NCBI GenBank assembly: GCA_036703985.1
Contig: DATNQN010000002.1
Location: 1 to 64,000, forward strand
DNA from: Leptolyngbyaceae cyanobacterium
Lineage (GTDB): Bacteria > Cyanobacteriota > Cyanobacteriia > Cyanobacteriales > Aerosakkonemataceae
Length of the DNA stretch: 64,000 bases
Reading direction: 5' to 3'
Below, piece after piece: positions 1-64,000 of the stretch. The notes below the pieces were generated by a model. That model worked only from the letters and a program-made list of their open reading frames with translations, was not told where the DNA came from and did no database searches. Every line of letters begins with the position of its first letter. Positions within the stretch are counted from its first letter, which is position 1. A program made the position numbers and the translations under genes.

Positions 1-333
1 GTTTTGTGTTATTCTGGCTTTCAAACTATATTTTTTTCTAGGTTCGTGGCGGCTTCTTGAGGCGCTCGCTTTCGCGCTTGCTCTCTCTCGACCGCTTTAC
101 TAATCTAACAATCCTTCCATTGCTTGTCAAGCTTTTGGATAGTCTTTTTTTGAAAATTCTACAAGCCTTATTCAGCAAGGGGTTTAGCCTGACAAGGGGA
201 GGAAGGGGTTGAAAAATTAAGAGAAAACAGATGAATAAGATCGCAATCTGCTTTATCTCCGCACGCTCCACCAAGTGGCCAATCGTGGATATGTTATTGT
301 AGTGAGTCGAAAGATTTGGTGAGCAGGGACAAA
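1..333. other. Upstream spacer of glyQ
   Basis: No gene is supported here. The stretch has a GC-rich part rich in gcgctcgc/gcgcttgctc-like units near 60-100 and a T-rich part near 145-152. A 78-codon open frame on the minus strand (38-274) has no recognisable family and ends in a low-complexity basic tail, so I do not call it. The glyQ promoter presumably lies in the right-hand part, but I cannot point to a convincing -10/-35 pair. Confidence 0.4.
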
Positions 334-1251
334 GTGACTATTACTTTTCAGTCAATCATTGCAACATTAAATAAGTTTTGGAGCGATCGCGGATGCCTGA
401 TTGCCCAACCATATGATGTAGAGAAAGGGGCAGGGACAAAGAATCCTCATACTTTTTTAAGAGCAATCGGTCCAGAACCTTGGGCAGTAGCCTACGTGGA
501 ACCTTGTCGGCGGCCAGGTGATGGACGTTATGGAGAAAATCCCAACCGCTTCCAACACTACTATCAGTATCAAGTATTAATCAAACCTTCTCCAGATCGT
601 ATCCAAGAAATTTATCTAAATTCGCTCAGAGCATTAGGCATTCATCCAGAAGAACACGACATTCGTTTTGTGGAAGATAACTGGGAGGATGCAGCAGTAG
701 GAGCCTGGGGAGTAGGCTGGGAAGTATGGTTAGATGGAATGGAAATTACTCAATTTACTTATTTTCAGCAATGTGGAGGGGTTGACTGCCGTCCCGTTTC
801 AATTGAAATTACCTATGGTTTAGAGCGATTGGCAATGTATCTTCAGGAAACAGATGCGATCGCTAAAATTCAATGGACAAACAACATTACATATGGAGAT
901 GTTCATCTGCAAAGCGAAATAGAACAGTGTGTCTATAACTTTGAAGCTTCTAATCCAGAAATGTTGTTTACCTTATTTAATTTATACCAGCAGGAAGCAG
1001 CGCAACTAATTAAAAAAGGATTGGTTCTACCAAGTCTTGACTATGTTTTGAAATGTTCTCACACTTTTAATCTGTTGGACGCTAGAGGAGTAATTTCTGT
1101 AACTGAGCGAACTCGCTACATAGGTAGAATTCGCAATATGGCAAAGCAAGTAGCTCAACTTTACTTGCAACAAAGAGAAAAGCTAGGGTTCCCGCTTCTC
1201 AAGTCACAACAAAAAAAAAGAGCCATCACTCCAATTGGTATCTTAAATTAA
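334..1251 (+). CDS. glyQ: Glycyl-tRNA synthetase alpha subunit
   Basis: GlyQ is the catalytic alpha subunit of the bacterial alpha2beta2 glycyl-tRNA synthetase, which charges tRNA-Gly in the cytoplasm. The protein carries family blocks such as [11 protein letters not shown] near the N-terminus, [31 protein letters not shown] and [22 protein letters not shown] near the C-terminus. The length of about 305 residues is normal. The frame is open back to a TTG at 316 and a GTG at 319. I prefer GTG 334 because an AGGGA ribosome site lies just upstream and the encoded start ([15 protein letters not shown]) aligns with the usual GlyQ N-terminus. The beta subunit gene glyS is not adjacent, as is common in cyanobacteria. 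Confidence 0.95.
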
Positions 1252-1366
1252 GGGATATAAGAAATGAAAGGTAAGAGTTTGCGAGTAAAATAAATACCGA
1301 GTTAAAACAAAGAAATTTCCAATCCAGATGTCAAATAGTTATTAAGGTAGCTGTCAAAGAGCAGTG

Positions 1367-1843
1367 ATGAATTTAAGTGAAATTTTAGAACCAATAGCTG
1401 ACCTGTTTAGAAAAATGGAAATTCCTGGTTCCATCGTTCATTGGGGTCATCCTTTAATGATGGGTATTGTAATATTTGTAATGGGTAGCTTCGTTGGTTG
1501 GGCCGGATGGCGGGGAAGGTTGGTTACCGATCCAGATGCGGCTAATCAAAGTAAAAGCGATCACCGCAAAATAGCACCTTTGATGTTTTTATTTTTAGCA
1601 GCAGGGTATACAGGCGGCTTGTTATCTTTGGTGATGCAACATCAACCAATTCTAGAAAGTTACCATTTTTGGACGGGTTCGATCGTACTAATTTTATTAA
1701 GTATTAATGCAGCGATCGCGCTCGGTAATTTTGGCAAAAATAAAGCTGCATTTCGCAAAGTTCACGCTTATATAGGTAGTATAGCTCTTGGTATATTATT
1801 CTTGCACGCCTTGCTGGGATTAAAGTTAGGTTTGTCCATTTAG
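1367..1843 (+). CDS. DUF4079 family membrane protein
   Basis: A protein of about 158 residues with four hydrophobic segments (roughly 27-47, 70-90, 100-120 and 135-155). It has conserved histidines, including H-W-G-H near residue 26, a histidine before residue 100 and H-A near 135. This matches the DUF4079 family of cyanobacterial and plastid integral membrane proteins, where such histidines have been taken as possible heme ligands. The function is not established. A GTG at 1364 directly precedes the ATG at 1367. The stop lies 16 bases before comEC, so the two are probably co-transcribed. Confidence 0.75.
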   Translation: MNLSEILEPIADLFRKMEIPGSIVHWGHPLMMGIVIFVMGSFVGWAGWRGRLVTDPDAANQSKSDHRKIAPLMFLFLAAGYTGGLLSLVMQHQPILESYHFWTGSIVLILLSINAAIALGNFGKNKAAFRKVHAYIGSIALGILFLHALLGLKLGLSI

Positions 1844-1859
1844 AACCAAAATGTAGCTA

Positions 1860-4163
1860 ATGAGTCAAGCCATAAGTGGTGTAATTCTTTGTCTGGCCTA
1901 TATTATAGGGCTGTTATCTACAGCATTTCCTTGGGGCGGATATGTCTTAATCGCCTTAGGAGTTGGATTGGCATTCATATTACCTCGTTGGTGGAAAAAA
2001 GGCCCAAAGCCATTTATATGGGTTGCATCTGGAATGGTAGCGCTACTAGCAACTATTTATTTCCAAGCGAAAGTTCCACAACCAGCAACTAATGATATCA
2101 GTAGTTTTATTAGACCAAATGATGGTAAGACTCAAGCACAAGTGGTAAAAGTGCGCGGTGAAGTTGAAAGTACACCTCGTCTTACTAGAAATCAAAGAGC
2201 GCAGTTTTGGTTAAAAGTTATTCAATTAGATGAGGTAGCTGGTAGCGATCGCCCGATGGTAGTGGGCAAAGATGTAACGGGTAAACTATACGTAACAGTC
2301 CCTTTATTACAAGCTACAGGTTTACATCCAGGTGATGAAATAGAAGTTACTGGTAATCTATATAAACCCAATCCTCCTGACAATCCAGGAAGCTTTGATT
2401 TTCAGGCTTATTTAGCTAAAGAAGGCGCTTTTGCAGGTCTAAAAGGTCGTCAAATTAGTTTAGTAGATGGAAAAGCCGAACCAGAATGGGGATGGTGGAC
2501 GATCCGGCAAAGAATAATTCGCGCTCAAACGAATTGGTTAGGTATACCGGAAGGGCCATTAGTTAGTGCAATGGTACTGGGAAGTCAAACAGTTAACCTG
2601 TACCTTTCAGTAGCAATTAGAGATCAATTTGCTAAGGTCGGACTAGCTCATGCTTTAGCGGCATCTGGCTTCCAAGTATCACTGATTCTCAGTGTAGTGT
2701 TGGCATTGAGCAGACGACTGCCAGTGAAAGCAAAATTTGCCTGTGGCGTTACAGCTTTGTTGCTTTTTTTAGGTTTGACTGGGCCGCAACCTTCAATGCT
2801 GAGAGCAATATTGATGGGTGTTGCTGCATTATTTGCTTTAGTTGCCGAACGGAAAATTAAACCAATAAGCTCTTTATTATTAGCTGCAACTTTATTATTA
2901 ATAGTTAATCCTCTTTGGATTTGGGATTTGAGTTTTCAATTAAGTTTTTTAGCTACTTTAGGATTAGTAGTAACAGTGCCAGTTTTACTTAAATGGCTAG
3001 ATTGGTTACCACCCTTATTTGCAAGTTTAATAGCAGTTCCTATTGCAGCTTCATTATGGACTTTACCGTTACAATTATATAATTTCAAGGTTATTTCTCC
3101 TTATAGCGTAATAGTAAGTATAATTACTACAATTCCTTTAACAATAATTAGTATTGGCGGCTTTATCAGTGCAATTGCTGCATTAGCTTGGCCTTTAGCA
3201 GGAAGTGCGATCGCTTCATTACTATATTATCCCACTCATTGGCTAATTTTGCTAGTAGAGTTTTTCTATAAATTACCAGGAAATTCAGTAGCAGTAGGAG
3301 CTATTTCAAGTATTCAATTAATGGTAATTTACGGAATCATCTTGTTAGTATGGTTGTTTACTGGTTTTCATAAACGCTGGTGGATAGGCGGTTTGATAGC
3401 AATTTTACTAATTGTAATTCCAGCGTGGCAATCCAAATCAAATTTATTTCGAGTGACCGTTCTTTCCACAGATAGAGAACCCGTATTGGTGATTCAAGAT
3501 CGTGGAAAAGTTGCGTTAATTAATACTGGTGATGCTAATACAGCAAGATTTACCGTAATCCCATTTTTACAACAGGAAGGTGTGAATAAAATTGATTGGG
3601 CTATCGCAACTGATTCCGGGCGTACTACAGATAACGGATGGGCGACAACTCTTGATAGTATTCCAATAGAAAATTTTTATAGTTATGTAGAGCCAAAATT
3701 TGACTCAAAGAGTCAGTCTGTTATTGCTAGTGCCATACAAGCAGATAAAGGGAATTATCAAAATTTGGTTGTTGGTCAAACAGTGCAGATTGGTTCCTCA
3801 ACAGTTAAGTTAATTAATAGTGAGTTGCCCATATGGGAATTCAAGATTCAAGGGGAAAATTGGTTATTACTGGGAGAACTTCAACCGGATCAGCAAAATC
3901 CATTAGCAACTAACGGAGAAGTGGGAAAAACTCACGTCCTTTGGTGGTCGGGACAAACGTTAGCCTCAAATCTGTTGAAAGCGTTAGAACCAGTGGTCGC
4001 GATTTCATTTTCTAATTCCGTTGCGCCAGAAACCTTAGTTGAATTGCGCCAAGGAAAAACCAAGTTTTACAGCACCAGTCGCGATGGCGCAATTCTATGG
4101 ACTCCCGATACTGGCTTCGATACTACTTTGGAGTTAGCGGAAAACCAATCTAGTTTGCTCTAG
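1860..4163 (+). CDS. comEC: ComEC/Rec2-type DNA uptake channel
   Basis: ComEC is the inner-membrane channel that carries single-stranded DNA into the cytoplasm during natural transformation. This 767-residue protein has two or three N-terminal membrane segments, then a DUF4131-like soluble domain (about 90-220), then the polytopic Competence domain (about 230-530) with LAHALAASGFQVSLIL and GPQPSMLRAILMG motifs. The C-terminal 230 residues fall where the metallo-beta-lactamase-like domain sits. That domain is degenerate: the HxHxDH metal motif expected after the INTGD turn reads TDSGRTTDNGW. The start ATG 1860 follows the DUF4079 gene closely. The nuclease-like function of the C-terminus is therefore doubtful, while the channel assignment is solid. 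Confidence 0.9.
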   Translation: MSQAISGVILCLAYIIGLLSTAFPWGGYVLIALGVGLAFILPRWWKKGPKPFIWVASGMVALLATIYFQAKVPQPATNDISSFIRPNDGKTQAQVVKVRGEVESTPRLTRNQRAQFWLKVIQLDEVAGSDRPMVVGKDVTGKLYVTVPLLQATGLHPGDEIEVTGNLYKPNPPDNPGSFDFQAYLAKEGAFAGLKGRQISLVDGKAEPEWGWWTIRQRIIRAQTNWLGIPEGPLVSAMVLGSQTVNLYLSVAIRDQFAKVGLAHALAASGFQVSLILSVVLALSRRLPVKAKFACGVTALLLFLGLTGPQPSMLRAILMGVAALFALVAERKIKPISSLLLAATLLLIVNPLWIWDLSFQLSFLATLGLVVTVPVLLKWLDWLPPLFASLIAVPIAASLWTLPLQLYNFKVISPYSVIVSIITTIPLTIISIGGFISAIAALAWPLAGSAIASLLYYPTHWLILLVEFFYKLPGNSVAVGAISSIQLMVIYGIILLVWLFTGFHKRWWIGGLIAILLIVIPAWQSKSNLFRVTVLSTDREPVLVIQDRGKVALINTGDANTARFTVIPFLQQEGVNKIDWAIATDSGRTTDNGWATTLDSIPIENFYSYVEPKFDSKSQSVIASAIQADKGNYQNLVVGQTVQIGSSTVKLINSELPIWEFKIQGENWLLLGELQPDQQNPLATNGEVGKTHVLWWSGQTLASNLLKALEPVVAISFSNSVAPETLVELRQGKTKFYSTSRDGAILWTPDTGFDTTLELAENQSSLL

Positions 4164-4213
4164 TGGGGTGACAAATTAGCATAAAGATGAGTAAAATTAA
4201 TAAAAGCACCTGT

Positions 4214-4300
4214 GGAGAGGTGGCAGAGTGGTTGAATGCGGCGCACTCGAAATGCGCTTTGGCGGAAACGCCAACGTGGGTTCAAATCCCACCCTCTCCG
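4214..4300 (+). tRNA. tRNA-Ser(CGA)
   Basis: An 87-nt class II tRNA. The acceptor arms GGAGAGG (4214-4220) and CCTCTCC (4293-4299) pair fully, with discriminator G at 4300. The anticodon loop CTCGAAA gives anticodon CGA. The long variable arm (TTTGGCGGAAACGCCAA region) is typical of serine tRNA, and the T-arm has GGGTTCAAATCCC. The CCA end is not encoded. Confidence 0.96.
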
Positions 4301-4360
4301 TTGATTTTTACCTATTCATCAAAGGATTTTATTAATTTTCTTAAAATTTTTTAAGAAAAT

Positions 4361-4467
4361 TACAGCGGTTCCCGCAGTAGTGAGGTACACCAAATATAGC
4401 GGTAGCGACTGTAAGAAATAAGTTTGGTAAATTCTGACTGTACCTCATAACAGAGAAAACCGCTGTA
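4361..4467. mobile_element. MITE-like element, about 105 bp
   Basis: Terminal inverted repeats ACAGCGGTT (4362-4370) and AACCGCTGT (4458-4466) are perfect. A second inner pair GTGAGGTAC (4380-4388) and GTACCTCA (4440-4447) lies at matched spacing. The ends are bounded by TA on both sides, the target-site signature of IS630/Tc1-mariner type elements. There is no coding capacity, so this looks like a non-autonomous miniature element inserted downstream of the tRNA. The family assignment is inference from ends and size. Confidence 0.65.
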
Positions 4468-4652
4468 TTTTTATTTATTTGAAAGTTTGTCTGCCTAATC
4501 AAAAGGATTGGTGGATTTTGACCTAACTAGATGAAGATAGTGGTTTTAAGTTAGTAAAAATATATCTCCGTCGAGTTATCCATCCTTCAGACAATCCAGT
4601 TTGGAACGGTCATTGAAACTGTGTTGGTATAAGCAGGTTCTTAACGTAGTTT

Positions 4653-4677
4653 TTAAAGGTTTTTTGTTAACCTTTAA
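4653..4677 (+). terminator. Hairpin with T-run
   Basis: TTAAAGGTT (4653-4661) and AACCTTTAA (4669-4677) form a perfect 9-bp stem with a 7-nt loop, followed by ATTTTTTG. The T-run is on the plus strand. It may end leftover plus-strand transcription from the comEC/tRNA side before the convergent kinase gene. The stem is AT-rich, so it would be weak. Confidence 0.4.
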
Positions 4678-4689
4678 ATTTTTTGAATT

Positions 4690-7600
4690 TTAAATTATGT
4701 TTTCCTGAACTTTATGGGGTAATTCTACATCAAAATGCGTCCAGCCATTGCCGCTTTCCACCTTAATATTTCCTCCCATTTGTTCCACCAGCTTTTGAAC
4801 TAAAGCAAGCCCTAAGCCGGTACCCCCTTGTTTCCAAAGGTCTGCTTGGAGAACTCGATAAAACTTTCTAAACAAATGAGGTAATTCAGCAACAGGTATT
4901 TCCACTTCATTACTGACGTTGAACACAGTTAAGGGAACTTGATTATGAACTGTCACTGATGATTTAGAGTGGTTAATTAAGGAATTAGGCTCTCCCTCAT
5001 TGTCAGAACTAGTCGTTCCTATTCCTCTACCATTTGGATAATACTCAACCTGCAAAATTATGCCGCCTCCAGATGGAGTATATTTACAAGCATTGTTCAG
5101 TAATTCTACAACTATTCTTCCCAATCCAGCCCGGTCTGTGAGTAAGGGAGGTACATTAGGAGAAAGTTTAAATTGAAAGTTTTGGCTGCGTTCTTGAACG
5201 CGACTGAGAAATGGTTCGACAATAGAAGGTAACCACTCTTGTAGATTAACTGATTCGGCTAGAGATAAAGGATAGGATTCGGCTTCTAATCTTTGCAAGT
5301 CTAACAAATCGTTTATTAATTCGGTTTCGCGATCGCACTCGGATTTAAGAATTTGTAAATATCTTTCCTGTCGTTCTGGTGAGGGAGCAATTTTTAACAT
5401 TTGAATGGCCATTTTCATATTAGCCATCGGCGTGCGTAATTCGTGAGAAACTGTACTCAAAAAGTCATCTTTGAGCAAGTTTAGCTTTTCTAATTCTGCT
5501 ACTCTGGCTTGCTCTGCTCGATAAAGTCTAGCTTGCCTAATTGCGATCGCGCATTGATTTGCTACCTGTTGTACTAGTCTAATTTCTAATTCTCTAAAAG
5601 CATATTCCTTATGATTAATTAACCACAAATCTCCCAACACGCCTTCATTATCAAAAATTGGGCAAGTAAACATCGAGACTAACCCTCGTACCGGATTAGG
5701 CACGATAGAACAAAATTGAAAATACTCTTTTCGTAATAGTTGATTGTATATTTCCGGCCATTTTCCCATTTGGGCTACCCGTCCTTGTTCGCCTGGAATG
5801 GAAACGGCATATTCATAACGAATAGTAGAAGTACCTTTTTCAAGATCGTAAATAGCTGCGTTACAAGAGCTAATATTTAACCCAGTTGCTAACTCTCTAA
5901 CCGCTGTTTGTAAAATTTGGTTTTCATCTAAACTATCCCTTACTTTATCCGTGATGCGTTTGAGCATTGTTTCTAATTCCAATGCTTGTTGTAACTGGGC
6001 TGTTCGTTCTTGCACTTGGCTTTCTAACTCAGCATTCAATCGAGAAATTTGTTTAAAAAGGGAAGATTGTTGAATTGCAAGCGCTAACGTACTGGCTAAA
6101 TTTTGTAACAATTCAATTTCAAACGGTTGCCAATGACGAGATTCCGAACACTGATGAGCGCATAATAAACCCCACAACTGTTTGTTAAATACAATTGGTA
6201 CAACTAAATTAGCTCTAATGTTTATTTTTTCTAAAAGTTTTTTGTGGCACTCACTAACATTGGCTATTTTAATATCATCAATAGCCGATATTTGCCCTTG
6301 TTGAAACTTCTCAATATATTTACTATTAAAACAAGTATCATTACAGTAAACATTTAATACTGATGAGCAATTTGGTGCAATAGATTCTACAATAAACTTA
6401 CCTCCATTTTTTCGATCGATTTGGTAAATAGCTACTCGTTCTACTTGTAAAAAACTACGTACTTCTGCAACGGCTTGACTAATAATTTCATCTACGTTCA
6501 ATGACTGACGAATGCGTTCTTGCATCATTCCTAACAAACGCTCTCGTTCAGTTTGTTGCCGAAGAGCTTCTTCTGCTTGTTTGCGCTCTGTGATATCTTG
6601 TGCTGCACCATATATTAGCAATACCCGCTCTTTATCGTCACAATAAACTGGTTGGCTGTAGTCACGCAGCCAACGAATTTTTCCTTCTTTAGTAAAAATT
6701 CGGTATTCGCTGATATCTGATTGCCAACACAAAATGGTTTGTAGGCGCTCCGAAAAAATCGGCATATCATCAGGATGAATCAGCGTTTGCCAACCATTCC
6801 TTGCTTTGATTTCTTCCCAACTAAAACCAGATATTCTGCTAAAAGCACCTGTAATCCAATCAGTAATAAATCTTCCTTCAGAATCAATTCTAGCAGCATA
6901 GGCAAAGTCGGATGTTAGTTCGGAAACTATTCGATAGCGTTCTTCACTTTTTGCTAATTGTCTTTCTGCTTGCTTGCGCTCGGTTACGTCTCTAACAATT
7001 AAAACGATTTCCTCGTTAAGTACGGGTACGATTCTAGCTTCAAAATCATATTTTTTCCCATTGTTTATTTGATATTCAAAAGTTTCTATCTTTTTACTGA
7101 TAGAGGCTTCTTTAATAATTTTACTGGCTTTATTAGCAATTGGTTTAGGGAGGATTTCCGATACTTTTTTGCCTAATAACTCGTTAGCAGGTAATTGAAG
7201 CTTAAAGTTCGGAGGAGCTTTATAATCTAAATAAATACCATCTTTATTTAAAAGAAAAATAGCATCTGGTATGGCATCTAATAAAAATTGTGTTGTTTGG
7301 TTAGGTTGCCATGCTGAATTAGTTTCTTTGGAGTTGCTAATATTAATAAATATTCCCACAAAACCAGCGATTTTGCCATTAGATTCTTTAATAGTTGAGT
7401 AAGTTACTTCTACCCAAAATCGATTACCGTCTTTTCGTTGTAGTAAAATTTGTCCCGTCCACTGACCCCGATCTAACAGGACACGGATAATTCTTCGTGC
7501 TTGTTCGCTACTTTTTTGAGGAAGGATAATAATTTTATCAATATTTTCGCTTATTACTTCTGATGCTTGCCATTGATATAGTATTTCGGAATGGCGGTTC

Positions 7601-7794
7601 CAGTAAGTAATTCTTCCTTTTCTATCCGTAGCAATAACGGCTTGAGAAATATGATTTAAAAGGGATGCCTCAAAACCCATTTGCTTTTCTACCTGCGGCT
7701 GTACTTCTGCCGCTATGAAGATTGATGAGCTTAGTCGATCGACTACGCTATCCTGACGGTATTCATCTAGACTATCAAACCGTTCTAGTTTCAT
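4690..7794 (-). CDS. Cyanobacteriochrome sensor histidine kinase (DXCF type)
   Basis: A 1034-residue cytoplasmic sensor kinase. Order: PAS about 44-155, PAS 170-275, PAS 290-405, GAF1 425-580, coiled coil 585-610, GAF2 610-765, HisKA with SHELRTP (phospho-acceptor His784), and HATPase with N box (ELLNNACKYTPSGGG) and G box (GGTGLGLALV). GAF1 shows the features of a bilin-binding cyanobacteriochrome: D-T-C-F at 486-489 (the DXCF second-cysteine motif), C516-H517 (the canonical bilin cysteine plus His), then LVVPI and LWGLLCAHQC. The 28-residue gap between the two cysteines matches TePixJ-type blue/green sensors. GAF2 lacks these cysteines. No receiver domain or regulator gene is adjacent. Light sensing is inferred from motifs; histidine kinase activity is very likely. 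Confidence 0.88.
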   Translation of the reverse strand: MKLERFDSLDEYRQDSVVDRLSSSIFIAAEVQPQVEKQMGFEASLLNHISQAVIATDRKGRITYWNRHSEILYQWQASEVISENIDKIIILPQKSSEQARRIIRVLLDRGQWTGQILLQRKDGNRFWVEVTYSTIKESNGKIAGFVGIFINISNSKETNSAWQPNQTTQFLLDAIPDAIFLLNKDGIYLDYKAPPNFKLQLPANELLGKKVSEILPKPIANKASKIIKEASISKKIETFEYQINNGKKYDFEARIVPVLNEEIVLIVRDVTERKQAERQLAKSEERYRIVSELTSDFAYAARIDSEGRFITDWITGAFSRISGFSWEEIKARNGWQTLIHPDDMPIFSERLQTILCWQSDISEYRIFTKEGKIRWLRDYSQPVYCDDKERVLLIYGAAQDITERKQAEEALRQQTERERLLGMMQERIRQSLNVDEIISQAVAEVRSFLQVERVAIYQIDRKNGGKFIVESIAPNCSSVLNVYCNDTCFNSKYIEKFQQGQISAIDDIKIANVSECHKKLLEKINIRANLVVPIVFNKQLWGLLCAHQCSESRHWQPFEIELLQNLASTLALAIQQSSLFKQISRLNAELESQVQERTAQLQQALELETMLKRITDKVRDSLDENQILQTAVRELATGLNISSCNAAIYDLEKGTSTIRYEYAVSIPGEQGRVAQMGKWPEIYNQLLRKEYFQFCSIVPNPVRGLVSMFTCPIFDNEGVLGDLWLINHKEYAFRELEIRLVQQVANQCAIAIRQARLYRAEQARVAELEKLNLLKDDFLSTVSHELRTPMANMKMAIQMLKIAPSPERQERYLQILKSECDRETELINDLLDLQRLEAESYPLSLAESVNLQEWLPSIVEPFLSRVQERSQNFQFKLSPNVPPLLTDRAGLGRIVVELLNNACKYTPSGGGIILQVEYYPNGRGIGTTSSDNEGEPNSLINHSKSSVTVHNQVPLTVFNVSNEVEIPVAELPHLFRKFYRVLQADLWKQGGTGLGLALVQKLVEQMGGNIKVESGNGWTHFDVELPHKVQENII

Positions 7795-8096
7795 ACTTAC
7801 AATTATGCGTCTCCTGGTTCAGAGTAAGTGCTACAACTACCGTTACAGAATCAGGCTAGACCAGCTAATACTAGCAATGTAAACTCTTTCCCTGCTTGCG
7901 TCCATAGGAACATATTTTTTAATATTCATCAGTCCTTAGAGGGATAGTAGCAAAAGAGGATGTGATTATTAAAACACTCTAAATTTATTTATATTGTTAA
8001 TCAAACTTGAATAACACTTGAGTGGTTTGCACGTCAAGAGATAGATGCCGGAAAATATGTTAAAATTTGTAAAAAATAATTAATAATACTGAGGAA
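7795..8096. other. Divergent spacer
   Basis: This 302-bp spacer lies between the minus-strand cyanobacteriochrome kinase and the plus-strand HEAT-repeat gene, so it must hold the promoters of both. I see AT-rich sequence but no clear operator. GAGGA at 8091-8095 is an unusually close ribosome site for the ATG at 8097. Confidence 0.4.
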
Positions 8097-8768
8097 ATGA
8101 ATCAACCTAAGTTAGAAGAAATTTCGGCCCAGCTAGAAAGTAGCTCTTCTCGCGATCGAATGCTTGCTTTAGCGAAGCTGAGAGATGTTCCAGCAATCGA
8201 GGCAGTGCCTTTGATTAAAAAAGTTTTGGATGATGAAAACCTGCAAATTCGTTCAATGGCCGTGTTTGCTTTAGGGATTAAACAGACACCAGAGTGTTAT
8301 CCGATTTTAGTGAAATTGCTGGAAACTGACCCGGATTACGGAATTCGTGCGGATGCAGCAGGTGCTTTGGGTTACTTAGAAGATAGACGTGCCTTAGAAC
8401 CATTGGTACGAGCTTTTTATGAAGATACCGATTGGCTGGTGCGTTTCAGCGCGGCAGTAGCACTGGGAAATCTGAAGGACTTACGTGCTTATGAAGTATT
8501 GATTGAAGCTTTAGATAGCAAAGAAGTGGTTCTGCAACAGGCTGCGATCGCAGCTTTGGGTGAAATCAAAGCCGTAGAATCAGTAGAGTCTATTCTCCGC
8601 TTTGCTCAAGCTGAGGATTGGCTAGTACGCCAGCGCTTGGCAGAAGCTTTAGGACATCTTCCTCATCCGAAAAGCGTTCCCGCTCTCAAATACCTAGCAA
8701 AAGATAGCCATCACCAAGTTGCAGAAGCTGCAAAAATTTCCTTACGTCGTTTAAATGATGAAGCTTGA
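8097..8768 (+). CDS. HEAT-repeat protein of the PBS-lyase/NblB-like type
   Basis: A 223-residue soluble protein made of about six HEAT-like repeats. The units show the D-x-x-(V/I)-R-x-x-A-x-x-A-L-G pattern, for example at GIRADAAGALGYL, LVRFSAAVALGNL, VLQQAAIAALGEI and LVRQRLAEALGHL. The same solenoid is used by the CpcE/F phycobilin lyases and by the phycobilisome degradation factor NblB. With cpcS next on the same strand a role in phycobilisome assembly or turnover is plausible, but the repeat fold alone cannot fix the partner. Most widespread cyanobacterial members are of unknown function. Confidence 0.75.
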   Translation: MNQPKLEEISAQLESSSSRDRMLALAKLRDVPAIEAVPLIKKVLDDENLQIRSMAVFALGIKQTPECYPILVKLLETDPDYGIRADAAGALGYLEDRRALEPLVRAFYEDTDWLVRFSAAVALGNLKDLRAYEVLIEALDSKEVVLQQAAIAALGEIKAVESVESILRFAQAEDWLVRQRLAEALGHLPHPKSVPALKYLAKDSHHQVAEAAKISLRRLNDEA

Positions 8769-8840
8769 AGGATGAAAAATAAAAATTAAAAAATTATTCT
8801 CATCCCCATCTGCCCACCTCCCCATCTCCCCATACCTTGT
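8764..8840 (+). repeat. Composite short-repeat spacer (GGATGAA ... CCCATCTCC)
   Basis: Just after the HEAT gene stop comes GAAGGATGAA, an AT spacer (AAATAAAAATTAAAAAATT), then C-rich CCCATCT/CCCACCTCC units. The same two-part design occurs in several other spacers in this window. Confidence 0.6.
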
Positions 8841-8891
8841 AAGATTGGAATCGGGATTGAAAAAAACTTTTGGCGCGAGAAAATTTGTTTC

Positions 8892-9461
8892 ATGGATATT
8901 CAAGAATTTTTCCAGCTAAGTGCTGGCAAATGGTTTTCACAGCGTACTAGCCATCATTTAGCGTTTAAGCAATCAGAGAATGGCAAGTCCAATATCACTA
9001 TTGAAATGCTGCCCGCAGACGATCCGAAAGTGATCGAACTATGTCAGGAGTATAACGTACCTCCAGAGAGTGCTAGAGGTGCGGCTCGCGTCAGTTGGGA
9101 CGGTACGATGGAATGGGATGAGGAAAAACACGCTGGTTCTTCGGTGTTGGTACCGATTCCCGATCCCGATAAGCCTAATGAAGGCAAGTTATTGCGGGAT
9201 GTAGGCTATGCTGAAAAGGCGGGAGTAGCCGGTCGCTACATTATGAGCGGCGATGGTGCGTTAACCTTGATTACCGAGTACGAGACGATGTACTCAGAGG
9301 AGCGCATTTGGTTTGCCAGCCCTAATTTGCGGCTGAGAACTAGCATTTTGAAACGGTTTGGTGGCTTTAGCATGGCATCTTTTTGCTCGGAAATTCGGAT
9401 GGGTGTTACCCAAAGTGCTGCCAAGCAAGCAGATGCTTCTGAAGTAAAGGTTAAAAGTTAA
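8892..9461 (+). CDS. cpcS: Phycobiliprotein chromophore lyase, CpcS/CpeS family
   Basis: Members of this lipocalin-fold family attach phycocyanobilin to Cys84-type sites of phycobiliprotein subunits. The 189-residue length and blocks such as [20 protein letters not shown] near the start, [10 protein letters not shown] mid-protein, and [17 protein letters not shown] near the C-terminus fit CpcS well. The SQR-T-x-H-H segment and the C-terminal W-F-A-x-x-N-L-R-x-R block are family hallmarks. It follows the HEAT-repeat gene on the same strand after 123 bp of repeat-rich spacer. Which subfamily (CpcS-I, CpcS-III or CpeS) cannot be settled without alignment. Confidence 0.88.
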
Positions 9462-9620
9462 AAATTTTAAATTAATAGCAAACTGGCTGTTATCCGGTTA
9501 GTTATTGGTTTTCCTTTTTTTCTTTCTCAAGTGGAGCGCGACACCGATAGTCGATCTCGTCTTTTTCGCCCTATCTCCCATCAACCTATTTTTCCATACA
9601 AATAGTGAGAAAATTCTGCG

Positions 9621-10451
9621 CTAGATCGATCGCTCAGCTGTTACTGCGTTTGTCACCTCATCGGTGTTTCCAGATGGGGTCAATGTTTCAACTAATGCTT
9701 TGAGTTTATCGTGGAAGTCGGTAGATGGGGGATTTGGGGTGAATTGGTCGATGGGTGGATGGTTAAAACTAAAGTTAACAAAGGTTTCCGGTTTTCCATC
9801 TGCCACTTGTTGGTGAGATTGATAATTTCCCACAGCGTCACTGCTCAAAGGAGAAAGTTGGGACTCTGACAAGGTTGATTTTTTCTCGATCGCAGTTTCA
9901 TCTAATTTGGGTCGAGATGGGGTAATTTCTGCGATGGCGACGCTGGAGTTGCCCCATTGTTCCTCTTGACTAGTTTGCAGCAATGCTTCAAAGGGAGTCG
10001 AGCTAGGAATTCCTTCGGATCGCTCTGACGAGCGATCGCAACATGGGCTGTAAATACTTGAATTTGAAAGATCTGTAATGCGATCGTCATCTTCAGGCCA
10101 TATTTCTGCTCTTTCAGCCCGACTAGCAAAGTTATCCTGGAGTTCTTGGGGTAATTTAGAGCAAATCAATCTTTCAAATTCGTACTTGAAGTGATAAAGC
10201 AATTGGTTGCGTCGCAGCCAAATCACCAAAATTTGCTCGACGGAAATCGCTTTATACCTCCCTTGATATAAAGCTTCGATGACTGCCAAACGAATCCAGT
10301 TAGCTGGATAATGGACAAGCCATCGTTCAACCAATTCACTCGATCGGTAGCCGCTCAAATCAAAACTGTAATTAGCTAAGAGCAGTGCAGCGGCGGCGGC
10401 ATCCGCATTATTTTCTAGCACTGGAGAGCTTATTTCTAGATTGCTCATCAA
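9621..10451 (-). CDS. Conserved cyanobacterial hypothetical protein
   Basis: I do not recognise a named family. The 276-residue protein has an ordered, helix-rich N-terminal part (about 15-115) with a D-L-S-G-Y segment, then YPANWIRLAVIEALYQGRYK and IWLRRNQLLYHFKYEFERLI. The remainder is a long polar, Ser/Pro-rich, probably disordered tail (120-245) ending in a short helix (DKLKALVETLT). There is no signal peptide or membrane segment. The mix of ordered head and disordered tail is seen in scaffold or DNA-associated proteins, but nothing here proves that. Two ATG codons in tandem (10451, 10448) can serve as start. Confidence 0.6.
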   Translation of the reverse strand: MMSNLEISSPVLENNADAAAAALLLANYSFDLSGYRSSELVERWLVHYPANWIRLAVIEALYQGRYKAISVEQILVIWLRRNQLLYHFKYEFERLICSKLPQELQDNFASRAERAEIWPEDDDRITDLSNSSIYSPCCDRSSERSEGIPSSTPFEALLQTSQEEQWGNSSVAIAEITPSRPKLDETAIEKKSTLSESQLSPLSSDAVGNYQSHQQVADGKPETFVNFSFNHPPIDQFTPNPPSTDFHDKLKALVETLTPSGNTDEVTNAVTAERSI

Positions 10452-10643
10452 CTATTAATAGGGCGGTGCAGAAACGACATGAGAGAAAGGGTGGGTGAGA
10501 GGGAGAGAAGGACAATTAATTTTCATATTTCATTAATGACCAAAGTTTAACCTGTCGGTTAGCACTCAAACTTGGTTTAATATTTTGGGGGATCTTCTTT
10601 ACCTGTTGCCTTACAAACTACCATTTATTAAAGCAATACCAAA

Positions 10644-10745
10644 CGATCGGTAGTGTAGACGGGAATGAAAACCTCTTGCTTTTAGCCTTTTTCTTCACCC
10701 TTCCTCTATGCGATCGGTTGTGTAAGCTGGATTGACCACCTCTTG
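10644..10745 (+). repeat. Pair of 35-bp direct repeats upstream of the ABC operon
   Basis: Copies at 10644-10678 and 10711-10745 match at about 28 of 35 positions, starting with CGATCGGT and ending with ACCTCTTG. A third ACCTCTTG lies at 10777-10784, just before the start codon. They sit in the 345-bp spacer ahead of the ABC operon and could be operator sites. This is inference. Confidence 0.5.
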
Positions 10746-10796
10746 TCCTATTCCTTTCCCCTAGTAGATGGTGACAACCTCTTGGAGTGAGAACAG

Positions 10797-11915
10797 ATGA
10801 TTGAAGTCGAGCATTTGTGCAAAATCTACGGTTCCACCCCGGCAATCCAAGATGTTACCTTTAAGGTTGAGCCGGGAGAAATTGTGGGATTTTTAGGGCC
10901 GAACGGAGCCGGAAAAACCACCACAATGCGGATTTTAGCTGGTTATTTACCAGCTACTAGCGGTACGGCAAGAGTTGCTGGGTACGATGTCCACGAGGAT
11001 TCGATGGCAGTACGGCAACGGATCGGCTATTTACCGGAAATACCGCCGTTATATCCCGATATGACGGTGGAAGCATTTTTATATTTTGTAACGCGGATTA
11101 AAGGTGTTTCGGCTGGCGATCGGGCTGATAAAGTAAACTCAGCCTTGAAACGCTGCAATCTGGAAGAAAAGCGAAAAGTACTGATTCGCAAGCTTTCCAA
11201 AGGTTTTCGACAACGAGTGGGCATCGCTCAAGCGATCGTCCACGACCCGCCAGCATTAATTTTAGATGAACCAACTGTAGGTTTAGATCCCCGCCAAATT
11301 ATTGAAGTCCGAAATTTAATTAAGAGTTTGGCTGGTAGCCACACGATTATTCTTTCTACCCACATTTTGCCGGAAGTAAGAATGACTTGCGATCGCGTGA
11401 CGATCATCAATCGCGGCAAAGTGGTAACCACCAATACACCAGAAAGTTTAGAAGCTAATCTCACCAGCGGATCGGGCTATGAAATAGAAATAGAAGGAGA
11501 TGCGGATATTGCCTTAGCCAGACTTTCCGCAGTGCCGGGAGTACATTTGGTAGAATCTATGGCGATACCCCATTTGCCAGAAAATCGCGTAGCCTATCGA
11601 ATTGTATCGGAACCAGGAGCAGAACCAGGGAAAGAAATAGCTAATGCTTTGGTGTCAGGTGGACTGGGATTATGGGAAATGCGACGCACTCGCGCCAGCT
11701 TAGAAGATGTATTCCTGGAATTGACAACATTAGAGAAATCCACATCCAGCGAATACGAAAGTGAGAGTAAAAAAAGCTCTAAAAAAGAAGAAATAGAACC
11801 AAATATAAACTTGATAAATAGCTTGGAAGAGCGAGTTGTCAATCAGTCTGAAACTGATGAAAAATCAGTGGAAACCGAGCCAGAAAGCGACCGAAAAAAG
11901 GAGGTAGAAAATTAG
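10797..11915 (+). CDS. ABC transporter ATP-binding protein, GldA/CcmA-like
   Basis: ATPase of an ABC-2 type exporter. The nucleotide-binding domain covers about 1-230 with Walker A GPNGAGKTT (about 35-43), signature LSKGFRQRVG, Walker B ALILDEPTVGLDP and the H-loop ILSTHIL. After residue 300 comes a charged tail rich in Glu, Lys and Ser, absent from typical family members of about 310 residues. The stop TAG is directly followed by the permease ATG, with the ribosome site AAGGAGGT (11898-11905) inside the end of this gene, so the two are translationally linked. Best match in concept is GldA of the GldAFG transporter; the transported substrate is unknown. Confidence 0.88.
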   Translation: MIEVEHLCKIYGSTPAIQDVTFKVEPGEIVGFLGPNGAGKTTTMRILAGYLPATSGTARVAGYDVHEDSMAVRQRIGYLPEIPPLYPDMTVEAFLYFVTRIKGVSAGDRADKVNSALKRCNLEEKRKVLIRKLSKGFRQRVGIAQAIVHDPPALILDEPTVGLDPRQIIEVRNLIKSLAGSHTIILSTHILPEVRMTCDRVTIINRGKVVTTNTPESLEANLTSGSGYEIEIEGDADIALARLSAVPGVHLVESMAIPHLPENRVAYRIVSEPGAEPGKEIANALVSGGLGLWEMRRTRASLEDVFLELTTLEKSTSSEYESESKKSSKKEEIEPNINLINSLEERVVNQSETDEKSVETEPESDRKKEVEN

Positions 11916-12710
11916 ATGCGAATAATTTTTGCCAACATTATGGCGATTTACCGTAAGGAGTTGCAGGGTTATTTTGCTTCCCCTTTAGCTTATGCGATCG
12001 CAGGAGTTTTCTGGTTTGTCGCTGGCTGCTTTTTCATGACTATTCTGTTGGGCGAACTCAATCAAGCCGCAGCGATCGATCGCCAGATGGGAGAAAGCGC
12101 TCCCCCCTTCGATGTAGCTTACAGAATATTACAAGGTTTCATGAACGTAATGGGTTCTTTTTCCCTATTCGTACTACCAATGCTTTCAATGGGACTTTAT
12201 GCAGAGGAACGCAAGCGGGGTACCCTGGAACTATTAGCTACCTCGCCAGTGACTAATTGGGCAGTAGCAGTAGGCAAACTATTAGGGGTATTAACCTTTT
12301 TCACTGCGATCGTATTACCAGTATTGATTTATGAAACGATGGTTTTGAATGCTGCTGATACCCCAGTACCTCCAGGAGTACCTTTATTAGCCCATTTAGG
12401 ATTAATCTTATTGGCTGCTAGCGTTTTATCATTAGGAATGTTTATTTCCTCCCTGACTGACAGTACGGTTTTGGCAGCAATTTTTACTTTTGCTGGTGTC
12501 TTGCTGCTGTGGATCGTCGATTTTTTTGCTAGTGCTTGGGGCGGTAATGTAGGAGCAGTGTTAAATTATCTATCCTTGCTGAAGCATTATAGCAATTTAG
12601 TGCAAGGAGTTTTCGATACTAGCAGTTTGGTATTCTTTGCTAGTTTTATTGCCTTGGGAGTTTTTCTGACTGCTCAATCGATCGATACCTTCCGCTTCCA
12701 ACGCTCGTAA
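11916..12710 (+). CDS. ABC-2 type permease, GldF-like
   Basis: A 264-residue inner-membrane protein with six predicted membrane segments. It has the ABC-2 permease hallmark AEERKRGTLELLATSPVTNW between segments 2 and 3. It pairs with the upstream ATPase and abuts it with zero spacing, using a strong ribosome site at 11898-11905. The N-terminus (YRKELQGYFASPLAYAI) and overall order match GldF-type permeases. In Bacteroidetes GldF acts with GldA and GldG in gliding motility; in cyanobacteria the role has not been shown, and I make no claim on motility. Confidence 0.87.
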   Translation: MRIIFANIMAIYRKELQGYFASPLAYAIAGVFWFVAGCFFMTILLGELNQAAAIDRQMGESAPPFDVAYRILQGFMNVMGSFSLFVLPMLSMGLYAEERKRGTLELLATSPVTNWAVAVGKLLGVLTFFTAIVLPVLIYETMVLNAADTPVPPGVPLLAHLGLILLAASVLSLGMFISSLTDSTVLAAIFTFAGVLLLWIVDFFASAWGGNVGAVLNYLSLLKHYSNLVQGVFDTSSLVFFASFIALGVFLTAQSIDTFRFQRS

Positions 12711-12843
12711 ACGATTGTAGTCAAACAGAGAGAAAAGAATGAAATTGGTGAGTTATTTCTGTGGTACTACCGAATTAAATCTGCATTAGTAAATCAAATT
12801 CATAATGAAAAAATTTGACAAATGACAAACGAATAATTAGCCA

Positions 12844-14454
12844 ATGAATACTTTTAAGTTCAGCCAAAAATATGGGAAATATCTGTTTTGGATCGGACTA
12901 ATGCTGATCGTAATGGGTATATCAGCTTGGTTCGTATCAGGTAAATGGTTACCCATACCTTTAGCGTTAGTAATTGCGGGAATAGTAGCAACCGGAATTT
13001 GGTTGCTGACTTTAGATAGCGTTGATTTAACTGCTGCCTCTCAAACATTTTGGGGACGACGTTCGACGCAAACAGGTACTAATGCGTTAGCTGCTACAAT
13101 TTCCGCGATCGCAATTTTAGCGATTATCAATTTTGTGGGAGTACGCTATTCAGCGCGGTTTGATTTAACAGAAAATCAACTGTTTAGCTTGTCGCCCCAA
13201 TCCCAAAAAATAGTTCAAAATTTAACTCAGCCCGTGAAGGTGTGGGTATTCGATCGCACTCCCCATCCTGAAGACCAACAATTATTAGATAATTATCAGC
13301 GATTGGGAGCTAATTTTCGCTACGAATACGTCGATCCTAATGCTAATCCAGGATTAGCTAACAAATTTAATGCTAGAGAAGGTGGCGAAGTTTATTTAGA
13401 GTTAGGTCAGAAACAAAAATTCGTTCAAAGAATCGATCGAGACCAACAATTATCCGAAGAAACGATTTCCAGCAGCATCCAACAAATTCAGAGCGATCGC
13501 AATTCTATAGTTTACTTCCTGCAAGGTCACGGCGAACACCCACTAGAATCTCTCCAAAATGGATTATCTGATGCTACCAAATACTTAGAACAGAAAAATT
13601 TCACCAGTAAATCCCTTAATTTGGCCGAACGTTCTTCAGTTCCTCAAGATGCTTCAGTAGTAGTAATTGCAGGGCCAAAACGAGCCTTATTAGAGCAAGA
13701 AGTGAATGTTTTGCGTGATTATCTTAACCGAGGTGGCAGCGTTCTCCTCATGCTCGATCCGAATACCGACGTAGCTTTGGATAAGTTACTAAATGATTGG
13801 GGTGTCAAACTAGAAAACCGTTTGGCTGTCGATGCTTCTGACGATGGAAGACTGCTAGGATTAGGACCAGCTACTCCCATCGTAACGAATTATGGTAATC
13901 ATCCAATTACCAAAGATTTTGGCAACGGCATTTCTTTTTATCAACTAGCACGTCCCATTGCGATCGAATCGGTGAAAGATGTCACGGCAACTCCCCTTTT
14001 ATTAACCAGTCAGGATAGTTGGGGAGAAAGCGATATCCAAAACAAGGAATTAAATTTCGATTCAAAAACCGATATTCAAGGGCCTTTAACTTTGGGAGTT
14101 GCTCTTAGTAAAAAAATTGAGTCGAAGCCCGCTCCTCAACCAACACCAGCTTCCCCTAACGCGGAAAATTTATCACAAAACTCAAAAGAAAGTCGTTTGG
14201 TCGTCATCGGTAATTCTCAATTTGCTACTGATGGAAAATTCGGTCAGCAGTTAAATGGAGACGTATTTCTTAATTCAGTGAGTTGGTTAAGTCAACAAGA
14301 AAATCAAACTCTTTCCATTCGTCCCAAACAGCCAAATAAGCGGCGAATAAATATCACAATTGCCCAAGCTAGCTTATTAGCTTGGATTAGCGTGGTGATT
14401 TTACCTTTAATCGGTTTCGGTGCTGCTGGTTGGCTTTGGTGGCGGCGGCGGTAA
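12844..14454 (+). CDS. GldG-like ABC auxiliary membrane protein
   Basis: A 536-residue protein with three N-terminal membrane segments (about 14-34, 37-56, 80-100) and one C-terminal segment (about 510-530) ending in WWRRR. The large extracytoplasmic part has the GldG/DUF4350-like fold region beginning SARFDLTENQLFSLSPQS, then VVVIAGPKRALLEQEVNVLRDYLNRGGSVLLMLDP, typical of this ABC-associated family. It follows the GldF-like permease after 133 bp and precedes the DUF4340 gene. Together the four genes form the cluster common to many bacteria for an uncharacterised exporter. A Pro/Ala linker near 420-435 is low complexity. Confidence 0.85.
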   Translation: MNTFKFSQKYGKYLFWIGLMLIVMGISAWFVSGKWLPIPLALVIAGIVATGIWLLTLDSVDLTAASQTFWGRRSTQTGTNALAATISAIAILAIINFVGVRYSARFDLTENQLFSLSPQSQKIVQNLTQPVKVWVFDRTPHPEDQQLLDNYQRLGANFRYEYVDPNANPGLANKFNAREGGEVYLELGQKQKFVQRIDRDQQLSEETISSSIQQIQSDRNSIVYFLQGHGEHPLESLQNGLSDATKYLEQKNFTSKSLNLAERSSVPQDASVVVIAGPKRALLEQEVNVLRDYLNRGGSVLLMLDPNTDVALDKLLNDWGVKLENRLAVDASDDGRLLGLGPATPIVTNYGNHPITKDFGNGISFYQLARPIAIESVKDVTATPLLLTSQDSWGESDIQNKELNFDSKTDIQGPLTLGVALSKKIESKPAPQPTPASPNAENLSQNSKESRLVVIGNSQFATDGKFGQQLNGDVFLNSVSWLSQQENQTLSIRPKQPNKRRINITIAQASLLAWISVVILPLIGFGAAGWLWWRRR

Positions 14455-14593
14455 CCTTTTAGTCATTTAATTGATGTTTGGCTGATGGGAAGTTGTGGAG
14501 ATGGGAAACGACAGGAGAACATATTTTTATAATTTTCTTTCCCATTTTCCTTCCCTCTAACACCTGTCAGATTAAGGTTGGTGGTTGTTAAAT

Positions 14594-15400
14594 ATGAAGT
14601 TCCAAAAATCTACGCTCATTTTGATTTTTTTAGCCCTATTTATGGGCGGAGTAGTCTATATATGGGAAAAAGAAGGAAGACCGCAAATAGAAGCGGCCAA
14701 AGCAAAAGAAAATTTAATTTTTGACTTTCAAGAAAAAGATGTTCAGTCTGTACTCCTCAAAACTAAAAATCTAACTCTTCAATTTGACAAAAATATCCAA
14801 AACCAAAAAGATCGATCTGCGCCTAAGTGGTTGCTGAAAATATTGGAAAATACTCCAGCAACCGCAACCGAGCAGGCAAAAGATAGTAAACCTACGCCTT
14901 CTCCAGAAGCTAAACCAACCGAGCAGGCAAAAGATAGTAAATCTACGCCTTCTCCAGAAGCTAAACCAACTGATGAAGCAAAAGAAAGAAAAGAATTAGC
15001 AGCAAATGAAGCATATGTATCTTATTTGCTGAACTTGCTAGCCAAATCAAAAGGCGATCGCATTATTGCCGATCCTCGGATCGAAGATGGTTTAGATAAT
15101 CCTTTGGCAACTGTGGAAGTAAAGTTAAATAATAAGCAAACCCATCAACTAATCTTGGGTAATTCTAATTTTAATAATACTTCTCTGTATGCACTAGCCG
15201 ATCCTCCCCAACAATTAGAAGAACCACTAAAATTAGTTTTGGTACCAACTGACTTTAAGTATGCCGTAGATCGGCCTTTGTCGGAATGGCAGCAAGAAGA
15301 ACAGCAAAAGCAAAGTACAACTCAAAATACAGGGAAATCTTCTTCCAATAGTTCCCAAAAAGACGATAAGGAAAAATATGACAAAGGTAAAACAAATTAA
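14594..15400 (+). CDS. DUF4340 domain protein with internal 17-residue repeat
   Basis: A membrane-anchored protein with one N-terminal hydrophobic segment (about 7-22) and an extracytoplasmic DUF4340 domain; members typically sit beside GldG-type genes, as here. The frame is open to TTG 14585, but ATG 14594 begins MKFQKSTL and gives a clean anchor, so I use it. Between the first and second halves of the domain lies a tandem repeat of the 17-residue unit T-E-Q-A-K-D-S-K-P/S-T-P-S-P-E-A-K-P, then a third degenerate unit. At about 268 residues it is shorter than many family members. The C-terminus is a Lys/Ser/Gln-rich low-complexity tail. Confidence 0.75.
   Translation: MKFQKSTLILIFLALFMGGVVYIWEKEGRPQIEAAKAKENLIFDFQEKDVQSVLLKTKNLTLQFDKNIQNQKDRSAPKWLLKILENTPATATEQAKDSKPTPSPEAKPTEQAKDSKSTPSPEAKPTDEAKERKELAANEAYVSYLLNLLAKSKGDRIIADPRIEDGLDNPLATVEVKLNNKQTHQLILGNSNFNNTSLYALADPPQQLEEPLKLVLVPTDFKYAVDRPLSEWQQEEQQKQSTTQNTGKSSSNSSQKDDKEKYDKGKTN
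14867..14968 (+). repeat. Tandem 51-bp coding repeat
   Basis: Two nearly identical 51-bp units (14867-14917 and 14918-14968) in frame within the DUF4340 gene, with only a C-to-T type difference changing Pro to Ser. The unit length is a multiple of three, so copy changes would keep the frame. The near identity suggests a recent duplication. Confidence 0.85.
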
Positions 15401-15463
15401 ATTGTAAGTTGGGTTAAATTATAGGTAGGGTCTAGACTCTAGCTATAACTACCTAATTATTTT

Positions 15464-18400
15464 TCAGCTTAAAGTGTGGCGAATCTCTTCTAGCAACTCT
15501 TCCATTGATAAAGAAGTCGGTAAAATTTTAGCAGCCACTTCTCTGACTACAGGCTCCAAGAATTCGATAGAGGAAGTAACAGAAGGAGAAAAATTTTCCG
15601 TTGTATTGTCAGTATTAAAATGTTTTGCCAACACTAAAGTAGGAGGTTTTTGCCCAATACATCGCAAACTATCAAAAGCTTGAACTAATACCGAATAATC
15701 TGGTAAAGAATTTCCCAAATCAATTAATAACAAATCAATGCTATGGTGCTGAACTTGACGTAAAACCTCCGCCCAAGAATGACCGACAATAGCTTTGAAT
15801 TCAGCCGTTTGTAAATATTGAATTAAGGCTTGCAGCCATTCAGATCGTTTTTTATGACTAGATGCGATCGCAGATAAATTATGTTCTTGATTAGCTGGGC
15901 TATCACTAGAAGTGCTTTCTATCTTGTTAAGAGATTTTCTTAAATCTGGCAAATTGGCAATATCCACGACCAAAATAGTTGGCTTGCAGGTCATCCCGGC
16001 TGCCACTTGAATTGCTTCTAACAAAGTGGTGGTTTCTGATGAAGATTCTCGAGTTGGCAAGCAAGGAAATACCTGCAATGGTAATTGACCGTTTTGAAAG
16101 CTTACTTGCATCGCTGCTTGAGCCATTTGCTCGTCTAGAATAACCAAAGGCAAACTGGCTAAAGCGTCTCGCTGGCTCAGCTGTTCAATATAAATAGAAG
16201 AATTGGCAACTCTACCATCCAGCAACACTACATCAGGCTGCCAAATGCGTGCGAGGAGTTCCCCTTGTTCCAAATCGTCAGCCTCTAAAACTCGGTAGTT
16301 ATATTGATGCAGTAGCCTGCTTAAATCTGGATGGAGATGGGAGAGAGTACGATCGTTTTCCGGATACTGAGAATGTTCTTCGGAGGAAATTTCTAAACTA
16401 GAAATTTCCTCTCCTATTTGGTTGCGATCGTTAGAAGAAACTACCCCTCGATCGACCGAATTAACGCAAATCCTCAAAATAGTTAAACCAGTACCAGCAG
16501 GTTGCCCTTTTTCTGCAACTTTATTGGGTATTACGATAGTTTCTAAAACGGTTTGTAACGCATCAATTTGTACTGGCAAACTCAAAAAACTATCGGCTCG
16601 CTTGCTGTAAGCATACTCTTTTTCTGCTACCGTAGCAGTTACGATTACCGGAATATGTTGAGTTTGGGCAGATGCTTTTAGTAAGGTTAAAACATCCCAA
16701 CCAGAAAGTAGGGGAAGTAGTGGATTGAGGAAGATCGCGCATGGCTGCAACCGTCGTGCTTTTTCTAAAGCTTCGGTACCAGAACGAGCGATGACGATTC
16801 GATAGCCTAAACCTAATAGTTGTTGGCTCAAATCTTCAATCAATTTGGGCGTTGCTTCTACCAGTAACACTATTCGGGAAGGAATAGTTGGATGTGAAAC
16901 GGTTACTTCTGTTTCTCCATAAACTGGAGAGGATAAGTGATGGGTAGTAGAATATAAATATTGGTCAGCCTCTTCAGTAGGGTTATTTTTATGCTCGCTT
17001 GTTTTCCATGTTTTTTTAGGCGGGCTGGGAGGTAGTAGGAGTGTAAATTCGCTGCCCGTGCCTACTTTGGAAATAAAGGTAACATCGCCACCATGCAGAC
17101 GAGCTAAACGTTGAGTTAATACCAGCCCCAATCCGGTGCCATCAAACTGACGAGTGAGCGGATTTTCTAATTGTTGAAATTTTTGAAAAATGAGGTGCTG
17201 TTTGCGATCGGGAATGCCTATTCCAGTATCCCAAACGGTAAAAGCAATCCAACCTTCCCAACGACTTACCCGCAAGCCGATCGCGCCATTTTCTTCAGTA
17301 AATTTGAGTCCGTTAGAAATCAGGTTCACCAGCATTTGACGCAAGCGCAGTTCGTCAGCGATCAAACTATCTAAACCAGGTTCGATTAATAAGGTAAAGT
17401 TAGGTTCTCTAGTAGAAGCATTAAGTTCTTCTTCTTCTGTTTTGTTTTTTCCGAGGTAGAGTTGTCGTGCTTGTTGGTAGGCGCGATCGCAAACTGCCAA
17501 AATATCCACTGGCGCTAGAGTTAACTCTAGTTGACCGGTTTCCATACGCGTGAGATCCAAAATATCGTTAACTACCGTCATCAAATGGCGGGCGCTTTGA
17601 TGGATTAATTTGGTGTAGCGAATTTGGCGATCGTTTAGTTCTCCTAATAACTGATCCTTCAGCAAACTAGATAATCCCAATACAGCAGTTAAAGGAGTTT
17701 TCAGTTCGTGACTAATGCAAGCTAAAAATTCATCCTTTAGACGGTTGAGTTGAATTAAATCAGCATTTTTAGCTGCTAATTCTTTGGCAACTTGCTGTTG
17801 TTCGGTGACATCTGTAGCTAACATCAGCCACAAGCTATTATTCGGAATTTTTTGTTGGCTTTTTTGCTGAGTCAGCTTTAACTTTAGTGCTTCGTATTGA
17901 CTGCGATAGGATGAATAGCCACTTTCGTGGGGAGTTCTCAAGATGGGGGGTACTACTCCCGTATCATCATTGTTGGCACCGATGGTTGCTAAATGAAGGT
18001 TTTCCGCAGACAGGATTTCTTCTAGTACGGTTTTGGGATTAAACTTATCTGCCCATAATACTTCCGGGTTGGCTAAAAAATTATCGAGGGGAATTTTGAC
18101 AAATTGCCAGACTCTCTCCGAACCATTTTGCATGGTGCAGACACAAAAACAGGTGTTGGGATGATTACCCAGATGGCATACTTGAGGCAAAGGGCCATCA
18201 AGGGAGGAATCCAGACGATCGCTTTCTTCCCATTTTGGTAGGGAAGCAGACAAGGTGGAAAAGTCAAAATTGCTAAAGGTGGAAACCCTTTGCGTCCAAT
18301 CTCCTATTTTGCTAGCTTCTCCTGAGTTCGGTACTTTTTCTAATAGTGCGGCAGCTTCTCTTTTAATTAATTCCGGATCGGCGAGCGCTCCGAAATGCTG

Positions 18401-19174
18401 ACGCCATGCGAAATTTTGGCTGATCGATCGCCCGTTGCTAGTTTGCAACATAATAGGCAAAGGTAACCGCTCCAGAAGTTCTACTAAGGGAGAGAGCGAG
18501 CTTAGAGAATTATTAGTATTTTGGCTAACCCCTGATAAAGTGGCGGTTGAATGCTCCAAGGAGGGATTATCGGGTAAAGTTTCGGGAATTATGCCTTTAG
18601 CAACAAATTGCAATAGATATTCGCTGTCGAGCAAACCGAGAAATTTACCTGCTTTGTCTACCAGTGCCCAGTCAGAGAATGAGTTGGTTTTGCGATCGGA
18701 CTCTTGCAAGTACGGCCAGAATTGCTTGAGGGTAAGCTCGGCTGGTACGATCGCTAATGGTTGTACGATCGATAAGCCGAGGTCGGATAGGGATTGTCTT
18801 AAATTCAGTTCTGGCTGGGAAGTTTCGTCAATTGCAGATTCAGCATCTGTAGGAAAGTCGATTTCTTGGTTTTTTCCTTTTTCTGGCTCCTTTAATGGCA
18901 GCCCGATTCCTACCCCCAAATAGGGCAACAAGCTACTCAAGTATAGGACTCCCAGAGGACGCTGCTGTTCGTTTACTACTACTAGACGATCTGTATAACA
19001 ACTTTGGTTTTTAGCGGTATTGCTTTTCACCTGGCTGAAAATTCCCAGCACGGTGGCGATGTTCATCCTCTGCGTGCAGGTAGGAACATTCGCAATAAAT
19101 TTTTTTAAGCTGGGAGTAGGCATGGGTATATGCTTTTTGGTTAGCAGTTCAAAAAAGCTAGAAACGCCTCCCAT
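15464..19174 (-). CDS. Hybrid histidine kinase with CBS-like N-terminus and three receiver-like domains
   Basis: A 1236-residue cytoplasmic hybrid kinase, divergent from kaiA. N-terminal CBS-like pair (about 30-90 and 140-195), a PAS-like segment (about 225-290), HisKA with CISHELKTPL (phospho-acceptor His489), and HATPase (about 590-710) with FDGTGLGLVLTQRL. Three receiver-like domains follow. The first (about 765-885) has Asn817 where the phospho-Asp should be and lacks the conserved Lys, so it is a pseudo-receiver. The second has VVLLDGRV and the third LLLIDLGN with Asp in place. The start may be ATG 19174 or ATG 19123. Placement next to kaiABC and the pseudo-receiver recall clock input/output kinases such as CikA, but it is not CikA itself (no phytochrome-like GAF). 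Confidence 0.85.
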   Translation of the reverse strand: MGGVSSFFELLTKKHIPMPTPSLKKFIANVPTCTQRMNIATVLGIFSQVKSNTAKNQSCYTDRLVVVNEQQRPLGVLYLSSLLPYLGVGIGLPLKEPEKGKNQEIDFPTDAESAIDETSQPELNLRQSLSDLGLSIVQPLAIVPAELTLKQFWPYLQESDRKTNSFSDWALVDKAGKFLGLLDSEYLLQFVAKGIIPETLPDNPSLEHSTATLSGVSQNTNNSLSSLSPLVELLERLPLPIMLQTSNGRSISQNFAWRQHFGALADPELIKREAAALLEKVPNSGEASKIGDWTQRVSTFSNFDFSTLSASLPKWEESDRLDSSLDGPLPQVCHLGNHPNTCFCVCTMQNGSERVWQFVKIPLDNFLANPEVLWADKFNPKTVLEEILSAENLHLATIGANNDDTGVVPPILRTPHESGYSSYRSQYEALKLKLTQQKSQQKIPNNSLWLMLATDVTEQQQVAKELAAKNADLIQLNRLKDEFLACISHELKTPLTAVLGLSSLLKDQLLGELNDRQIRYTKLIHQSARHLMTVVNDILDLTRMETGQLELTLAPVDILAVCDRAYQQARQLYLGKNKTEEEELNASTREPNFTLLIEPGLDSLIADELRLRQMLVNLISNGLKFTEENGAIGLRVSRWEGWIAFTVWDTGIGIPDRKQHLIFQKFQQLENPLTRQFDGTGLGLVLTQRLARLHGGDVTFISKVGTGSEFTLLLPPSPPKKTWKTSEHKNNPTEEADQYLYSTTHHLSSPVYGETEVTVSHPTIPSRIVLLVEATPKLIEDLSQQLLGLGYRIVIARSGTEALEKARRLQPCAIFLNPLLPLLSGWDVLTLLKASAQTQHIPVIVTATVAEKEYAYSKRADSFLSLPVQIDALQTVLETIVIPNKVAEKGQPAGTGLTILRICVNSVDRGVVSSNDRNQIGEEISSLEISSEEHSQYPENDRTLSHLHPDLSRLLHQYNYRVLEADDLEQGELLARIWQPDVVLLDGRVANSSIYIEQLSQRDALASLPLVILDEQMAQAAMQVSFQNGQLPLQVFPCLPTRESSSETTTLLEAIQVAAGMTCKPTILVVDIANLPDLRKSLNKIESTSSDSPANQEHNLSAIASSHKKRSEWLQALIQYLQTAEFKAIVGHSWAEVLRQVQHHSIDLLLIDLGNSLPDYSVLVQAFDSLRCIGQKPPTLVLAKHFNTDNTTENFSPSVTSSIEFLEPVVREVAAKILPTSLSMEELLEEIRHTLS

Positions 19175-19483
19175 TATCTACAGTCCTTGTTGGATGCCTC
19201 AACTGATACAGTGTGGCTTTTGCAGAGCGTCTTTTCCAGATGGAAGCAACGCCGCTAGAGGCTTTTTTTGCTTAATGCAGAGTTGGAGGCGCTTAAAATG
19301 GGATTTATATATTAATTATGTGCTTAACTCAAATTTTTCTTATACTGAGGCAATTACAATTAATGACTATTCAAGTAATGTTAGCTTAATGTTAAGCATT
19401 GTATTGATTCTCTCGCGGAAAGTCTATCCTAAGAGGGAACTGCTAATTATACAACCAGTTCATACCTTTACTACCTAACCGGC
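19175..19483. promoter_or_regulatory. Divergent control region, hybrid kinase / kaiA
   Basis: This 309-bp spacer must drive kaiA to the right and the hybrid kinase to the left. It is AT-rich, with TTAATTATG and TTATACTGA segments and a short inverted TTAAGCATTG/GTTAGCTTAATG region near 19380-19400. I cannot assign a transcription start. An open frame across it (19020-19478) is a shadow and is not called. Confidence 0.5.
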
Positions 19484-20413
19484 GTGCGATCGCAACTTTC
19501 TATCTGTACATTCTTGCCTTCTGAGCCACTGGCTCAGTCCTTAGAGCAGTTTTTGAGTGGCGAACGCTATATACTGACTCAACTACAGTCAAAAGAAGAG
19601 TTTCTAAATTTTGTGGAGTCGCGCAAACAACAGATCGATTGCCTGATTTTACAGGATGTTTCAGATTTGTTGAGTATAGTCAATCATCTTTACGATAGAG
19701 GAACGCTCTTACCTAGCGTGATTTTAAAGGAAGATCGAGTAGCGGAGGGAGAAATTCAAACATCCGAAACGGAGATTAACGAATCTACATTAAAATCCAA
19801 TTTTAGTAACAACTCACCGACCTCCTCCTCCCAGGATGAAGTAGGTTTTTATCATTCTGCTGCCGTGTTTATCTTGGGCAGCCAATTGAATAAAATTGGC
19901 GATTATATTGACCAAGCGATTACTCAGTTCCTAGAACTTTCTTCAGAAACTTCTGTCTGCGAGCGAGACTCGATCGTTGACACGATCGCCACCAACAATT
20001 TTCTGATCCAACATCAAAGAAGGCTGGCAGAAAAATTAAGGGAACGATTAGGGTACTTAGGCGTGTATTACAAGCGGAATCCCAACTATTTTTTCCGGCA
20101 TCTTTCTCCGGAAAAAAAGCAGGAATTTCTAGAAATGTTAAAAGCCGATTATCGAGAGATCGTTTTGACTTATTTTGCTCAAGATAACAATTTAAACCAA
20201 GCAATCGATCAATTTGTCAATACTGCTTTCTTTTCAGACATACCAGTTACTCATATTGTGGAAATTCATATGGAATTAATGGACGATCTTTCCAAGCAGC
20301 TAAAATTGGAAGGACGTAGTGATGAAGTTTTATTGGATTATCGTTTAACCTTGATCGATGTAATTGCTCATCTGTGTGAGATGTATCGCCGTTCCCTTCC
20401 CAGAGAATCTTAA
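19484..20413 (+). CDS. kaiA: Circadian clock protein KaiA, full length
   Basis: KaiA stimulates KaiC autophosphorylation by binding the KaiC C-terminal tail. This 309-residue protein has the N-terminal pseudo-receiver (about 1-130, QQIDCLILQDVSDLL near residue 50), a Ser/Asn/Thr-rich linker (about 80-130) and the C-terminal four-helix dimerisation and KaiC-binding domain (about 190-305: YLGVYYKRNPNYFFRHLSPE, DIPVTHIVEIHMELMDDL, LDYRLTLIDVIAHLCEMYRRSLP). The start is GTG 19484, overlapping a HIP1 site. Heterocystous Nostoc/Anabaena often carry only the C-terminal domain; this one is complete. First gene of kaiABC, with a 104-bp gap to kaiB. Confidence 0.96.
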   Translation: MRSQLSICTFLPSEPLAQSLEQFLSGERYILTQLQSKEEFLNFVESRKQQIDCLILQDVSDLLSIVNHLYDRGTLLPSVILKEDRVAEGEIQTSETEINESTLKSNFSNNSPTSSSQDEVGFYHSAAVFILGSQLNKIGDYIDQAITQFLELSSETSVCERDSIVDTIATNNFLIQHQRRLAEKLRERLGYLGVYYKRNPNYFFRHLSPEKKQEFLEMLKADYREIVLTYFAQDNNLNQAIDQFVNTAFFSDIPVTHIVEIHMELMDDLSKQLKLEGRSDEVLLDYRLTLIDVIAHLCEMYRRSLPRES

Positions 20414-20460
20414 CTCACGGTTCATAGTTAATAGTTCGTGGCGAACAGCGAACTATAGAC

Positions 20461-20506
20461 AACGAACAATGAACGATGAACAATGAACGATGGACAATGA
20501 ACAATT
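20461..20506 (+). repeat. Heptamer tandem repeat in the kaiA-kaiB spacer
   Basis: Units AATGAAC and GATGAAC alternate about six to seven times (AACGAAC, AATGAAC, GATGAAC, AATGAAC, GATGGAC, AATGAAC). This is a short tandemly repeated repetitive (STRR) heptamer array as described in filamentous cyanobacteria. It ends about 11 bp before the kaiB ATG. Confidence 0.75.
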
Positions 20507-20517
20507 GATACAAAACT

Positions 20518-20835
20518 ATGCCTCCTCTCAAGAAAACCTATGTTCTCAAGCTTTATGTAGCGGGAAATACACCCAACTCCGTTCGGGCCTTAAAAACTCT
20601 CAAAAATATCCTCGAACAAGAGTTTCAAGGAGTTTATGCTCTAAAAGTCATTGATGTGCTAAAAAATCCACAACTAGCAGAGGAAGATAAAATCCTTGCC
20701 ACCCCAACCTTGGCTAAAATATTACCACCTCCGGTGCGGAAAATAATTGGCGATCTTTCAGACCGAGAAAAGGTATTGATTGGCTTAGATCTACTGTACG
20801 AAGAGCTGCGTGAAGAAGAGGAATTCGGGGTTTAA
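20518..20835 (+). CDS. kaiB: Circadian clock protein KaiB
   Basis: KaiB is a fold-switching, thioredoxin-like protein that binds phosphorylated KaiC and sequesters KaiA, driving the dephosphorylation phase. The 105 residues carry the family core [59 protein letters not shown] and an acidic C-terminal tail ([12 protein letters not shown]). The length is normal. It lies 104 bp after kaiA and 99 bp before kaiC on the same strand. The heptamer array just upstream could affect kaiB expression relative to kaiA. Confidence 0.97.
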
Positions 20836-20934
20836 AACAATTTTCCTCAGTTTTACAGACAAGTTGTGTGGTAAACATAGCTATGCGGCCATTTCATTTA
20901 TGAGGTTAGGTTACACCCTTTTAAAACCAAAGCA

Positions 20935-22491
20935 ATGAAGCGAGATAATCAGATTGAGCAAAATAGCGATTCCATAAAAGGAGTCCAAAAGATTCGCACC
21001 CTGATTGAGGGATTTGATGATATCAGTCATGGGGGTCTGCCAGTCGGCAGAACTACCCTAGTCAGCGGTACTTCTGGTACCGGGAAAACCTTGTTAGCAA
21101 TTCAGTTTCTTTACCACGGCATCATTCACTTTGATGAAGCTGGAGTGTTTGTTACTTTTGAAGAATCGCCCAATGATATTATCAAAAACGCCTGTAGCTT
21201 TGGTTGGAATTTACAAAAATTAGTCGAGGAAGGCAAGCTATTTATTCTCGACGCTTCTCCCGATCCCGAAGGACAGGATGTAGTTGGTAGTTTCGATCTT
21301 TCTGCGTTAATCGAGCGCCTGCAATATGCGATTCGTAAATATAAGGCTAAAAGGGTTTCGATTGACTCGGTAACGGCAGTATTTCAACAATACGATGCTG
21401 CTTCGGTGGTACGAAGAGAAATTTTTCGTTTAGTCGCTCGCCTCAAACAAGTAGGCGTTACGACGATCATGACTACCGAAAGGGAACAAGAATATGGCCC
21501 AGTAGCGCGTTTTGGGGTAGAAGAATTTGTTTCCGATAACGTGATTATCGTCCGCAACGTTTTGGAAGGAGAACGGCGTCGCCGCACGATGGAAATCCTC
21601 AAATTAAGAGGAACAACTCACATGAAAGGAGAGTATCCTTTTACGATTACGAATGATGGCATTAATATTTTCCCGCTGGGAGCAATGCGACTAACTCAAC
21701 GTTCTTCTAATGTCAGGGTGTCTTCAGGAGTGAAAACTCTTGATGAAATGTGTGGGGGTGGTTTTTTCAAAGATTCGATTATTTTAGCAACAGGTGCAAC
21801 GGGTACTGGCAAGACGCTTTTAGTGAGCAAATTTTTGCAAGATGCTTGTATGAGAGGCGACAGAGCAATGTTATTTGCTTATGAAGAATCTCGCGCTCAA
21901 CTATCACGCAATGCTTATTCTTGGGGTATTGATTTTGAGGATTTAGAACAGAAGAATTTGTTGAAAATTATTTGTGCTTATCCAGAGTCGGCTGGTTTGG
22001 AAGATCACTTACAGATTATTAAGTCTGAAATCGCTTATTTCAAACCTTCTCGAATTGCGATCGATTCTCTTTCGGCTTTGGCTAGAGGTGTGAGCAATAA
22101 CGCTTTTCGTCAGTTCGTGATCGGGGTAACTGGATTTGCCAAACAAGAAGAAATTACGGGATTTTTTACTAACACTACAGATCAGTTTATGGGTTCTCAT
22201 TCGATTACAGATTCCCATATTTCTACGATTACAGACACGATTATAATGCTGCAATATGTAGAAATTCGCGGCGAAATGTCCCGTGCTATTAACGTATTTA
22301 AAATGCGTGGTTCCTGGCACGATAAAGGCATCCGCGAATATACAATCAGTGAAAAAGGCCCTGAAATTAAAGATTCTTTCCGCAACTTTGAACGAATTAT
22401 CAGCGGTTCTCCGAGCCGGATTAGCGTTGATGAAAAAACCGAACTTTCCCGGATTGTTAAGGGAGTACAAGGGAAGGTTAGTGATGAGTAA
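20935..22491 (+). CDS. kaiC: Circadian clock ATPase/kinase KaiC
   Basis: KaiC is the double-RecA-type hexameric ATPase, autokinase and autophosphatase at the heart of the cyanobacterial oscillator. At 518 residues both domains are complete. CI has Walker A GTSGTGKT (about 45-52) and catalytic Glu pair TFEES; CII has GATGTGKT (about 289) and FAYEES. The phosphorylation segment reads ITDSHIST, with Ser and Thr equivalent to S431/T432 and the Thr equivalent to T426 all present. The C-terminal A-loop and tail that bind KaiA are intact. Third gene of kaiABC; the start ATG 20935 is shared by known homologs in length. Confidence 0.98.
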   Translation: MKRDNQIEQNSDSIKGVQKIRTLIEGFDDISHGGLPVGRTTLVSGTSGTGKTLLAIQFLYHGIIHFDEAGVFVTFEESPNDIIKNACSFGWNLQKLVEEGKLFILDASPDPEGQDVVGSFDLSALIERLQYAIRKYKAKRVSIDSVTAVFQQYDAASVVRREIFRLVARLKQVGVTTIMTTEREQEYGPVARFGVEEFVSDNVIIVRNVLEGERRRRTMEILKLRGTTHMKGEYPFTITNDGINIFPLGAMRLTQRSSNVRVSSGVKTLDEMCGGGFFKDSIILATGATGTGKTLLVSKFLQDACMRGDRAMLFAYEESRAQLSRNAYSWGIDFEDLEQKNLLKIICAYPESAGLEDHLQIIKSEIAYFKPSRIAIDSLSALARGVSNNAFRQFVIGVTGFAKQEEITGFFTNTTDQFMGSHSITDSHISTITDTIIMLQYVEIRGEMSRAINVFKMRGSWHDKGIREYTISEKGPEIKDSFRNFERIISGSPSRISVDEKTELSRIVKGVQGKVSDE

Positions 22492-22710
22492 ATTGAGTTA
22501 GTTATTTGTCATTTGTCATTTGTTGTGAAAAATGACTGGGGAAGCGATCGCAATCCTCAAAAATATCCAAAATGCGATCGCGTTTTCTTATTCCGGCCAA
22601 AATTGGCGATCGTTCTTACTAACCAAGTTAGAAACGGCACAAACACATAAACCAAAACAAAAGCGATCGCATCATTCATCATTCAAAAGTATGCGATCGA
22701 AACAAAAAAA
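22492..22710. other. HIP1-dense spacer
   Basis: About 220 bp with three GCGATCGC octamers (near 22543, 22576 and 22664) plus two further partial GCGATCG sites and short repeats such as GTCATTTGTCATTTG. A 65-codon open frame here (22532-22729) runs into the tRNA and has no family, so no gene is called. Confidence 0.6.
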
Positions 22711-22783
22711 CGAGCACGGAGGGATTTGAACCCCCGACACCCAGGACCGGAACCTGGTGCTCTATCCACTGAGCTACGTGCCC
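22711..22783 (-). tRNA. tRNA-Arg(CCG)
   Basis: A 73-nt tRNA read on the minus strand. The acceptor GGGCACG pairs with CGTGCTC (one G-U pair), discriminator G. The D-arm has AGCTCAGTGGATAGAGC, the anticodon stem CCAGG/CCTGG encloses loop TTCCGGT giving anticodon CCG, and the T-arm has GGGGGTTCAAATCCCTC. CCA is not encoded. Confidence 0.96.
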
Positions 22784-22904
22784 TCAACTTTCTGATTATA
22801 GCATTTTATTTGGTTTGTTGTCATGATTTCAATGGCAATTTTGGGGGAGAGGGAGGACGGAAGTCCTCACTACTAACCCGATCGTGATGGGGCAGAGTTT
22901 CACC
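22784..22904. other. Spacer with GAGGAC/GTCCTC palindrome
   Basis: A small inverted repeat GAGGAC (22853-22858) / GTCCTC (22863-22868) followed by ACTACTAACC. This resembles the AGTAGTGAGGAC-type repeats common in filamentous cyanobacteria and is loosely related to the longer hairpin at 63913-63950. Confidence 0.4.
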
Positions 22905-24401
22905 TTACGTGAAAAGTTGGGCGATCGATCGGGGGACGGGTAGGATAATTAGCAGCAGTAAGCCCAAAGCCATTAAGCCCAACAAATCCCGTCGATCGTT
23001 CAATTCAGTCACGTCATTCAAAGCAGGTTCGTTGTAAATCGGGATCAAGAACAGAAAAATCGCCCAAAACAAAAAAGCAGGCGGAATCAAAGTTACGCCA
23101 GTAATCCAAGGCATCAGCGAAACTGCTAGAAGTAAGAAACGGGCCACTTGGCCGATCGTCGCCGCTTGTCGCTGACCGAAAATAGCATGAACGATGCGAC
23201 CGCCATCTAGTTGTCCCACTGGCATTAAAGTCAAGGCAGTGATGATTAAACCGATGTAACCCGCGATGGCGACAGGATGAAGCGAGATCGCGCTGTTAGC
23301 GGTGAATTGGCTACCCAAAGCCAACTTGCTGAGTAAAGTTAGTAATAATGAAAAAGAAGGATTAAGAGCTTCAAAGTTTAATACCCATGACTTTTCAGGT
23401 ATGGGTACGATCTTAGAATTCGCTAAACCCCAAATTAGCAAAGGGATTGTTACCACCAAACCCGCAAGTGGCCCAGCAATTGCCACATCAAATAACGCTT
23501 TGCGATTGGGGGCGAGACTACGCACTTGACTAAAGGCGCCCAGAGTACCCAAAAAATCGGGGAAGGGAATAAAATAAGGCAAACTCACTCGCAATTTGTA
23601 GCGCCGCGCCACCAGGTAACGCACCATTTCACGAACGCCTAATATGGTTATCAAAGCTAAGGAATAAGGCAAACCTACAGGGTCGGGTTTAAAGATTGGC
23701 AAAGAACTAACGCCAGCCAGTTTTGCACCGATGATAGTGGTAGTATATAGGGTTGCTACCAAAAGACCCAAGGCTAAAAGCGGTCGAGTTAATGGCTCGG
23801 AGTAGCGCCGATCGTTAGATTGAGCTTGGGGATTGGGAACTAAGGCGAAGAAAGGATTGCCGTTGAAACCGTCTTGAAAAATAATCAGGAAGCGATCGCC
23901 AAATTTTGCTTCAATATTTTCCCGGATCGTTTTGTAAGCTACTTCTGGTTTACTTCGCAGGTGTCCCCGACAAATCACCGCTTGGGGGCGAAACTCCAAA
24001 TTTTGCAGGTAATACACTCCCCAAGGAAAACATTCTCGCAGTGAAGATTCCTCCGCTTTATTCAGAGGACGTACTTTGGCAGAATGATTATTCTGGCTAC
24101 CGATCTCTGGTGAAGCGGACGGTTCGGAAGTTTGACCCTCTGGCGGTTTAACTTCCACGCGCCCTCGCTGAATCAGCCAGGAGTATAAAAATAAGGTGAT
24201 TCCGAATATGCCAATCATCAGTATCAAAGGCATGGGCTGATTTCTGCCATACACCAAAATCCACGCCGTCCAGACTAATGGCGGTATCATCATCACCAAC
24301 CACAAAAGCCAGACTGAAGTTCTCGTAATACCGACTACAGTAAGCTTCACAATGAAGTAAGTAGCCAGTCCCAGTAGTAGTAATAGTAAAAAGAAATTCA
24401 T
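22905..24401 (-). CDS. Site-2-protease (EGY-like) family protein, probably inactive
   Basis: A polytopic membrane protein of the M50/site-2-protease group most like plant plastid EGY proteins. Three N-terminal hydrophobic segments (to about residue 77), a soluble region (100-200), then the protease-like membrane core with LPYFIPFPDFLGTLGAF, FDVAIAGPLAGL, LMPVGQLDGGRIV and a late EPALNDVTEL block. The zinc motif HExxH should be at residues 257-261 but reads R-E-M-V-R: Glu is kept, both His are Arg. The partner NxxPxxxLDG reads T-L-M-P-V-G-Q-L-D-G (Asp kept, Asn lost). It is therefore a likely pseudoprotease, as plant EGY3 is. The frame is open to 24548, but ATG 24401 gives a proper membrane N-terminus and avoids overlap with the divergent gene; 498 residues. 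Confidence 0.85.
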   Translation of the reverse strand: MNFFLLLLLLGLATYFIVKLTVVGITRTSVWLLWLVMMIPPLVWTAWILVYGRNQPMPLILMIGIFGITLFLYSWLIQRGRVEVKPPEGQTSEPSASPEIGSQNNHSAKVRPLNKAEESSLRECFPWGVYYLQNLEFRPQAVICRGHLRSKPEVAYKTIRENIEAKFGDRFLIIFQDGFNGNPFFALVPNPQAQSNDRRYSEPLTRPLLALGLLVATLYTTTIIGAKLAGVSSLPIFKPDPVGLPYSLALITILGVREMVRYLVARRYKLRVSLPYFIPFPDFLGTLGAFSQVRSLAPNRKALFDVAIAGPLAGLVVTIPLLIWGLANSKIVPIPEKSWVLNFEALNPSFSLLLTLLSKLALGSQFTANSAISLHPVAIAGYIGLIITALTLMPVGQLDGGRIVHAIFGQRQAATIGQVARFLLLAVSLMPWITGVTLIPPAFLFWAIFLFLIPIYNEPALNDVTELNDRRDLLGLMALGLLLLIILPVPRSIAQLFT

Positions 24402-24404
24402 GTT

Positions 24405-25064
24405 ATGCCCAAACAACCACGGGCTGTCTTGGACACTATTTTTGCCTTTCCACCCAATCGAGATACGTTGGGAGCAACAGCCTATCTTATTGTAGAAAAT
24501 CAAACCAATATTCTGGTTGATTGTCCGGCTTGGGACGAGGAAAATCAAGAATTTTTAAAAGAACGAGGTGGAATATCTTGCCTATTTATTACCCACCGAG
24601 GTGGAATTGGAAAAGTTAAAGAGATTCAGCAGTATTTCGGTTGCGCGGTGTTGATTCAGGAACAGGAAGCTTACCTGTTGCCGAAAATAGATGTTACTAG
24701 TTTTGGTAAAGAATACGAACTGACTCCCCAAATCCAAGCTATTTGGACTCCCGGACATTCTCCCGGTTCATCTTGTCTTTATTACAGTAGGGAAGGAGGG
24801 GTGTTGTTTTCCGGACGCCACCTGATCCCGGATCGACAAGGTTTACCCGTACCTCTGCGGACATCGAAAACTTTTCATTGGTGGAGGCAAATTAATAGCG
24901 TGAAGTTATTGCGGGAACGCTTTTCACCGGAAACGCTGAATTTGATTTGTCCGGGTGCGAATACTGGTTTTTTGCGGGGGAAAAAAGCGATCGAACAAGC
25001 GTATAAAGCTTTAGCACAACTGGATTTAGATGCTTTGCGAGAAGAAAAACCTGTATTGATATGA
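24405..25064 (+). CDS. Degenerate metallo-beta-lactamase-fold protein
   Basis: A 219-residue protein with a metallo-beta-lactamase-like fold: ILVDCPAW in place of the usual D-x-G/C turn, FITHRGGIGKV (about 62-71) where THxHxDH is expected, TPGHSPGSSCLYY (His118 kept) and LFSGRHLIP where GD is normal. Only two of the usual metal ligands are retained, so normal di-zinc hydrolase activity is unlikely. The conserved tail CPGANTGFLRGKKAIEQAY suggests a maintained but different function. Its ATG is only 3 bp from the ATG of the divergent site-2-protease-like gene, so each promoter would have to lie inside the other gene, or one start lies further in. Confidence 0.75.
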   Translation: MPKQPRAVLDTIFAFPPNRDTLGATAYLIVENQTNILVDCPAWDEENQEFLKERGGISCLFITHRGGIGKVKEIQQYFGCAVLIQEQEAYLLPKIDVTSFGKEYELTPQIQAIWTPGHSPGSSCLYYSREGGVLFSGRHLIPDRQGLPVPLRTSKTFHWWRQINSVKLLRERFSPETLNLICPGANTGFLRGKKAIEQAYKALAQLDLDALREEKPVLI

Positions 25065-25068
25065 AAAG

Positions 25069-25320
25069 GAGTCAGAATTCAGAATTCAGGAGTTAGAATA
25101 CTCCATACACCCGAAGTCAGGGGTAGAATCATTCTGAATAGGAGACTCCTGACTAGGAAAAATTATTTTTCGGTAATTGGTAGTGGGTAATAGGAAACGG
25201 AAAAGAATCCTACTACCCACAACAAGTAAAAGTTAAAAGTTAAAAGGTAAAAAATCCCAGAAAGATTAACTCAATATTTCTGTTGACTTTTGACTTTTTG
25301 TAATACACCCTGATTTTCCC
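25069..25320. repeat. Short-repeat spacer
   Basis: Heptamer-type units CAGAATT (25073-25090), an inverted TCAGGAGT ... ACTCCTGA pair, TAGTGGGTAATAGG and AAAGTTAAAAGTTAAAAGG. No gene or clear terminator seen. Confidence 0.45.
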
Positions 25321-26565
25321 TCAAGCACGAACAATACCGTTAGTGTTAGTGCTTTGGAAACTTAATCCTTGCAACAATGGCGCTTTATCCGTCAATTCCC
25401 AAGGAAGTAGCGGCATATCTAGTCTGCCTACATGACCGTAAGCAGCTAGTTTTTTATAAAAACCACCTTTGACCACTGCTGGCAAATATCGCAAATTGAA
25501 TTGTTTGATAATTCCGGCAATTCGGAAGTCAAAATTTCTCTCTACTAAAGCACGAATTTCTTCATCGGGAATTTTACCAGTACCGAAAGTTTCGATTTGA
25601 ATGCTGACAGGTCGAGAAAGTCCGATCGAATAACTTAATTGCACTTCGCATTCATCCGCCAAACCTGCTGCAACCACGTTTTTAGCGGCATAACGGGCGG
25701 CATAAGCCCCCACGCGATCGATCCGCGTGGGGTCTTTTCCACTCAATGCAGCACCGCTATGGCGGGAATATTCGCCATAGGTATCGATCGCGTTTTTCCT
25801 GCCAGTTAAACCAGAGTGGGCGGATGGCCCACCAATTACAAACGGGTTATCAAAGTCGATAAAGATTCTGGTCTTTTCATCCGGTTTAATTGGTTCATCG
25901 CGAAAGACAAAATCGATCGCGTTTTCTTTGATATCATCTTGTAATCTTTTGAGTTCTATCTCATTAGATATAGCAGGTTTATTCTGACTGGCGATGATCG
26001 TAATGCTGTGAATGCGGTGAGGTTTGCGATCGCGATATTCTACTCCAACCTGAGTCTTCCCATCGGGAGCGAGATAAGGCAATATTTTTTCTATTTTCAC
26101 CTCCGTTAATCGCCTTGCCAATTGATGAGCTAACCAGATTGGCATCGGCATCAAAACTGGCGTTTGATTGCAAGCAAAACCAAACACGGTTACCTGATCT
26201 TTAACCGGAATTTCCTCGATTTCAAGCTCCGATAATTTTCTTTCATCTAGATAACGATTTCCACTGGGAGGTAATTCTTTCAAACTCGTCACGATGCTAC
26301 AAGTTTTACCGTTAAAATCAGCTTGGTCATACCCGGCTTGCTTAATTGTCTGTCTGGCAATTTTTGGGAAATCCACAATAGCATCAGACTCAAATCGAGC
26401 AGCAATAAATAGAATTGCCGTCGAAACCGCACATTCCGTAATTACTCTCGAAAAGGGGTCTCTTCTGAGAAAATGATCTACGATCGCATCGCTAATTTGA
26501 TCGCAAAGTTTATCAGGATGACCTTCCGTTACTGATTCCGATGTAAACATGAAGTCTTTTTTCAT
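25321..26565 (-). CDS. metK: Divergent S-adenosylmethionine synthetase (MetK-like)
   Basis: MetK makes S-adenosylmethionine from ATP and methionine. This 414-residue protein keeps the N-terminal FTSESVTEGHPDK (His16, Asp18), PDGKTQV (Lys170), GLTGRK (Arg256/Lys257), SGKDPT (Lys277) and the core YAARYAAKNVVAAGLA. Several normally fixed positions differ. GGPxGD reads GGPSAH, so His250 replaces the Asp equivalent to E. coli D238. RHGGGAFSGKD reads RHSGAALSGKD. K269 is Arg281. The usual QSPDIAQGV loop is replaced by LKELPPSGNRYLDE. It is likely a paralog rather than the housekeeping enzyme, and activity is uncertain. It begins 11 nt after the P-type ATPase stop with ribosome site AGAGGAAG. Confidence 0.85.
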   Translation of the reverse strand: MKKDFMFTSESVTEGHPDKLCDQISDAIVDHFLRRDPFSRVITECAVSTAILFIAARFESDAIVDFPKIARQTIKQAGYDQADFNGKTCSIVTSLKELPPSGNRYLDERKLSELEIEEIPVKDQVTVFGFACNQTPVLMPMPIWLAHQLARRLTEVKIEKILPYLAPDGKTQVGVEYRDRKPHRIHSITIIASQNKPAISNEIELKRLQDDIKENAIDFVFRDEPIKPDEKTRIFIDFDNPFVIGGPSAHSGLTGRKNAIDTYGEYSRHSGAALSGKDPTRIDRVGAYAARYAAKNVVAAGLADECEVQLSYSIGLSRPVSIQIETFGTGKIPDEEIRALVERNFDFRIAGIIKQFNLRYLPAVVKGGFYKKLAAYGHVGRLDMPLLPWELTDKAPLLQGLSFQSTNTNGIVRA

Positions 26566-26576
26566 ACTTCCTCTTT

Positions 26577-29500
26577 TTAAGTCGTAATTTCAATTTCGAC
26601 TAACTGAGCATTTTCATAATGATTGTTGTGATTTTCCTCCTCAACATTTTCATTGTTGACATTATCCGCTACTTCCATTGCCAACTTAGTTGCTTCATTC
26701 ACCAACAATGGCATCAAAGCGCTCGATCCAATTACCGCCACATCAGCCAAATTAATCGGAGCCATTTGCAGGAGATTTCGCAACCCAGGTACGGTAGCTG
26801 CCATAATTTGCAGGGCAAAAGACCCGCCCAAAGCAATATTTAAGTATTGGTTTTGTGGCAGTTGTTTCTGACTGAAAATGCTATGTTTTTCCGATCGACA
26901 ACTGAGGGCGTGTAACAACTGCGCCATTGTTAAACTCATGAAACCAATAGTGCTAGCTTGTGGGCCTATACCATATCGAGAAATCGCATATCCGTAAGCA
27001 CCTAAAGCGCTGGCAGAAATAGTAGCCGACTCGAAGAAAATTCTTTGGAAATCTTCTGTTCTGATAATAGGTTCGTCAGGACTTCTGGGCGGTTGACTCA
27101 GCACGTCTGGCTCTGGAGGCTCCATTGCTAGGGCAAGTCCGGGGAATATATCTGTTACCAAATTCAGCCACAGCAGTTGCATCGCATTCATCGGGTGACC
27201 GATTCCGGCGGCAGTTGCTGTTAGCATCACCATGATTTCGCTGATGTTAGTTGACAACAAAAAATGCACGGATTTTCTGATGTTGTTATAAATTGTCCGC
27301 CCGTGACTGACGGCAATAATCATGGTTTCCAAGTTGTCATTTTCTAGGACAACATCGGCAACTTCTCGCGCTACGTCGGTGCCGGTATGCCCCATCGCCA
27401 CGCCCACATCTGCTGCTTTCAAAGCTGGTGCATCGTTGACGCCATCTCCTGTCATGGCAACTACTTTACCTGCACTTTGTAAAGCTTGGACGATTTGCAA
27501 TTTGTTGGCGGGACTGATGCGAGCAAATACGTGAACGCGATCGCTCAACCCCCTCATAACTTCTGGTTCGATATTGGTAAGATGGGTAGAATCTAAAATC
27601 TCTAATTGTTCGCCTTTGCTGAGATTTAATTCTTTACCAATGGCGTAAGCGGTAGGACTTTGATCGCCAGTAATCATCACCGTATCGATACCAGCTTGAT
27701 GGAATTGACCCATCAATTCTTTGACGCCTTTTCTAATCGGATCTGCCATACCAACTAAACCCAACCAGATCAGGTCTTCTTTGTCTTCAATATTTTCTGG
27801 ATGGTCGATTAGATAAGCTGCGCCTAATACCCGCAAGGCATTTCCTGCCATACGTTCGTTTTCGATTTCAATTTCTAATCTTTCGGTTTCCGTAAGAGGA
27901 ATTTTTTGCCCGTATTTGATCTGCCAGCCGCACATTGAGAGAACTTCGGTTGGGCTACCTTTGACGGCAATTAGTTTTTGATTTTCGGGAGTGGCGTGTA
28001 GCGTAGTCATGTAATTACGCTCTTCCGAACGGTGTTGAATTTGCAGCACCGGATATTTCGATCGCAAATCTCTGACATCTACGCCAGTTGCGATCGCTAA
28101 ATCGATCAAAGCATTTTCTGTAGAAGAACCCGTCACTACATATTCGTCATTTTTCCGGATTACTTCGCTTTCATTACACAGCGCTAAAACGTGAACCAGC
28201 TTTAAGAGTTCGTCGTTTTCGTAAGGATTAACAATTTCATCTTTGGCAAGTAACTTACCATCAGCAACTTTCAGTTTTTGGTTATCGCCATAGAGTTCGA
28301 CTACCGTCATTTTATTAGCAGTAATCGTTCCCGTTTTATCCATACAAATAGTTTGAATAGAACCGAGAGTTTCTACCGCATCCAAACGACGGATCAGCAC
28401 GTTATGCTGTCTCATGTTGGCGATCCCCAACGCCAAGGTAGTGGTAGCAACGGTGGGCAAACCTTCGGGAACTGCTGCTACAGCGAGAGAAATGGAGGTT
28501 TTCAGCATTTCCAACCAACCGTATCCTCGCCACAGTCCGATCCCGAACACGAGGGCGCACACCGCACCAGATACCACCACCAACTGCGTACCTGCTTGGT
28601 CGAGTTGCTTCTGCATTGGGGTTTCTGGGATTTCCGCTTCTCCCACTAAGGTTTGGATCTTGCCCATTTCGGTGTATTTTCCGGTTGCTATCACCACGGC
28701 AAGTCCTTGTCCGCCCGTTACTAGGGTTCCCATGTAGACCATGTTGATGCGATCGCCTAAAGGAACTTCTTCCGCATTTAGACGTTCAACCGTTTTCGGT
28801 ACGGGCATACTTTCCCCGGTCAAAGCAGACTCATCCACGCTGAGACGATTTGCTTCCAACAATCTGGCGTCTGCGGCGATGTAAGTGCCGGGTCTGAGAA
28901 CGAGGATATCTCCTAAAACAATTTCTGGCGCGTTGACTTCTCGGATATTTCCTTCTCGAATGACTACAGCAGTTGGTCTGACTAAAGTTTTCAGAGAATT
29001 GATAATTTTATCTGACTGACTTTCGGTGGCATATCCGATGACGGCGTTGATGACGACAACTCCCATAATCACTGCCGCATCTACTACTCCGCCAGTCGCC
29101 ACCGAACAAGCTGCCGCCACTGCTAACAGCGCAACTGGCAGGGATTTAAACTGATCGATAAAAATGCTCAGTCCGGAACGAGGAACTGCTTCGGGGAGAA
29201 CGTTTGCCCCGTATTTATTCAGTTTTTCTTTGGCAGAGTCGTTAGATAATCCTGCGGTTTTTGAGGATTGAAATTCTGCGATCGCAAACTCTGCTTCGAT
29301 CGAATGCCAGGGTTTAATTTGTTGTGCTTGGGCAGAAGCCGTTAAATTGTTTAATTCTTGCTTGCTTAAACCACCATTATTTTCTTTTGCTTTCTCCCAA
29401 TTAAAAAAAGCCATATTATTTGACTTTTCTTTATTTGGTAAAACTTTGGTTTCTGCCTTAGTTTGATATCTTTTAGCTCTTTTTATGTATTCTGCTACCA

Positions 29501-29756
29501 ATTTATTAATTAAATTGGCAATCTCAATCGGAGTTTGTTCTGGATAATAAATTACCAGTACGTTTCCCGTTGATGTGTTAGCTAAAACTTGCCGAATCCC
29601 TTTGGCATTTAATAGTCTAAATTCCAGGTGAGTTTTCAGGGCTTCCGAATGATAAAGCCCATCCACTTTATAGCGCGTGCGACCCTTGACAACCGCATTA
29701 ATTTCTTGCACCACGGACATTACGCTTTCCTTGGTGCCATTTTGGTAATTGCTCAT
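26577..29756 (-). CDS. Calcium-type P-type ATPase with extra N-terminal HMA-like domain
   Basis: A 1059-residue cation pump of the P2A (SERCA/PMR1-like) type. Hallmarks: actuator TGES (SVDESALTGESMPVPK), membrane segment VAAVPEGLPT, phosphorylation site CMDKTGTIT, hinge AMTGDGVNDAPALK. The C-terminal region has NLVTDIFPGLALAMEPPE and about four further membrane helices. About 100 residues precede the cation ATPase N-domain. They include VKGRTRYKVDGLYHSEALK and VLANTSTGNVLVIYYPE, resembling an HMA-like fold without the CxxC metal site. Predicted role: export or compartment uptake of Ca2+ or Mn2+ at the plasma membrane. It runs into the MetK-like gene with an 11-nt gap, suggesting an operon. 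Confidence 0.9.
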   Translation of the reverse strand: MSNYQNGTKESVMSVVQEINAVVKGRTRYKVDGLYHSEALKTHLEFRLLNAKGIRQVLANTSTGNVLVIYYPEQTPIEIANLINKLVAEYIKRAKRYQTKAETKVLPNKEKSNNMAFFNWEKAKENNGGLSKQELNNLTASAQAQQIKPWHSIEAEFAIAEFQSSKTAGLSNDSAKEKLNKYGANVLPEAVPRSGLSIFIDQFKSLPVALLAVAAACSVATGGVVDAAVIMGVVVINAVIGYATESQSDKIINSLKTLVRPTAVVIREGNIREVNAPEIVLGDILVLRPGTYIAADARLLEANRLSVDESALTGESMPVPKTVERLNAEEVPLGDRINMVYMGTLVTGGQGLAVVIATGKYTEMGKIQTLVGEAEIPETPMQKQLDQAGTQLVVVSGAVCALVFGIGLWRGYGWLEMLKTSISLAVAAVPEGLPTVATTTLALGIANMRQHNVLIRRLDAVETLGSIQTICMDKTGTITANKMTVVELYGDNQKLKVADGKLLAKDEIVNPYENDELLKLVHVLALCNESEVIRKNDEYVVTGSSTENALIDLAIATGVDVRDLRSKYPVLQIQHRSEERNYMTTLHATPENQKLIAVKGSPTEVLSMCGWQIKYGQKIPLTETERLEIEIENERMAGNALRVLGAAYLIDHPENIEDKEDLIWLGLVGMADPIRKGVKELMGQFHQAGIDTVMITGDQSPTAYAIGKELNLSKGEQLEILDSTHLTNIEPEVMRGLSDRVHVFARISPANKLQIVQALQSAGKVVAMTGDGVNDAPALKAADVGVAMGHTGTDVAREVADVVLENDNLETMIIAVSHGRTIYNNIRKSVHFLLSTNISEIMVMLTATAAGIGHPMNAMQLLWLNLVTDIFPGLALAMEPPEPDVLSQPPRSPDEPIIRTEDFQRIFFESATISASALGAYGYAISRYGIGPQASTIGFMSLTMAQLLHALSCRSEKHSIFSQKQLPQNQYLNIALGGSFALQIMAATVPGLRNLLQMAPINLADVAVIGSSALMPLLVNEATKLAMEVADNVNNENVEEENHNNHYENAQLVEIEITT

Positions 29757-29971
29757 TTTTCCATCTCACTCACTGCCACAGTGAGCGGTGCTTGCTGTTT
29801 TTTATTTTAGGACTGCTGTAATTTGTAGGCGATCGCTGTAATAAAATAATACAAATTTTAGTAAAAGTATAGTTAAATATTACAAGACAAAGCAAAATAG
29901 TTAAGTTTTTTACGGAACTTGGTTTTATCAGTTATCAGTTTATTCAAAAAGTTTAATTTTTCTACTATCAC

Positions 29972-30075
29972 TATAGCAATCCTAAATGAATTGCGAACAA
30001 CTAGACCCCTCCCAACCCTCCCCTTCGTAAGGGGAGGGCTAGGGTTTAGTTCATTACTCAAATAGGATTGCTATA
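29972..30075. mobile_element. MITE-like element, 104 bp
   Basis: Perfect 13-bp terminal inverted repeats TATAGCAATCCTA (29972-29984) and TAGGATTGCTATA (30063-30075). Inside is a second palindrome CCCTCCCC/GGGGAGGG around TTCGTAA (30010-30040). The TA-bounded ends, size and lack of coding match non-autonomous IS630-type miniature elements. It shares size and design but not sequence with the element at 4361-4467. Confidence 0.7.
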
Positions 30076-30125
30076 TAGGGCTTGATAACAGATTTCGCCA
30101 TCACAAGACTCCAACCTAAAACTCC

Positions 30126-30263
30126 TTAACCTTCTTGTAAAATAGTTGCCGGTAAATCGCTACATTCTTCTTGTACTATGCTGGCAAACATTCCCGATGC
30201 TTCATTTACTGTTAATTCAAAACGTTGAATAACTTCATTTAGCTTAAAATCGCTATAAGCCAT
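30126..30263 (-). pseudogene. Truncated cyanobacterial PD-(D/E)XK-like family gene remnant
   Basis: A 45-codon frame starting MAYSDFKLNEVIQRFEL and running through MFASIVQEECSDLP to a stop at 30126. The start, the M-x-Y-S-D-F-x-L pattern and the following L-F-x-x-I segment match from memory the N-terminus of a common cyanobacterial family of about 210 residues, thought to be nuclease-like. Here the gene stops after the first fifth, and no later part is found downstream, where the MITE lies about 50 bp away. I call it a remnant; an intact 45-residue protein cannot be excluded. Confidence 0.5.
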
Positions 30264-30377
30264 TTCTTTTATTTAAAATCTGCTTGGAGTTCAAACCGAT
30301 TTACGCGCTTGTTAAGAGAGTTTTCAGTCTCAAAACCCCACTCCCAGGTTTAACCTGGGAGCGAGAAATTAATTCGA

Positions 30378-31133
30378 TTAGTAGTTTTCAGTCCTTCTTT
30401 TCGATGATTTGCGCGATCGCGAATAAGCAGATTTAGATGTTTCCCCAGTTCGGTTCTTTTTGGTGGGTTGTCTTTGCACTTCTTCATCATCATCATTTCC
30501 GATGCGGCTACTAATATCAACGAATTCATCATGACGTAAACAAGGATAGTCGCTTACCCACAAATCCAATTCCGGGAGATAAATATCCGATACTTTAGCA
30601 ATACGGGATAAATCGGCTCGATTTGACATCACTAGCATCTCGGCAATTTCTCCCGGTGCGATCGCTTGGTGGGCGCGTTTTAAAGGTACTTGCAATTGAG
30701 TAGTAAAACCAGTTTCATCCCCGACTTCTAAATTCAGTCGTCTTTCCCGATTTTCGACAATTACTAACTCACCGCGTTTATTAACGGTTTGTTCTTTGCC
30801 AATTATCTCTTCAGTGACATACAAATCGATTACTTCACCGCGCCAAAAACCGCTGTATTTGTAACGGCGGCATTCAAAATTACGCAAGCTAGCCCAGAAA
30901 ACTGGCCCCCACAACCAATAAAGACCGCTGAAAATCGCAATTAAGATAATAAATGGAACGAAATTATCGCCGACTACTAGCCTGATTAAATAGAGTATTA
31001 AAACACTAACAAAAGAAATTAACAACCTAATTAAAAAATCAGAAAGATTACCCCAAGCGTATTTATATTGGGAAGCAGTAGCAATTAATGGGATTAGTTG
31101 TTCAAACTTTTGGCGGGTGAGAGGCACTAGCAT
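30378..31133 (-). CDS. Conserved cyanobacterial membrane protein
   Basis: A 251-residue protein with two adjacent hydrophobic segments (about 33-53 and 58-78, ending YWLWGPVFWASLRN). A soluble cytoplasmic region follows: YSGFWRGEVIDLYVTEE, RRLNLEVGDETGF, RAHQAIAPGEIAEMLVMSNRADLSRI and DIYLPELDLWVSDYPCLRHDEF. The C-terminal 35 residues are basic and low complexity. Homologs in cyanobacterial genomes are sometimes labelled phosphate ABC transporter permease, but nothing here resembles a transporter permease, so I leave the function open. It follows dapB on the same strand across a repeat-rich 131-bp spacer. Confidence 0.7.
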   Translation of the reverse strand: MLVPLTRQKFEQLIPLIATASQYKYAWGNLSDFLIRLLISFVSVLILYLIRLVVGDNFVPFIILIAIFSGLYWLWGPVFWASLRNFECRRYKYSGFWRGEVIDLYVTEEIIGKEQTVNKRGELVIVENRERRLNLEVGDETGFTTQLQVPLKRAHQAIAPGEIAEMLVMSNRADLSRIAKVSDIYLPELDLWVSDYPCLRHDEFVDISSRIGNDDDEEVQRQPTKKNRTGETSKSAYSRSRKSSKRRTENY

Positions 31134-31169
31134 ATGGATTTTAGATTTTTGATTTTAGATTCAATTGCG

Positions 31170-31262
31170 ATCGAGTGAGGGGATGGGGGATGGGGAGGTG
31201 GGGAAAATTTTTGAATTTTTATCCTTCATCCTTTATACTTCACCCTTCATCCTTCCCCGATC
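31170..31262 (-). repeat. Composite short-repeat spacer
   Basis: Read on the minus strand: GGATGAAGGGTGAAG, GGATGAAGGATAAAAATT, an AT spacer, then CCCCACCTCCCCATCCCCC. This is the same two-part pattern as at 8764, 34793, 53129 and 60040. Confidence 0.6.
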
Positions 31263-31264
31263 AC

Positions 31265-32092
31265 TCACAATATCTTTTCTAAACCATATACCAGAGATTT
31301 GAGTTGAGTTACCTTGCGAATTGCCAGTAAAACACCTGGCATATAGCAAGCGCGATCGCTAGTATCGTGGCGGAGGGTATAAACTTGACCTGCCGCACCG
31401 AAAATCACTTCCTGGTGAGCGATCAACCCCGGTAAGCGAACGCTGTGAATGCGAATATTTTCCTCAGCTAAAGCACCTCTAGCGCCCGTTAGCTTTTCCG
31501 TTTCCTCCACAGACGGGGGATTGAAAGTTTTACCCATTTCCCCTAGCATCTGGGCAGTTTGTACGGCTGTTCCGCTAGGTGCGTCAGCTTTTTGATTGTG
31601 GTGAAGTTCGATGATTTCTACGTGATCGAAGTATTTCGAGGCAGCCAGGGCAGCTTGTTGCAGCAACACCATACCTATAGAAAAATTAGGGATAATCAGA
31701 CAACCCGTACTAGCTTTTTCCGCAAACTCACCTAATTCTTCGATTTGTTGTGGGCTGAGTCCTGTCGTTCCCACTACCGGACGGACTCCGTAGGCAATGG
31801 CAGACCGAATCGAGTCGTAAACTGTTTTGGGGTGGGTGAAATCTACCATTACCCCTAACACTTTTTCCTGCGCTGCCATTGCTAAAGTCGGTTCAAACTG
31901 ATCGGTGATCGGAACCTCTAAAGGGCCACATCCCGCTACTTCCCCCGCATCTTGATTTAACAATTGGGGATTTTTATCGATCGCGCCTAACAAAGTCAGA
32001 TCCGGTGCTGCTGCTACAGCTTTGATTACCTCGCGGCCCATTTTACCCGCAGCACCGTTCACGACAACTGGAATGGGAGATTGATTCGCCAT
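31265..32092 (-). CDS. dapB: 4-hydroxy-tetrahydrodipicolinate reductase
   Basis: DapB reduces the DapA product with NAD(P)H in the diaminopimelate/lysine pathway. The 275-residue protein has the N-terminal Rossmann motif [14 protein letters not shown] (about 9-22), [23 protein letters not shown], the catalytic/substrate block [16 protein letters not shown] (about 160-175) and the C-terminal [24 protein letters not shown]. The length is normal. The ATG 32092 start gives the expected glycine-rich N-terminus. Neighbours on the same strand are unrelated to lysine synthesis. Confidence 0.97.
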
Positions 32093-32182
32093 GTTTATAA
32101 AACACCCTTGGATCGGACAAGCGAATTTTACTTTAACTCAGACCGTGACCGGAAAAAGTGCGATCGCCCATTCACAAATCGA

Positions 32183-32464
32183 TTACAGATCTTCCGGACT
32201 ACCATCGGAGTCGTCTTCTGATGGCGGTTGAAAGGGGTTTTCACCGATCGCGAGTTGCTTTTTCGTGCGTTTTAGTTGTTTCCAAAGCTTTTTAATTTGC
32301 TTGTAAGCATCTTCTGGCGGTAACTTACCACCAGTTTCTAAAGCGCAAATGAAATTTACTTTTTGAGCGAATTCTTGCAAATTCGCATTAAAAACCATAT
32401 TTTCAGGTTTTACTTGTCCGTAGTAGCGGCTACGGGGATAGAGGAAATCGGAACGATTTTTCAT
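32183..32464 (-). CDS. Small conserved cyanobacterial protein
   Basis: A 93-residue protein: FLYPRSRYYGQVKPENMVFNANLQEFAQ, then helical VNFICALETGGKLPPEDAYKQIKKLWKQLKRTKKQL and an acidic tail EDDSDGSPEDL. The first part is strongly conserved among cyanobacteria as far as I recall (DUF7219-like). There is no signal, membrane segment or catalytic motif. It sits upstream of dapB by 90 bp, on the same strand. Function unknown. Confidence 0.7.
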   Translation of the reverse strand: MKNRSDFLYPRSRYYGQVKPENMVFNANLQEFAQKVNFICALETGGKLPPEDAYKQIKKLWKQLKRTKKQLAIGENPFQPPSEDDSDGSPEDL

Positions 32465-32579
32465 GGCTTCCTCCAGGGTGTTATCTACCGATTATCAAAC
32501 ATTCTTCTTTTATAACTACATTTTTTTAGAAGTAGTATCCGCCAATACTCCTATTTTGAATATTGGTATAAGCTAATAC

Positions 32580-32630
32580 TCAAAAAGGATGAAGTATCAA
32601 GGATGAAGGATGAAGTTAAATTCAAAATGA
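32580..32630 (+). repeat. GGATGAA heptamer array
   Basis: AAAAGGATGAAGTATCAAGGATGAAGGATGAAGTT: three copies of GGATGAA in the spacer between the DUF427 gene and the small conserved gene. Confidence 0.6.
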
Positions 32631-32695
32631 GAGAATAAATTTTCTTCGATCAATCCCCTCTTTTTTCCCTTACCGCCTCACTCCATCTAGGCAGC

Positions 32696-33190
32696 TTACC
32701 AACCCCAGGTTCCCGCTCCACCTTTGAATGGCCCTACAATATCTTTAGTGATCCAGCCACCATAAAAATCACCGGGTTGGGGTTGCACCTTCTCATCATC
32801 AACGTAGCAAGCTTCCATCAAACTGGCATAAAAAGCTACGTAATCTTTCATAGAAGCAAAGGCTGGGGTAGGCTCTGGATAAAACCAAGCAGCAAATGGT
32901 GCTTTTCGATCTCCCACGGCGAGAGTATAGTAACCCGCTAGCCCTTTCCACTCGCAAAAAGAGGAACGTTTTTCCCGCACTAAATATTCCATTTTGATAT
33001 CAGTAGGCGGAATATAGTAGACCGGTGGGTGAGAAGTTTCTAAAACCCTTTTAGCTTTGTGGGTATCGGCAATAGTGACACCGTTAAAAACTATTTTGAT
33101 GTGCTTGGGAGAATCTTCTAAGCGTGGCGGACGTGGGTAGTCCCAAACGGATTCTTGTCCTGGCCCGGGTTCGATGCGTTGGCGATCCAT
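32696..33190 (-). CDS. DUF427 domain protein
   Basis: A 164-residue soluble protein that fits the DUF427 family: NGVTIADTHKAKRVLETSHPPVYYIP, YLVREKRSSFCEWKGLAGYY and YPEPTPAFASMKDYVAFYASLM. DUF427 proteins form a small beta-tent-like fold of unknown biochemical role. The C-terminal part (FYGGWITKDIVGPFKGGAGTWGW) is typical of cyanobacterial members. It stands alone between the kinase gene and the small conserved gene, on the same strand. Confidence 0.85.
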   Translation of the reverse strand: MDRQRIEPGPGQESVWDYPRPPRLEDSPKHIKIVFNGVTIADTHKAKRVLETSHPPVYYIPPTDIKMEYLVREKRSSFCEWKGLAGYYTLAVGDRKAPFAAWFYPEPTPAFASMKDYVAFYASLMEACYVDDEKVQPQPGDFYGGWITKDIVGPFKGGAGTWGW

Positions 33191-33440
33191 TGCGATTTTA
33201 GATTGGTAATTTTAGATTTTAAAGCCTTAATTTTAGCGCATTTTCTGCAATTAAGCCTTAGACTTTTTGCAAAACGCGAGCAAAACATCATCTCTTCATC
33301 TGTGTTCATCTGTGGTAAAAATATTGCCCTATAACTCTCGCCAAAAATCCCTGCTGTTACCACAACGAATCGAGCCAAATATCAATCGAAATAATAAAAA
33401 CCTAATTTTTCATTTAGATTAAAATTATTACCTTTTAAAT

Positions 33441-34787
33441 TTAGCAATTGTTCTTCTTTAAAAAATTAGTAATTTCTTCCATTAGCCATTCTTTCTCCGC
33501 TAATAACAACCAAGAACCAAAACGATAGTTACGAACTCCTTCTATTATATTACAAGTGACAATCGGTTGATTGTTAATTTGATAATTGCTGCTGAGTTCT
33601 ACTTTTTTGATATCTGCGGTGCCTCCTTTTACCAAATAGCGAAAACCCAGCAATTGCCATTGCAATCGAAAATTTTCTCTGTCGATTTCTAAACGAGTGC
33701 GACCAGTCAAACTAAAGAGTATATTGCCTAACATTCCCAGTCCTACTATCCAAAAAGGAATGGAAAACAGAGGGAAAAATAGGTAAGTACCAACTGCGAT
33801 CGCACCTGCCGTCCAAAAAAATAAAAACCCGCTCCAAATTAACGCAAACCCCAACCAAGAAATATTATCCAATCGCCATCCCACAGGCGGAATTTCTACT
33901 ATTAATTTTCCCCATGTTTGCTGTAAACGTATGCGGCTTCCAGTTGGTTGACTCCGCTTTTCTACAAGAGAATTTCTTTCCCCCTTGAGATTTGTTAAAG
34001 CTGCTTTGGCTGAAGGAAATCTATCTTCTGGTATTGGTTCCAGCATAGTTTCTAACCAGTCAGCAAATGAGGGTAAAATTTGTACATGAGAACGAAAGTC
34101 AATTTTTAGGCGATGCTGAGGTAAATTACTAGGAGATTGATGGGTTAACAAAAACAATAAAGTTGCTGCCAATCCATATAAATCAGTGGCAGGGTAAGCT
34201 TGTCCCGCAAATTGTTCTGGTGCCATATAACCATAAGTACCGATGACGGTGCTACCTGCGATCGCAGTTTGGCGATAAGTATCTTGCACCGCACCAAAAT
34301 CTACTAAAAAAACTTTACCATCTGAGTTTCGGATGATATTTTGCGGTTTGATATCGCGATGAATTACTGGTGGCTTGAACTCTTGTAAATAAGTTAGAAT
34401 TAACAACACCTGTTCGGCGATCGACTTAACTTCGGTTTCCTTGGCGTGCCAACCTTTTTCTACTAAAGCTGCTAAAGACTCTCCTGCTGCCAATTCTTGT
34501 ACTAGGTAAAATTTGCGATCGTCCGGTGTATCCACCTGAAAGTAATCCAAATATTGAGGAATTCCCGGATGATTCAGTTGAGATAAAATTCTGGCTTCTC
34601 GTTCAAATAATTCTAGAACTTTCCAATCACTAATCTGTTGGAGCGACAACTTTTTGATCGCTACTTGCCGATCGTTTTGCAAATCAACAGCTTGGTAAGT
34701 TACGCCAATTCCACCTTGCCCTAAAACATCAAAAATTTGATATCTTTCGGCCAGAATATCTCCTGGTTGATGCAGTAATTTTACCAT
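33441..34787 (-). CDS. Membrane-anchored Ser/Thr protein kinase
   Basis: A 448-residue eukaryotic-type kinase. The kinase domain spans about 15-270: glycine loop LGQGGIGVTYQA, catalytic Lys in VAIKKL, HRDIKPQN catalytic loop, and VDFGAVQD as the metal-binding DFG. Activation-segment/APE region is YMAPEQFAG. Two membrane helices follow (about 315-335 and 340-360). A C-terminal cytoplasmic or periplasmic domain (about 370-445: GRTRLEIDRENFRLQWQLLGF) looks PH-like. The start ATG 34787 is followed by the family-typical LLHQPGDILAERYQI. The target is unknown. Confidence 0.9.
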   Translation of the reverse strand: MVKLLHQPGDILAERYQIFDVLGQGGIGVTYQAVDLQNDRQVAIKKLSLQQISDWKVLELFEREARILSQLNHPGIPQYLDYFQVDTPDDRKFYLVQELAAGESLAALVEKGWHAKETEVKSIAEQVLLILTYLQEFKPPVIHRDIKPQNIIRNSDGKVFLVDFGAVQDTYRQTAIAGSTVIGTYGYMAPEQFAGQAYPATDLYGLAATLLFLLTHQSPSNLPQHRLKIDFRSHVQILPSFADWLETMLEPIPEDRFPSAKAALTNLKGERNSLVEKRSQPTGSRIRLQQTWGKLIVEIPPVGWRLDNISWLGFALIWSGFLFFWTAGAIAVGTYLFFPLFSIPFWIVGLGMLGNILFSLTGRTRLEIDRENFRLQWQLLGFRYLVKGGTADIKKVELSSNYQINNQPIVTCNIIEGVRNYRFGSWLLLAEKEWLMEEITNFLKKNNC

Positions 34788-34792
34788 GATTA

Positions 34793-34925
34793 AAGGATGA
34801 ATGATAAAGTCTAAAGGATGAAGTCTGAAGGATAAAAATTAAATAATTTACCCCTTTTTCTTTTCTCCCTGCTTCCTGCTCGCTGCTCCCGGAACCCGTT
34901 ATCCCCCCATCTCCCTACCGTCCCA
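34793..34925 (+). repeat. Composite short-repeat spacer
   Basis: GGATGAATGATAAAG, GGATGAAGTCTGAAGGATAAAAATTAAATAATTT, then CTCCCTGCTTCCTGCTCGCTGCTCCC and CCCCATCTCCCT. Same design as the other composite spacers in this window, here upstream of a Ser/Thr kinase gene that runs leftwards. Confidence 0.6.
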
Positions 34926-34929
34926 TTTC

Positions 34930-35880
34930 TCATTTCGACACTAGTTGAGATTTAGATTTATGATATCGGTAAATACCATACACTATAGCACCAATGAAGA
35001 AAAAATAAGGGCTAAAAGCAAATAACCAAATCGTCAAACTCAATAAACTCATCGTAAATTCGCTCACAGAATGAGTTGCTTTTCCCCAACTTTCTTGTAC
35101 TCGCAACCCTACAGGAGTAACCGATACAGGGGCAGCAGATACGGCGGCTTGTAAATTGAGATTTATAGTGGAATAAGCTACTTGATTTTGCAGGCTTTTC
35201 AACTGAGCGGAAATTCGTTCGATCGATTCTCGCGTATTACTGAGTTGTTGAGAAACTTGCAATACATCTCTCACCGTTCCAGAACGTTCCATTATTTTTA
35301 ATAACGCTTCTTCCGATTTACGTAAATTTTTCAGTCGCGCTTGAAAATCAACTAATTGGTCGGAAACATCTTCAGCGGTAAGAGAGCGACTTTCTACGCT
35401 TCCCAGTTTAGCAAGAGCATCCAAGGTAGCATCTAACTTTTGGGATGGAATTCGCAACTGCATCGATGCCGTCTGACGGCTGCTAGGATCGGTTGGTTGG
35501 CTCTCTTGAAAACCTAGTATATCTCCTTGTTGTTTTTTGACAAGAGCGGAAACTTGCTGCATACTCTTGTCAATCGAACCGACTACTAAAGTTAATTCTG
35601 CTTTTTTAATTAACTGAGGTAAGGTGCGAGGTGCTTGGGCAGATGCGATCGCAGTTTCTTCATTTGATGCTATCTTGGTTTCGGATTGACTTACCATGTT
35701 ATCCATCGCCTGCTTTGGTGCGGGTGCGGCGGCTGGTTTCATTTCTCTTTGGTAGCTGCTTAAGCTTGTACTATACTCTTGAGAACAGCTGGGCAAAGTA
35801 ATGGCAGATAATGCGCCCAGCAGTAAAACGATCGCAAATCGTTCTGGCTGATGACGATTAACTTTTAATTGATTTGTCAT
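34930..35880 (-). CDS. DUF4349 lipoprotein
   Basis: A 316-residue envelope protein with a lipoprotein signal (hydrophobic AIVLLLGALSAI, then lipobox L-P-S-C with Cys32). After a disordered Ala/Pro-rich stretch comes the DUF4349 domain (about 85-300: LIKKAELTLVVGSIDKSM, LRIPSQKLDATLDALAKLGSVESRSLTAEDVSDQLVD). A coiled-coil region with RNLRKSEEALLKIME follows, and a final membrane helix (about 280-305) ends in YRYHKSK. DUF4349 proteins are anchored in the membrane and their role is unknown. It lies upstream of the Ser/Thr kinase gene, both on the minus strand. Confidence 0.85.
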   Translation of the reverse strand: MTNQLKVNRHQPERFAIVLLLGALSAITLPSCSQEYSTSLSSYQREMKPAAAPAPKQAMDNMVSQSETKIASNEETAIASAQAPRTLPQLIKKAELTLVVGSIDKSMQQVSALVKKQQGDILGFQESQPTDPSSRQTASMQLRIPSQKLDATLDALAKLGSVESRSLTAEDVSDQLVDFQARLKNLRKSEEALLKIMERSGTVRDVLQVSQQLSNTRESIERISAQLKSLQNQVAYSTINLNLQAAVSAAPVSVTPVGLRVQESWGKATHSVSEFTMSLLSLTIWLFAFSPYFFFIGAIVYGIYRYHKSKSQLVSK

Positions 35881-36197
35881 AGTAGTTTTTTTCCTTTCTT
35901 TGTAAGTTAAGGATCGATCGAGTAGTAGTTAGAAATAATCTAGCTTTGTTGAGGTTGGCCGCGTTAGTTGTTACAAAAATTGAAATGGCGACGAATCTCA
36001 AATCCTTGCCACATCTTCAAAATGTTTGATTATCGTCCCGATTGATGGGAAAGGTGTCGCAAATCTTTCCCCTTCCCTTTCCCCCAAACGACAGCCCTTA
36101 AGTAAAATAGTCCTAAAAATTTGCCCTTTCGGGTGATGCGACGTCGATCGCAAACAGCTAACATACTCGACTTATCGGAATGCACGGGAAACTAAAT
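35881..36197. other. Divergent spacer
   Basis: About 317 bp between the DUF4349 gene (minus) and the pentapeptide gene (plus). No RNA, repeat array or clear promoter motif recognised; it must contain promoters for both genes. Confidence 0.35.
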
Positions 36198-36674
36198 ATG
36201 AAAAAAAGAATTGTTACACTATCCCTAGTAACTCCGCTGTGGTTTGCATCCCCCTTGTTAACTCAGTATACTGACCCAGTTGAACAGCTGATGTCTACCA
36301 AAGAATGTCCTGGGTGTGACTTAAGTGGTGTAAACTTAAACGGTACTGACTTAAGCGGTGTAAACCTGAGCGGTGCAGACCTTGAAGATGCTAACTTAAA
36401 GAATACTCTGTTAGTGGGTGCAAACTTGAGCGGTGCAAACCTGCGGGGTGCAGATCTCACTCAAGCGATGTTGAGCGGTGCGAATATTAGTGGTGCTAAT
36501 TTTACTTATGCCAACCTGACAGATGCAAACTTGTTTCGTGCAAAAGCGAACGGGTCAGAAGGGGCAGATTTTACTGGTGCTAAACTGAGCGGAACGATCA
36601 TGCCTAACGGTACCGTGTATCAAAAACCAGCAGTCGCACCATCAACATCCCAGTTTCCTCTTAACTTTCGTTAA
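36198..36674 (+). CDS. Secreted pentapeptide-repeat protein
   Basis: A protein of about 158 residues with an N-terminal signal (MKKRIVTLSLVTPLWFASPLL), then CPGCDLSGVNLN and about 15 pentapeptide units of A(D/N)LSG type forming a right-handed quadrilateral helix, then a short Pro-rich tail. The frame opens at ATG 36180, but ATG 36198 starts directly with the basic-hydrophobic signal peptide and is preferred. Two cysteines (C-P-G-C) precede the repeats. Function unknown; secreted repeat proteins of this kind are abundant in cyanobacteria. Confidence 0.8.
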   Translation: MKKRIVTLSLVTPLWFASPLLTQYTDPVEQLMSTKECPGCDLSGVNLNGTDLSGVNLSGADLEDANLKNTLLVGANLSGANLRGADLTQAMLSGANISGANFTYANLTDANLFRAKANGSEGADFTGAKLSGTIMPNGTVYQKPAVAPSTSQFPLNFR

Positions 36675-36854
36675 GGTTAAGGCATTGGGAAATATTTATG
36701 ACAGCTTTAAAATGAATTCGTAAAGTGAGTGTACGCTAGGATTAGCGATGAAAAATCAAAATTTCAAATCTAAAATCCAAATAATTTATTTGGTGGTAGA
36801 ACAAAATTTTCCTTTTGAATTTTGAATTTTAAATCTATTTATTGTTGTGCTGCT

Positions 36855-39380
36855 GTGCTGGCTAAATTTTCCCATCAACTGCGCGATTTGGTGTCTGATT
36901 GGCGTCACCGCTACCAAGGGATGTCAGTTATGCGGACACCTGTATTGGTAGCCAGCATCGGGGTAACTGCGATACTGCTGGGGTTGCGTCATTTCGGGCA
37001 GATGGAAGTCCTGGAATTGGGGGCTTATGACCAAATGTTGCGATCGCGTCCGCCAGAGAAAATCGATAACCGCTTGTTAGTGGTGGCGGTAACGGAAGAA
37101 GATATCCAGAAGTTGCGTCAGTGGCCCTTATCAGATGCCATATTAGCGCAAGCTTTAGAAAAACTGGAACGGCATCAACCTACTGCAATCGGACTAGATA
37201 TTTATCGGGATATGCCAGTCGAGCCAGGAAATCAACAATTGGCATCCCAACTGAAAAAAAGCGATCGGGTGATTGCGATTTGTAGGAGTAGCGATGCAGG
37301 ACATTTAGGGGTTGCCGCCCCATCCGCCGTACCAGTTAATCGAGTAGGTTTTAGCGATTTTCCCATCGATCCGGATGGAGCGATCCGACGGGCGCTGTTA
37401 TTTTTATCTCCAGGAAAAGGAAAATGCCAAACCAAATCGGCTTTTAGCATTCAATTAGCAACTCGCTATCTAGCTAATTTAGGCATTCAATCTTTTGCAG
37501 CACCACCTTCCGGGTATATGGCGCTAGGAAAAGTGCCAAAAAAATCGGAAAATCGAGAAAAGACGGCGTTTGCTCCCGCTAATCCCCGGCCTTTAGTCGT
37601 ATTTCCTCGTTTAGACCCCCTAGCGGGCAGTTACCAAGGCATAGATGCGGCGGGTTATCAAATTTTACTCAATTACAGGTCAGGTCAAGAAGTTGCTCCA
37701 CAGGTGACGTTGCAGGACGTACTTGCCGATCGAGTACCGAAAGAGTCGATCCGCGATCGCATCGTGTTGATCGGCGTTACTGCTGCCAGCATAGATGATG
37801 CCTTTTATACTCCCTTCAGTTCGGTAATAGCCGAGCAAGCAAAGATGCCGGGAGTAGTAGTTCATGCCCAAATCATCAGTCAAATTCTCAGTGCAGCCTT
37901 AGACGGACGCCCCCTATTGTGGTACTGGCCGAATTGGTTAGAAGCCCTGTGGATCTGGGCTTGGGGAATGGCGGGGGGATTAATTGCTTGGCAACTGCGC
38001 CATCCTTTGTGGCTGGGACTCTCAGGGGCAGGAGTTTTGACAGCTTTGGGCAGCATATGTTACGGCACGTTCGTATATGCCGGATGGATTCCTTTTATAC
38101 CAGCAGGGCTGGGGGCGATCGCCACTGGCGGTAGCGTAGTGGTTTACGCCGCTTACAAAATGCACCAACAGCAAATGGAAATTGCCAGGGAAGCACAGGA
38201 ACAACAGGCAACGATCGCATTGTTGACCACTATGCTAAAAAATCCCCTGCCTTCCGATTCTGGTACTCTTCCTTTTTCCCAAGCCGCCACGATTCCGATC
38301 GGCGAATCTCCGACGGTTCCCGTTTCCCTGCCATCAGAAAACGTCGCGCCTTCTCCCGTACCTTTGTTTCCTTTTGTTTCAGCCTGTTTGGGAGGACGCT
38401 ACCAAATTACCAAAGTCTTAGCACAAGGAGGCTTCGGCCAAACTTATCTGGCACGAGATACCCAACGTCCGGGTCATCCCATTTGCGTAGTCAAACATTT
38501 GATGCCAGCCCGTCGAGATGTGAAATTTTTACAAGTAGCGAGGCGATTATTTCAGACAGAAGCCAAAATTTTGGAAGTTTTAGGTCAACACAGTCAGATT
38601 CCTCAATTGTTCGCCTATTTGGAAGAAGAAGAAGAGTTTTACTTAGTGGAAGAGTACGTAGAGGGCGTACCTTTGAGCGATGAATTACCGATCGATCGCA
38701 GAGTCAGCGAATCCTTAGTAGTGGATTTATCGATCGGCATTTTAGAAATACTCGCTTTCATTCACCAGCATCAAGTCATTCACCGCGATATCAAACCCAG
38801 CAATATTATCAGGCGAAAACAAGATAACAAGTTAGTTTTGATTGATTTTGGTGCAGTTAAGCAAATCCAGCCCCCTGTTGGCCCGGAAACGGAAAGCCCT
38901 ACAGTAGCCATTGGAACGCGAGGATACGCACCACCAGAACAGTTAGCAGGACATCCCCGACCGGCTAGCGATATCTATGCAGTGGGAATGATTGCGATTC
39001 AAGCATTAACGGGTATTCAACCCCAGCATTTAACTCTACACCGCGATACTGGTTGCCCCATCTGGCGTCCTCTAGCTAGGGTAAACGATGAATTAGCTGA
39101 GATTTTAGATCGGATGGTGGCATATCACTTTAGCGATCGATATCAATCAGCAACAGCCGTGTTAAAAGATCTCTATCGACTCGATCGCTCTTTATTAAAC
39201 GACGCCTTAACAGAACGTGATTTAAAAGAAATTTCCACTAATCAAAGCAATATTTCCAACAACCACAATCACATCGCGACACACCAAGACCCCCCTTCCC
39301 ATTCTTCTGCTTGGTGGGATGCCACGATTTCCGTAGACATTAACTCGAATAATCACGTCGAACGGGAAACCTCTCCTTGA
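36855..39380 (+). CDS. CHASE2 transmembrane Ser/Thr protein kinase
   Basis: A receptor-like kinase. Order: one N-terminal membrane helix (about 30-45 from the TTG-based frame), extracytoplasmic CHASE2 domain (to about 350: LELGAYDQMLRSRPPEKIDNRLLVVAVTEEDI, PTAIGLDIYRDMPV, VLIGVTAASIDDAFYTPFS), three membrane helices (about 360-440), then the cytoplasmic kinase. Kinase motifs: LAQGGFGQTYLARD, VVKHL (Lys), HRDIKPSN, IDFGAVKQI, GYAPPEQLAG. The frame is open to TTG 36822, but that part runs through AT-rich spacer sequence, so I place the start at GTG 36855; ATG 36921 is also possible. CHASE2 is a sensory domain for unknown external signals. Confidence 0.88.
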   Translation: MLAKFSHQLRDLVSDWRHRYQGMSVMRTPVLVASIGVTAILLGLRHFGQMEVLELGAYDQMLRSRPPEKIDNRLLVVAVTEEDIQKLRQWPLSDAILAQALEKLERHQPTAIGLDIYRDMPVEPGNQQLASQLKKSDRVIAICRSSDAGHLGVAAPSAVPVNRVGFSDFPIDPDGAIRRALLFLSPGKGKCQTKSAFSIQLATRYLANLGIQSFAAPPSGYMALGKVPKKSENREKTAFAPANPRPLVVFPRLDPLAGSYQGIDAAGYQILLNYRSGQEVAPQVTLQDVLADRVPKESIRDRIVLIGVTAASIDDAFYTPFSSVIAEQAKMPGVVVHAQIISQILSAALDGRPLLWYWPNWLEALWIWAWGMAGGLIAWQLRHPLWLGLSGAGVLTALGSICYGTFVYAGWIPFIPAGLGAIATGGSVVVYAAYKMHQQQMEIAREAQEQQATIALLTTMLKNPLPSDSGTLPFSQAATIPIGESPTVPVSLPSENVAPSPVPLFPFVSACLGGRYQITKVLAQGGFGQTYLARDTQRPGHPICVVKHLMPARRDVKFLQVARRLFQTEAKILEVLGQHSQIPQLFAYLEEEEEFYLVEEYVEGVPLSDELPIDRRVSESLVVDLSIGILEILAFIHQHQVIHRDIKPSNIIRRKQDNKLVLIDFGAVKQIQPPVGPETESPTVAIGTRGYAPPEQLAGHPRPASDIYAVGMIAIQALTGIQPQHLTLHRDTGCPIWRPLARVNDELAEILDRMVAYHFSDRYQSATAVLKDLYRLDRSLLNDALTERDLKEISTNQSNISNNHNHIATHQDPPSHSSAWWDATISVDINSNNHVERETSP

Positions 39381-39382
39381 AT

Positions 39383-39522
39383 GGACTAGGGGCTAGGGAG
39401 CAGGGGGGCAGGGGGGCAGAGGTGCAAGGGGGAATGGGAAAAGGGAAAAGGGAAAAGGGGTAAATTATTTAATTTTTATCCTTCAGACTTCATCCTTCAT
39501 CCTTTACACTTCATCCTTAAAT
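39383..39522 (-). repeat. Composite short-repeat spacer
   Basis: G-rich units AGGGGGCAGGGGGGCAG and GGGAAAAGGGAAAAGGGAAAAGG, an AT spacer TAAATTATTTAATTTTTA, then TCCTTCAGACTTCATCCTTCATCC. Read on the minus strand this is the same GGATGAA ... C-rich arrangement found elsewhere in the window. Confidence 0.6.
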
Positions 39523-39584
39523 CCCGATCGATTGTGGCAAAATGAAAGACGGAATAAAGCATTAAAAATAGGTTAAATAAGCGC

Positions 39585-40676
39585 GTGAGTCCGACTGCCC
39601 TGGAGCCAACAACTATGAAATCGGCAGCCCGCCGTGTCGTCTTTCCCTTTACGGCTATCGTTGGCCAGGAGGAAATGAAACTGGCACTGCTATTAAATGT
39701 AATCGATCCGAAAATCGGCGGTGTCATGATTATGGGCGATCGCGGCACTGGCAAATCCACTACAATACGGGCATTAGCCGACCTACTTCCAGAAATCGAA
39801 GTAGTTGCCGACGATCCCTTCAACAGCCATCCCAGCGATCCCGATATCATGAGCGATACTGTGCGAGAAAAGCTAGCACAGCAAGCGGAAATTAGAACCG
39901 TCAAGAAAAAAGTAACGATGGTTGACTTACCGCTAGGGGCAACCGAAGACCGAGTTTGCGGCACGATCGATATTGAAAAAGCTTTGTCTGAAGGTGTCAA
40001 GGCTTTTGAACCGGGACTGCTAGCCAAAGCAAATCGCGGTATCCTCTACGTGGATGAAGTCAACTTGCTGGACGACCACCTGGTTGATGTTTTACTAGAT
40101 TCTGCCGCCTCTGGTTGGAATACGGTAGAACGGGAAGGTATTTCAATCCGCCACCCGGCTAGATTCGTGCTAGTAGGTTCGGGTAATCCGGAAGAAGGGG
40201 AATTGCGTCCTCAGTTGCTCGATCGTTTCGGGATGCACGCGGAAATTCGCACCGTGAAGGAACCCGCTTTGCGAGTGCGAATTGTGGAACAAAGATCGGA
40301 GTTTGACCAGAATCCACCTGATTTTCTCGAAAAATATCAAGAAACCCAAGAAGCTTTGCAAAAACAACTGGTTACCGCCCAAGAGTTATTGCCTTCGGTG
40401 ACACTCGATTACGATTTGCGGGTGAAAATTTCTGAGGTTTGTGCTGAACTAGATGTAGACGGCTTGCGGGGAGACATCGTAACCAACCGTGCCGCTAAAG
40501 CGTTAGCTGCCTTTGAAGGTAGAACTCAGGTAACGGTGGATGATATCCGCCGCATTATTCGTCTGTGTTTGCGTCACCGCCTGCGGAAAGATCCTCTAGA
40601 GTCGATCGATTCTGGTTACAAAGTGGAAAAAGCTTTTAGCCGAGTATTTGGTGTCGAACTAAAAGAAGGTGAATAA
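39585..40676 (+). CDS. chlI: Magnesium chelatase ATPase subunit I
   Basis: ChlI is the AAA+ motor subunit that, with ChlD and ChlH, inserts Mg2+ into protoporphyrin IX in chlorophyll synthesis. The 363-residue protein has [20 protein letters not shown], Walker [11 protein letters not shown], the insert carrying [16 protein letters not shown], Walker [18 protein letters not shown], sensor [18 protein letters not shown] and the C-terminal helical [17 protein letters not shown]. The start GTG 39585 is followed by the usual short N-terminus. Length and sequence are typical; it is a lone gene here. Confidence 0.97.
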
Positions 40677-40779
40677 GTACATCGGTTAGTAGGTAATAGG
40701 TAGTGGGTAATGGGTAAAAAAATACCAATTACTCATTATCTATTATCAATTTATTACCAATCGAAAATCGAAAATCGAT

Positions 40780-41094
40780 ATGCAGCAATGGCAATTCTGG
40801 TGGAATACGTTGGTTTTATCTAGCGAGTATAACCCGCCTCGCTTTGTTGAACTAATGATGTTGTTATTAGCAATGACAATGCTAGCGATTTGGGGTATTA
40901 CTGATAGATGGCCTTATTTGGGCTTAAGCTTGAGTTATGTAGTAGGTTCATCGACTTCTATTTTATTGCGGGAAAATATGGCCCCTAGTGGTTATAGCAA
41001 ATGGAAGCAATTATTAGCTGTTGTGGCGTTGATTGCTAGCGTTTATTTTTTTCTAGTTTATCTGATGGGTTTTCACTTTTTACCTGTGTTTTAG
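40780..41094 (+). CDS. Small membrane protein of unknown function
   Basis: A 104-residue protein with three hydrophobic segments (about 24-42, 48-66, 82-102) and an N-terminal aromatic stretch (MQQWQFWWNTL). I recognise no family by name. The gene ends inside the tail of the convergent VOC gene (59-bp overlap). The start ATG 40780 follows a repeat-like spacer (TCGAAAATCGAAAATCG). Coding is supported by the consistent membrane pattern and lack of any better frame. Confidence 0.6.
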   Translation: MQQWQFWWNTLVLSSEYNPPRFVELMMLLLAMTMLAIWGITDRWPYLGLSLSYVVGSSTSILLRENMAPSGYSKWKQLLAVVALIASVYFFLVYLMGFHFLPVF

Positions 41095-41458
41095 ATTGGT
41101 GCAGAATTAATCTATTACCTGCTGGGTCATAGGCGTAAATTTCTCTGCCGTGAGAAGCGGTGATAATTTGTCCAGGTGGTGGGTATCCTAATTTGGTAAA
41201 ATGCGCGATCGCATTTTCTAAATCATTTACTTCTAAACATAAGCCGATCGTACTTTGGCCCGAATTTTGAAACTCTGAAAGTTCACTTTCTTTGGGTCTA
41301 AAAATTCCCAAACGCAAACCAGGGAGATCAAATTCAGCATAAACATTGGGAATATAATTAACAGGTTCTTGCTGCAAAAGTTGCGTGTAAAAAATAATTA
41401 ATTTATTAATATCACTAGTTGCTAAAGTTACAATCGCGCTGTGGCATTGCAAAATCAT
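41036..41458 (-). CDS. VOC (glyoxalase/bleomycin resistance) family protein
   Basis: A 140-residue protein with the paired beta-alpha-beta-beta-beta units of the vicinal oxygen chelate fold: AIVTLATSDINKLIIFYTQLL (first), FDLPGLRLGIF, then LCLEVNDLENAIAHFTKLGY and IYAYDPAGNRLILHQ (second). Candidate metal ligands are His6 and Glu near 43 and 117. VOC proteins act in detoxification or resistance; the substrate is not inferable. Its 3' end overlaps the convergent small membrane gene by 59 bp. Confidence 0.8.
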   Translation of the reverse strand: MILQCHSAIVTLATSDINKLIIFYTQLLQQEPVNYIPNVYAEFDLPGLRLGIFRPKESELSEFQNSGQSTIGLCLEVNDLENAIAHFTKLGYPPPGQIITASHGREIYAYDPAGNRLILHQSKTQVKSENPSDKLEKNKR

Positions 41459-41778
41459 TTTATCAAAATTAGATCTGGCTTTTCAAAAAATACTACAAAT
41501 ACTGAAATATGGCAATATATTTATTTTAAAAGTAAGAATTTTAGTTAAATTTTGCCAGACATACTATACTTCTGTAAGCTATGTAGATAAATAAAAAATA
41601 AAGGTGGGTATCAATTTTTTTAGTAAAAGAGATACCCATACCCAATTCCGAATTTCTAATTATCGAAGCTGGTTAGAGATACCTAATGATTGCTGTCCAT
41701 CCTAATTAAGTTTGCTGACAAATAGTTCTAACCAGAGTAGTTATTTTATTTAAATCAAAAGATAGAGGCAAGAAATCA

Positions 41779-41817
41779 TTTTTTACCATTAGTATGAGAG
41801 TTACTAATGGTAAAAAA
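41779..41817. repeat. Perfect palindrome, 16-bp stem, 7-nt loop
   Basis: TTTTTTACCATTAGTA (41779-41794) and TACTAATGGTAAAAAA (41802-41817) are exact complements. The T-run leads and the A-run follows on both strands, opposite to the order of an intrinsic terminator. It lies 6 bp past the stop of the candidate small ORF. Confidence 0.8.
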
Positions 41818-41823
41818 GTTAGA

Positions 41824-41988
41824 CTAAAAGTTTCTAGTTTTCTGATAGCCCTTTGAATTATGTTCGCCCGTTTCAGCCTGATGATTATTCAAAACTGGTT
41901 CCAATAAGTAATTGATTTGACGAACTCTGCGTTGAATATGGCTAAAGTCAATAGCTGCTAAAATTAATTTGCTATTATTGTCTAACAT
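41824..41988 (-). CDS. Candidate small protein, 54 residues
   Basis: A 54-codon frame starting MLDNNSKLILAAIDFSHIQ and containing RRVRQINYLLEPVLNN, with amphipathic, protein-like composition. I recall no family with certainty. The upstream ribosome site is weak (AAGAACC). The stop is followed 6 bp later by the strong palindrome. This could be a real small gene of cyanobacteria. Confidence 0.4.
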   Translation of the reverse strand: MLDNNSKLILAAIDFSHIQRRVRQINYLLEPVLNNHQAETGEHNSKGYQKTRNF

Positions 41989-42302
41989 GGTTCTTGTAAA
42001 AAATAATTAGTAATCTTAATTACCTATTATTAAGAAAGGTTGCTATATTAACTTCCTTCTCAAGCTTCAATTTACTTGTTACAATTTGTAAATAAAGATA
42101 TAACTTCAGACAGATGAAGGTGAGATAGGGAAAATTAAGCTGCTGAAGAGCGTCAAAACAGGGATAGCGATCGCAAACCAATTGCAACTGGATGCTTTGA
42201 CAACGAAGCGTTACCCTAGCTAATAGCGCGTGTTGAATTTCATTACTGCAAAGGTGTTGTCTTGTAAGCAACTTTTTTAATCAAATTTTGAGGAAAATCG
42301 TT

Positions 42303-43385
42303 ATGACTACAACGCTATCTACACCCAGTTCTCTGGAGTCTTTGCTGGGTCAAGAAGCTGAAGACCTCCTCACTTATAAAGCTAAAGTTTCTCAAGATTT
42401 ATTGCATTTACCAGGGCCAGATTGGATCGATCGGATTTTTGCACAAAGCGATCGCAATCCGCAAGTTTTGCGTAGCTTGCAACAACTTTATTCTACCGGG
42501 CGTTTGGCAAATACTGGTTATCTTTCGATCTTGCCAGTAGACCAAGGAATCGAACACTCAGCGGGCGCTTCTTTTTCACCCAATCCAATTTATTTTGACC
42601 CGGAAAACATCGTGAAATTGGCAATTGAAGGTGGTTGCAATGCAGTTGCGACAACTGTAGGCGTTTTGGGTATGGTTTCCCGCAAATACGCCCATAAAAT
42701 TCCGTTCATTGTCAAACTAAACCATAACGAACTGCTTACCTATCCGAATCAATACGACCAAATCATGTTTGCTTCTGTCGAACAAGCATGGAATTTGGGC
42801 GCGGTAGCAGTTGGCGCAACAATTTATTTTGGTTCGGAACAATCAACTCGCCAAATACAAGAAGTCAGCCAAGCTTTTGCCCTCGCCCACGAATATGGAA
42901 TGGCAACAATTTTGTGGTGCTATCTGCGGAATCCTGCTTTCAAACAAGATAAAGATTATCACGTATCGGCAGATTTAACCGGACAAGCAAATCATTTGGG
43001 AGTGACCATCGAAGCAGATATCATCAAACAAAAATTGCCTGAAAATAACGGTGGTTACAGTGCAGTTGCCAAAGCAACCGGCCAGAAATATGGCATGACA
43101 AACGAGCGAGTTTATACCGATTTGACAACCGACCATCCAATTGATTTAACTCGCTATCAAGTGTTGAATTGTTATTGCGGTCGGGCTGGTTTAATTAACT
43201 CTGGTGGTGCTTCCGGAAAAAATGATTTTGCCGAAGCAGTTCGCACGGCGGTAATTAACAAACGCGCTGGTGGTACTGGCTTAATCTCCGGTCGCAAAGC
43301 ATTTCAACGTCCGATGGAAGAAGGAGTTAAATTATTTAATGCGATTCAGGATGTTTATTTGTCGAAAGAAGTGACGATAGCTTAA
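42303..43385 (+). CDS. fbaB: Class I fructose-bisphosphate aldolase (FbaB/DhnA type)
   Basis: Cleaves fructose 1,6-bisphosphate to triose phosphates through a Schiff-base lysine; in cyanobacteria it works beside the class II enzyme in the Calvin cycle and glycolysis. Motifs: [18 protein letters not shown] near the start, [56 protein letters not shown] (Schiff-base Lys region) and [13 protein letters not shown] (phosphate loop). The frame is open to TTG 42288, but GAGGAAA lies ahead of ATG 42303, so I use 42303; 360 residues. Confidence 0.93.
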
Positions 43386-43396
43386 TTTGTTTTATA

Positions 43397-43440
43397 GCAG
43401 AGGAAGGCAGAGGATAATTGCTTTTCTTGCCTACCTCTGC
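43397..43440. repeat. Hairpin after the aldolase gene
   Basis: GCAGAGGAAGGCA (43397-43409) pairs with TGCCTACCTCTGC (43428-43440) except for one A-A mismatch. There is no T-run after it, so a terminator role is uncertain. Confidence 0.45.
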
Positions 43441-43548
43441 ACCTAGTTCAGCTATTTAGTAAATTAATCATTTAAAGTATTCTACTATTTTAACAAACTA
43501 ATGCTGAATGATTTTGGCACTTCTGGCGCCAAACTAGGCAATTCAACT

Positions 43549-44142
43549 CTATAAGTAGAAATGTTTGAAAAACCAGACAGCTTCAGCATTGGTAAGACAG
43601 GCATCTTGTATAATAAAGCGCTGTGGAAAATAGTTATTAGGTAATATCAATCTTGGCAAGCTGAGGGAATTCATTTTATTTCGTTCTTTGTTAGGCCGAG
43701 GCGATTGGCTGTTAAGTACCATTCGGCACAGCGTTAAGCCTGCGTCAAGATCTTCGGCCAAACTTTCTAATGTGTCTAAGTATATACCATTTAATAATTC
43801 ATGATTCTTAATTTCTTCGTAGTCTTCTTCTGATGGGTCTTGTACAGGTAGCAGTTCTCTTAAGAGCGAGATACCTGACTGGTAATCGGATTGCAGTAAC
43901 AAATAATCGGGAACGCGAAATGTCAAATCTATAAAATCATATTTTGCGAGCATTCCGTGTATTCTTTCAGTTTCTGTTAACAAACTACATCCGGCTGGAA
44001 CAATTTTACCTAGTTCGGCACGAATATCAGTTTCTAAAGTTGCAATACTGTTAATTGTAATGGGGTAGTTCCACAATAGCTCTAGTGGCAAATATTTTAA
44101 TTTTCTAGCAAGTTTTCTAATCAGTCTAAATGAACTACTCAT
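43549..44142 (-). CDS. Hypothetical protein
   Basis: A 197-residue soluble protein I cannot assign. Visible parts: FRLIRKLARKLKYLPLELLWNYP, TLETDIRAELGKIVPAG, FIDLTFRVPDYLLLQSDYQSGISLLRELLP, an acidic DPSEEDYEEIKNHEL and a C-terminal AEAVWFFKHFYL. No signal, membrane segment, metal motif or repeat is seen. It lies just downstream of the M48 protease gene on the same strand (43 bp), which may indicate co-transcription. Confidence 0.55.
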   Translation of the reverse strand: MSSSFRLIRKLARKLKYLPLELLWNYPITINSIATLETDIRAELGKIVPAGCSLLTETERIHGMLAKYDFIDLTFRVPDYLLLQSDYQSGISLLRELLPVQDPSEEDYEEIKNHELLNGIYLDTLESLAEDLDAGLTLCRMVLNSQSPRPNKERNKMNSLSLPRLILPNNYFPQRFIIQDACLTNAEAVWFFKHFYL

Positions 44143-44185
44143 AAAAACTTCTGGGTCAGTTAACGCAACCTACATAATTAGCTTT

Positions 44186-45040
44186 TTAGCTTTTTGGTAA
44201 ACGAGGTGCTACGTATTTGCCAAAGTTATCCTGTCCAGATGTCAAATTTGCCGGAATTCCATTCGGGTAAGCTTCGGTAATTAAAGCTTGCAACTTTTGT
44301 ACGCGATTTTCGGGATTGGGATGAGTGCTGAAAAATTCTGGGGATTGACCGCCTTTGCGACTAGCTCCTAATATTTGCATAACTTGGACGATGCCTTGGG
44401 GATTGTAGCCTGCTTGGGTCATGAAGCGAAAACCCAGGCGATCGCTTTCTAATTCATCTTCCCTTCCATATCGCAAACCGACAAGTTGGTTGACTGCTTG
44501 AGCGATAATTTGTGCTTGTCTTCCCCGTCCTTGGTCATCGCTGGCAGCGACTCCCACGGCTGTTACCAGTGTGGAGCCTAATTGCTGTTTTGCCAAGTGT
44601 TCCGCGCCGTGTCGCGCCACGACATGACCGATTTCATGTCCCAGTACTGCGGCTAGTTGCGCTTCTGAGGAAAGGCGGGAGAGTAAAGCGGCGGTGATGA
44701 AAACTTGCCCCCCCGGTAAGGCAAAAGCGTTAATAGTTTGAGGATCGCGCAATAGATAAAAATCAAAGGGATAGGGGGTTTTAGAGGCGTCTGACTGCGC
44801 TACTATGCGATCGCCCACTTGATTTACATATTGTTGAAGAGCTTTGTCCGGGTACAAACCGCCGTGTCGAGCGGCCATTTTTTCTCGCGCTTGCAGTCCC
44901 AAAGTTATTTCCTGTTGCGGTTGTAGTTGGATGCGTTGACTTTCCCCCGTGATGGGATTGTAGGAACTGCTGGTGCAATAAGAGATTAACCCAAATGCCA
45001 CGAGGATAACCGCAATTCCCAGCCGCCAGAGTCTATTCAC
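44186..45040 (-). CDS. M48 family metallopeptidase, membrane-anchored or secreted
   Basis: A 284-residue periplasmic Zn-protease of the BepA/LoiP-like M48 type. An N-terminal signal-anchor (IAVILVAFGLISYC) is followed by the family region LGLQAREKMAARHGG and YVNQVGDRI. The catalytic HEIGHVVARHGAEH has two His and Glu, and DELESDRLGFRFM supplies the third zinc ligand. FSTHPNPENRVQKLQ is the conserved late motif. The Cys after SY is a possible lipid site, but Tyr at -1 is not lipobox-like. Such proteases act in outer-membrane protein quality control; the exact role is inferred. Confidence 0.9.
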   Translation of the reverse strand: MNRLWRLGIAVILVAFGLISYCTSSSYNPITGESQRIQLQPQQEITLGLQAREKMAARHGGLYPDKALQQYVNQVGDRIVAQSDASKTPYPFDFYLLRDPQTINAFALPGGQVFITAALLSRLSSEAQLAAVLGHEIGHVVARHGAEHLAKQQLGSTLVTAVGVAASDDQGRGRQAQIIAQAVNQLVGLRYGREDELESDRLGFRFMTQAGYNPQGIVQVMQILGASRKGGQSPEFFSTHPNPENRVQKLQALITEAYPNGIPANLTSGQDNFGKYVAPRLPKS

Positions 45041-45114
45041 CGCTTTTCTCCCGATCGATCGTCAGAAGAATACCATGCTTTTAAGCTGCTACGCATTTAA
45101 TTTTGATATTGAGC

Positions 45115-45230
45115 TTGATGGGGAGATGGGGGGATGGGGCGCAGGGGAGCAGGGGAGATGAGTAAATCAGTTAATAATTCATCCTTCAAACTTCAGCCTT
45201 TATCCTTTATCCTTCAGACTTCATCATTAA
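45115..45230 (-). repeat. Composite short-repeat spacer
   Basis: GGGGAGATGGGGGGATGGGG and GCAGGGGAGCAGGGGAGATG, then TTCATCCTTCAAACTTCAG and TTATCCTTTATCCTTCAGACTTCATC. Minus-strand orientation of the same two-part repeat design. It fills most of the 284-bp spacer upstream of aspC. Confidence 0.6.
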
Positions 45231-45324
45231 TCGCGATTTAAAAAGGTAAAAAAATCACAAAAGTGGATACCGATCCTGAGGTAGTCTGAGAAATTAGAGT
45301 ATTGCCGCACTGGATCGATTTAGC

Positions 45325-46491
45325 ATGAAGCTGGCAGCACGAGTTAGTCAAGTAAAGCCTTCTTTAACATTAGCGATCGCCGCCAAAGCCAAGGCGATGA
45401 AGGCGCAGGGTATAGATGTATGTAGTTTTAGCGCTGGGGAACCGGATTTCGACACGCCAGAGCATATCAAAGCCGCTGCAAAGCAAGCTCTGGACGCTGG
45501 TAAAACGAAATATGGCCCAGCCGCAGGGGAGCCGCAGTTACGGGATGCGATCGCCCACAAGCTGAAAACGGATAATGGATTAGATTACAAGGCTGAAAAT
45601 GTCATTGTGACTAACGGCGGAAAGCATTCTTTATTTAATCTAATGCTGGCGCTGCTAGATCCAGGGGATGAAGTGGTTATTCCGTCACCCTACTGGTTGA
45701 GTTATCCAGAAATGGTGACATTGGCGGCAGGAGTTCCGGTAATCGTAGATACTGATGCTAAGAATAACTACAAAATTACGCCTGCACAATTGCGACAGGC
45801 GATTACGCCGAAAACCAAGTTGTTCGTCCTTAATTCTCCCTCTAATCCTACAGGTGTTGTTTATACGCCAGATGAAATTAAGGCACTAGCAGAAGTAGTA
45901 GTAGAAAAAGATATTTTCGTAGTTTCTGATGAAATTTACGAGAAAATCGTCTACGATGACACCCAGCAGGTGAGTATTGGTTCGTTTGGCCCTGAAATCT
46001 TTCAGCGCACGTTGATTAGTAATGGTTTTGCCAAAGCTTACTCGATGACGGGTTGGCGGATCGGTTATTTAGCTGGCCCAGTGGAAATAATTAAGGCTGC
46101 AAGTACTATTCAGGGACACAGTACCTCGAATGTTTGTACTTTTGCTCAATATGGTGCGATCGCAGCTTTAACCAGTCCCCAAGATTGTATCGAAGAGATG
46201 CGCCAAGCTTTTGCCAAACGCCGTCAGGTAGTACTGGAAAGCATTAGCACTATCCCCGGTTTGAGTTGTCCCAAACCAGACGGTGCTTTTTACGTTTTTA
46301 TAGATATCAGCAAAACGGGTTTGACTTCTCTGGAATTTTGCGATGCGCTGCTAGAATCCTACCAAGTTGCTGCGATTCCAGGTGTCGCTTTTGGCGCTGA
46401 TGACTGCATCCGTTTATCTTACGCCACCGATTTAGTGACGATCGAAAAAGGGTTAGAACGTTTGGATAAATTTGTGCGTTCTAAGATCTAA
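45325..46491 (+). CDS. aspC: Aspartate aminotransferase (class I, subgroup gamma)
   Basis: A PLP enzyme moving an amino group between aspartate and 2-oxoglutarate. The 388-residue protein has [73 protein letters not shown], the PLP-lysine block [21 protein letters not shown], and the substrate-binding C-terminal RLSYATD. It begins [17 protein letters not shown], typical of the Thermus/cyanobacterial group, which may also act as a prephenate aminotransferase. The gene ends 13 bp before a strong hairpin. The aminotransferase call is firm; exact substrate less so. Confidence 0.92.
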
Positions 46492-46504
46492 TTCACCCAC
46501 TTTT

Positions 46505-46537
46505 AGAAACCCGGTTTCTTCAAGAAACCGGGTTTCT
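46505..46537. terminator. GAAACCCGG-family hairpin, bidirectional
   Basis: AGAAACCCGGTTTCTT (46505-46520) and AAGAAACCGGGTTTCT (46522-46537) are exact complements with one base between them. The hairpin sits between the convergent aspC and Uma2 genes and is followed by TTTG on the plus strand. Related copies lie at 47365 and 52522. Confidence 0.75.
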
Positions 46538-46542
46538 TTGTA

Positions 46543-47295
46543 TTAAAGATTAGGCAAATTATTGGGGTCGATACCCTGCGATCTTAAATAAGCTATTAGC
46601 TTATCTTTTTCCAGGCGTTCCTGTTCTGCCCGTTGGCGTTCCTGTTCAATTTTTTCTACCGCCCAAGGTAACAAATTACTATCTTTATCCCACCACCTTA
46701 ACCAATACCCAGTTCTTCCTTCTTTTGCTCCTTGCCAAGTTCCTAAAAATAATCCCATTGTTTCAATCCAATGACGACCATTTTCATCAGGTTGCTTTAA
46801 TTCATACCGCCCATTTTCCAGTTGATAATATTCTAATAGTCCGCCATCTGGATCGAATATAACATAGATGGGAATTTGCAATATCTGTTCGTAAAAAAAC
46901 CATTTTCCAGGTGGATAGGTGCGTTTAACAGAATATTCAGTACCATCTTTATCTGATAAAAATTCTATTGCGATCGCTGGTACTTCCCCTTCTAAATTGG
47001 GTGTATAGCTTTGGCGATCTGGTAAAATTTCTTTGACTGATGATACATATACCCAATCTGGTGCTTTCGCGATAAATTGCCCATTGATTGTTGCACAAAG
47101 AGCAAAGTTAGAGGCGATTAACATTTGTGGTTGAATGAAACCACTAATTTCTAAACTTTCACGTAAAGCACCTGCTAAAAGTGGCTGTCCCGTATTATCC
47201 ACTGGTTCATCCTCTAACTGAAAATCATCGGGTAGAGATTCCCAAGAAATGATTATTCCTGGGGGTGATTTGGTTTCGCTGAGTAGAGTTGACAT
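46543..47295 (-). CDS. Uma2 family (PD-(D/E)XK) protein
   Basis: A 250-residue member of the Uma2/DUF820 family, which is greatly expanded in filamentous cyanobacteria and has a restriction-endonuclease-like fold. Visible parts: the family segment APDWVYVSS, PAIAIEFLSDKDGTEYSVKRTYPPGKWFFYEQIL with a candidate catalytic E-F-x-S core, and IYVIFDPDGGLLEYYQL. A C-terminal coiled coil EQERQRAEQERLEKDKLIAYLRSQGIDP is typical. The biological role is not known. It opens the accessory block, convergent to aspC. Confidence 0.85.
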   Translation of the reverse strand: MSTLLSETKSPPGIIISWESLPDDFQLEDEPVDNTGQPLLAGALRESLEISGFIQPQMLIASNFALCATINGQFIAKAPDWVYVSSVKEILPDRQSYTPNLEGEVPAIAIEFLSDKDGTEYSVKRTYPPGKWFFYEQILQIPIYVIFDPDGGLLEYYQLENGRYELKQPDENGRHWIETMGLFLGTWQGAKEGRTGYWLRWWDKDSNLLPWAVEKIEQERQRAEQERLEKDKLIAYLRSQGIDPNNLPNL

Positions 47296-47364
47296 AAACG
47301 CTACTTCTGGTTAATTTGTTTTAATTTTATCAAAGTTTCAATGGTTAGGTTTTGGGTGAGATTC

Positions 47365-47397
47365 AGAAACCCGGTTTTTTAGAAAAACCGGGTTTCT
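47365..47397. terminator. GAAACCCGG-family hairpin
   Basis: AGAAACCCGGTTTTT (47365-47379) and AAAAACCGGGTTTCT (47383-47397) are exact complements with loop TAG. It lies between the divergent Uma2 and adaptor-like genes, so a terminator role is odd here; it is best seen as a dispersed repeat. Confidence 0.7.
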
Positions 47398-47473
47398 AAA
47401 GCCTTAACGATTACTTGCTATTTCTTACCTAAATGAGGCAATATAGGGAAAAATCATATCTATAGGTCAAACT

Positions 47474-47974
47474 ATGCCCCCAAGCCGTAGATTAGCTGAT
47501 TTAGAACAAACCCTTGATTCCTTATATGAAACTCTCGGTGAGGCGCAAAAGCGTCTTGCTTATTCTAACGATATCTTTGAAAAGAACTCGATCAAGCAAA
47601 GAATTCGCAAGGAAGTTTTACCAGAATTGCATCAAGTTGAGGCAGAATATTGGCAATTGCTGGCGCAAGAAGCACGCCATTGCGATGTGCCAGAAGATGA
47701 TGCGAGTCTTGCCATTGTGGAAATTGTGCCGGAAGTTCAAATAATTCAAAGTCAACCTAGTGCTAATTATCCCGATGAATTGATTAAGTTGTTATTGGAA
47801 ATTCGTGATAAGTTGAACGAACCAGGGACACCTGCGGCGGCTAAGGCGAAGTTTGCTTTGAGTTTAATTCCAGGGATTCTTTCTTATGAGGTGGAACTGG
47901 ATACGGAAAACTCGTTGAGAAGGGTTTTCCAGCCGATTAGACGGCTGTTTCGGAGAGAAATCGAAAAAAAGTAA
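47474..47974 (+). CDS. Adaptor-like N-terminal module ahead of STAND NTPase
   Basis: A 166-residue soluble protein: helical coiled coil LADLEQTLDSLYETLGEAQKRL and EVLPELHQVEAEYWQLLAQEA, a linker, then the compact ELIKLLLEIRDKLNEPGTPAAAKAKFALSLIPGILSYEVELDTEN. That last block is one I associate with N-terminal modules of cyanobacterial STAND and WD40 proteins, so it may be the signalling or effector-linked part of the next protein. The frame ends GAA-AAA-AAG-TAA. The terminal A-AAA-AAG is a slippery heptamer, and the STAND frame continues in -1 right after it. It may be a separate short product or the start of a fusion. Confidence 0.75.
   Translation: MPPSRRLADLEQTLDSLYETLGEAQKRLAYSNDIFEKNSIKQRIRKEVLPELHQVEAEYWQLLAQEARHCDVPEDDASLAIVEIVPEVQIIQSQPSANYPDELIKLLLEIRDKLNEPGTPAAAKAKFALSLIPGILSYEVELDTENSLRRVFQPIRRLFRREIEKK
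47965..47971 (+). other. Candidate -1 frameshift site (A-AAA-AAG)
   Basis: The heptamer A AAA AAG is in the correct phase in the upstream frame (GAA AAA AAG) and is followed at once by stop TAA (47972-47974). An SD-like GGAGAG lies at 47952-47957, 7 nt upstream, as in E. coli dnaX. Downstream, only a weak 5-bp stem CCGAT/ATCGG (47981-47985 and 47996-48000) is seen. Confidence 0.55.
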
Positions 47975-50070
47975 TTAGCGCCGATGATTGCCCGTATCGG
48001 GGTTTGTCGGCATTTCGGGAGCAGGATGAAAAGTTTTTCTTTGGGCGGCAGAAGTTTGTCGATAGTTTAGTTGAAGTTGTATATCGACAGCCGTTAGTCG
48101 CTGTCATTGGTGCTTCTGGTAGTGGCAAATCTTCGGTTGTATTTGCGGGACTGATTCCCAAGTTGAGAGAAAAGGGAAATTGGCTGATTGAGTCTTTTCG
48201 TCCTCAGAATCAACCTTTTTTTGGACTTGCTTCGGCTCTGGTGCGGTTGCTGAAGCCGGAATTAGACGAAATTCAGCAGCCTGGTAGAGCAGCGGAACTG
48301 GTAGCAGACATGAAACGGGAGTTGACGCTGCCGCAAGTGGTGGCAAGCATTTTGGCACGCTATCCCAGCAAACAGTTGCTGTTAATAATTGACCAGTTTG
48401 AAGAACTTTATAATCCGCGCAATGATTCGGAGCAACAGCCGTTTGTGGATGCGTTGCTAGCAGCTATTCAGTCAGCACCGAATGATTTGACGGTGGTGTT
48501 GACGCTACGGGCTGATTTTTTGAGTTACCTGCTGAATTACCCGACTTTTGGAGCAGCGTTACAGCAGCATAAGCCGCAGTTGCTCGGTGCGATGAACCGG
48601 GAAGAGATGCAGGAAGCAATTGAGTGTCCAGCAGAGGTAATGGGCGTAAAACTGGAGGAGGGGCTGACTGAGCGAATTTTGGATGCGGTGAAGCGGGAGC
48701 CGGGAAATCTTCCTTTGCTGGAGTTTGCTTTAGAGCAGTTGTGGAGGAGACAGAAAAACAATCGGCTCACCCATGATGCTTACGACGATATCAAAGGTGT
48801 GGAAAAGGCGCTGGCTGGGTACGCACAATCGGTGTATGAGGAACTGACTCAGAAGATTGACGGGAAACAGATACAGCAAATCTTTATCCAGTTGGTGCGT
48901 GTGGGGGAAGGGACGGAGGACACGCGACAACTGGCTACCCGTGCTGAGGTGGGAGGGGATAACTGGGATTTGGTGACGCAGTTAGCTAGTAAGCGTTTGG
49001 TGGTGACGGGACGCAATGAGGCGACTGGGGAAGAAACGGTTGAGGTTGTACATGAAGCTTTGATTCGGGAATGGGGTTTGTTGCGTCAGTGGATTGATGA
49101 GAATCGGAAAAAGTTGATTCAAAAACGGGAAATTGAAGATGCTGCTAAGAGGTGGCGAGATAGGGGGAAGGCGAAGGATTATTTGCTTGGGGGGAAAGTG
49201 TTGACTGAAGCGAAGGTGTTTCAGAAGCAGGAAGGTGGAAATCTGAGGTTATCGGATTTGGGGAAAGAGTTTATTAATAAAAGTTTGAGACAAAGACGAA
49301 CCAGGACATTTAGAACAGCTAGTCTTTTAATAATCCCTTTGCTCATCGCATTTGTAAGTATTATTCCATTTTGGAGAGAGGCAAACGAACAGAAGGCTTG
49401 GGAAACAATTGGGAATCTTGGTGCTGGCACCCGTGAAGCAGTTGAGTTGCTAACTGAGGGATGTAAAGAAAGAAGAGAATTGCCTGGGATACCTAATTCC
49501 TTCGCAATCCTCCTTTTCGGTAACTGTGTGAACCTCAGCCGCACCAACCTCAGCAATGCCAATCTCAGCGATGCCATCCTCGTTGGTGCATACCTGTGGG
49601 GTGCCAATCTCAGCGGTGCTAACCTTATCCTTGCTAAGCTGATGGGTGCCAACCTAGTCGGTGCCAACCTCATCGGCGCTGACCTCAGTGATGCTACCCT
49701 CTGGGGTGCCGACCTCGGCGGTGCTATCCTCAGTGATGCCGAACTCATCGGTGCTATCCTCAGTGATGCCGATCTCAGTCATGCCAACCTCAACGGTGCT
49801 AACCTCAGTGATGCCGACCTCCGCGATGCCGACCTTCGCGATGCTAACCTCCGCGATGCTAACCTTTGCCATGTAAACTTCCGTAATGCTAACCTCCTAA
49901 ATGTCAACTTCAGCGGTGCTGACTTCAGCTATTGTGACGGTGATGGTATTCGCTTCTATACCGACTTCAGAAGTGCTAAAAACCTAACTCCCGAACAAGT
50001 TAAATCTGCTAAGAATTGGCAGCAAGCGATATACGATGAAGAGTTTCGTAAAAAGCTAGGCTTGAAATAG
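47971..50070 (+). CDS. STAND-type NTPase with transmembrane helix and pentapeptide repeats
   Basis: Read in the -1 frame after the slippery site, this adds 699 residues: V-I-S-A-D-D-C-P-Y-R-G-L-S-A-F ... The PYRGL-AF-FFGR opening is the conserved start of the nSTAND1 NTPase. Walker A is GASGSGKSS and Walker B LLLIIDQFEELY. A helical region and winged part follow (to about 430 of this frame). Next come one membrane helix (FRTASLLIIPLLIAFVSIIPFW), about 22 A(D/N)L pentapeptides and a tail DFRSAKNLTPEQVKSAKNWQQAIYDE. No ATG, GTG or TTG occurs before TTG 48004, which lies inside the conserved block. STAND NTPases are switch-type sensors in signalling, cell death or phage defence. Confidence 0.82.
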   Translation, partial: VISADDCPYRGLSAFREQDEKFFFGRQKFVDSLVEVVYRQPLVAVIGASGSGKSSVVFAGLIPKLREKGNWLIESFRPQNQPFFGLASALVRLLKPELDEIQQPGRAAELVADMKRELTLPQVVASILARYPSKQLLLIIDQFEELYNPRNDSEQQPFVDALLAAIQSAPNDLTVVLTLRADFLSYLLNYPTFGAALQQHKPQLLGAMNREEMQEAIECPAEVMGVKLEEGLTERILDAVKREPGNLPLLEFALEQLWRRQKNNRLTHDAYDDIKGVEKALAGYAQSVYEELTQKIDGKQIQQIFIQLVRVGEGTEDTRQLATRAEVGGDNWDLVTQLASKRLVVTGRNEATGEETVEVVHEALIREWGLLRQWIDENRKKLIQKREIEDAAKRWRDRGKAKDYLLGGKVLTEAKVFQKQEGGNLRLSDLGKEFINKSLRQRRTRTFRTASLLIIPLLIAFVSIIPFWREANEQKAWETIGNLGAGTREAVELLTEGCKERRELPGIPNSFAILLFGNCVNLSRTNLSNANLSDAILVGAYLWGANLSGANLILAKLMGANLVGANLIGADLSDATLWGADLGGAILSDAELIGAILSDADLSHANLNGANLSDADLRDADLRDANLRDANLCHVNFRNANLLNVNFSGADFSYCDGDGIRFYTDFRSAKNLTPEQVKSAKNWQQAIYDEEFRKKLGLK

Positions 50071-50135
50071 AAAGCGGGAAGATGGGGGAATCGTTTTTTT
50101 AGTCTAAAGGTAACAGCAGCATCGGAGGTTTTTCA

Positions 50136-50286
50136 ATGATGTCTGTGGAGATACCAACTTTTGTTGAGAGACGGTTGGGAGTTTCGCAAACAGCGATTAG
50201 TGAGTTTTGTCAGGGTTGGCAGATGATTGAATTTGCTGTATTTGGTTCTGTTCTGAGGTCAGATTTTCGTTTTGATAGTAACCTTT
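50136..50286 (+). pseudogene. Broken MNT-type nucleotidyltransferase gene
   Basis: The first 50 codons encode FVERRLGVSQTAISEFCQGW then IEFAVFGSVLRSDFRFDS, which is the GS-x(n)-R-x-D-F-x-x-D-S signature of minimal nucleotidyltransferases (MNT antitoxin or KNTase-like). The frame then runs into a palindromic element at about 50287, and the catalytic D-x-D that should follow is missing. No remaining 3' part is seen after the element. The open frame to 50381 is therefore a chimera of gene and repeat. Confidence 0.75.
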
Positions 50287-50480
50287 GCACCGGAAATCAG
50301 CCCGCCTGCGATTCAAATCGTTGGCAACGCTTGCAGCCCGCCAGGGGTTCAAACCCCAGGCTAATAGCGAAAGTCCACTGAAGTGGACTGAAGAGTAATT
50401 GATAAGTTTTTGGTTTTCCAGTCGGTTTTAACCGACTTTTGCTATTAGCCCGGAAATTGATTTGCGGGCGGGTGTGGACA
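50287..50480. mobile_element. Nested-palindrome repeat element
   Basis: GGCTAATAGCGAAAGT (50359-50374) pairs with ACTTTTGCTATTAGCC (50435-50450, one mismatch). Inside are two perfect small hairpins: AGTCCACT/AGTGGACT (50372-50389) and AGTCGGTT/AACCGACT (50420-50437). A GGGGTT/AACCCC hairpin lies to the left (50344-50357). CCGGAAAT occurs at both edges (50290 and 50450). The pattern recalls repeated foldable elements of filamentous cyanobacteria. Confidence 0.65.
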
Positions 50481-50511
50481 ACATCACCAAGGTATTTGTT
50501 AAGATTAGTTT

Positions 50512-50841
50512 TTATTCTTCGTCTGATTCATCGATTATCGGTTTTTGAGCAGCGTGCCGCACAAAAATAATCTGTACAGTATCATCAACAATAGTAAAAA
50601 GAATCCGATAGGCATTTCGGCCTTTGCCATAAACAAGTTGTCGAATTTCTTCTTCAAAAAAGCTATTTTCTAATGCTAATGAATAACGAAGAGGCATATT
50701 TTCTAATGATAAAATAGCCTTATATAAACCTTCTAACCAGGTTCTAGCCTTCTGAGAAGAATTATTACTCAACCAGAAATAGGTTTCTTCTATTGCTTTT
50801 TGGGCTGCGGGTTGGATGACAATTTTATATTTTTGATTCAT
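50512..50841 (-). CDS. RelE/ParE family toxin
   Basis: A 109-residue protein of the ParE/RelE plasmid-stabilisation type: YKIVIQPAAQKAIEETYFWLSNNSSQKARTW at the N-terminus, LEGLYKAILSLENMPLRYSLA in the middle, then IRQLVYGKGRNAYRILFTIVDDTVQIIFVRHAAQ. The R-x-x-Y-R-I-L-F and H-A pattern is the ParE hallmark. ParE toxins poison DNA gyrase, RelE toxins cleave mRNA; which applies here cannot be told. Its start codon overlaps the antitoxin stop by 4 bp (ATGA), the typical coupled arrangement. Confidence 0.88.
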   Translation of the reverse strand: MNQKYKIVIQPAAQKAIEETYFWLSNNSSQKARTWLEGLYKAILSLENMPLRYSLALENSFFEEEIRQLVYGKGRNAYRILFTIVDDTVQIIFVRHAAQKPIIDESDEE

Positions 50842-51128
50842 GGTGAACTGTTTAACTTATCAAACAATTCATTAAAAAAATCTTCGGCTTTTTTACCTTT
50901 TCCTTCTTGCATTTGTTCCAAGCCTAATTTAATTCCCTTTAAAGTTTCTACTAATTCAGCAGCTTCTAAAAGTTGCTGATAAGATTCTGCATCTTGAACA
51001 ACTAACTCAGCTTTTCCATTTACAGTGAGAACCAAAGGATGTTTTGTTTGCTTAATACGCTGCAAAAATTCAGTCGTATTCCGTTTAAAGTCGGTAAGAG
51101 AATGAATATCTCTTGAAAGGTTTATCAT
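50838..51128 (-). CDS. Phd/YefM family antitoxin
   Basis: About 96 residues. N-terminal DNA-binding fold MINLSRDIHSLTDFKRNTTEFLQRIKQTKHPLVLTVNGKAELVVQDAESY is the Phd/YefM hallmark; the C-terminal helical part (GKKAEDFFNELFDKL) would wrap the toxin. The frame is open to an ATG at 51149, but ATG 51128 matches the usual N-terminus. It precedes and overlaps the toxin gene, so the pair should autoregulate from a promoter right of 51150. Confidence 0.87.
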   Translation of the reverse strand: MINLSRDIHSLTDFKRNTTEFLQRIKQTKHPLVLTVNGKAELVVQDAESYQQLLEAAELVETLKGIKLGLEQMQEGKGKKAEDFFNELFDKLNSSP

Positions 51129-51214
51129 TTTAGAGCATTTAATTAGCATTTAATTTAATGTTAAAGTATATCTGCGAGTTTGTCAATTACATTTTGATAG
51201 TTAAATGCGATATT

Positions 51215-51285
51215 TCTAGGAGACGCTATGCCATACGTTGCTACCCTATGCGCTACGCGCAGGCTCCGCCAACGCACCTACTTGA
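51215..51285. repeat. GGAGACGCTA ... GCGCAGGCTCCGCC repeat
   Basis: Sequence AGGAGACGCTATGCC through CGCTACGCGCAGGCTCCGCCAACGC is a frequently dispersed intergenic repeat in filamentous cyanobacteria as I recall. Here it lies between the antitoxin gene and the next membrane protein. A 61-codon minus frame across it is not called. Confidence 0.5.
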
Positions 51286-51393
51286 GTGAGAGACTGGTAA
51301 GAAAATGGATAAATTTTCAATCTGCATAGCCTATAATTTTCCCTCTCAATTTGGTTAATTAATTGCATTAATTGTATTATATTACTATCACAA

Positions 51394-51807
51394 TTAAATC
51401 CATTCTCCTGTAAAAAAGAGTTTGGCTCCATCCAACTCTTTTTCGTTTAGGACTATGGTTATTTTGTTATTTTTTAAGCGCAAACGATAATTTTGCCCAA
51501 AGAGGCTGTTAACGTTTTCAATTCTATCAATCGCCTGCCAAGGAATTAATAGAGGTGGCGTTCCAATGTTCAAGGGAGGAATAAGACTCAGATAAAGTCC
51601 TTCGGGAGTTATCCCTACATTTAGCGTTCCTTTGTAGCGAAGCAAACCTACAGAACCATGTTTCATGCGGCGAATGTTTCGTGGTGGTGCTTGGTTGGTT
51701 TTGTAAAGTTTGGCAAGACTTAGCCAGCTTCTAGAAAATAGAAGCCAAAAAATAATCGCGTTAACTAGGAGCAAAATGATAATTACCGGAACGGGTGGGT
51801 GATTCAT
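51394..51807 (-). CDS. Membrane-anchored PH-like domain protein
   Basis: A 137-residue protein with an N-terminal membrane helix (VIIILLLVNAIIFWLLFS). A beta-rich domain follows: GSVGLLRYKGTLNVGITPEGLYLSLIPPLNIGTPPLLIPWQAIDRIENV, then LRLKNNKITIVLNEKELDGA. The I-P-W-x-x-I pattern is typical of small bacterial PH-like or YcxB-type domains. No gene name is justified. It lies at the right border of the accessory block. Confidence 0.6.
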   Translation of the reverse strand: MNHPPVPVIIILLLVNAIIFWLLFSRSWLSLAKLYKTNQAPPRNIRRMKHGSVGLLRYKGTLNVGITPEGLYLSLIPPLNIGTPPLLIPWQAIDRIENVNSLFGQNYRLRLKNNKITIVLNEKELDGAKLFFTGEWI

Positions 51808-52011
51808 AATTTTTAATTATCAAAGTCTAAAATTAATACTAGAATGGCAGGGATTAATCTGTTCTCAGTTTGTCAAAAATCTGTCAGTACGGCAAGTAGT
51901 AATTCAAGTTGCTACTTGCATCGTAATATTTGGAAGACAAACTTAATTAATCAGCTATACTTGGTTTAAGTATAAAGCGGACACAAAACTAGTTAAACCT
52001 AAACAGCAAGT

Positions 52012-52506
52012 ATGAACACAAACACTGAAACTATCAAATTTGTTCCTCCAGGTGAAGGCAAATCTTTTTGGGTAATTGAGGATTTGGTTACTTTTAAGGC
52101 AGTGGGAGAAGACACTAACGGAGGATATTCTTTGTTGGAAATAACCGTTCAACCTGAAAGTAGTGGGCCACCCCAGCACTGGCATCGGGAAGAAGTTGAG
52201 TCGCTTTATATTTTAGAAGGAGAATTATTAATTGAAAGTGGTGAAAAAAGTTTGACTGCTACAGCAGGATCGTTTGTTTTGGTTCCTAAAGGTATTCCTC
52301 ACACTTACCGGAATTTAACAAAGTCCCACGCCAGAATGTTAGCAATTATTACTCCAGCAAATGCGGCAAAATTTTTCGAGAAAGCTGGTATACCAGCAAC
52401 CGATAAATCTACGCCAGCGCCGTTACCGGAACCTGAAAAGATGGGAGAATTAATTGCGATCGCTAATCAGCATAATATCGAGATTCATGTCCCAGAAATG
52501 GTATAA
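52012..52506 (+). CDS. Cupin domain protein
   Basis: A 164-residue single-domain cupin. Motif 1 is PPQHWHREEVESLYILEGELLIE (metal ligands His, His, Glu) and motif 2 is VLVPKGIPHTYRN (fourth His). A C-terminal extension (about 110-164) contains PAPLPEPEKMGELIAIANQHNIEIHVPEM, typical of quercetin-2,3-dioxygenase-like or oxalate-type small cupins. The substrate is not known. It is followed by a GAAACCCGG-family hairpin and the sugar acetyltransferase gene. Confidence 0.85.
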   Translation: MNTNTETIKFVPPGEGKSFWVIEDLVTFKAVGEDTNGGYSLLEITVQPESSGPPQHWHREEVESLYILEGELLIESGEKSLTATAGSFVLVPKGIPHTYRNLTKSHARMLAIITPANAAKFFEKAGIPATDKSTPAPLPEPEKMGELIAIANQHNIEIHVPEMV

Positions 52507-52521
52507 AAGTATGGTAGGAAA

Positions 52522-52554
52522 AGAAACCCGGTTTTTTGAAGAAACCGGGTTTCT
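52522..52554. terminator. GAAACCCGG-family hairpin
   Basis: AGAAACCCGGTTT (52522-52534) and AAACCGGGTTTCT (52542-52554) pair exactly around loop TTTGAAG. It lies 16 bp after the cupin stop and could terminate it. Third copy of the family in 6 kb. Confidence 0.65.
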
Positions 52555-52571
52555 AAGCTGAATCCAATTTT

Positions 52572-53135
52572 ATGGAAAAAACCGAAAAACAAAAAATGCT
52601 GGCAGGCGAGTTATATCTCGCTTCCGATGAAGAATTAGCTGCCGATCGCAAACGCGCACGCCGTCTCACTAGAGTATACAATAATACCATTGAAGAAGAA
52701 ACCGAAAAGCGCGTTCAAATTATTACTGAATTATTTGGAAAAGTGGGAGCGAATATAGATATTGAGCCGCCTTTTCACTGCGATTATGGTAGCAATATCT
52801 ATGTTGGTGATAAATTTTACATGAATTTTGGCTGCATTATTCTTGATTGTAACAAAGTAGAAATTGGCAATAATGTTTTGTGTGCGCCTTACGTGCAAAT
52901 TTACACAGCTTACCATCCCACTTCCCCAGAAATTCGTCTTTCCGGTCGAGAATTAGCGGCACCGATTAAAATTGGTAACAATGTGTGGATTGGTGGTGGC
53001 GCGATTATTTGTCCGGGAGTAACTATCGGTGATAATACGACTATAGGTGCTGGTAGCGTGGTAACAAAAGATATACCAGGAAATGCGATCGCAGTTGGCA
53101 ACCCCTGTCGAGTTATTCGATATTTAGAAGGATGA
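52572..53135 (+). CDS. Sugar O-acetyltransferase, maltose/galactoside acetyltransferase type
   Basis: A 187-residue left-handed beta-helix acetyltransferase (Maa/NodL/LacA group). N-terminal EKQKMLAGELYLASDEELAADRKRA is the family Mac domain, then PPFHCDYGSNIYVGDKFYMNFGCIILD. Next come the catalytic His in YTAYHP (residue about 115) and hexapeptides IGNNVWIGGGAIICPGVTIGDNTTIGAGSVVTKDIPGNAIAVGNPCRVIR. It transfers acetyl from acetyl-CoA to a sugar. The stop TGA is formed by the first GGATGAA unit of the following repeat spacer. Confidence 0.92.
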   Translation: MEKTEKQKMLAGELYLASDEELAADRKRARRLTRVYNNTIEEETEKRVQIITELFGKVGANIDIEPPFHCDYGSNIYVGDKFYMNFGCIILDCNKVEIGNNVLCAPYVQIYTAYHPTSPEIRLSGRELAAPIKIGNNVWIGGGAIICPGVTIGDNTTIGAGSVVTKDIPGNAIAVGNPCRVIRYLEG

Positions 53136-53205
53136 AGGATAAAGTCTGAAGTAAAAAATTTTCTCCCCATCTCCCCATCCCCCCACCTCCCCATCCCCTC
53201 ATTCC
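53129..53205 (+). repeat. Composite short-repeat spacer
   Basis: GAAGGATGAAGGATAAAGTCTGAAG, AT spacer TAAAAAATTTT, then CTCCCCATCTCCCCATCCCCCCACC. The first GGATGAA supplies the TGA stop of the acetyltransferase gene. Confidence 0.65.
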
Positions 53206-53255
53206 CTCTCAGGAGACTAAACTAACAAAGGACGTTTTATAGATAAATTAGCTCC

Positions 53256-54830
53256 ATGTTCTTAGCAACTGTCAGTGAGGCTGCTACAATTGAAGCAAAC
53301 ATCAAACCATTCCTGTTAGTGCTTTTAGTTTCCTTGAGCGTAGCGACACTCTCCCAAAGCATTAGCTGGTTTCGCCAAATACCCTACACACTACTATTGG
53401 TGATTACCGGGTTAGGTTTAGCTTTTATTGACGTGCGTTTGGTTCATCTATCTCCCCAATTAATCCTGTTAATTTTTTTACCGCCACTGCTGTTTGAAGC
53501 TGCTTGGAATATGCAGTGGTCTTACTTAAAGCGAGACTTAGTACCGATTAGCCTTTACGCTATCTTGGGGGTAGTGATTTCTGTTGCAGGTACGGCTTTT
53601 GCACTGTGGAAACTAGCAGGTATTTCCTTAGCAACTGCCTTATTAGTAGGTGCTAGTATCTCTGCTACAGATCCAGTTTCAGTAATTGCTTTGTTTCGAG
53701 AATTAGGCGTAGATAAACGCCTGTCTACCTTGATGGAAGGGGAAAGTTTATTTAATGATGGAATTGCTGTCGTAGCGTTTAGTTTTCTACTTAGTTTCTC
53801 CTTTGGTAATACGGAATTTTCGATCCCAGATCTTACGGCTGAATTCGTAAAATTTGTCGGAATTGGCATTGGAGTAGGCGTTTTTATTGGTTTTGCGATC
53901 TCCTATATTACCCAACGTTTCGATTTACCTTTTGTCGAGCAATCAATCACTTTAATTGCCGCTTATGGTGCTTATATAATTGCCGAAGATTTGGGTGGTT
54001 CTGGAGTAATTGCGGTTGTCATTACTGGCTTAATTTTAGGCAATTTTGGCGCTCGTATTGGCATGAATCCGCGCACGCGGCTTGTAGTTACTGAATTTTG
54101 GGAATTTATCGCTTTTTTCCTAAATTCGATCGTGTTTTTGTTGATTGGCGATCAAATCAGTTTTAGCGGTTTGGGGAAAAATATGGGGGCAATTGCGATC
54201 GCAATTGCCGCAGTAATCATCACGCGAGCAATCTCAGTTTACGGATTAGGCGCATTGTCCAATGGGGTAGCTAAATCAGAAATTACTCTTCCAGATCAAA
54301 CCGTACTGTGGTGGGGAGGTTTAAGAGGTTCTGTATCAATTGCTTTAGCATTAAGTATACCAATTGTTTTACCCGATCGAGAATCTACGATTGCGATCGT
54401 ATTTGGAGTAGTGTTGTTTACCCTGTTAGTGCAAGGTTTAACCACTAAACCTTTACTTGAAAAATTGGGATTGCTAAAAAATCAAACCGAACGCCAGGAA
54501 TATTTAGAAGCAATCACTCGTCGCGTTTCCCTTAATCGAATTCTCAATCACCTATCCCAAGCAGTTATTCGTCCTCAAATTGAACCTGCATATTATCAGG
54601 AACTCACCACGCGGCTGCAAGAAGAAATCAACAAAGTTCAGGAAAAAATCGATCAACTATATAAAGAGCATCCGCAGCTACAAGAGTTTACCATTAATCA
54701 AGTTCACCAAGATATTGCAGCGATTGAAAATGATACCTATGCTGAGTTTGTGCGGAAGGGTTGGTTAAAGGAAGTACCCTCATCTATATTGTCAAATGTG
54801 TTGAAAGAAAGCAGCGTATTAGAACATTAA
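53256..54830 (+). CDS. Na+/H+ antiporter, CPA1/NhaP type
   Basis: A 524-residue inner-membrane antiporter with about 12 to 13 membrane helices. Hallmarks: LIFLPPLLFEAAWNM in helix 3, ISATDPVSVIALFRELG, LMEGESLFNDGIAVVAF with the ion-binding Asn-Asp pair (FND), EDLGGSGVIAVVITGLILGNFG, and VLWWGGLRGSVSIALALSIP. The last 120 residues are cytoplasmic and helical (EEINKVQEKIDQLYKEHPQLQE). It exports Na+ or other monovalent cations against H+; the exact ion is not fixed by sequence. The start ATG 53256 is clear. Confidence 0.92.
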   Translation: MFLATVSEAATIEANIKPFLLVLLVSLSVATLSQSISWFRQIPYTLLLVITGLGLAFIDVRLVHLSPQLILLIFLPPLLFEAAWNMQWSYLKRDLVPISLYAILGVVISVAGTAFALWKLAGISLATALLVGASISATDPVSVIALFRELGVDKRLSTLMEGESLFNDGIAVVAFSFLLSFSFGNTEFSIPDLTAEFVKFVGIGIGVGVFIGFAISYITQRFDLPFVEQSITLIAAYGAYIIAEDLGGSGVIAVVITGLILGNFGARIGMNPRTRLVVTEFWEFIAFFLNSIVFLLIGDQISFSGLGKNMGAIAIAIAAVIITRAISVYGLGALSNGVAKSEITLPDQTVLWWGGLRGSVSIALALSIPIVLPDRESTIAIVFGVVLFTLLVQGLTTKPLLEKLGLLKNQTERQEYLEAITRRVSLNRILNHLSQAVIRPQIEPAYYQELTTRLQEEINKVQEKIDQLYKEHPQLQEFTINQVHQDIAAIENDTYAEFVRKGWLKEVPSSILSNVLKESSVLEH

Positions 54831-54866
54831 GTAGATAGGTGTGAAAAAACGAAGGTACATTTGTAG

Positions 54867-55028
54867 GGGCGGGTTTAGTGAAAGTGCTTGATATACAACC
54901 GTTTTATATCGAATAGAAAAAATAATGCTACAGATCTCTCTCCCCATCCCCCCATCTCCCCACCTCCCCATCATTTATCTGTAGCAAACATTTGAGTATT
55001 CGATATTACTCGCTTATCTTACCCGCCC
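54867..55028. mobile_element. Imperfect inverted repeat around a short-repeat tract
   Basis: Three blocks recur in inverted order: GGGCGGGT (54867-54874) with ACCCGCCC (55021-55028), ATATCGAATA (54906-54915) with TATTCGATAT (54997-55006), and GCTACAGAT (54927-54935) with ATCTGTAGC (54977-54985). The centre is the C-rich CCCCATCTCCCCACC tract. It may be a decayed miniature element. Confidence 0.5.
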
Positions 55029-55123
55029 AGCCCATATGCGTTTATTCATACCATCCTACTTAATACAATTTATTTAGAGGAGTAAGTAGGTAGGGATAAA
55101 AAATTGAAAACTGAATTGGTGTT

Positions 55124-56641
55124 CTAGAAATCGAAATAAATGTATGGTAAGGCTTCCTTAGGAGCAAATAACCAAACTGCATAAAGGCTAACTGGCACCA
55201 GCATAATTTTCACAGGCCAGCTTAACTGTAACTTCAAACCTCGATGCACGGCAAAAATTATCCCCATTCCCGCAAATATAGCTCCTAGCAATATACCTAA
55301 TTGAAAGCGTTCTAAACCAAGTGTTTCTACATATACTTTTTGTGCAAACTGAGCATCTGCTTGATGTCCCCAAAGATGCTGAACTACCCAAGTAGCATCT
55401 TTCAAATTTGGTAATCGGAAAAAGATCCAAGAGGTAAATACCATCAATTGAGTTATTAACCAAGCTAACAAGATACCAGGTACGCTTTGCCACCAATTTT
55501 TTAGCTCAGAAAAACGATGAGATATGGCATCCGTGATTCGGTGAACTACTAACGCTAAGCCATGCAAAGCACCCCAAACAATGAATCCCCAAGCTGCACC
55601 GTGCCAAATTCCCGCAATCAACATTACTATTAACAAATTGAAGCAGGTACGTAGCAAACCTTTGCGAGAACCACCCAAGGGGAAATATAAATAATTACGC
55701 AGCCAATCGCCTAAAGTCATGTGCCAGCGTCGCCAAAAATCAGCAATACTGGTGCTGAAATAAGGGAAATCAAAATTTTGAGGGAGATTCAATCCCAACA
55801 GGATCGCGCTACCGATCGCCATATCCACATATCCGCTGAAATCTAGATAAAGTTGCAGTGCGTAGGCAAATGTTGCCAACCACAAATCACCGCTTCCGGT
55901 ACGCTGCAAATTGTCAAAACAAAGTTTAACGAAAATTCCTAAATTATCAGCTAAAATCGCTTTTTTAACTGCGCCGCAAGCAATTAACCACAGTCCTTCT
56001 ACAATTCTATTCGTATTGGGAAATTTGAGATTTTTCCATTCATTTTCTAAGTGATGGTATCTAGTAATCGGCCCTGAAATTAATTTTGGAAAGAAGAATT
56101 TGTACGCAGCGAAATTCAAAAATTCGCGAGTGGGGGGCGCTCCTCGATAAACATCTATTAGATAAGCTATACATTCAAAGGAAAAAAATGAAATCCCCAA
56201 CGGTGCAATTAAATGAAGCCCCAACCAGTTTGCTTGTTGTTGCAGAACTGGCAAATCCAGTACAGCAGCAATTGAGTTTAAGAAAAATGGTATGTATTTA
56301 AACCCTAATAGTAACAAAACATTCAGGCCGATTCCCAACCATAAAATATTCTGGCGTCGTTTATCCCACTGAATTTGAAGAGTTTGCCATTCCTGGTTAG
56401 ATAGTTGCCAATCAGAAGAACCCAATCTAGGTACCGAGCGTTCTCCCAGCGCCAGTCCGAGCCGAAAATTAATTAAAGTGAGAACAACCAGTAATGGAAT
56501 GAATTGATATTGGAGAGTAGTATAAAAGACTAAGCTCGCCACCAAAATTACCCATAACCGCCATTTTTCATTTTTAATCATCCAGTAGATGACCAGGCTA
56601 ATTAATATAAATATGGCATAAAGAATGGAAACAAAATTCAT
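55124..56641 (-). CDS. MBOAT family O-acyltransferase (AlgI-like)
   Basis: A 505-residue polytopic enzyme of the membrane-bound O-acyltransferase family, AlgI/DltB type. Motifs: ISFFSFECIAYLIDVYRG, FFPKLISGPITRYHHL, LQLYLDFSGYVDMAIGSAILLG, FWRRWHMTLGDWLRNYLYFPLGG and LIAGIWHGAAWGFIVWG (catalytic His in W-H-G). AlgI-like proteins pass acyl groups across the membrane for polysaccharide acetylation, normally with an SGNH partner. The DUF1574 gene directly upstream (55 bp) provides one, so the two likely form an exopolysaccharide acetylation unit. Confidence 0.92.
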   Translation of the reverse strand: MNFVSILYAIFILISLVIYWMIKNEKWRLWVILVASLVFYTTLQYQFIPLLVVLTLINFRLGLALGERSVPRLGSSDWQLSNQEWQTLQIQWDKRRQNILWLGIGLNVLLLLGFKYIPFFLNSIAAVLDLPVLQQQANWLGLHLIAPLGISFFSFECIAYLIDVYRGAPPTREFLNFAAYKFFFPKLISGPITRYHHLENEWKNLKFPNTNRIVEGLWLIACGAVKKAILADNLGIFVKLCFDNLQRTGSGDLWLATFAYALQLYLDFSGYVDMAIGSAILLGLNLPQNFDFPYFSTSIADFWRRWHMTLGDWLRNYLYFPLGGSRKGLLRTCFNLLIVMLIAGIWHGAAWGFIVWGALHGLALVVHRITDAISHRFSELKNWWQSVPGILLAWLITQLMVFTSWIFFRLPNLKDATWVVQHLWGHQADAQFAQKVYVETLGLERFQLGILLGAIFAGMGIIFAVHRGLKLQLSWPVKIMLVPVSLYAVWLFAPKEALPYIYFDF

Positions 56642-56696
56642 TATTGCTATTTGGTGATAATGGGTGGGTTATGAAGTTTTTTTGGTTGACCGAGGC

Positions 56697-59600
56697 TTAT
56701 TTTTTAGGCCAAGGAATTAGGGGGTCTTGCGCTAACCGATTTGAAACAGCAATCGCTCCATATCGGTTTAAGTGGCTGGGATCTGAGAAGTAATCATTGC
56801 GGTTAGGCCACAATTTACTCCAATTGCGGAATATAAAATGCTGACCTAAAGAAAGCCGCAACATATACATTTCAAATTCTTGTTCGTGCTTCGTTCGCAC
56901 GGGGTCTAAATATTCTGTAGTTAGTGGTAAGTTAACGAATACGACGGGTATTTGGTTGGCTTGAGTGAATTGGAGAACTGATTCCAAAGACCCTATTTGG
57001 GGGCCAACCATTTGGAAATTGTTATAGTCGTTGTCGTAAGTTCCACTTACTTTAGGATGTTTTTGATAATAATTGGTGGGATTAAAACGCAGGGTAATCG
57101 GTACGAATCCACTCCAGTTATTTAACTGTTTTTCAGTGGGAGATGGAGTTTTGGCTAAGGTTTTTGGTTGGGAAAAATCGAAACTGTTGGCGAAGCGATC
57201 GCGCAGCATAGCTTGCAAGCGATCGCGTTCTTTGTAAGTCGAAGAAAGGTTGGCAAAAGAATTACTCAACCATTCATCAATGCTTTGTGCGTTAGTAGCT
57301 GCGCCCGGTGCGATCGGCGTAGCGGTAAAAGGTTCTAAATTATTATTTGGTTGACGAGCTAAATCGTTACGAGGGATAGCGCCGGCGACTAATTTTTTGT
57401 AGCCGGTGGAAGTAGCGATCGCATTATAAGTTATATCCGCTCGACCGCTATTAAAAGCACGCGCTCCATCTGCCCAAATTATCATTTTTGGCAATTGCTC
57501 GGGCGTCAAGCAACGTCTTAGCAATAAATCTACTACTTGAGCAGTTGCCCCGTTGATGCCAAAGTTAAATATTTCTAAATTACCGTAACCTTGGCTAGCT
57601 AAGCTATTTTCTAATGCTTGGGGATCTACTCCCCGCAAAGCTCTGGAACTGCCTACGATCAGCACGTCCGGAGCGCCTTTAGCAGCTACTTGGTTTTGAT
57701 AAATTACCAGCTTTTCGTTTAATTGACGATTATTGAAGCTGCCATAAGATGGCACTAGCTTGGGAAAGTTAGCGCTCGGATCGATATTATTTAAATTTAC
57801 TTCCCCATCTCCCGGTTTAGTAAATTTCGATTCGTTGAATTCTTGATTATTTTGATTTGTTCTTTGTCTTAAAGAAACTTGGGGTAAATTAAAATCTTCG
57901 CCTTGATTATTTGCCGTTGGTGATGTGTCGCGTTCGGAAACATTTTCTGATTCTTTAGTGACGGAATCTGGTTCTAAAACTAATGCTTCTTTGGTTTGAT
58001 TTAAATTAGGTCTGACGATTTGACCCAATACCAAATCTAAACCCCAAGTCAGCATGATTCCAGCCGTACCCCAAACTAAAGCAACTTTTACTCCTTGGAA
58101 ACTTGCTTTACCGGGTAAAGATAATAAATTCTGGCTTTTTTCGCTAGGCGTGAAAATTTGCGATCGCACTAACGTACTAGCCAGAGTTTGCATCATCCCG
58201 CTCCACGCCTTTTCCCAAGGCTGAGGATCGGTGTGGAAATCATCAATATGTTCGGTTAATACATCTGTTACCCGCGTGTCGATCGTTACATCATCTAGCT
58301 GCGCTTCTTCTAAACTGAGGTCATCGGTTTGCACCTCAGCATAATCTTCGCTAGCGGCAAATTCGGGGGAAGTTTCTTCCCCTTGCTTATTTCTGCTGGT
58401 AAAATCAAGGCCGTAACTCCACAAGGGTTGTGTTTGACCGGCGCGACGACCGTAGATTCTCACCCCTGAAATATCGGGTATTTCCAATTGTCGCACGAAC
58501 TTGGCGATCGGTTCGGTGACCGCTCTTTGAGCGGGACAAACGGGCGCATCTGCCATGATGTGGAGTAAGTCTTCTTTGCGACGTACTTGTACCCGAATGC
58601 CACCAGTTGCCAAACGCCAATCCATATCTGGATTGAGCAAGCGCCCCAATAAAAATACTAAAGCCGCTTCATCGCCTTGAGATGCTAGGGTAAGCGTAGA
58701 GGCGGCTAATTCTACTTGCTTGGTAGCTGGCAAATTCAGCCATTCCACCCAAGCTGGCGGTGCCGATTCTGCTTCGTGTCCGTAAATAACGGCAGCTTGA
58801 ATATTTCTAGGTGCGAGGGAGTTTAGCAATGGTACGATCGCTTCCAATACCACTTGCTTGTCGGGTGCTTCCGTATCATTCGATTTTCGATCGCGATCCG
58901 ATGAGTTGATGCTCATGCAAGAAATATGCAGGGTGGTTTCTTTGAGCACCGCTGATACTTCCGTATAAGGGCTAATTGCTTGATTGAGCAAACGGACAAT
59001 TGCTTGTACGTCGCCCCATTTCGCCCACTCCCGAAGCATTTGTTCTGGAGGTGTCAGATCGATCCGTAACATCCAATCAGGAGTTTCTTCTCCACTCACC
59101 TGACTGATAATCACCGCATCTCGAAATCCTTTCACCTGCAAATCCCTTAACTGCTGGGCGATGGGAGATGCTAGCAAAGAAGGATCGGGACTGTAAGCAG
59201 ACTCGCAAAACACCCACAGGCGACGCTCTTTGAGAGTCTGATTGGCTAAGCCGTAGTGTAAATCGCGATCGTTTAGATTGTTTTGGTGATGGTGTTTCCT
59301 GCGAAGCGTTTTAGAAACTACCTTCACTCGAACGCCTAAAGATTTGAGGTTTTCGCCTAGATAGCGAGTAATTGCGTCCAGATTTCCTTGTCTAGCCCGA
59401 TCGATTACCGATTCAGGCTCCAATATTTCTGCCATTCTTCCAGGCATAGTTTCTTCCTGATTTCCTTCCAACGGGCTTAACGTTTTATCTGACATTTCCT
59501 CGATCCTGTTAGTTAAACCCGCCTTTTGAATGGTAGCCGTGTCTGTATAATCTGCGAAATCTTGGCCTAATTCGTAAAAATTAATGACTTCTGTCCAATC

Positions 59601-59885
59601 TGGGCGTTTTTGGCCAAAATTTCGCCCGTAGAGAAATATTTGTTCTATGACAGATTGACTCTCATCAGCAATCAAGTCATTAATATCTGTAGCACGCAGC
59701 GCTTGCACTAATTTAGCCTTCGCTGTTTGCCTGGGAGGAGACGTTCTACCTTCGCAAAGAATATGTAGTTTGTTTCCTTTTAATCGGACTCTGACTTGAA
59801 TTGCGGCAATTCCAATTGCCTGTTCGACCCATTGGGTTAGGCTTAAGGAGTTGTTCGCCAGTAGGCGTTCATTGACTTTCACCAT
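56697..59885 (-). CDS. DUF1574 protein with SGNH-like C-terminal domain
   Basis: A 1062-residue protein. The N-terminal part (about 1-500) is built of three or four related units that begin like QVRVRLKGNKLHILCEG and end with FRDAVIISQVSGEETPDW or VRIYGRRAGQTQPLW. A linker follows, then one membrane helix (about 615-635). The C-terminal extracytoplasmic DUF1574/AlgX-like domain (about 740-1060) has VLIVGSSRALRGVDPQ (GS-x-R nucleophile region), NFGINGATAQVVDLL and DPSHLNRYGAIAVSNRL (catalytic D-x-x-H). It is paired with the MBOAT gene downstream, consistent with acetyl transfer to a cell-surface polymer. The role of the repeated cytoplasmic units is unknown. Confidence 0.85.
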   Translation of the reverse strand: MVKVNERLLANNSLSLTQWVEQAIGIAAIQVRVRLKGNKLHILCEGRTSPPRQTAKAKLVQALRATDINDLIADESQSVIEQIFLYGRNFGQKRPDWTEVINFYELGQDFADYTDTATIQKAGLTNRIEEMSDKTLSPLEGNQEETMPGRMAEILEPESVIDRARQGNLDAITRYLGENLKSLGVRVKVVSKTLRRKHHHQNNLNDRDLHYGLANQTLKERRLWVFCESAYSPDPSLLASPIAQQLRDLQVKGFRDAVIISQVSGEETPDWMLRIDLTPPEQMLREWAKWGDVQAIVRLLNQAISPYTEVSAVLKETTLHISCMSINSSDRDRKSNDTEAPDKQVVLEAIVPLLNSLAPRNIQAAVIYGHEAESAPPAWVEWLNLPATKQVELAASTLTLASQGDEAALVFLLGRLLNPDMDWRLATGGIRVQVRRKEDLLHIMADAPVCPAQRAVTEPIAKFVRQLEIPDISGVRIYGRRAGQTQPLWSYGLDFTSRNKQGEETSPEFAASEDYAEVQTDDLSLEEAQLDDVTIDTRVTDVLTEHIDDFHTDPQPWEKAWSGMMQTLASTLVRSQIFTPSEKSQNLLSLPGKASFQGVKVALVWGTAGIMLTWGLDLVLGQIVRPNLNQTKEALVLEPDSVTKESENVSERDTSPTANNQGEDFNLPQVSLRQRTNQNNQEFNESKFTKPGDGEVNLNNIDPSANFPKLVPSYGSFNNRQLNEKLVIYQNQVAAKGAPDVLIVGSSRALRGVDPQALENSLASQGYGNLEIFNFGINGATAQVVDLLLRRCLTPEQLPKMIIWADGARAFNSGRADITYNAIATSTGYKKLVAGAIPRNDLARQPNNNLEPFTATPIAPGAATNAQSIDEWLSNSFANLSSTYKERDRLQAMLRDRFANSFDFSQPKTLAKTPSPTEKQLNNWSGFVPITLRFNPTNYYQKHPKVSGTYDNDYNNFQMVGPQIGSLESVLQFTQANQIPVVFVNLPLTTEYLDPVRTKHEQEFEMYMLRLSLGQHFIFRNWSKLWPNRNDYFSDPSHLNRYGAIAVSNRLAQDPLIPWPKK

Positions 59886-60383
59886 CAGGGCAACATTACC
59901 TGAGTTTTTTTGGAACAGTCATTTTGACTTGGTTGGTCGGGACAGAAATCCAGAGCCGCTCTAGATAAAGACGACAGGAATTATAGCCTGTTTGAGGATT
60001 AGTTTACCAGCAGAATAAAGAATCCCGCATAGGAAATTAAGAAGGATGAAGGATCCACTCTGAAGTAAAAAAATTTTTCTCATCTCTCCATTTCCCATCT
60101 TGGTAGGAGAAGTAGCGCTCAATTTCTGCTCGAGATGCACGAAAAGTATTCGATAAATAAATTCAGCACGATCGTAGAGTTATCAGCCCAAATACATATA
60201 AGGGTCGAGTTATTTAGCTAAAATTAGGCACATAACACACAATTATATAGAATGCAATACCCAGCCGATAAAATAGCCCCAATTGCCTAAAATCCTCTAA
60301 CCTAAGAGACGTAAGTAGTCGAGAAGCAACTAAATAATTTTGCATTTCAGTCGATCGATTTGTCACCTTATCCAAACATAACT
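59886..60383. other. Spacer between DUF1574 gene and small membrane gene
   Basis: About 500 bp with a short-repeat tract (60040-60110) and AT-rich sequence. No RNA gene recognised. It must contain divergent promoters. Confidence 0.4.
60040..60110 (+). repeat. Composite short-repeat spacer
   Basis: GAAGGATGAAGGATCCACTCTGAAG, AT spacer, then TCTCATCTCTCCATTTCCCATC; another copy of the two-part design. Confidence 0.55.
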
Positions 60384-60608
60384 ATGCAATCAGATCAGCC
60401 GAATCAGCCGCCATTAGAAGCATCTAACCCATCCCAGGTTATAATTCCTTCAGAAATCCTGCTGGGCTTAGTAACAGCCCCTTTGCTTTTGGGCATATTG
60501 TGTGGTAAAGCTACACTGGAGTTCATGCAGTCCGTTGGGGAAGCAAGTGAGGAAGTATTTCGAGGCGATCGTTTGCCTGCGATTAAAATACCAGATAGCC
60601 CGCAGTAG
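60384..60608 (+). CDS. Small single-pass membrane protein
   Basis: A 74-residue protein: polar N-terminus rich in Gln/Pro (MQSDQPNQPPLEASNP), a hydrophobic helix ILLGLVTAPLLLGILCGKA (about residues 26-44) and a short acidic tail ending RLPAIKIPDSP. The frame is open to TTG 60360, but ATG 60384 is more credible. I recall similar short proteins in other filamentous cyanobacteria but no function. It lies 119 bp upstream of ppc on the same strand. Confidence 0.55.
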   Translation: MQSDQPNQPPLEASNPSQVIIPSEILLGLVTAPLLLGILCGKATLEFMQSVGEASEEVFRGDRLPAIKIPDSPQ

Positions 60609-60727
60609 CTGAAGTCAAATTAAATACCTAGCTCGCTTCAGCAGGAAGTTAGTCTTCTAGAAGACTAAATTAGTGGAACTAAACCACCTAAGATTCTTAA
60701 TTATCCTTGCTCATCTACAAAAGACCT

Positions 60728-63700
60728 ATGAGTTCTTTACTCCACTCTAACGATCAAGCAATCAATCTTGCTTCCCCATCCGATCTATTTTTGCGCCATC
60801 GCCTCAAAGTGGTGGAAGACTTGTGGGAGTCTGTTCTCCTCTCGGAGTGCGGTCAGGAATTGGTAGATTTACTGAAGCAGTTGCGATCGCTTTGTTCCCC
60901 AGAAGGGCAGGCAACCGATGAGGGAAAAGCAGAAGTCTCTAAACTAATCGAAAACCTCGATATCAATGCTGCCATCCGAGCAGCTAGAGGCTTCGCTCTT
61001 TACTTTCAGCTGATTAATATTGTCGAGCAACACTACGAACAACGAGTCCAACAAATCTCCCTGCGAATTACACCGGCACCGGAACGTGCCGATCCAGCAC
61101 TGCGAGCATTTGCCAAACTAGATGAAGAATCCCAAGGTGGAGAGCCCGGAGCAGATTTACTAGAAAAACACTGGCAAGAAACTAACCTACAAAAACGAGA
61201 AAAAAGCACTTTTCAATGGTTATTCGTCAAATTGCGACAATTGAATATGCCGCCCCAAGCAATTCAAAGATTGCTCGATAATCTAGATATCCGCTTAGTA
61301 TTCACCGCTCACCCCACCGAAATTGTTCGCCACACCATTCGAGATAAACAGCGAAGAATTGCCAGTATATTGCAACAATTAGACGAAGTAGAAGAAAGTT
61401 CTCGTGCTTGTTATCTTAGTTTAGGAAATAACAATTCACAACCAGCCAACATCGCCGAAGTTGCCGACGAATCGTGGGAAGGTTCCGCACTCAAAGAAGA
61501 ATTAACCGAAGAAATTCGCTTGTGGTGGCGAACTGACGAACTCCATCAATTCAAACCTTCCGTATTAGATGAAGTAGACTATACCCTGCACTACTTCCAA
61601 GAAGTTTTGTTTGATGCCATCCCTCAACTTTATCATCGTTTAGAGCGGAGTTTAAATAAAACTTTTAGTAATTTGCGTCCGCCCAGCAACAATTTTTGTA
61701 AGTTTGGTTCTTGGGTAGGATCGGATCGAGACGGTAACCCATCGGTGACCCCTGCAATTACTTGGCAAACCGCCTGTTATCAGCGCCATTTAGTATTAGA
61801 AAAGTACGTCAAATCAGTAGAAAAGCTGATCAACCGCTTAAGTTTATCTTTGCACTGGAGCGATGTACTGCCAGAACTGCTAGAATCTCTGGAACAAAAT
61901 AGATTGCAAATGCCAGAGGTGTACGAACAGCTATCCATTCGCTACCGCCAAGAACCTTATCGTTTAAAGCTGGCATACGTGAAGAAGCGATTGGAAAACA
62001 CGCGCGATCGCAATTGGCGGCTTTACAATAGCGAAGACGTACACCGGGAAAAACTCAAACAAAGTCACCCGGGTACTTACTATCAATCATCGTCCGAATT
62101 TTTAGCACAATTGCGATTAATTCAACGCAATTTAAAAGAAACGGGATTAACTTGCGGCGACTTAGATAACTTGATTTGTCAAGTAGAAATCTATGGCTTT
62201 AATCTCGCCCATTTAGATATTCGACAAGAAAGTTCTCGCCACTCTGACACCATTAATGAAATTGCCGAATATTTGCAAATTCTCCCCCGTCCCTACCAAG
62301 ATTTATCAGAACGAGAAAGAATTGAATGGCTGGTATCGGAACTGCAAACCAGACGACCTTTAATCGCTCCCGAACTGCCTTTTAGCCCTCAAACTTGCGA
62401 AACAATCGAAACATTTCGCACCGTTCGACTACTTCAGCAAGAATTTGGCTTGGAAGTTTGCCAAACTTACATTATCAGCATGAGCCATGAAGTAAGCCAC
62501 TTGCTAGAAGTTTTACTCTTAGCAAAAGAAGCTGGTCTTTACGACCCTTCCACCGGAGAAGGTACTTTGCAAGTAGTTCCCTTATTTGAAACCGTGGAAG
62601 ACTTGAAAAAAGCACCTTTTATCATGCAAACTTTGTTTGAATTGCCATGCTATCGGACAATGCTGGCTGGTGGCAAATTGTCAATGGCAAAACAAGCTTC
62701 TGGAGGAATGGCAGAACCAAATAACAAACAACCTGCTAACCTGCAAGAAGTCATGTTGGGTTATTCCGACAGTAACAAAGATTCCGGTTTCTTAAGTAGT
62801 AATTGGGAAATTCATAAGGCACAAAAAGCACTCCAAACAATAGCTGATAAATATGGAGTAGCCCTTCGCATTTTCCACGGACGGGGTGGTTCCGTGGGTC
62901 GTGGTGGTGGCCCTTCCTATGAAGCTATTTTGGCTCAACCCGGTCGCAGCATCAACGGGCGAATCAAAATTACCGAACAGGGCGAAGTTTTAGCTTCTAA
63001 ATATTCTTGGCCGGAATTAGCTTTATATAATTTGGAAACCGTCGCTACTGCGGTCATTCAATCTAGTTTATTGCGAACGGGGTTTGATGATATCCAACCC
63101 TGGAATGAAATAATGGAAGAATTAGCGGCAAAATCTCGCACCCATTATCGCGCTTTAATTTACGAAGAACCTGATTTTATCGATTTTTTCCATAGCGTCA
63201 CACCAATTGATGAAATCAGCCAATTACAAATTAGTTCTCGTCCAGCCCGTCGTCGCAGCGGTAAAAAAGATTTAAGTACGTTGCGTGCGATTCCTTGGGT
63301 ATTTAGTTGGACGCAAAGCCGCTTTTTACTACCAGCTTGGTATGGGGTTGGTACGGCTCTTCAAGAATTTTTAAATGAAGACCCCCAACAAAACTTGAAG
63401 CTGTTACGTTATTTCTATTACAAATGGCCTTTCTTCAAAATGGTCATTTCCAAAGTGGAAATGACCTTATCCAAGTCCGATTTACAAATTGCCCGTCATT
63501 ACGTGCGTGAATTATCTACACCGGAAGATTTGCCACGCTTTGAACGGGTATTTGAACGGATTGCCCAAGAATATTATCTGACTCGCGATTTAGTTTTAAC
63601 TATTACCGATCACAAACGTTTGTTGGATGGTGACCCAGAGTTGCAGCGTTCCGTGCAGTTACGTAACGGTAACATCGTACCGTTGGGATTTTTGCAAGTT

Positions 63701-63841
63701 TCGCTGTTGAAACGCCTGCGCCAAAGCAAAACGCAAGCTGCATCGGGAGTAATTGACTCTCGTCACAGTCGCGGCGAATTATTGCGGGGGGCATTATTAA
63801 CGATCAACGGTATTGCTGCTGGAATGCGGAATACTGGTTGA
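60728..63841 (+). CDS. ppc: Phosphoenolpyruvate carboxylase
   Basis: Ppc carboxylates phosphoenolpyruvate to oxaloacetate with bicarbonate, feeding the TCA branch and amino-acid synthesis. The 1037-residue protein has the catalytic [15 protein letters not shown] (His in T-A-H-P-T-E), [30 protein letters not shown]-type block ([15 protein letters not shown]), the glycine loop [17 protein letters not shown] and the C-terminal signature ending AAGMRNTG. The frame is open to TTG 60707; ATG 60728 (MSSLLHSND) is preferred. Cyanobacterial length is normal. Confidence 0.97.
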
Positions 63842-63912
63842 TCGATCGGTTTTTTGAGATTGGTCATTTGTCATTGGTAATAAAACTATAGATAAATGAC
63901 TAAAGAAATCTC

Positions 63913-63950
63913 TAGTTTGTAGTAAGGACTTAACTCCTTACTACAAACTA
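63913..63950. repeat. Perfect 16-bp-stem hairpin after ppc
   Basis: TAGTTTGTAGTAAGGA (63913-63928) and TCCTTACTACAAACTA (63935-63950) pair exactly around CTTAAC. It has no strong T-run, so it is better read as a dispersed palindromic repeat of the AGTAAGGACTTAAGTCCTTACT type than as a terminator. Confidence 0.75.
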
Positions 63951-63966
63951 TTAAATACAAGCAGAT

Positions 63967-64000
63967 ATGACTGGAAAGAAACGCACTTTAATTTGTACTT
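63967..64000 (+). CDS. Possible 5' end of a further gene (cut by window edge)
   Basis: ATG 63967 opens a frame M-T-G-K-K-R-T-L-I-C-T that runs off the window. Only 11 codons are visible, too few to assign a product. Confidence 0.3.
   Translation, partial: MTGKKRTLICT

Follow-up and report, generated by a model that had tools for sequence, protein, structure and literature searches.

A probable dual-cysteine DXCF cyanobacteriochrome domain in a sensor kinase divergent from a HEAT-cpcS gene pair in a Leptolyngbyaceae cyanobacterium

Which signal enters a long sensor histidine kinase that profile libraries name only by its PAS and GAF domains, and could that signal be light? The gene lies in the window (the whole stretch of DNA analysed, 64,000 nucleotides from a 7.68-Mb assembly), where its open reading frame of 1,034 residues occupies positions 4690-7794 of the minus strand, the plus strand having many stops there. 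Its features are as follows:

4690..7794, minus strand: sensor histidine kinase, PAS-PAS-PAS-GAF1(DXCF)-GAF2-HisKA-HATPase_c, 1,034 aa (open reading frame with Pfam and NCBIfam)
7315..7665, minus strand: first PAS repeat, residues 44-160 (best of three TIGR00229 stretches)
6607..6852, minus strand: third PAS, residues 315-396 (best stretch of Pfam PAS_3)
6073..6495, minus strand: GAF1, cyanobacteriochrome-type GAF, residues 434-574 (Pfam, PDB matches, tree and structure match)
6343..6345, minus strand: C484, a third Cys at D-2 (CxDxCF), in the column of the red/green-sensor Trp (ortholog alignment; meaning of the position from passages of PMC11284453)
6328..6339, minus strand: D486-T-C488-F489, DXCF motif with the second Cys, C488 corresponding to TePixJ C494 (motif scan and register)
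6244..6249, minus strand: C516-H517, canonical bilin Cys-His, corresponding to TePixJ C522-H523 (motif scan and register)
5539..5931, minus strand: GAF2, residues 622-752, both bilin columns without an aligned Cys (Pfam and profile alignment)
5278..5472, minus strand: HisKA with H784 (SHELRT) (Pfam and motif)
4714..5136, minus strand: HATPase_c, residues 887-1027 (Pfam)
4894..4914, minus strand: G1-box region S961-NEVEI-P967, without the usual D-x-G-x-G (sequence)

The three PAS domains counted by the sequence-only reading were recovered as three TIGR00229 stretches, together with the two GAF domains, HisKA and HATPase_c, and its expectation that plain annotation would miss a photoreceptor was borne out, as Pfam and NCBIfam name GAF1 only as GAF. 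Indeed, no photoreceptor label for the kinase appeared among the Pfam families shown or among the best 25 of 85 NCBIfam matches, and Pfam at E <= 0.001 (models PAS, GAF, HisKA and HATPase_c) gave no PHY domain beside GAF1. The nearest named matches came from an uncultured cyanobacterium (L031), Argonema antarcticum (L032) and Phormidium sp. LEGE 05292 (L033). GAF2 was considered as a second photosensor and rejected, since neither of its bilin columns has an aligned Cys.

The case for light perception starts from two cysteines of GAF1, which had been read from the letters as D486-T-C488-F489 and C516-H517 followed by LVVPI and LWGLLCAHQC; the positions are exact (DTCF at 486, CHKK at 516, a Cys-Cys spacing of 28), with the two following segments located at 530 and 540. 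When GAF1 was compared with TePixJ by phmmer, DTCF fell on DPCF and CH on CH without gaps, and searches against the PDB returned 6oap as best match (3.1e-43) and TePixJ 3vv4 at 1.3e-30. The AlphaFold model of GAF1 (pLDDT 89.8, built on 25 aligned GAF sequences of the window and the named loci) superposed in a VIA match on TePixJ 4glq, with Z 22.1, rmsd 2.3 and 149/149 residues aligned, and since model residues 21-169 match 4glq residues 436-584, C488 and C516 fall on TePixJ C494 and C522. These two TePixJ cysteines hold the bilin, according to passages of PMC6955287. In addition, D486, H517 and N529 of GAF1 correspond to TePixJ D492, H523 and N535, and TePixJ Q526 and R507 are replaced by L520 and Q501. 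Note that other bilin GAFs, phytochromes included, fit GAF1 equally well or better by Z, so that the predicted fold speaks for the bilin-GAF class and not for the DXCF type. An insert-Cys type was also tried for GAF1 and rejected, with no insertion relative to TePixJ across the 149 residues.

The placement of GAF1 among other GAF domains points the same way. In a tree of 123 rows, from which the six motif columns were removed and rows shorter than 140 residues left out, GAF1 groups with eight orthologs in a single clade (SH-aLRT 100) within a 58-row bilin-type group (91), which also contains all 30 other canonical-Cys GAFs of the host genome present in the tree and all seven PDB references. 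GAFs of the same genome without the canonical Cys lie mostly elsewhere (65 outside the group and 6/71 inside). Clustering of GAF1 with non-photosensory GAFs had been set as a test by the sequence-only reading, and the outcome favours the photosensory side, on deep branches that are weak. GAF1 lies outside the red/green clade (SH-aLRT 99) of the PDB reference entries NpR6012g4, AnPixJg2 and Slr1393g3, and it shares no supported clade with TePixJ. Domains with two Cys are dispersed across the tree and do not form one clade (13 label changes vs 15.3 when shuffled). An extended red/green (XRG) assignment was rejected for GAF1, which reads C-N-D-T-C-F and not W-x-D-x-x-L and falls outside the XRG clade.

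Could such a cysteine pair arise by chance, or persist as a relic? The host genome (G000) gave 151 GAF matches above threshold, and of 151 GAF rows aligned to the cyanobacteriochrome profile 38 carry the canonical bilin Cys and 18 have a Cys in both columns, which amounts to a large repertoire of photoreceptors. For the chance test on these 151 rows, 85 had letters at the tested columns and 66 were dropped; D-x-C-F occurred in 10/35 rows with the canonical Cys (GAF1 included) vs 0/50 without it (Fisher p = 5.9e-5), so that GAF1 is not unique in its pair, the host genome having ten rows of this kind. Within the host family, a full or near-full length ortholog of the kinase was found in 10/10 genomes (host counted), with the canonical Cys in all ten (CH in seven, CY in three) and the DxCF Cys in nine, both cysteines thus being kept in 9/10 genomes at about 60-70% full-length identity. 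The association of D-x-C-F with the canonical Cys, together with this conservation among orthologs, indicates that the GAF1 pair is real. The remaining ortholog (L119 / L131, genome G009) is a natural single-Cys form with DPYF in place of DXCF, its canonical Cys retained as CY. At the level of the host's order, kinase matches at E <= 1e-180 were found in 5/60 genomes (three of the host family, plus G018 and G046), with 13 candidates scored per genome, so that absence is not strict.

Outside the host family, related kinases differ in their photosensory domain. GAF1 scores 214-229 bits on the cyanobacteriochrome profile in the host family; eight related kinases (L034, L065, L277, L278 and four Moorena loci) have a cyanobacteriochrome-like first GAF of 176-204 bits with neither Cys. 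Only weaker GAFs were found in L063, L068 and L268 (93-111 bits) and in L043, L048, L056 and L064 (28-73 bits), and the search for a cyanobacteriochrome-like GAF gave no match in L066, L067 and L069. From these comparisons of sequences, the host family appears to have kept the light input, which other lineages may have lost or may never have had, although they keep the kinase and in part the locus; bilin may also bind to GAFs without these cysteines. The eight kinases with neither Cys, and the family ortholog L119 lacking the DXCF Cys, raise the alternative that GAF1 itself is blind, with cysteines kept by descent and bilin no longer bound, as may be so in these relatives; we consider this highly unlikely in view of the retention of both cysteines in nine of the ten family genomes and of the canonical Cys in all of them.

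A chromophore is expected in the host. Its genome has one bilin reductase, scoring as PcyA (370.5 vs a cut-off of 206), and two heme oxygenases, which leads us to expect synthesis of phycocyanobilin (PCB); with PcyA the only bilin reductase found, synthesis of phycoerythrobilin is not indicated. GAF1 combines the features of the DXCF class: membership of the bilin-GAF group, a canonical Cys with His, the D-x-C-F Cys, no PHY domain, and a host that makes PCB as judged from its genes. The register, the predicted fold, the tree, the conservation and the supply of bilin agree on a dual-Cys DXCF-type cyanobacteriochrome domain, as had been proposed from the sequence. Altogether, GAF1 is very probably a dual-cysteine, blue-absorbing DXCF cyanobacteriochrome photoreceptor, an estimate that excludes the target of the kinase; the analysis itself shows the cysteines, their register, the predicted fold, conservation and the bilin synthesis genes, and we infer bilin binding, colours, control of the kinase and its target. 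Several points weigh against the dual-Cys reading, namely that TePixJ is not grouped with GAF1, the dispersal of two-Cys domains over the tree, the six host GAFs inside the bilin-type group that lack the canonical Cys, the L520/Q501 swaps, CY in three orthologs (one of them with DPYF as well), the degenerate G1 box and a best PDB match, 6oap, without the DXCF Cys.

Every step of the proposed working beyond the cysteines is drawn from TePixJ-type proteins. C516 would bind PCB stably at ring A, and in the dark state C488 would form an adduct at C10; the conjugated system, thereby made shorter, would absorb blue or violet light. Light would then flip the 15,16 double bond and release C488, and the resulting state would absorb at longer wavelength, in the green if GAF1 follows typical DXCF behaviour and PCB is isomerised to phycoviolobilin (PVB). 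The signal may reach HisKA/HATPase_c by way of GAF2 and the linker, the three PAS domains being possible further inputs, and the output could be an acclimation of the antenna in which the divergent HEAT-cpcS genes take part, judging from gene position alone.

The colour of the photoproduct is not readable from the DXCF motif, and here the sequence-only reading of a blue/green photoreceptor kinase is supported in part: the dual-Cys, blue-absorbing sensor is well supported, but the blue/green pair and PCB-to-PVB isomerisation are not established, given that DXCF photoproducts range from teal to orange (passages of PMC6628166 and PMC5240096). The same range makes it possible, if only tentatively so, that the two-Cys GAF1 keeps PCB or is otherwise tuned (blue/teal, blue/yellow or blue/orange), possibly via C484, an alternative that differs from the best explanation in colour only. 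In its favour, C484 is present two residues before the motif Asp (C-N-D-T-C-F), in a column that holds Trp in red/green sensors, where a Cys at the Trp position accompanies a changed dark-state colour in red/green relatives; against it, blue/green is the typical DXCF behaviour (both in passages of PMC11284453). According to the same source, as far as its passages go, in one protein of the CXDXXL red/green group PCB-to-PVB isomerisation depended on three residues, of which this Cys mattered most, and two other proteins with the same Cys gave no isomerisation.

The third cysteine, which like the gene neighbourhood is absent from the sequence-only reading, appears restricted in our sample of 250 distinct domains (124 with the canonical Cys, 74 of these DxCF), which was assembled by similarity to GAF1 and from the host genome and is thus not a census. 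Among the 74 DxCF domains, the residue in the C484 column is most often Ile (53), then Val (8), Leu (7), Cys (5) and Gly (1); each of the five domains with Cys is a GAF1 ortholog, three genera of the host family being represented, and the other five family orthologs have Leu.

Whether a light signal would reach an active kinase depends on the catalytic core. Its H784, N-box (NACKY) and GGTGLGL motif are all intact, and the G1 box reads SNEVEIP and not D-x-G-x-G, a departure from which it could be argued that the protein senses light but is no active kinase, serving instead as phosphatase, scaffold or heterodimer partner. We regard this as unlikely, given the three intact elements and the wide occurrence of the variant: D-x-G-x-G is absent in 99/148 distinct kinase rows (at least two of these being chance matches), and nearly all 99 are Asn-type, five host paralogs (L312-L316) included, in rows that come mostly from loci like this kinase. 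Such frequency among the non-canonical rows suggests a working variant. Among the rows from the host genome, 33 are canonical at this box and 7 are not. A large group of cyanobacterial kinases shares the Asn-type G1 box (N-S-G-V-E-I-P and variants) with an intact GxGLGL.

What the kinase might control is suggested by the two genes that lie beyond its start:

8097..8768, plus strand: HEAT-repeat protein, NblB-like, divergent neighbour of the kinase (Pfam, NCBIfam)
8892..9461, plus strand: CpcS/CpeS-type phycobiliprotein lyase (Pfam CpeS 2.6e-75; PDB 3bdr 3.7e-87)

An assignment of the HEAT protein as NblB itself was rejected (153.9 bits vs the NCBIfam cut-off of 300) and the name kept as NblB-like, IaiH being a possible alternative. 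The kinase is divergent from the HEAT gene, usually followed by the CpcS lyase gene, in 6/6 family loci fetched, the kinase gap being wider in G009. On the named contigs, L031 and L032 carry HEAT and CpcS, and L033 carries HEAT before the contig ends; by identity values, the three apparently equal G004, G002 and G006, and the family genome G008 was left out. The 302-base gap between kinase and HEAT gene was compared across the family for a conserved regulatory site: the six family gaps show 51% mean column identity, with invariant columns clustered in an AT-rich stretch beside the HEAT gene, a pattern on which we base no such site.

The HEAT-cpcS pair is widely conserved, more widely than the kinase. 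Phylum-wide, 45/117 genomes have a HEAT match, and among the best 30 of the 45 HEAT loci (window included; L297 with only about 0.13 kb upstream), a CpcS-like gene lies within 1.5 kb in 22 and a related kinase only in the window. Starting from close CpcS relatives in other families (72-80% identity), HEAT lies beside CpcS in 8/13 neighbourhoods, with a related kinase divergent from HEAT in two of those eight (L264, the same locus as L068, and L268) and a contig edge just past HEAT in L275. Further linked named loci are L063 (HEAT only) and four Moorena contigs, with HEAT in 4/4 and CpcS in three. The kinases of seven such loci outside the host family are without pocket cysteines or without a photosensory GAF, and for the kinases of G018 and G046 no HEAT or CpcS match was found in the stretches fetched. 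In a kinase-core tree of 64 rows (5/69 wanted loci missing, namely L039, L040, L052, L053 and L057), a single origin of the 17 linked kinases is neither rejected (p-AU 0.53; the single-origin arrangement scored above the free tree by 1.10 log units) nor shown. In the same tree, the kinase from L044, a contig labelled as a Tatlockia (Legionellaceae) MAG, falls among Aliterella and Chlorogloea; this is probably a mis-binned cyanobacterial contig. A limited literature search found no description of a cyanobacteriochrome kinase beside HEAT-cpcS, which is no proof of absence.

Taken to its furthest, the evidence could be read as a three-Cys sensor (C484, C488 and C516) in which C484 takes part in the photochemistry, through ring-A twist and isomerisation or as a rival adduct, giving a distinct photocycle, with the kinase switching the divergent HEAT-cpcS genes according to light colour and so acting on bilin attachment, at a locus with blind sister lineages; we judge this whole to be improbable. 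The narrower reading of GAF1 as a dual-Cys DXCF sensor already turns an entry named only as a PAS/GAF kinase by profile libraries into a testable photoreceptor in Argonema-related cyanobacteria. The series of related kinases, which have three cysteines, two, one or none, or lack a photosensory GAF altogether, and often share one conserved locus, would let the tuning and loss of light input be tested while the kinase stays, and would allow a test of light-colour control over bilin-lyase expression.

Set beside known systems, GAF1 is a well-supported addition to the DXCF cyanobacteriochromes, ordinary in kind, whose specialist interest lies in the third Cys and in a conserved locus with sighted and blind versions. 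The CXDXXL domains of the red/green lineage (MCC3606390g2 and relatives, in passages of PMC11284453) share with it the Cys two residues before the motif Asp but have no DXCF Cys, whereas GAF1 has both cysteines and lies outside that clade. TePixJ (PDB 3vv4, 4fof, 4glq and 6p58) is alike in its GAF fold, the gapless DXCF and Cys-His, the spacing of 28 and 57/142 identical residues, but the PDB names it a methyl-accepting chemotaxis protein, its residue at the C484 position is Ile and it shares no supported clade with GAF1. The dual sensor histidine kinase 6oap, the best PDB match with 44% identity over the GAF, has DQYF for DXCF and hence no second Cys there. DpxA of Fremyella diplosiphon is probably of the DXCF type. 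Although it is teal/yellow and represses phycoerythrin, the host here having PcyA as the only bilin reductase found, DpxA resembles the proposed output in being a cyanobacteriochrome with measured kinase activity that adjusts phycobilisome composition (passages of PMC4937213).
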